The notes beneath the pieces are model-generated. The model had not been told where the DNA came from and made no database searches. It saw only the letters and a program-made list of their open reading frames with translations. Shown piece after piece: positions 1 to 16,245 of a DNA stretch of 16,245 bases. The position numbers were made by a program, and so were the translations under genes. The DNA is from Fimbriimonadales bacterium. Its GTDB lineage: Bacteria > Armatimonadota > Fimbriimonadia > Fimbriimonadales > ATM1. How positions within the stretch are numbered: position 1 is the stretch's first letter; each line of letters begins with the position of its first letter. The DNA lies in NCBI GenBank assembly GCA_025922995.1, contig JAICGT010000003.1, forward strand, positions 1 to 16,245, read 5' to 3'.

Positions 1-1
1 A

Positions 2-547
2 GGAACGCTCCATTCACTGGCCGCGTCAGGCGGGGCTCAACTCGACATCATGGGATGGATGGATCAGTTGCGCCAGCTTGCGGCTTTTGTGAACTTTTTC
101 GACAACGGGCCCATTCTGCCCAGCGGCCCGGTTGTTGTTGGCGACACGTGGAAAGAGACGGTCGGATACGCGCCGATCACGGTCCAGGCGGGCGCAGACA
201 AGGGCAAGAATATTAATTCCCGGATCGACTACGAGATGACCTATCGTGGTAAAGCCGTCCGCAATGGCAAGTCGTTTTATCACATCGAGGGCAAAATGGC
301 GCAGGATACGGACGCCGCTCCATACCTAGCCGATTTAATGGGCGTAAAACCGGAGGCGTCACCAATCTCGTCGGTAAAGCTCAAAATTGATGGAAAAGTC
401 GATTACTATCTCGACCTCGACACGTTGGAGCCTGTAGAGATTCTTGCGACGAGCAGCGGCCTCATCGACGTGGAAGTGACAACATACACCGGTGGGCCGG
501 TGTACCAAGAACGGTTCAAATCGCGTGCCAGCCTCGTCCGTAAATAG
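2..547 (+). CDS. Hypothetical secreted-type protein, 5' end missing
   Basis: The reading frame is open from the first bases of the window, so this is the C-terminal part of a longer protein; the ATG at 50 is probably internal. I do not recognise a specific family. The segment has LPSGPVVVGDTWKE, a Pro-X-Gly-Pro/Lys-Val-X-Val-Gly-Asp-X-Trp pattern that occurs in several beta-rich bacterial exported proteins of unknown function. After it comes alternating hydrophobic/polar sequence suggesting beta strands, including VKLKIDGKVDYYLDLDTLEPV, the kind of strand-turn-strand seen in lipoprotein-like folds. No membrane segment is visible in the part present. Its TAG stop shares one base with the GTG start of the next gene, so the two are probably translationally coupled. 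The function is unknown. Confidence 0.75.
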   Translation, partial: GTLHSLAASGGAQLDIMGWMDQLRQLAAFVNFFDNGPILPSGPVVVGDTWKETVGYAPITVQAGADKGKNINSRIDYEMTYRGKAVRNGKSFYHIEGKMAQDTDAAPYLADLMGVKPEASPISSVKLKIDGKVDYYLDLDTLEPVEILATSSGLIDVEVTTYTGGPVYQERFKSRASLVRK

Positions 548-2247
548 TGGAGCCGGCTGCAGAAGAGCGCGATTTACTCAACCCTAAGCTGACGCGCCGC
601 GGCACTTGGATCGCGGCGCTTCTGCTTTTTGCGCTGGCATTCGGTTTCCGCCTTGCGGGGATCGGATGGGGGCTTCCGAACGAACAGCGTTTTCAGTCAC
701 TGCACCCTGATGAAGAGCTCATCTATCTGGTGGGAACGCAGACGCCGTATTTACGGCCCGGTTTTTACAACTACGGGACGTTGTATTTCACGTTGATCCA
801 CGCGGCGAACGACGCTGGAATGTCCTATGGATGGATTCCGGTCGGGGACGACGTTCCGTTTTGGAAAACCGAGAGGGCTGGGATTCAAACGGGCCGGGTC
901 ATCAGCGCACTTTCCGGAGCGGCTACGGTTTCGCTCGTTTTTGCGACTCTTTTGCTTGTAACCGGCAGCCTCGGGTCTTTTATAGGCGCGATTGCAATGT
1001 TGCTTGCCCCAGGGCATCTGGTGCATTCGCGGTTTCAAACCACAGACGTATTTGCTGCAATGTTGATCGCACTGGCCGCTTTCTTGCTTATTCGTGCCGT
1101 AAAGGCTGCGGAAGCACCGTCTTTGAAAAGCGTCTGCGCGGTTGGGGCCGTCGTTGGCTTGGCTGCCGGAACAAAATATGCCGGAATTCTTCTTCTCCTG
1201 CCGGCAACCTATGTGCTCTTCTCTCGTGGCGTCTCTGCAAAATATTACGGCGCCCTTGTCGGCTCGACAGTTATCGGTTTTCTTCTCGCAACGCCGGGCG
1301 TATTGCTGCAAACCGAGGCTTTTATGCGCGGTGTTACATACGAAATGGGGCACACCGCAGCCGGTCACGGCCTAGTATTTGTGGACACACCGCCGGGAGT
1401 CATTTATCATTTCTGGAACTCGGCGGAAGCCTTCGGATTCGCTCCGCTGCTTTTCGGCTGCGCCGGATTGATCTGGGCAGTTGTCTCCAAAAAGCCGTGG
1501 GGGATTGCTGCTGTCCTGTTTTGCGTTGCCTACTTCTTAGCGATAGGTTTGGCAGAAGTGAAATTCCTGCGTTACGTTTTCCCGTTGTTGCCGTTCCTAG
1601 CGCTGGGACTTGGATACTTAGCCGGCCGCTGCCATGAGGAGAAGGGCTGGAAGCGCGTAGTCACCGGCGCAGTCATTCTGTTGGTAGGCGTAACTTCAAC
1701 GACGACAGGCGGCGCATTCGTTTTGACGCGGCTCATGTCGATGCCCGACCCACGCGACGAGGCAGCACGGTGGTTCAAGGAGGACACGCCGCCAGACACC
1801 AAGATCGGGCTTGTTTCGGATCCATGGTTTTATTCCCCGCCGCTTTTTCCGAACATCGGATTGTTGGCGTCCGGCGACCGTCTTGAAGCCATGGCGGAAC
1901 ACCCAAGAATTGTTCGATACATCCCCGCGGATGGGGAGAAGATGGACTGGGATATTCGACTTCTCGAAAATCCTCCCGACTACATCGTTTTCAGCAGTTT
2001 CGAGTTTCTAGACCACGACAGGCTCAGCGAGCCGAACTTCGTCGCATTTATCGATGAGATGAAAACGCTTTACGATCTCGTCGGCATCTTCTGGGGTCCC
2101 GAGCCGGCATTTCCCAAAAGCGGGACAAATACGGAATTCGATCGCGATATGCTTCGCGTCATAATGCGGGAACGCTATCCGAAGACGCACGACATGATGT
2201 ACATACGGCCAACGATATGCGTATTCAAACTGAAGAATCCCGATTAG
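547..2247 (+). CDS. GT39/PMT-type membrane glycosyltransferase
   Basis: The protein has 566 residues and many hydrophobic segments, starting at about residues 20-37 and then repeating through about residue 400, so it is an integral membrane protein. The first large extracytoplasmic loop holds HPDE at residues 53-56 followed by PGFYNYGTLY, the acidic-loop signature of the GT39/PMT/ArnT-like superfamily. These enzymes move a sugar from a polyprenyl-phosphate donor onto protein, lipid or glycan on the outer face of the membrane. The roughly 170-residue C-terminus is soluble, as usual in the family. Acceptor and sugar cannot be told from sequence. The start is GTG at 547, overlapping the upstream TAG by one base, with no AUG nearby that keeps the N-terminus. 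The 3' end overlaps the recombinase gene by 31 bases. The family call is firm; the substrate is unknown. Confidence 0.85.
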   Translation: MEPAAEERDLLNPKLTRRGTWIAALLLFALAFGFRLAGIGWGLPNEQRFQSLHPDEELIYLVGTQTPYLRPGFYNYGTLYFTLIHAANDAGMSYGWIPVGDDVPFWKTERAGIQTGRVISALSGAATVSLVFATLLLVTGSLGSFIGAIAMLLAPGHLVHSRFQTTDVFAAMLIALAAFLLIRAVKAAEAPSLKSVCAVGAVVGLAAGTKYAGILLLLPATYVLFSRGVSAKYYGALVGSTVIGFLLATPGVLLQTEAFMRGVTYEMGHTAAGHGLVFVDTPPGVIYHFWNSAEAFGFAPLLFGCAGLIWAVVSKKPWGIAAVLFCVAYFLAIGLAEVKFLRYVFPLLPFLALGLGYLAGRCHEEKGWKRVVTGAVILLVGVTSTTTGGAFVLTRLMSMPDPRDEAARWFKEDTPPDTKIGLVSDPWFYSPPLFPNIGLLASGDRLEAMAEHPRIVRYIPADGEKMDWDIRLLENPPDYIVFSSFEFLDHDRLSEPNFVAFIDEMKTLYDLVGIFWGPEPAFPKSGTNTEFDRDMLRVIMRERYPKTHDMMYIRPTICVFKLKNPD

Positions 2248-3137
2248 AAAGCGAAATCGGTTGGTTCTTAGACCACCTTATGGGCGAACGTGGTGCGAGC
2301 AGCCACACGATTTCCGCTTACGACCGCGACCTGCGTCAAGCTTCCAAATGGCTCGCAAAATGGAACGTGGGATCGTTCGCCGAAATCGACGGGAGCACTT
2401 CAGTTAAGCTTCGAACCGAGTTAGGACGGGAGAAATACGCTCCGCGAACCGTACAGAGAAAGCTTTCTGCGATTCGCAGCCTCATCAAGTTTTTGGGACG
2501 AAGATCGGGTAAAGCGCCGCAGCACCTGCCCAAGACCGGTGGCGCCAGACAGCCCAAGACGTTACCAAAGGCGTTGACTGCCGACGAGATGCGACGGCTG
2601 TCGGAGGCTCCGGACATGGCGAATCCGGTAGGCATACGCGACCGCGCGATGATCGAGATGCTCTACGGTGGCGGCTTGCGCGTGTCTGAGCTCGTCGGCC
2701 TTAGAATGGAGGATTACATCGAGACCGAGTCGCTCTTACGCGTCACCGGCAAGCGCGAGAAGGTGCGCATGCTTCCCTTGCCCGCACAGACCCACGACAT
2801 ACTACGCTTGTACTTGAGCGAAGCCAGGCCATCCTTCCTCAAGCCCGCCGCAACATCCTTCGTGTTTCTAAGCTCGCGTGGAAGATCAATCTCCCGCTCC
2901 GGAGTTTTTCGCATCTTACGCAAGTACGCCGCACTCGCGGGCATCGAGAAAGTCATCGGGCCGCACACCCTTCGCCACACCTACGCCGTCCATCTCGTCA
3001 AGAACGGAGCGGACCTGCGAAGTGTACAGGAACTCTTGGGACATGCGTCAATCATGACGACCGAGGTCTACACTCATCTGGACATGGAAACGGTGCGAGA
3101 AAAGTACCTCTCCGCCCATCCGCGGGCGAAAAAGTAA
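2217..3137 (+). CDS. xerC: Tyrosine recombinase, XerC/XerD type
   Basis: This is a 306-residue site-specific recombinase of the size and architecture of Xer proteins, which resolve chromosome dimers at dif with FtsK. The N-terminal SAM-like core-binding domain spans about residues 10-95. The catalytic domain follows with all expected residues: R155 in GLRVSEL, K179 in TGKREK, H250 and R253 in HTLRH, H276 in LGHAS and the nucleophile Y285 in TEVYTHLD. The C-terminus ends AHPRAKK, closer to XerC than XerD as I remember them, but a single-Xer system or XerD remains possible, so the symbol is tentative. The ATG at 2217 lies inside the glycosyltransferase gene and has no clear ribosome binding site. 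The next Met (codon 22) would cut the core-binding domain. Cotranscription with the upstream gene is likely. Confidence 0.9.
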   Translation: MRIQTEESRLESEIGWFLDHLMGERGASSHTISAYDRDLRQASKWLAKWNVGSFAEIDGSTSVKLRTELGREKYAPRTVQRKLSAIRSLIKFLGRRSGKAPQHLPKTGGARQPKTLPKALTADEMRRLSEAPDMANPVGIRDRAMIEMLYGGGLRVSELVGLRMEDYIETESLLRVTGKREKVRMLPLPAQTHDILRLYLSEARPSFLKPAATSFVFLSSRGRSISRSGVFRILRKYAALAGIEKVIGPHTLRHTYAVHLVKNGADLRSVQELLGHASIMTTEVYTHLDMETVREKYLSAHPRAKK

Positions 3138-3140
3138 GGA

Positions 3141-3146
3141 TATAAT
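3141..3146 (+). promoter_or_regulatory. Perfect -10 box (TATAAT) just before a start codon
   Basis: TATAAT lies only 6 bases before the ATG at 3153. Transcription would start at or next to the A of that ATG, giving a leaderless mRNA. No good -35 is seen 17 bases upstream. The AAGGA at 3136-3140 could alternatively act as a ribosome binding site for readthrough transcripts, but its 12-base spacing is long. Confidence 0.55.
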
Positions 3147-3152
3147 TTCTCA

Positions 3153-3623
3153 ATGCGTAACTATGCGATTGTCGGTTTCTTGTTGTTGATTGCGTCGCTC
3201 GCCCTCTACGGCTTTGGCGGCACACAGACGGACCAGATCGACGCCAAGCGTTTGCGGTCAATGCTCGTTCAGATGGGGTACGAGATCAAGGACCTCGACA
3301 CGGACGAAGGCGAGGAGAAGTACCAGGTCAAAGTTGTGTCCGGAGGCTATGACGTCTTTGTAGCCTACGAGATCAGCAAGAGCAAGAACTATGTTTGGCT
3401 CACAGTCCTGCTCGGCGATGCACCTGCCGAATCATCGCCCAAGGCATTAGCGTTTCTGAAAGAAACGAGCAAGATTCAGCCGTCGATGTTCTACGTGTCA
3501 GCGAACAAGCTCATGCTCGGGCTGCCCGTCGACAATCGTGGCGTGACGAACGCGATTTTGAGACAACGGACGGACTCTATCGCCGAGAACGTAGGCAAAA
3601 CCGCGGACCTTTGGAGCAAATAG
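3153..3623 (+). CDS. Membrane-anchored YbjN-like domain protein
   Basis: The protein has 156 residues with a single hydrophobic segment at about residues 4-22, either an uncleaved anchor or a signal peptide. The rest resembles the YbjN fold: an N-terminal helix ending LVQMGYEI, a beta strand, FVAYEISKSKNYVWLTVLLG, then a helix and a second strand MFYVSANKLMLGLPV, and a C-terminal helix. YbjN-like domains resemble type III secretion chaperones and are thought to bind other proteins; no enzymatic role is known. It sits 15 bases after the recombinase gene but has its own apparent -10 box. A strong bidirectional terminator ends the run immediately downstream. Assignment rests on pattern, not on a database search, so an unrelated alpha-beta protein is possible. 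Confidence 0.65.
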   Translation: MRNYAIVGFLLLIASLALYGFGGTQTDQIDAKRLRSMLVQMGYEIKDLDTDEGEEKYQVKVVSGGYDVFVAYEISKSKNYVWLTVLLGDAPAESSPKALAFLKETSKIQPSMFYVSANKLMLGLPVDNRGVTNAILRQRTDSIAENVGKTADLWSK

Positions 3624-3657
3624 CGCGCTAAAAACTCGACACCGATACAGACTCAAA

Positions 3658-3694
3658 AGCCTCCGCTCTCAAATAGAGAGTGGAGGCTCTTTTT
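3658..3694 (+). terminator. Bidirectional intrinsic terminator
   Basis: AGCCTCC (3658-3664) pairs with GGAGGCT (3682-3688). The stem continues inward through a G·T pair and CTCTC/GAGAG. A run of five T follows at 3690-3694. Read on the minus strand the stem is followed by TTTTGAGT, so it also ends rplL transcription. It separates the converging YbjN-like gene and rplL. Confidence 0.85.
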
Positions 3695-3712
3695 GTCGAT
3701 CGGCGAAGCGAT

Positions 3713-4096
3713 CTACTTAATGTCGGCTTTGCCGCCGGCCTCTTCGACCGCAGCTTTGATCTTGTCGGCTTCGTCTTTATTGACGCCCTGCTTGATTGGG
3801 CCGGGGGCGCCGTCGACGAGGTCTTTCGCCTCTTTCAAGCCGAGGCCGGTGATTTCGCGAACGGCCTTGATAACCTGCAGCTTTGCGCCACCGATTTCTG
3901 AGAGGATGACGTCAAAGCTCGTCTTCTCCTCAGCCGCGGCTTCGCCGCCTGCCGCCGGGGCAGCCATCATCATTCCGCCCATCGGGGCGGCCGCGGTGAC
4001 ATCGAACTTCTCTTCGAGCGCCTTCTTCAGGTCGCTGAGTTCGAGCACGGTCATGCCGGCGATTTTCTCTACGATTTCTTCAACAACTGTTGCCAT
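3713..4096 (-). CDS. rplL: 50S ribosomal protein L7/L12
   Basis: This 127-residue protein forms the mobile stalk of the large subunit that recruits and stimulates translational GTPases. The N-terminal dimerisation region (about 1-33) has [20 protein letters not shown]. An Ala/Gly/Met/Pro-rich flexible hinge covers about 35-57. The globular C-terminal domain has [37 protein letters not shown] and the terminal [10 protein letters not shown], all highly typical. AAGGAG lies 11 bases before the ATG. It follows rplJ after 26 bases and is surely in the same operon. rpoB does not follow; instead the transcript stops at the bidirectional terminator at 3658-3694, a departure from the common rplKAJL-rpoBC order. 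Confidence 0.98.
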
Positions 4097-4122
4097 TTGA
4101 TTCTGTTCTCCTTGGAAAGTGA

Positions 4123-4875
4123 TTACGGTTCGGGATCGGGTTCAGGGTCGGGAGCGGGCGTTTCCTCCGGGGAGTCGTCCACAGATTGCGGACCACCTGC
4201 CTCGGGCTCATCGGCAGGGCTGTCGTCCACCGACTGTGGCCCTGCAGCATCGCCTCCCGCGTCGTCTTGCGCCGGCTCGTCGTCTACCGACTGCGGACCG
4301 TCGCCGGTCTCTTCTTTCTCGGGCTCTGCCGAAGCGGCCGGAGCTGCCTCAGCGGGTGCGCCGCCGCTTTTCTCGATGATCGCATCGATACACCGAATGG
4401 GGCCGACGATGATCTCGTTGAGCGCGCCGACCACGTTGGACATTGGCGCGGCGACAAGGCCGACAATCATCGAAAGCAGCTCTTCCTTGGTGGGAAGCTT
4501 GCTAAGTTCGTTGATTTGGTCGGCGGTCATTGGCTTGCCGTCGATGACGCCGCCCTTGATTTCCAAGCCCTTATTGGTTTTGGCAAACTTTACGAGCGCT
4601 TTTGCACAGCTCGGCTCATCTTTGAAGATGAACAAGGTCGCCGTGGGGCCGTTATGGAACTCCTCGGGAAGTTGGTCGACGTCGCTGCCCATGGCTTGAC
4701 GAAGAAGAGTGTTTTTGACGACGTGGAATTCGCCGCCGGTGTCCCTGAGCGTCGATCGGAGGGTCTGCAGAGATGGCACGTCCAGCCCCCGGTAATCCGT
4801 AAAGATCAGCCCGGTCGAGTCGTTGTACCACTTCTTCGCTTTCGCGATAATTTCAGCTTTCTGTGCTGTTGGCAT
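4123..4875 (-). CDS. rplJ: 50S ribosomal protein L10 with acidic repeat tail
   Basis: L10 anchors L7/L12 dimers at the base of the stalk on 23S rRNA. Residues 1-170 are ordinary L10: [53 protein letters not shown] and the region near residue 145 onward leading to the C-terminal helix. Bacterial L10 is normally about 165-180 residues. This protein has 250, and the extra roughly 75 residues are Ala/Pro/Glu/Asp-rich, apparently disordered and strongly acidic. The tail has three copies of GPQSVDD at residues 193-199, 212-218 and 228-234, and ends DPEPDPEP. The three copies differ only at synonymous codon positions. AAGGAG lies 5 bases before the ATG. An L10 leader RNA precedes it and rplL follows. 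Confidence 0.97.
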
Positions 4876-5021
4876 TGATTCTCCTTTCTTAAATGATCAA
4901 GGACTCCGCACAGGCACGTGCGGAGTCCCTGAATCGAAATTCGTTTCGGGCTATCCGTGTTCGCACCCCTCGACCGGCGTCAACGACATTAGGGCTTTCG
5001 CCACCGGTTGTCTGCGGAGAC
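4876..5021 (-). promoter_or_regulatory. Ribosomal protein L10 leader RNA
   Basis: The transcribed minus strand between the putative promoter and rplJ contains the hallmarks of the L10 leader, which L10 or the L10-L12 complex binds to repress its own operon. AGACAACCGGTGGC (5013-5000) and ACGCCGGTCGAGGGGTG (4980-4964) pair through ACCGG/CCGGT and match the conserved leader blocks that read like AGACAGTAGGNG and NGCCTACCGAGGTG in other bacteria. Between them lies CCCTAATG, like the usual CTTAAT. Closer to the gene is a perfect 11-bp hairpin (4901-4911 with 4918-4928). It lacks a clear U-tract, so translational rather than transcriptional control is suggested. The exact 5' end is estimated. Confidence 0.8.
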
Positions 5022-5026
5022 GACTC

Positions 5027-5032
5027 AGTATA
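5027..5032 (-). promoter_or_regulatory. Putative -10 box for rplJ-rplL
   Basis: The minus strand reads TATACT here, about 150 bases before rplJ and just before the L10 leader blocks. The candidate -35 region (CTCGAC, 17-bp spacer) is poor. It lies against the stop codon of the upstream PEP-CTERM gene, consistent with rplJ-rplL having their own promoter. Confidence 0.45.
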
Positions 5033-5038
5033 CCTCCG

Positions 5039-5470
5039 CTAGGACCTACGTCGAGCAAGGGCAAGAATCGCCAGGCCTGCGCCAAGGACGACGCAGGTCG
5101 CCGGCTCGGGTACTACAGTAACCGTGCCCGCCATTCCACCCGCGGTCTGGTTGCCGAGGTCGAAGCCGTGCGGCGTGCAGTAGTACCACCATACACCGAC
5201 GTTCATGAACGTGTGCTCGAAGGTCGAACCCGGTACTTCGAAAAGCGGCGACTCCCACACTTCCGGAATCCCGGCCACGGACTTCGTGTTGTGCATTCCC
5301 TCGTCGAGAATCCATCGCACCGTGTCGCCGACGTTGATAACGGCGTCCTCAACCGGCCCTCCGGACGGGTTGAGGCTGAAATCGAAGTTGTACATGTGGA
5401 CGAGAACCGTGTTGCCAGCGACAGCCGGGATCACGGCAAGCGCGGCAACCGCAGTAAAAAATAGCTTCAT
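5039..5470 (-). CDS. Plastocyanin-like blue copper protein with PEP-CTERM anchor
   Basis: The protein has 143 residues from the ATG at 5470, which is preceded by AAGGAGG. The frame is open further upstream to an ATG at 5563, but that start would bury the signal peptide. A Sec signal peptide MKLFFTAVAALAVIPAVAG occupies residues 1-19. The middle is a cupredoxin domain: INVGDTVRWILDEGMHNT gives H60, and YYCTPHGFDLGNQTAGGMAG gives C98, H101 and M113. This is the complete His-Cys-His-Met type 1 copper set. The C-terminus from residue 121 is PEPATCVVLG plus a hydrophobic stretch and ARRRS, a PEP-CTERM exosortase sorting signal. The mature protein should be an exported, surface-associated electron carrier or copper binder. 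Exosortase is not in the window. It lies upstream of rplJ on the same strand. Confidence 0.88.
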   Translation of the reverse strand: MKLFFTAVAALAVIPAVAGNTVLVHMYNFDFSLNPSGGPVEDAVINVGDTVRWILDEGMHNTKSVAGIPEVWESPLFEVPGSTFEHTFMNVGVWWYYCTPHGFDLGNQTAGGMAGTVTVVPEPATCVVLGAGLAILALARRRS

Positions 5471-5493
5471 AACTTTTCCTCCTTGGTAATCAT

Positions 5494-5513
5494 GGCGATG
5501 CATCAACATCGCC
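5494..5513 (-). other. Hairpin in the 5' leader of the cupredoxin gene
   Basis: GGCGATG and CATCGCC form a perfect 7-bp stem with a 6-base loop, 24 bases before the start codon. It follows a TATACT-like -10 box at 5523-5518 read on the minus strand, so it would sit close to the mRNA 5' end. A stabilising 5' stem or a protein site is possible; nothing in it matches a riboswitch I know. Confidence 0.45.
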
Positions 5514-5578
5514 GACAAGTATAAGGACGAACTAGCCTCGGCAGGAGTGCGGTTACAATTCACACTTCGAGGGACCGA

Positions 5579-6031
5579 TCAATGCGCCCAGTGCATTTCG
5601 CCGTCGCCATGGAGCGCCTGGAAGTAGCACAATTGACCGTCGTGATAGATGGTATTCAGGGCCGCCATCTGGGCTAGGCCGTACTTCGTAATCTCCTGAC
5701 CCCACGGCGCCATGACCATCTCGTCGAAGGCAGCGGGATCGAGTGAAGTCACCGTGGCGGCGAGTTCTGCCGCGCTGGCCTTGACTTCTTGGGCTGCGGT
5801 TTCAGCGTCGGGAATCATCTCGCCCTCGCCGTGCTCGGGCGTCTGGCCGGTTAGCAATTTGCAGCAAAGGCGGTTGAAGCCGGCGACCTCGGTCGAGATA
5901 TCCTGCGGCGTACGCGCAACTCCCATCGGAGAGGTTGCGAACTTACCGTCGGGCAATGCGTTGAGGTCGCAAGCGTAGAGATGGGCTGTCGTGTCGATCA
6001 GCTCCTTGAGGACATCGATGCGTGTGGACAT
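5579..6031 (-). CDS. DinB-fold protein with reduced metal triad
   Basis: The protein has 150 residues with the four-helix DinB/YfiT-like fold. The C-terminus NTIYHDGQLCYFQALHGDGEMHW is a close family match. Members are usually metal-dependent with three His ligands and often act in thiol (bacillithiol, mycothiol) transfer, but most are uncharacterised. Here only H130 of the usual set is evident. The position normally occupied by the partner His four residues earlier is N126, and the helix-2 His appears replaced (E48 region), so metal binding and catalysis may be lost or altered. The start ATG at 6031 has only a weak upstream purine stretch. It begins 17 bases after the M1-like peptidase stop, so the two are probably one operon. 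The TGA stop falls where the family ends. Confidence 0.82.
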   Translation of the reverse strand: MSTRIDVLKELIDTTAHLYACDLNALPDGKFATSPMGVARTPQDISTEVAGFNRLCCKLLTGQTPEHGEGEMIPDAETAAQEVKASAAELAATVTSLDPAAFDEMVMAPWGQEITKYGLAQMAALNTIYHDGQLCYFQALHGDGEMHWAH

Positions 6032-6048
6032 GCCGCGACAATACCCGC

Positions 6049-7911
6049 CTAGTTGCCGATTAGTCTCGGCGCGGGCACCGCAGCTAGCGTGTACCCAAAG
6101 GGGTCGAGCGACACACGCGTGGGCCGCGAGTCGCTTTCCAAGTAGAACGTATGCGAGCCATTGGACAGGTCAACTACTTGCGACTTCTCGCCGGCTCGAC
6201 CAGTCAGCACTACGGCGACTTTCATCCTAAATGGTTTCGGCGTGCCGGACTGAGCGATATCCACCGTAGTGACAAAGCCGCCACGCGGCCCGGCTTCAGA
6301 GAAAGCACGGGTGATATCGAGCTTCGGAAACTGCTTGCCGTAAACCCATTGCTCGAAGAACCATTGTTGATTGAATATCCGCGCGATGTCACTCCACTCC
6401 GTTTTTTTTCCACGTCTCTGCTCGACGAGGGCGCTGAGCGCCTTCGTCATCGCCGCTTCGCCGATTTCGTTTTCGAGCATTTTCATGACGTAGGCGCCGC
6501 GGTAGTAACCGACGTTGCCGTAAGGGCCGTGCGCCAATAAAGCGTCCGCAAGGGCCACGGGTGCGGTCCGGCTGGCGTATCCGTTGTTCAAAGAGCGATC
6601 CGCGTTTTTCCTGAAGACGACGCTGTCGATGTACTGAGTAAGGCTTTCGTTCCAGATGCTTTTGATGTAGGTGTTCGGCACCATCCCCCCGAACCAGGTG
6701 TGACCGACCTCGTGTGAGGTAGCCCAACTCGAAATCGACGGCGAGAGAAGGGTAAAGCTGTAGCACTCGATGCCGTAATAGTCGGGCGTATCGACGATGT
6801 CGTAATGGTTGTACGGATACTTTCCGTAGCGGTCTTCGAAAAAAGCTACTGCGTTCTTTGCAGATTCAACGTCACCTTTACCGCGATCAGTGCCGGTAGT
6901 ATTCAGATGCCATGCTCGGAAGGTTCGGCCACGGTCCGTCGTTTCGGCAACCATTTTGTATGGTCCTGCTACTAAGTGAAAGTACGGAATGGCGACGCTA
7001 TTTGTGAATGTGACAGTTTTTGTTTCGCCACTCACCGATTCTGATTTGACGTCGCCGTTGGTAAGGATCAACCAATCTTTCGGCCCACGAACGGTCGCCG
7101 AAGACGTTGCCGGCATCCTTCCGATATGCGGATACCAATACGACGTCAACAGCATCGAATCGGAAGTCGTCTCGTCGCCTCCGGGAAAGTCAATCGAAGC
7201 TGAATATCGGAGAGTTAACTTGCCGCCGGTACCGGGATTGGTCAGAATCACGACGCCGCCGCTTCGGATCAGTTCTGACTTGGCCGGGTTTAGAATCACC
7301 TTATCGATGGGCTCATCGAGAAAGGCGTTTATTTCCTCGCCTCGGTAACTGGCTCCGGCGACTCTATAGGAATCGTTCATGCGCATAAGAACAGACCCGG
7401 TGCCTGATGTCGGTTTCAAGTCGATTGTCGTCTCGAAGTCTGCGGAGTTCCTTTCGGGCCGCAAGACGACATCGAAGTTTTGGTGCGTGATTTCGAAAGG
7501 AACGACCACGTCCTCCGGCACCTCGGGACCGAGCGCCAAGCCATCGCCCGTGCGAACGATGGGGTGAATTCGGTCATGCTCCGCCTCCAGGCCCTGGTGG
7601 CGATGAAAGATCAGCCAATAATCACCAAATTTTTCGAGTCCTTTCGGCGCAGGAAAAGCGTCGACATGCAGCGTGCGGAGGGCAGCCCCGTCTCGGGCGA
7701 TTTGCCTAACGGAAGCTGCGTACCGTGACTGCGTGAAAAGCTTTTCAAGCGAATCGAACCGTCCCTCGGATGCGGCGGTTCTAACTCTTTCGAGCAGAGC
7801 CATCGAAGCGGCGACATCACCCTGCTGCGGCGCAATTAGGCAGCCGGCAGCCAAAACTGTAACAAGCAACATGACGCTCATAGGACGAGTCGTCGACCCT
7901 ATCTGTAACAT
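6049..7911 (-). CDS. M1-like (gluzincin) metallopeptidase, lipoprotein
   Basis: The protein has 620 residues from the ATG at 7911. This start gives a signal peptide with a positive charge and lipobox LAAGC (Cys at about residue 24); ATGs at 7881 and 7953 are alternatives and none has a good ribosome binding site. The catalytic core has HEVGH at 400-404 and WNES with E422, the HEXXH plus downstream Glu zinc set of M1 aminopeptidases. The spacing from the second His to the Glu is 17 residues rather than the canonical 18. The substrate-binding GAMEN-type motif appears as YGIECYSF about 20 residues before HEVGH. An N-terminal region of about 150 residues precedes the beta-sandwich domain. It is probably periplasmic or outer-membrane-attached. 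It is divergent from hrcA and in operon with the DinB-like gene. Confidence 0.85.
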   Translation of the reverse strand: MLQIGSTTRPMSVMLLVTVLAAGCLIAPQQGDVAASMALLERVRTAASEGRFDSLEKLFTQSRYAASVRQIARDGAALRTLHVDAFPAPKGLEKFGDYWLIFHRHQGLEAEHDRIHPIVRTGDGLALGPEVPEDVVVPFEITHQNFDVVLRPERNSADFETTIDLKPTSGTGSVLMRMNDSYRVAGASYRGEEINAFLDEPIDKVILNPAKSELIRSGGVVILTNPGTGGKLTLRYSASIDFPGGDETTSDSMLLTSYWYPHIGRMPATSSATVRGPKDWLILTNGDVKSESVSGETKTVTFTNSVAIPYFHLVAGPYKMVAETTDRGRTFRAWHLNTTGTDRGKGDVESAKNAVAFFEDRYGKYPYNHYDIVDTPDYYGIECYSFTLLSPSISSWATSHEVGHTWFGGMVPNTYIKSIWNESLTQYIDSVVFRKNADRSLNNGYASRTAPVALADALLAHGPYGNVGYYRGAYVMKMLENEIGEAAMTKALSALVEQRRGKKTEWSDIARIFNQQWFFEQWVYGKQFPKLDITRAFSEAGPRGGFVTTVDIAQSGTPKPFRMKVAVVLTGRAGEKSQVVDLSNGSHTFYLESDSRPTRVSLDPFGYTLAAVPAPRLIGN

Positions 7912-7914
7912 AAT
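7906..7914 (+). promoter_or_regulatory. Putative -10 region for hrcA (leaderless type)
   Basis: TAACATAAT contains two overlapping candidate -10 hexamers (TAACAT and CATAAT) ending 7-10 bases before the hrcA ATG at 7922. No Shine-Dalgarno sequence intervenes. A transcript starting at the usual distance would begin at or within a few bases of the ATG. No CIRCE inverted repeat (TTAGCACTC-N9-GAGTGCTAA) is visible near it. Confidence 0.4.
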
Positions 7915-7921
7915 TAGCCTG

Positions 7922-8950
7922 ATGGACGAATTGACGGAGCGTAAACAGCGCATTCTGCGAGCGGTCGTCCTCGAGTATGTACAGTCGGCGGAGCCGGTTG
8001 GCAGTTCCCTGTTGGTAGAACGATATCAGTTCGGAGTCGGCCCGGCTACCGTGAGGCATGAGCTTTCCGAGATGTCCGATCGAGGCTACCTCGATCAGCC
8101 TCACACCTCTGCCGGTCGAATACCAAGCGATGTCGGCTACCGCTACTTCGTCAATCGCCTCGCCGAGCCGAAACTCGACAAGGGCGTCGCAAAGCGCGTC
8201 CGCGACCTTACGAAGAACGAGGCCGACCTGGAAGGGCTGCTCATGGAGACCTGCAAGGTCTTGTCCCGCCTCACACAGTATGTGTCTATTGCCGCAACGT
8301 TCTCCGAGGGAAGCGCTCGAATCCTCTCGATTGAGTTCGCCGGGATAACTCGCGAGCGGCTGCTCATGACGGTCGTCTTTAGCAACGGATTGATTGAAAA
8401 CAAGATCCTCGAGGGTAGAAGCGATCTAACACTTGGAGACCTGCACAAATTGTCGATTGAGTTCTCGAGGGCGGCTGCCGGCATCCCGGTGAGGAGCTTG
8501 GGACGCAAAGCGGCGCCCGTGATCGAATCCGAATCTGCCGGGATTCGAGAAATCGCACAGGCGGCCTGGCGCACATTGAAGGGAGTAGCCCGCGCGGCAA
8601 CTTCCGGGAAGGTTGTTTCTGAAGGCACCCAGTTTTTGTTCGAGCAGCCTGAGTTTCAGCAGGACGTCGATGCCCTCGCAAAGATCGTCGCGGCTCTGGA
8701 AGACACCGAAGTCGTCCAGGAGGCGTTGGACGTTACGAACCCCGCGAGTCCGGTGACAATCGGCGCGGAGAATCCTTCTGTCGCTATGCATTCGCTGTCG
8801 GTGGTCGCCGGCAAGTTTTATATCGGCGATACCGAGGCCGGAGCGATCGCCGTTGTGGGCCCTAAGCGAATGCGGTACGCCACAGCGATGCCTCTGGTCG
8901 AAACGGCAGCAAAGGCTCTGACGGAGGCGCTAAACCGGCTAATGCGATAG
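7922..8950 (+). CDS. hrcA: Heat-inducible transcription repressor HrcA
   Basis: The protein has 342 residues, the usual HrcA length of about 340. HrcA represses chaperone operons (dnaK, groE) by binding CIRCE operators, with GroEL needed to keep it active. The N-terminal winged helix covers residues 1-70, with KQRILRAVVLEYVQSAEPVG and GVGPATVRHELSEMSDRGYL, then the wing HTSAGRIPSDVGYRYFV, all near-diagnostic. The GAF-like domain follows, with typical features including QYVSIA, FSNGLIENKIL, FEQPEF and the C-terminal YIGDTEAGAIAVVGPKRMRY. The frame is open upstream to an ATG at 7673, but similarity begins at MDELTERKQ, so 7922 is chosen. grpE, dnaK and dnaJ do not follow, so here it is detached from the usual operon. 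It is divergent from the M1-like gene. Confidence 0.96.
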   Translation: MDELTERKQRILRAVVLEYVQSAEPVGSSLLVERYQFGVGPATVRHELSEMSDRGYLDQPHTSAGRIPSDVGYRYFVNRLAEPKLDKGVAKRVRDLTKNEADLEGLLMETCKVLSRLTQYVSIAATFSEGSARILSIEFAGITRERLLMTVVFSNGLIENKILEGRSDLTLGDLHKLSIEFSRAAAGIPVRSLGRKAAPVIESESAGIREIAQAAWRTLKGVARAATSGKVVSEGTQFLFEQPEFQQDVDALAKIVAALEDTEVVQEALDVTNPASPVTIGAENPSVAMHSLSVVAGKFYIGDTEAGAIAVVGPKRMRYATAMPLVETAAKALTEALNRLMR

Positions 8951-8972
8951 TGCTCGTCGCCCGTATGTCCTA

Positions 8973-10481
8973 ATGATGCGAACACTCACCCTGTGCGGAA
9001 TCCTGATTGCGGTCACGAGCTTGCAAGCCGCTCATTACGAAATTTCGTTCGACCAGGCAACTTCTACTGCGCTGGTTCGTGTCCGTCTCGATTCCGGCAC
9101 TGCAACGGATTTCCATATGCCGGCGTGGTCTCCCGGTGACTACCGAATCGTAGACTTCGGCAAGCACGTCAGCGCCCCACGCTTCACCCGCCTAGGAACG
9201 CGGGTGACGTCTTCGCACCCATCGGTAAACCACTGGAAGGCAGACGAACCGGCGGACATGGTCGAGTATCGCGTGTCGACGCAGAAGTCCGGGATCTTCT
9301 CAGAAAACTTTCGAATGACGTCGGATGAGGTTTTCGTCCACGGGCCCGCGGTGTTCGGCTGGTTCGAAGGGCATCAAAAGGAGAAGCAGGTACTTGCGCT
9401 TACCCCGTATCCCGGAGACAGCGCTACGGTCGCCATCGCTTTGCCATCAACCGATCAGTATACGTTTACAGCGAATAACTACGACGTTTTGCTCGATTCT
9501 CCGTTCGCGATGGGCTCGAAGGTTCGCATTGCAGAATTCGTTGTGGGCGGCAAGAGGCATCAGGTTTCCGCATTCGGACCGAGGTCCCAGGGCGTTCCTC
9601 TGAATGGCTTCGTCGAGATTGGCCAGCGGGTTGCGACCCAGTGCTTGGACCTTTTCGGCGAACTGCCGTACGAAAAGTATGTGTTCTTGTATGACTTCGG
9701 CGGTGGCGGCGGCGGCTTGGAGCACATGAACAGCGCTCGCATGGCGATGTGGGGCGATGGCTCCGGAGCAGAAGACTTCATCGCGCACGAATTTTTTCAC
9801 GCCTTTAACGTCAAGCGAATTAGGCCAAAGACGCTCGGACCGTTCGACTACTCTAAGCCGGCGGTTACCGGAGCCTTGTGGTGGTTAGAAGGCGTGACCG
9901 ATTACTACGCAGAAGTCATAAATGTGCGGGCGGGCTATAAGACGCGAGAATCCGCAATGAGATCCCTTTCGTCCGAGTTGCGAGCTTTCAACCGGGACTC
10001 GGATCGTCTGAAAGTAAGCGCCGATGAGTCGAGCCGCCGCGTCTGGGAATCGAATAACAGTTCGGGCTACGGTATCAATTACTACACGAAAGGCAAAATA
10101 ATCGGGTGGATATTAGATTTAGCCATTCGCGGAGAAACTGGAGGGAAGAAGTCGCTGGACGACGTTGTTAGGTCGCTTTACGCCGAAACAAAGGGCGATA
10201 AGCCGGGGTTTTCTGAAACTCGTATTCGCGAGCTTTGTGTCGAAATCGGCGGTGCGGCGCTTGGCCCAATTTACGACGATTGCGTAACTAGAGCTGTCGA
10301 GTTGCCGATCGCGACTGTGCTGCCGAAAGTCGGAATGGTAATCACCGATGGGGTCGTAAACGACAATCCTTCGGCAAGCTCAGCGATTGGCAAGAAGTGG
10401 CCCAAACAAATAGATGCCCTCCCAGGGTTAATATCCTGGGAGGGCAGGCGGCCGTGGCAACAACTAACGACGTCGTCGTAG
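8973..10481 (+). CDS. M61-type (glycyl aminopeptidase-like) metallopeptidase, PDZ missing
   Basis: The protein has 502 residues with a Sec signal peptide at about 1-20. The fold order is that of family M61: an N-terminal beta domain with FHMPAWSPGDYRI, then GGLEHMNS (248-254), the zinc motif HEFFHAFNVKRIRP (H272, E273, H276) and WWLEGVTDYYA (E306). These supply catalytic Glu and all zinc ligands. Most M61 proteins carry a C-terminal PDZ domain and reach about 600 residues; here the protein ends without one. The last 25 codons run through a strong terminator hairpin of the opposite gene and overlap its stop by 18 bases, so the C-terminus may have been reworked by a late frameshift or lost stop. 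Two adjacent ATGs (8973, 8976) are possible starts, with no ribosome binding site. Confidence 0.88.
   Translation: MMRTLTLCGILIAVTSLQAAHYEISFDQATSTALVRVRLDSGTATDFHMPAWSPGDYRIVDFGKHVSAPRFTRLGTRVTSSHPSVNHWKADEPADMVEYRVSTQKSGIFSENFRMTSDEVFVHGPAVFGWFEGHQKEKQVLALTPYPGDSATVAIALPSTDQYTFTANNYDVLLDSPFAMGSKVRIAEFVVGGKRHQVSAFGPRSQGVPLNGFVEIGQRVATQCLDLFGELPYEKYVFLYDFGGGGGGLEHMNSARMAMWGDGSGAEDFIAHEFFHAFNVKRIRPKTLGPFDYSKPAVTGALWWLEGVTDYYAEVINVRAGYKTRESAMRSLSSELRAFNRDSDRLKVSADESSRRVWESNNSSGYGINYYTKGKIIGWILDLAIRGETGGKKSLDDVVRSLYAETKGDKPGFSETRIRELCVEIGGAALGPIYDDCVTRAVELPIATVLPKVGMVITDGVVNDNPSASSAIGKKWPKQIDALPGLISWEGRRPWQQLTTSS
10410..10445 (-). terminator. Intrinsic terminator of the second PEP-CTERM gene
   Basis: A perfect 11-bp stem is formed by GCCCTCCCAGG (10416-10426) and CCTGGGAGGGC (10435-10445) with an 8-base loop. 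On the minus strand it is followed by ATCTATTTGTTT, a broken U-tract. It lies 19 bases beyond the stop of the minus-strand gene and inside the end of the plus-strand M61 reading frame. There is no T-run on the plus side. Confidence 0.75.
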
Positions 10482-11273
10482 AAGCGCAAGTAGTGAGAGG
10501 CTTCCAAGCGCGACGAAGGTCGCCGGCTCGGGGACCGCGGAAACCATTGCCGCGTCTGAGTGGGAGATGATGATGTCGCCGTTTACCAATCCACCGACGG
10601 TGGCAATGTCGACGAGCGAAATGTGGATGGCGTTCGTATCCATCGAGGCACCGAACCCGCCGGTGAACGACGTCTGCTCGTTCAGCACAATCCGAAGTCC
10701 CGCCGCGTCCCAGAGCACTGTGTTGGGCGCGGGGTTTAGCGGTACCGACAAGGCAGTACCGGAAACGGATACGAGTAGATTCTCGAGCACCATGTTGCCG
10801 ACGGCGGAATGCGCGCCGAAGTCACCGCTCACCGTTGAATCCGATCCGATCGTGTCGGCAGTTAAATTCAGCAGCGCAGGCACGCCGACGCCGGGCACCA
10901 GTGTCAAGACGAGGTCGTTTACGAGCGCGCTCGCATCGGCCATGCGGACTCCCGAGCCACCGTCGATGTCGCTAGAAGCGGTCGTGTCCAAAACTCCTGT
11001 GCCGAGGGACACGATCAGCGGAACGGACTCGCTGATGGACAGAATCTGGTCGCTGTCGTTATAGGGACCCGGGGCCGAACCGGACGACATGGGCAATTCG
11101 GAGATCGTCAACAGAGGTATGTTGAGTACGGTCAGGGCAACGTCGATTCCGTAGCCTTTGCTATTCCCGGAAACGACGTCTGCATGTGCTGCACGCAAAA
11201 CAACTGCGAGCATTGCGATGGCGGTAATGCCCAGGCTCAGCCCGCGGCATAGTCCGCTGTTCTTGTATTTCAT
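10464..11273 (-). CDS. PEP-CTERM surface protein, function unknown
   Basis: The protein has 269 residues with an N-terminal signal peptide at about 1-31 (positively charged start, hydrophobic core, cleavage near AHA/D). The C-terminus from residue 247 is VPEPATFVALG, a hydrophobic stretch and LLRRRR, a classical PEP-CTERM exosortase signal. The body is rich in Ser, Thr, Val, Gly and Asp with few Cys or charged residues, suggesting a beta-rich extracellular protein. The opening SKGYGIDVALTVLNIPLLTI resembles proteins named choice-of-anchor P, but I hold that loosely. GAGGAA lies 7 bases before the ATG. It meets the M61 gene tail to tail with an 18-base overlap. It and the cupredoxin at 5039-5470 would depend on an exosortase encoded elsewhere. 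Confidence 0.85.
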   Translation of the reverse strand: MKYKNSGLCRGLSLGITAIAMLAVVLRAAHADVVSGNSKGYGIDVALTVLNIPLLTISELPMSSGSAPGPYNDSDQILSISESVPLIVSLGTGVLDTTASSDIDGGSGVRMADASALVNDLVLTLVPGVGVPALLNLTADTIGSDSTVSGDFGAHSAVGNMVLENLLVSVSGTALSVPLNPAPNTVLWDAAGLRIVLNEQTSFTGGFGASMDTNAIHISLVDIATVGGLVNGDIIISHSDAAMVSAVPEPATFVALGSLSLLALLRRRR

Positions 11274-11627
11274 TGTAAGTTCCTCAACTTCCGATATTTG
11301 TCAGGCCCAGCGAGCTTTTGAAGCTGCTTCGGCGATTTCGGGTCGCAACGGCTGCTCGACCGGCGCGGCCTCTTAGCTTAAGTTACGTACAGGTCCTCGA
11401 TTTGTGACACTATCTTGGGACGATTAACGCACCTTTAACCGGTATTTGTTCAGAATGGGATCGTTCATGCGTATCGAGTACTTTGGGCTTGGCTATTCGC
11501 TTACACAAGACATTGCCGGGCTGGGCTGAGGAAAAGGAGGCTCCAATCGTCAGATGTTACTTAGTTAACCGTGGAACGATGTTACGCCTGTCGGTCGTCG
11601 AGAGTTCCTGTAAAAGCGAAGCGGCGG
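11274..11627. other. Intergenic region without a recognised gene
   Basis: This 354-base stretch lies between the start of the second PEP-CTERM gene and the end of the phenylalanine hydroxylase gene, both on the minus strand. The short open frames inside it have no recognisable product and no good start signals. It should hold the promoter and leader of the PEP-CTERM gene, but I see no convincing -35/-10 pair; GATAGT at about 11415 read on the minus strand is only a weak candidate. No clear terminator follows the hydroxylase stop. Confidence 0.5.
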
Positions 11628-12536
11628 TCAACTTACAGCTTCAAGGAAAGACTGCAAATCCGTCTCGTTAACCGCAGGCTCGCCACCGGAGAGGTTGCTC
11701 AGCTTTCCGGCAAGGATCCACTCCTCCAGCCTGCCAACCTCAGCAAAGAGATGTTCGAAAGAGTCGACGATAAAGAGCAGAGGCTGATAATGGTCGATCT
11801 CGAAATACTGGTTGACCACCCACTCCAACTGAAATGGAAAGCGTTGGACCTCGGGAGACTCGATGCAGTGCTCGATCTCACCGAACGAACTCAACAGGCC
11901 GCTGCCGTAGACACAATAGCCCCCTTCGGGCCGATTCATCAGCCCGAACTCGACGGTAAACCAGAAGAATCGAGCCATGCCCTTGATGATGCTCTCTACG
12001 GTTCTGAGCCGCTCTTCCCTGTCGGTGATTTCCTGGGCGTGCATCGCAGCCGATCGCGCCGCCTCCCCGAAGCGGACTAGAACGTCTGAGAACTGGCGGT
12101 CGGTGTGCATGGGCACGTGCCCCGCGACGTCGTGGAAGATATCGGGCTCCGGCAAGTAGTCGAGAGTGCGGCCGTCGCGTATGGTGATCGTCGTCGGGAA
12201 CTCACGCGTCCGTAGGCAGTCGAAGAACAGATACGCGGGGATATAGCCGGACACCGCCTTGGCCTTGAAGCCGCTGAGCGGCTCCAAAAACTTATTGATG
12301 TCGTCAAGTCGTGGCACGGCGTTGGGATCCAGCGCCAAGTTGCTTACCCCTTCGAGGAACTTCTCGTTGGCGTACTTTTCCCACCTCGGCAACATCCGCC
12401 GGTACAAAGCGCGCCAAGTCTCCTGATTCTCCTCGCTGTAAAGCTCGTACGGCTGGCGGATGAACTTCTCGCCCCTAGCCTGCGCCTGTTCGATAAACGG
12501 CGCTTGTGTGGTCGTGAGTCCGGCTGCTGTTTGCAT
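11628..12536 (-). CDS. phhA: Phenylalanine 4-monooxygenase
   Basis: The 302-residue enzyme converts phenylalanine to tyrosine using tetrahydropterin, O2 and non-heme iron in the cytoplasm. It is the catalytic domain only, as in bacterial PhhA, without the regulatory ACT domain of animal enzymes. Visible motifs include PDIFHDVAGHVPM with iron ligands H135 and H140, FWFTVEFGL with the third ligand E196, and GSGLLSSFGE, all strongly conserved. A Trp- or Tyr-hydroxylase specificity is much less likely in a bacterium with this layout. The start ATG at 12536 is preceded by a purine-rich AGAGAGA that may serve as a weak ribosome binding site. It is divergent from the TlpA-like gene, with 97 bases between its start and the putative transcription start of that gene. 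No pterin recycling gene (phhB) is adjacent. Confidence 0.95.
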   Translation of the reverse strand: MQTAAGLTTTQAPFIEQAQARGEKFIRQPYELYSEENQETWRALYRRMLPRWEKYANEKFLEGVSNLALDPNAVPRLDDINKFLEPLSGFKAKAVSGYIPAYLFFDCLRTREFPTTITIRDGRTLDYLPEPDIFHDVAGHVPMHTDRQFSDVLVRFGEAARSAAMHAQEITDREERLRTVESIIKGMARFFWFTVEFGLMNRPEGGYCVYGSGLLSSFGEIEHCIESPEVQRFPFQLEWVVNQYFEIDHYQPLLFIVDSFEHLFAEVGRLEEWILAGKLSNLSGGEPAVNETDLQSFLEAVS

Positions 12537-12598
12537 TTCTGATCTCTCTATTATGACGATCCGTGCTGGGCCTTAAGTCCCTTTTTTGGGCAGGAGGC

Positions 12599-12627
12599 TT
12601 GCATCGCGAGCACAGTACGCCTACAAT
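12599..12627 (+). promoter_or_regulatory. Sigma-70-type promoter for the TlpA-like gene leader
   Basis: TTGCAT (12599-12604) and TACAAT (12622-12627) are separated by exactly 17 bases, the best -35/-10 pair seen in this window. Transcription would start near 12634, giving a leader of about 136 bases before the ATG at 12770, or a short RNA of about 77 bases if transcription stops at the hairpin at 12680-12710. Confidence 0.65.
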
Positions 12628-12633
12628 GAAGTC

Positions 12634-12769
12634 AGACACCCATGGAGGTTGAGGATCACCAAGGTTGGTGCTTAGGGGGGCGGGCCTGCGTTTAGCGGGC
12701 CCGCATTTTTATGGCTCCTTTCGGGTAAGAAGGAGTGGCAGGCGGGAGACCGCCTCGGAGGTGATTTCG
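12634..12769 (+). promoter_or_regulatory. Structured 5' leader, candidate attenuator or small RNA
   Basis: After the putative start the leader holds a CACCA/TGGTG hairpin (12657-12670), the terminator hairpin (12680-12710), a CTCCTT/AAGGAG hairpin (12715-12735) and an AGGCGG-GAGA-CCGCCT hairpin with a GNRA tetraloop (12740-12755) directly before the ribosome binding site. A 17-codon frame begins with ATG at 12642 and ends at TAG in the terminator loop, but it has no ribosome binding site. CTCCTT could pair with AAGGAG or with the real GGAGG at 12757-12761. That is an obvious way to switch translation, which is inference only. No known riboswitch is recognised. Confidence 0.5.
12680..12710 (+). 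terminator. Intrinsic terminator inside the TlpA-like gene leader
   Basis: GCGGGCC (12680-12686) pairs with GGCCCGC (12698-12704), followed by ATTTTT. It lies between a good promoter and the coding region, so it would either end a short RNA or act as an attenuator for the downstream gene. Confidence 0.75.
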
Positions 12770-13819
12770 ATGAAACGAATAGTCGGTGTCCTATGCTCCG
12801 CTGTCCTGTTGATGGCGAGCGGCACTGCGCAAATGAGCTTGGAGAGCCAGCTCAAGGAAATGCAGGACGCCTTTGAAAAGGAAAACAAGGCATACATGGA
12901 CGCTGCCATGGAGAAGGCTAAGAACGGCGAGCCATACGACATGAAGGGCGGCCCGTCAAAGAGCTACCTCAACAAGGCACTCGATCTGGCGAGGAAAGCT
13001 CGAGGCACGAGTACGGCGGACAAAGCTTACGCGTTCGCGATTCCCATGGCATACCAAACCGGAGACGTGGAGGGATTGGTCCAGGCATTCGAAGGAATGA
13101 TCGCCAACAACCCGAACTCGAAGGAACTCAAGCAGTCGATGAACTTCATCCGCTTCGCAGTTCGCCCCGAGGAGCGCGCGATCAAATTGCTTTCGAGGAT
13201 TGAGCACTACTCGTCCGAAATCGAAACAAAGTCGGCGGCGCTGATGATGCGGGCCAGCTTGTTTTATGACGAATACTCCGGCGAAGGGGACACCGCTCGC
13301 GCCCGAGAAATCCTCGAACGAACAATCAAGAACTACCCTCGCACAGCCGCGGCAAAACGCGCCGAAAACATGATCTTCGCGATGGACAACCTCAGCGTAG
13401 GCATGGTTGCGCCGAATTTCACCGCGACCGACGAGAACGGTGTCACGTTCAATCTCAGCGACTATCGCGGCAAAGTCGTGATCGTGGAATTCTGGGGATT
13501 TTGGTGAGGACCTTGTAGAGCGATGATTCCGCACGTGAAGGAAATGGTTGAGAAATTCAAAGACAAGCCCTTCGCAATGATCGGAATCAATAGCGACGGC
13601 GACCGGTCGGTCGTACAAAAGATCCTCAAGGAAAACGAAATCACCTGGCGCAATGCGATCGACGGCTCCACGAGCGGCCCCCTGGCCTCGGCGTGGAACG
13701 TTCGCGGCTGGCCGACGATCTACGTGATCGATGCCAAAGGCGTCATCCGCGCACGCAATCTTCGAGATAGGGACCTCGAGTCTAAGGTCGAGGAGTTGCT
13801 TGCAGAGATGGGACGCTGA
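12770..13819 (+). CDS. TlpA-like thioredoxin, probable selenoprotein (in-frame TGA at UGPC)
   Basis: The start ATG at 12770 has a strong GGAGG 8 bases upstream and begins a signal peptide MKRIVGVLCSAVLLMASGTA. Residues about 20-210 are helical and repeat-like (TPR-like in style). A TlpA/thioredoxin domain follows: GMVAPNFTATDENG, SDYRGKVVIVEFWGFW, then TGA, then GPCRAMIPHVKEM, IGINSDGD and the cis-Pro segment GWPTIYVIDAKG. The TGA (13505-13507) stands exactly at the first Cys of the CxxC motif, and the frame stays open with normal family sequence to a second TGA at 13817. Read as selenocysteine, it gives a 349-residue protein with Sec246 and Cys249. Such UxxC proteins are exported thiol-disulfide oxidoreductases or reductant-driven redox enzymes. 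Alternatives are a nonsense mutation or a base error (TGT or TGC to TGA). Confidence 0.8.
13508..13546 (+). promoter_or_regulatory. Candidate SECIS region after the UGA
   Basis: Bacterial SECIS elements are hairpins just 3' of the UGA with an apical loop about 16-37 bases away and a G near the loop start. UUCC (13527-13530) pairs with GGAA (13540-13543), leaving a loop GCACGUGAA that starts with G, 23 bases after the UGA. An overlapping alternative pairs CCUU (13511-13514) with AAGG (13538-13541) around GCG/CGC. Both are weak stems, so this is positional support only. Confidence 0.35.
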
Positions 13820-13840
13820 TTAACCTCGGCGCCGGCAAGA

Positions 13841-13870
13841 AACGAGAGCCCAGACGGGCTCTCGTTTTTT
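13841..13870 (+). terminator. Strong bidirectional intrinsic terminator
   Basis: AACGAGAGCCC (13841-13851) and GGGCTCTCGTT (13856-13866) form an 11-bp perfect stem with loop AGAC, followed by six T (13865-13870). It ends the TlpA-like gene. Read on the minus strand the stem is followed by TCTTGCC, so it may also end transcription of the tRNA. Confidence 0.9.
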
Positions 13871-13878
13871 AATTCGGC

Positions 13879-13954
13879 TGGTGGGCCCGGCAGGATTTGA
13901 ACCTGCGACCAAGCGGTTATGAGCCGCCTGCTCTGACCACTGAGCTACGGGCCC
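13879..13954 (-). tRNA. tRNA with CAU anticodon, probably tRNA-Ile2
   Basis: The minus strand folds into a full 76-base tRNA with encoded CCA. The acceptor is GGGCCCG/CGGGCCC, the D arm GCTC/GAGC, the anticodon stem GGCGG/CCGCT with loop CTCATAA, and the T arm GCAGG-TTCAAAT-CCTGC. The anticodon CAT is shared by initiator Met, elongator Met and the AUA-reading Ile2 (lysidine at C34 by TilS). The body AGAGCAGGCGGCTCATAACCG and the variable loop TTGGTCG resemble known Ile2 genes more than elongator Met. The 1-72 base pair is G-C, which excludes a typical initiator. Ile2 is therefore preferred over elongator Met, at moderate certainty. Confidence 0.95.
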
Positions 13955-14000
13955 GAGAACGACCCTGAATATTACCGGACAGCCGAGCGTAGGAATCCCA

Positions 14001-15512
14001 GTGAGCAACACTCAACCTCTCTGGCTTGGCACGACTTCGCAGCCCGACCGACCTCAGTTGTCGACCGGACGACATTTCGACGTTCTCATCGCGGGCGCCG
14101 GAATTGTCGGCCTATCCACAGCCTTCGCCTTGCGCGGCCTTGGATTAAATTTAGGCGTTGTCGATGCTCGCTCTATTCTCAACGATGTTACCGGCCACAC
14201 CACCGGCAAACTGACGTCTCAGCACGGAATCATTTACGACTACTTGACTTCGACGTTTGGCAAAGAAACGGCGCAGCAGTACGCCGACATGAATGAGTGG
14301 GCGATCAGAGAGGTCGATCGTATTCGAACCGAAGAGGCAATCGACTGCGACTTTTTCCCCGAATCCGCCTATGTTTACGCGATGACTGACGAGAAGGCTA
14401 AAGAATTCGAGAAGGAAATCAAGGCGTGCACGAATCTTGGCCTGCCTGCATCGTTCGTCGCGAATCCGGACCTTCCCTATGAAACGCGGGGCGCAATTAA
14501 GTTCGATAACCAGGCGCGTTATCACCCGGTAAAGTTTCTTCTTGGAATTGCCGACAAGCTCGACGCGGAAATATTCGAAAACACGCGGATTTTAGAAATA
14601 GAAGAGAAGGACGAAAAGTGTATTGTCGAAACGTCTAACGGCACCGTTACGGCGGACAAAGTCGTCGTTGCCACACATTATCCCATCTACGACTCGGGGC
14701 TCTTCGTGGCGAAGCTGGCACCATACAAATCTTACGCGATAGCCGTCGACGTCAGGAGAGAAATGCCGGTCGGCATGTACATAACCGAAGACGAGCCCAT
14801 GAGGTCGATGCGCCGTCAACCGGTCGACGGCAAAGACATCCTTATCGTCGGCGGGGACCATCACAAGGTAGGGCAGCAGCAGGACGCGCATCTGGCGTAT
14901 ACCGAGATCGCGCGCTGGGCGGACGAACGGTTCGGCGTCGAAAAGCTACTCTACCGATGGTCGACGCAAGACAACTGGACCGTCGACAGACTGCCGTACG
15001 TGGGAAAATCGCCAAACCGAGACCGCATTTTTATTGCCACCGGTTTCGGCGGTTGGGGAATGACGAACGGCATCGCATCGGGAAAAATACTCGCGGACGC
15101 GATCCTCGAGCGAGACAACCCCTGGGCGGAGTCACTCGACCCCGGGCGCATGAATCTAGGAGCGGTGGCCCGGATGGCCAAGGAGAACCTGGACGCGGCG
15201 AATCACCTAATCGGCGACCGCATGGGCGCGGCCGACACATCCGAGGTCGACGCCATTCCCATGGGCGACGCCGCGATCGTGCAGATGGAAGACGAGCGGA
15301 TAGCGGCATACCGAGATGAGAACGGCACCATCCACGCGGTGACAAGCGCATGCACACACTGGGGCTGCGAGCTCAAGTGGAACTCCGCAGAAAAGACCTG
15401 GGACTGCCCGTGCCACGGCTCGCGGTTCGCGATCGACGGCGAGGTCCTGCACAGTCCTGCCGTAAAGCCTCTCGAAAAGCGAAACATCGCCGGAACCGAC
15501 GGAGTACAATAG
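14001..15512 (+). CDS. FAD-dependent oxidoreductase fused to Rieske [2Fe-2S] domain
   Basis: The protein has 503 residues from a GTG start with AGGA 6 bases upstream. The N-terminal DAO-type FAD-binding domain opens with VLIAGAGIVGLSTAFALRG (GxGxxG at 32-37). It continues with the DAO signature HTTGKLTSQHG and the C-terminal FAD motif FIATGFGGWGMTNGIASGKI. A Rieske ferredoxin domain follows from about residue 415. It has CTHWGC (C451, H453, C456) and CPCHGS (C469, C471, H472), giving the two Cys and two His that hold the cluster plus the disulfide pair of high-potential Rieske proteins. This two-domain arrangement matches YhfW-like proteins. The substrate is unknown; an amine or amino-acid oxidation feeding electrons through the cluster is a guess. 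It stands alone between a tRNA and a TPP riboswitch. Confidence 0.92.
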   Translation: MSNTQPLWLGTTSQPDRPQLSTGRHFDVLIAGAGIVGLSTAFALRGLGLNLGVVDARSILNDVTGHTTGKLTSQHGIIYDYLTSTFGKETAQQYADMNEWAIREVDRIRTEEAIDCDFFPESAYVYAMTDEKAKEFEKEIKACTNLGLPASFVANPDLPYETRGAIKFDNQARYHPVKFLLGIADKLDAEIFENTRILEIEEKDEKCIVETSNGTVTADKVVVATHYPIYDSGLFVAKLAPYKSYAIAVDVRREMPVGMYITEDEPMRSMRRQPVDGKDILIVGGDHHKVGQQQDAHLAYTEIARWADERFGVEKLLYRWSTQDNWTVDRLPYVGKSPNRDRIFIATGFGGWGMTNGIASGKILADAILERDNPWAESLDPGRMNLGAVARMAKENLDAANHLIGDRMGAADTSEVDAIPMGDAAIVQMEDERIAAYRDENGTIHAVTSACTHWGCELKWNSAEKTWDCPCHGSRFAIDGEVLHSPAVKPLEKRNIAGTDGVQ

Positions 15513-15528
15513 GGGAGCGAAAGCCGAA

Positions 15529-15612
15529 CCGCAAGGGGAGCCCGCAAGGGCTGAGATCTCACAAAGAAAACCCTTGAACCTGATCCGGATAATGCCGGCG
15601 GAGGGAATGCGG
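15529..15612 (+). promoter_or_regulatory. TPP (thiamine pyrophosphate) riboswitch
   Basis: The aptamer is nearly complete. P1 is CCGCA/TGCGG (15529-15533 with 15608-15612). After it come GGGGAGCCC and GGGCTGAGA (CTGAGA at 15551-15556), which recognises the pyrimidine ring, then ACCCTTGAACCTGAT. Last come GGATAATGCC (15587-15596) and GCGGAGGGA, which bind the pyrophosphate side. It begins 17 bases after the oxidoreductase stop. The next gene is a prepilin-like protein, not an obvious thiamine gene, so the regulated gene is uncertain. Confidence 0.95.
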
Positions 15613-15627
15613 AAACGAGTCGTTCCG

Positions 15628-15670
15628 AAGACCGTTTCGCGTTTCAAAGCGCGGGGCGGTCTTTCGCTTT
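15628..15670 (+). terminator. Terminator-like hairpin of the TPP riboswitch
   Basis: AAGACCG (15628-15634) pairs with CGGTCTT (15657-15663), with an inner CGCG/CGCG stem around TTTCAAAG. It is followed by the imperfect U-rich CTTTCGCTTT. It starts 16 bases after the aptamer and could be the expression platform that stops transcription when TPP is bound. The upstream CGGAA/TTCCG near 15611-15626 may be part of the switch. Confidence 0.65.
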
Positions 15671-15681
15671 AAGGAAACAAT

Positions 15682-16245
15682 ATGAAGCGAGCATTCACAC
15701 TCATAGAACTCCTCGTCGTCATCGCGATCATCGCGATTCTCGCGGCGATCCTCTTCCCCATTTTCGCCCAGGCCAAGGAGGCCGCCAAGCGCACCGCATG
15801 CGTCAGCAACGCCCGCCAGGTCGGCATCGCCCTCGAGATGTACCTCGCAGACAGCGACGACTTCATGCCCATCTTCTACGCGTACAACTCCCAGCCGCCG
15901 GCGGGACAGCCGGGGCACAAGGGCGTCGAAGTCCAGATCCTCGCGTACTCCGCCAGCACAGACGTCTTCAAATGCCCGCTCGACGTCGGCGGCCCCTACA
16001 CCTCGCAGGAAGTCCCCGGCGCCGACAGCTATTGGAGCGCATACGGCAGCAGCTACCGCTTCACAAAATGCATGTTCAGCGTCGTCGAGGGCGAGAGCAC
16101 CGGCAACAACCAGCCCTACAACTACACCCAAATCGTCAACCGATCGCAGGTCGCCGAGCCCAGCCGCACCCGCATCATGCGCGACGAAATGTTCCCGATC
16201 TTCGACGCCGACATCACGCCCGACGCCTGCAACCGCTACGGCTAC
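15682..16245 (+). CDS. Prepilin-type (type II secretion pseudopilin-like) protein, 3' end missing
   Basis: The gene begins at ATG 15682 with AAGGA upstream and runs off the window after 188 codons. The N-terminus [20 protein letters not shown] is a type III signal peptide: a prepilin peptidase should cut after Ala4, leaving an N-methylated Phe, with Glu5 of the mature protein for assembly. The hydrophobic helix continues into [20 protein letters not shown], a pattern common to the very abundant prepilin-like proteins of Armatimonadota. The exposed part has a few Cys and Tyr/Ser-rich stretches, with [14 protein letters not shown] as in the families with a C-terminal H-X9-DG or D-G motif. Its role is probably a surface pilin-like or secretion pseudopilin, but substrate or partner is unknown. 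A TPP riboswitch and terminator-like hairpin lie directly upstream. Confidence 0.88.

Follow-up and report, generated by a model that had tools for sequence, protein, structure and literature searches.

A 16,245-nt stretch of a Fimbriimonadales genome (the window) contains a thioredoxin gene that is interrupted by an in-frame TGA within its redox motif, and the question it raises is whether this codon is read as selenocysteine (Sec) and, if so, which RNA element directs the insertion. The sequence at 13499-13516 is TTTTGG TGA GGACCTTGT, corresponding to F-W-U-G-P-C in a ResA/TlpA-like context, and the TGA is thus at the first Cys of a WCGPC motif, where the first-pass annotation had placed it. 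That annotation had also described an uninterrupted downstream frame, and with the TGA at 13505-13507 read through, the frame is indeed open from ATG 12770 to the TGA at 13817-13819. TGA is a normal stop elsewhere, again as had been claimed, and ends three of the 14 window genes examined, the Sec-thioredoxin gene included. The features discussed here are listed in Table 1.

Table 1. Features of the Sec-thioredoxin locus in window coordinates; columns are counted from the T of the TGA.
Feature	Coordinates	Strand	Remarks
Sec-thioredoxin gene, ResA/TlpA-like, probably exported	12770..13819	+	349 aa, UGA read through
Ribosome-binding site GGAGGTG	12757..12763	+	By eye; 6 nt before ATG 12770
Signal-peptide-like start and helical domain, residues 1-207	12770..13390	+	Signal peptide by eye only
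TGA, proposed Sec codon (residue 246), UGPC position 1	13505..13507	+	TGA in 9/9 strong Armatimonadota matches
Proposed bridging arm, 5' side	13520..13531	+	Columns 16-27
Proposed bridging arm, 3' side	13582..13594	+	Columns 78-90
Proposed SelB-binding hairpin, 6 bp	13599..13614	+	Columns 95-110
GGTC apical loop of proposed SelB-binding hairpin	13605..13608	+	Loop 97 nt past UGA
Terminator-like hairpin, then T run, 3' of Sec-thioredoxin gene	13843..13870	+	By eye

Among the neighbouring features, we note a tRNA with anticodon CAT (called as tRNA-Met) at 13879-13954 on the minus strand, convergent with the selenoprotein gene, and, in the interval 12619-12715 that separates phhA from the selenoprotein gene, a GC-rich inverted repeat followed by T residues (by eye), possibly a leader or a small RNA terminator. 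The window also carries a leftward ribosomal protein L10 gene (4123-4875, minus strand) with PF00466 at residues 2-99 and a C-terminal tail that is long and acidic and in which a unit is repeated, and a fusion of FAD-dependent oxidoreductase (DAO) and Rieske iron-sulfur domains at 14001-15512 with a GTG start.

The read-through protein matches the Pfam families AhpC-TSA (PF00578, 1.9e-23) and Redoxin (PF08534, 1.7e-22), both above cut-off and both spanning the TGA, and with its ResA-like fold and UxxC in place of CxxC it belongs with the TlpA/ResA-like superfamily. The AlphaFold2 model has a mean pLDDT of 94 with residues 24-207 all helical, in agreement with the helical N-terminal domain of about 200 residues proposed at first; a weak TPR_6 match in this domain (1e-5) lies exactly at its cut-off. 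Structural matches to the model of the whole protein mostly cover residues 195-349 and not the helical N-terminal domain. The product is probably exported, and is very likely a thiol-disulfide oxidoreductase in which Sec would be the attacking residue.

Conservation of the TGA was examined in 101 genomes including the window's own assembly, with further searches of 113 genomes of the class and 291 Armatimonadota genomes. The five closest relatives of the window protein in the 101 genomes have TGA at the same codon, which is thus present in six of six orthologues, and the class search at 1e-40 gave no additional orthologue. Alignment-based searching of the 291 Armatimonadota genomes yields 12 matches, of which the nine with E below 1e-100 (the six orthologues and L197, L198 and L199, the latter from other Armatimonadota families) all have TGA, and the three weaker ones (L200, L201 and L202; 1e-44 to 1e-49) have Cys at the Sec position. 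A search of homologues for Cys or TGA, as the first-pass annotation had suggested, therefore finds TGA in the eight other strong matches and Cys in the three weak ones. Mean pairwise identity among the six orthologues is 68.5% over the 103 residues after the TGA, compared with 73.3% just before it and 27.3% in the N-terminal part (207 residues), and with TGA in all six the in-frame codon is not a chance occurrence. Motif stretches in three public Armatimonadota contigs (L085, L086 and L087) are those of the G078, G085 and G007 loci, G007 being a member of the window's family. Close metagenomic orthologues in the protein database are P0011 (80% identity), P0016 (74%) and P0051 (76%).

These comparisons bear directly on whether the locus is a pseudogene, a sequencing error or two separate genes. 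A total of 25 database proteins among the 120 listed of 643 matches stop exactly at the UGA position and are annotated as complete, which could be taken to favor such a reading; the window's own database product is one of these, and the other 24 are known from their protein ends alone. Gene callers do cut Sec genes at in-frame TGA codons. The UGA and the frame are common to nine species, the identity after the TGA is near that just before it, with none of the decay that would have been expected of a pseudogene, and translation of a second gene from ATG 13523 would drop the redox motif. Because the TGA is common to assemblies of other species, a base-calling error is very unlikely, and this whole class of explanation can be set aside as extremely improbable. 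The conserved UGA with read-through is thus established by comparison, and together with the Sec machinery of relatives it supports the initial proposal of a Sec codon; the gene very likely encodes a Sec protein.

A less complete picture is seen with the Sec machinery of the window's own assembly (G000; 1.74 Mb in 378 contigs, 73.9% complete). It contains a single SelB piece of 471 aa that is cut by a contig end and falls below the family cut-off, but is 57% identical to SelB of the congener G001. SelA and tRNA-Sec were not found in this 73.9% complete assembly and no SelD is above cut-off, as is also the case for SelD in G010 and G012. Nine sub-cut-off matches were considered as tRNA-Sec candidates, and the eight with loci are all ordinary tRNAs according to Aragorn. 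The chance of missing at least three of four Sec genes at 74% completeness is about 0.06, and it is here, where selA, selD and tRNA-Sec were not found, that the Sec reading is weakest. The first-pass annotation had looked to selA, selB, selC and selD in the same genome as a check, and the outcome is divided: all five orthologue-bearing relatives in the order have SelA, SelB, SelD and tRNA-Sec above cut-offs (the SelA of G085 being split across two contigs), and so does G001, whereas the own assembly offers only the SelB fragment.

More widely, SelB is above cut-off in 52 of the 101 genomes, SelA in 54 and tRNA-Sec in 63. Matches to tRNA-Sec were taken as strong from 66 bits upwards, there being a clear gap down to the next, at 53 bits; 53 genomes qualify, and Aragorn calls tRNA-SeC (tca) at all seven of the strong loci submitted to it. 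All 15 relatives with a TGA-interrupted thioredoxin among the matches listed have a strong tRNA-Sec, compared with 53 of 100 overall (P 2.5e-5). SelA was tried as a discriminator of Sec and Cys genomes outside the phylum and is weak, being present in ten of 12 Sec-bearing and seven of 11 Cys-only genomes (23 chosen loci); the Sec-bearing genomes without SelA above cut-off are those of L090 and L141. We note that, of the six Armatimonadota genomes in which SelD is above cut-off, five have a UGA within the selD gene itself (GUASK motif; L166-L170), and that after the UGA the Armatimonadota selD genes have an arm (columns 11-29) and then a hairpin (30-46) with a GGU- or CGUG-type loop.

The failure to find tRNA-Sec in the incomplete own assembly would also fit reading of the UGA without SelB, with a suppressor or near-cognate tRNA inserting Cys or Trp to give an ordinary thioredoxin. 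This is very improbable, since genes of the window use UGA as an ordinary stop, the orthologue-bearing relatives own tRNA-Sec, SelA, SelB and SelD, and the position is Cys in other relatives; the RNA comparisons below speak against it too.

SelB-driven Sec insertion at a hairpin just past the UGA (the SECIS) is established. Bacterial SECIS elements are placed immediately 3' of the UGA in PMC13188914 and in the deep-Sep paper PMC12013277, the former giving a UGA-to-apical-loop distance of 16-37 nt for most of them while stating that a subset of putative elements fail the model, and the bacterial model is also given in the Sargasso Sea paper PMC1088965. Such an element is readily seen in other phyla: a nearly invariant CACGAGC-GGTC-GCTCGTG hairpin lies 28-45 nt from the T of the TGA, with its GGUC loop 31 nt after the UGA, in many Planctomycetota and Verrucomicrobiota relatives and in single Myxococcota and Acidobacteriota ones, together most of the fetched relatives from outside the Armatimonadota. 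The sequence of the window clade differs at this stretch, and no SECIS hairpin was found at the usual place in its Sec-thioredoxin genes. A third Armatimonadota Sec-thioredoxin family (L025, L032 and L035; WUSSC) has an ordinary near SECIS with a GGU loop at column 25.

One alternative is that the gene is an ordinary selenoprotein gene whose SECIS lies in the usual place, some 45 nt or less from the UGA, but is weak or goes unrecognised, the more distant hairpin described below having another role or none; the existence of published elements that misfit the model lends it some credit. A SECIS within the first 48 nt was the first candidate tested, and was rejected: the Stouffer z over +1..+48 is -0.01 for the six orthologues against synonymous-codon shuffles, and the lowest z for intervals ending at +39 to +60 is -1.71. 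By comparison, 57 Sec sites of fetched relatives, mostly of the proximal type, have a mean z of -1.82 over the same 48 nt, with 32 below -1.64. Only L013 is more stable than its shuffles over this interval (p 0.047), and a 6-bp near hairpin can be drawn for it, with an AAATCA loop that lacks a G. The window has no qualifying hairpin with a loop start at columns 16-42. The Rfam SECIS_1 model (RF00031) has zero matches anywhere and is silent on the controls too, so that it is uninformative; for 13300-13960, Rfam reports the tRNA plus one antisense match that does not reach the gathering score.

A different arrangement is seen further downstream, where the window has a 6-bp hairpin (gcgacc-GGTC-ggtcgt) preceded by an arm in which ten of ten pairs are formed. 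GGUC is also the loop of the E. coli fdhF SECIS. The hairpin alone has a folding energy of -8.2 kcal/mol and passes the canonical SECIS threshold (-7.5 kcal/mol or below), but the 97 nt from UGA to loop are outside the canonical range. The element was found post hoc, by scanning 52 intervals and then 75 offsets, the strongest signal of each scan falling at +18 to +90 (z -5.0 and -4.9, respectively); two other gene regions reach Stouffer z of -3.5 and -4.2 in the 72-nt scan, compared with -4.9 here. RNAalifold of the six sequences places the arm at columns 16-17/89-90 and 20-27/78-85 and the hairpin at 94-100/105-111. A scan for GGU-loop hairpins finds one at column 101 in five of six orthologues, although the L012 stem is only 4 bp, and none in L011. 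L197 and L198, fetched after the pattern was named, have an 8-bp GGUC hairpin at the same place, and L199, likewise fetched afterwards and missed by the GGU scan, has a 9-bp hairpin there with a CGGGAC loop. The Phycisphaerae locus L090 has the same GGU loop position with a different stem, and CGUGxx loops occur in L011 and at the L088 and L089 sites. In the full 120-nt fold of the window sequence the GGUC pairs elsewhere, but from base 13 on (removing the UGA and nine more bases) the optimum is the arm plus the GGUC hairpin, at -32.0 kcal/mol.

Sec sites fall into two types when a hairpin is defined as 6 bp or more, with a G within the first two loop bases and -6 kcal/mol or below. The far hairpin is present in 13 of 15 members of the distal set, which was named post hoc from loci already seen with one identical copy dropped, and in one of 47 members of the proximal class, none of 20 Cys sites and one of four other Sec sites; the near hairpin, by the same rule, is present in 0/15, 46/47, 2/20 and 3/4, respectively, and its absence throughout the distal set argues against a hidden near SECIS. 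The 13 far loops are GGUC (seven), CGUGxx (five) and CGGGAC (one), and L012 and L091 are the distal members without a 6-bp far hairpin. Included in the distal set are L088 (two sites) and L089, which lie outside the main distal clade in the tree and have the hairpin one codon further on. The CGG-TCG codon pair is at the near place in 47 of 66 Sec sites, at the far place in eight, at neither in 11 and never at both, a mutual exclusion that also tells against a near SECIS, and it is at neither place in any of the 20 Cys sites. Ten of the 80 fetched loci had no motif match and were left unclassed in this step, and the Sec/Cys ratio of fetched loci is biased because one of the two peptide patterns demanded a Cys codon. 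The planctomycete contig L088 contains three Sec-thioredoxin genes in about 2 kb (4766-6642), with a far hairpin in each.

In a tree of 87 thioredoxin domains, 47 proximal members are in one group (93/92) with six other rows, and 13 distal-labelled rows are in another (92/91) with two long-branch Cys rows; the tree has few columns, neither group is starred and 33 of its 84 inner branches are open.

Both elements carry a signal of conservation as RNA. For ten aligned sequences of this family, with the long layout, none of 500 shuffles reaches the covariation score (0.220, compared with 0.101 or less when slid); changes on both sides are seen in four of seven hairpin pairs but in only one arm pair, the arm pairs being mostly fixed by the protein sequence. 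Against a synonymous-codon null, 12 distal members (L088 and L091 among them, although their pairing in this register is poor) have z values of 6.3 for the arm and 6.8 for the hairpin, ten of the 47 proximal members score 7.5 on the near hairpin that they possess, -1.0 on the distal one and 2.4 on the arm, and six of the 20 Cys relatives have 0.4 for the arm and 0.0 for the hairpin, all these values being inflated because the sequences share ancestry. The window hairpin alone is no better than synonymous shuffles (six of seven pairs, p 0.32). Comparison across members thus reveals covariation and synonymous-site selection on the RNA elements, and the lack of over-pairing in the six Cys members is a further point against decoding without SelB. 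Taken with the near-region results, an ordinary selenoprotein gene with an overlooked near SECIS is unlikely, and the distal hairpin is quite probably the SECIS.

The same layout occurs in a second, short Sec-thioredoxin family. In L023, L026 and L027 an 8-9 bp hairpin with a GGU loop at column 64 follows an arm at columns 16-51, and the layout is common to eight members, with a GGU loop in four and GGC in four. A class search at 1e-25 matched 14 of 113 genomes, some by the long family, and the own genome has no short-family relative at this threshold. Covariation is strong in both helices, with none of 500 shuffles reaching the score (0.410, compared with a shuffled mean of 0.19 and 0.086 or less when slid), and a Gln codon (CAA/CAG) and a Leu codon (TTG/CTG) co-vary in all eight members. 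The synonymous-codon null gives z values of 6.2 for the arm and 5.5 for the hairpin in these eight, and 0.8 and -0.6 in four others of the family that lack the layout. In three Sec copies (L181-L183) the hairpin is instead a near one, with a loop start at column 21. The layout is absent from the Cys copy L177, whose genome (G033) has no strong tRNA-Sec match; as G102, of the same genus, has UGA, L177 may be a recent Sec-to-Cys replacement.

A covariance model built from the eight short members and run on the 113 genomes recovers all eight together with one new match, in G067 (1.4e-14). This locus (L186), also seen only after the pattern was named, encodes a UGGC thioredoxin outside the training set that was missed by the motif classing; all nine hairpin pairs form in it, as do seven of the eight in the arm. 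Next in rank, at 4.5e-7, comes the Sec copy L182, and six weaker matches examined are five Cys thioredoxins and one Sec thioredoxin with a near hairpin. The window site scores an E of only 0.029 under this model.

The two families share a common geometry. In both, the arm starts at column 16 and is followed, after a linker of 3 nt, by the hairpin, which starts at column 94 in the long family and 55 in the short. The raw UGA-to-loop distances of 97 and 60 nt become 22 and 24 nt when the arm is removed, and these lie inside the published 16-37 nt. A plausible scenario is that SelB carrying Sec-tRNA binds the G-G-U-C-loop hairpin at 13599-13614 as in other bacteria, and that, with the ribosome on the UGA and the next bases, the intervening 75 nt (13520-13594, from 12 nt past the UGA) fold into the arm, which would put the hairpin 3-4 nt past the arm foot at an effective spacing of about 22 nt. 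What we infer from these comparisons is that Sec is inserted, that SelB binds the distal hairpin and that the arm acts as a bridge. That the arm bridges the UGA to the hairpin is reasonably likely, and the explanation as a whole, a Sec thiol-disulfide oxidoreductase with a distal, arm-bridged SECIS, is probable.

It also seems fairly likely that such a bridged SECIS is used in at least two phyla (Armatimonadota and Planctomycetota). The hairpin would lie between 60 and 99 nt beyond the Sec codon, and an arm beginning 12 nt after the UGA would fold away in between and so carry it to the ribosome entrance. Two branches of a single protein family would then have the element at positions some 66 nt from each other, and in either position it would dictate the Arg-Ser codons that form the GGUC loop. 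Were the bridged layout to work as proposed, the spacing in bacterial Sec insertion would be set by folded distance and not by sequence distance, and the range of places able to encode selenocysteine would be wider. It might also account for some of the elements that PMC13188914 describes as misfits. Programs that follow the published model, with its 16-37 nt between UGA and loop, should overlook such genes.

Searches of open-licence papers listed no description of a bacterial SECIS that is bridged or distal, nor, by title or the start of the abstract, any paper on Sec use in the Armatimonadota (PMC4807772 included). The idea of a Sec-thioredoxin is itself already known, and it is the SECIS arrangement that appears new. 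UxxC selenoproteins of TlpA-like or redoxin type (cd02966, PF08534, and PF00578 as Prx-like thiol:disulfide oxidoreductase) are tabled in PMC13188914 and PMC9312934, and the window protein shares with them the thioredoxin fold, Sec first in UxxC and matches to PF00578 and PF08534, such that its sequence marks it as a further member. Two features would set it apart from the tabled families, namely an N-terminal helical domain of some 180 residues and the proposed distal SECIS. Relative to Bacillus ResA (NCBIfam NF002854; 88 bits, below the cut-off of 170), Sec replaces Cys and there is an additional N-terminal domain. The families NF041054 (WAxxUGC_long) and NF053656 (redoxin_TUGYCR) are likewise ResA-/redoxin-like with a Sec-type motif, but their motifs differ and the window protein, at 31.1 bits for the first (cut-off 300) and 30.3 for the second (cut-off 100), stays below both thresholds. 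At the RNA level, the distal hairpin resembles the canonical bacterial SECIS in its small size, the G in the first two loop positions and the GGUC loop, and departs from it in the position of the loop, 97 nt from the UGA and not 16-37, with a paired arm between.
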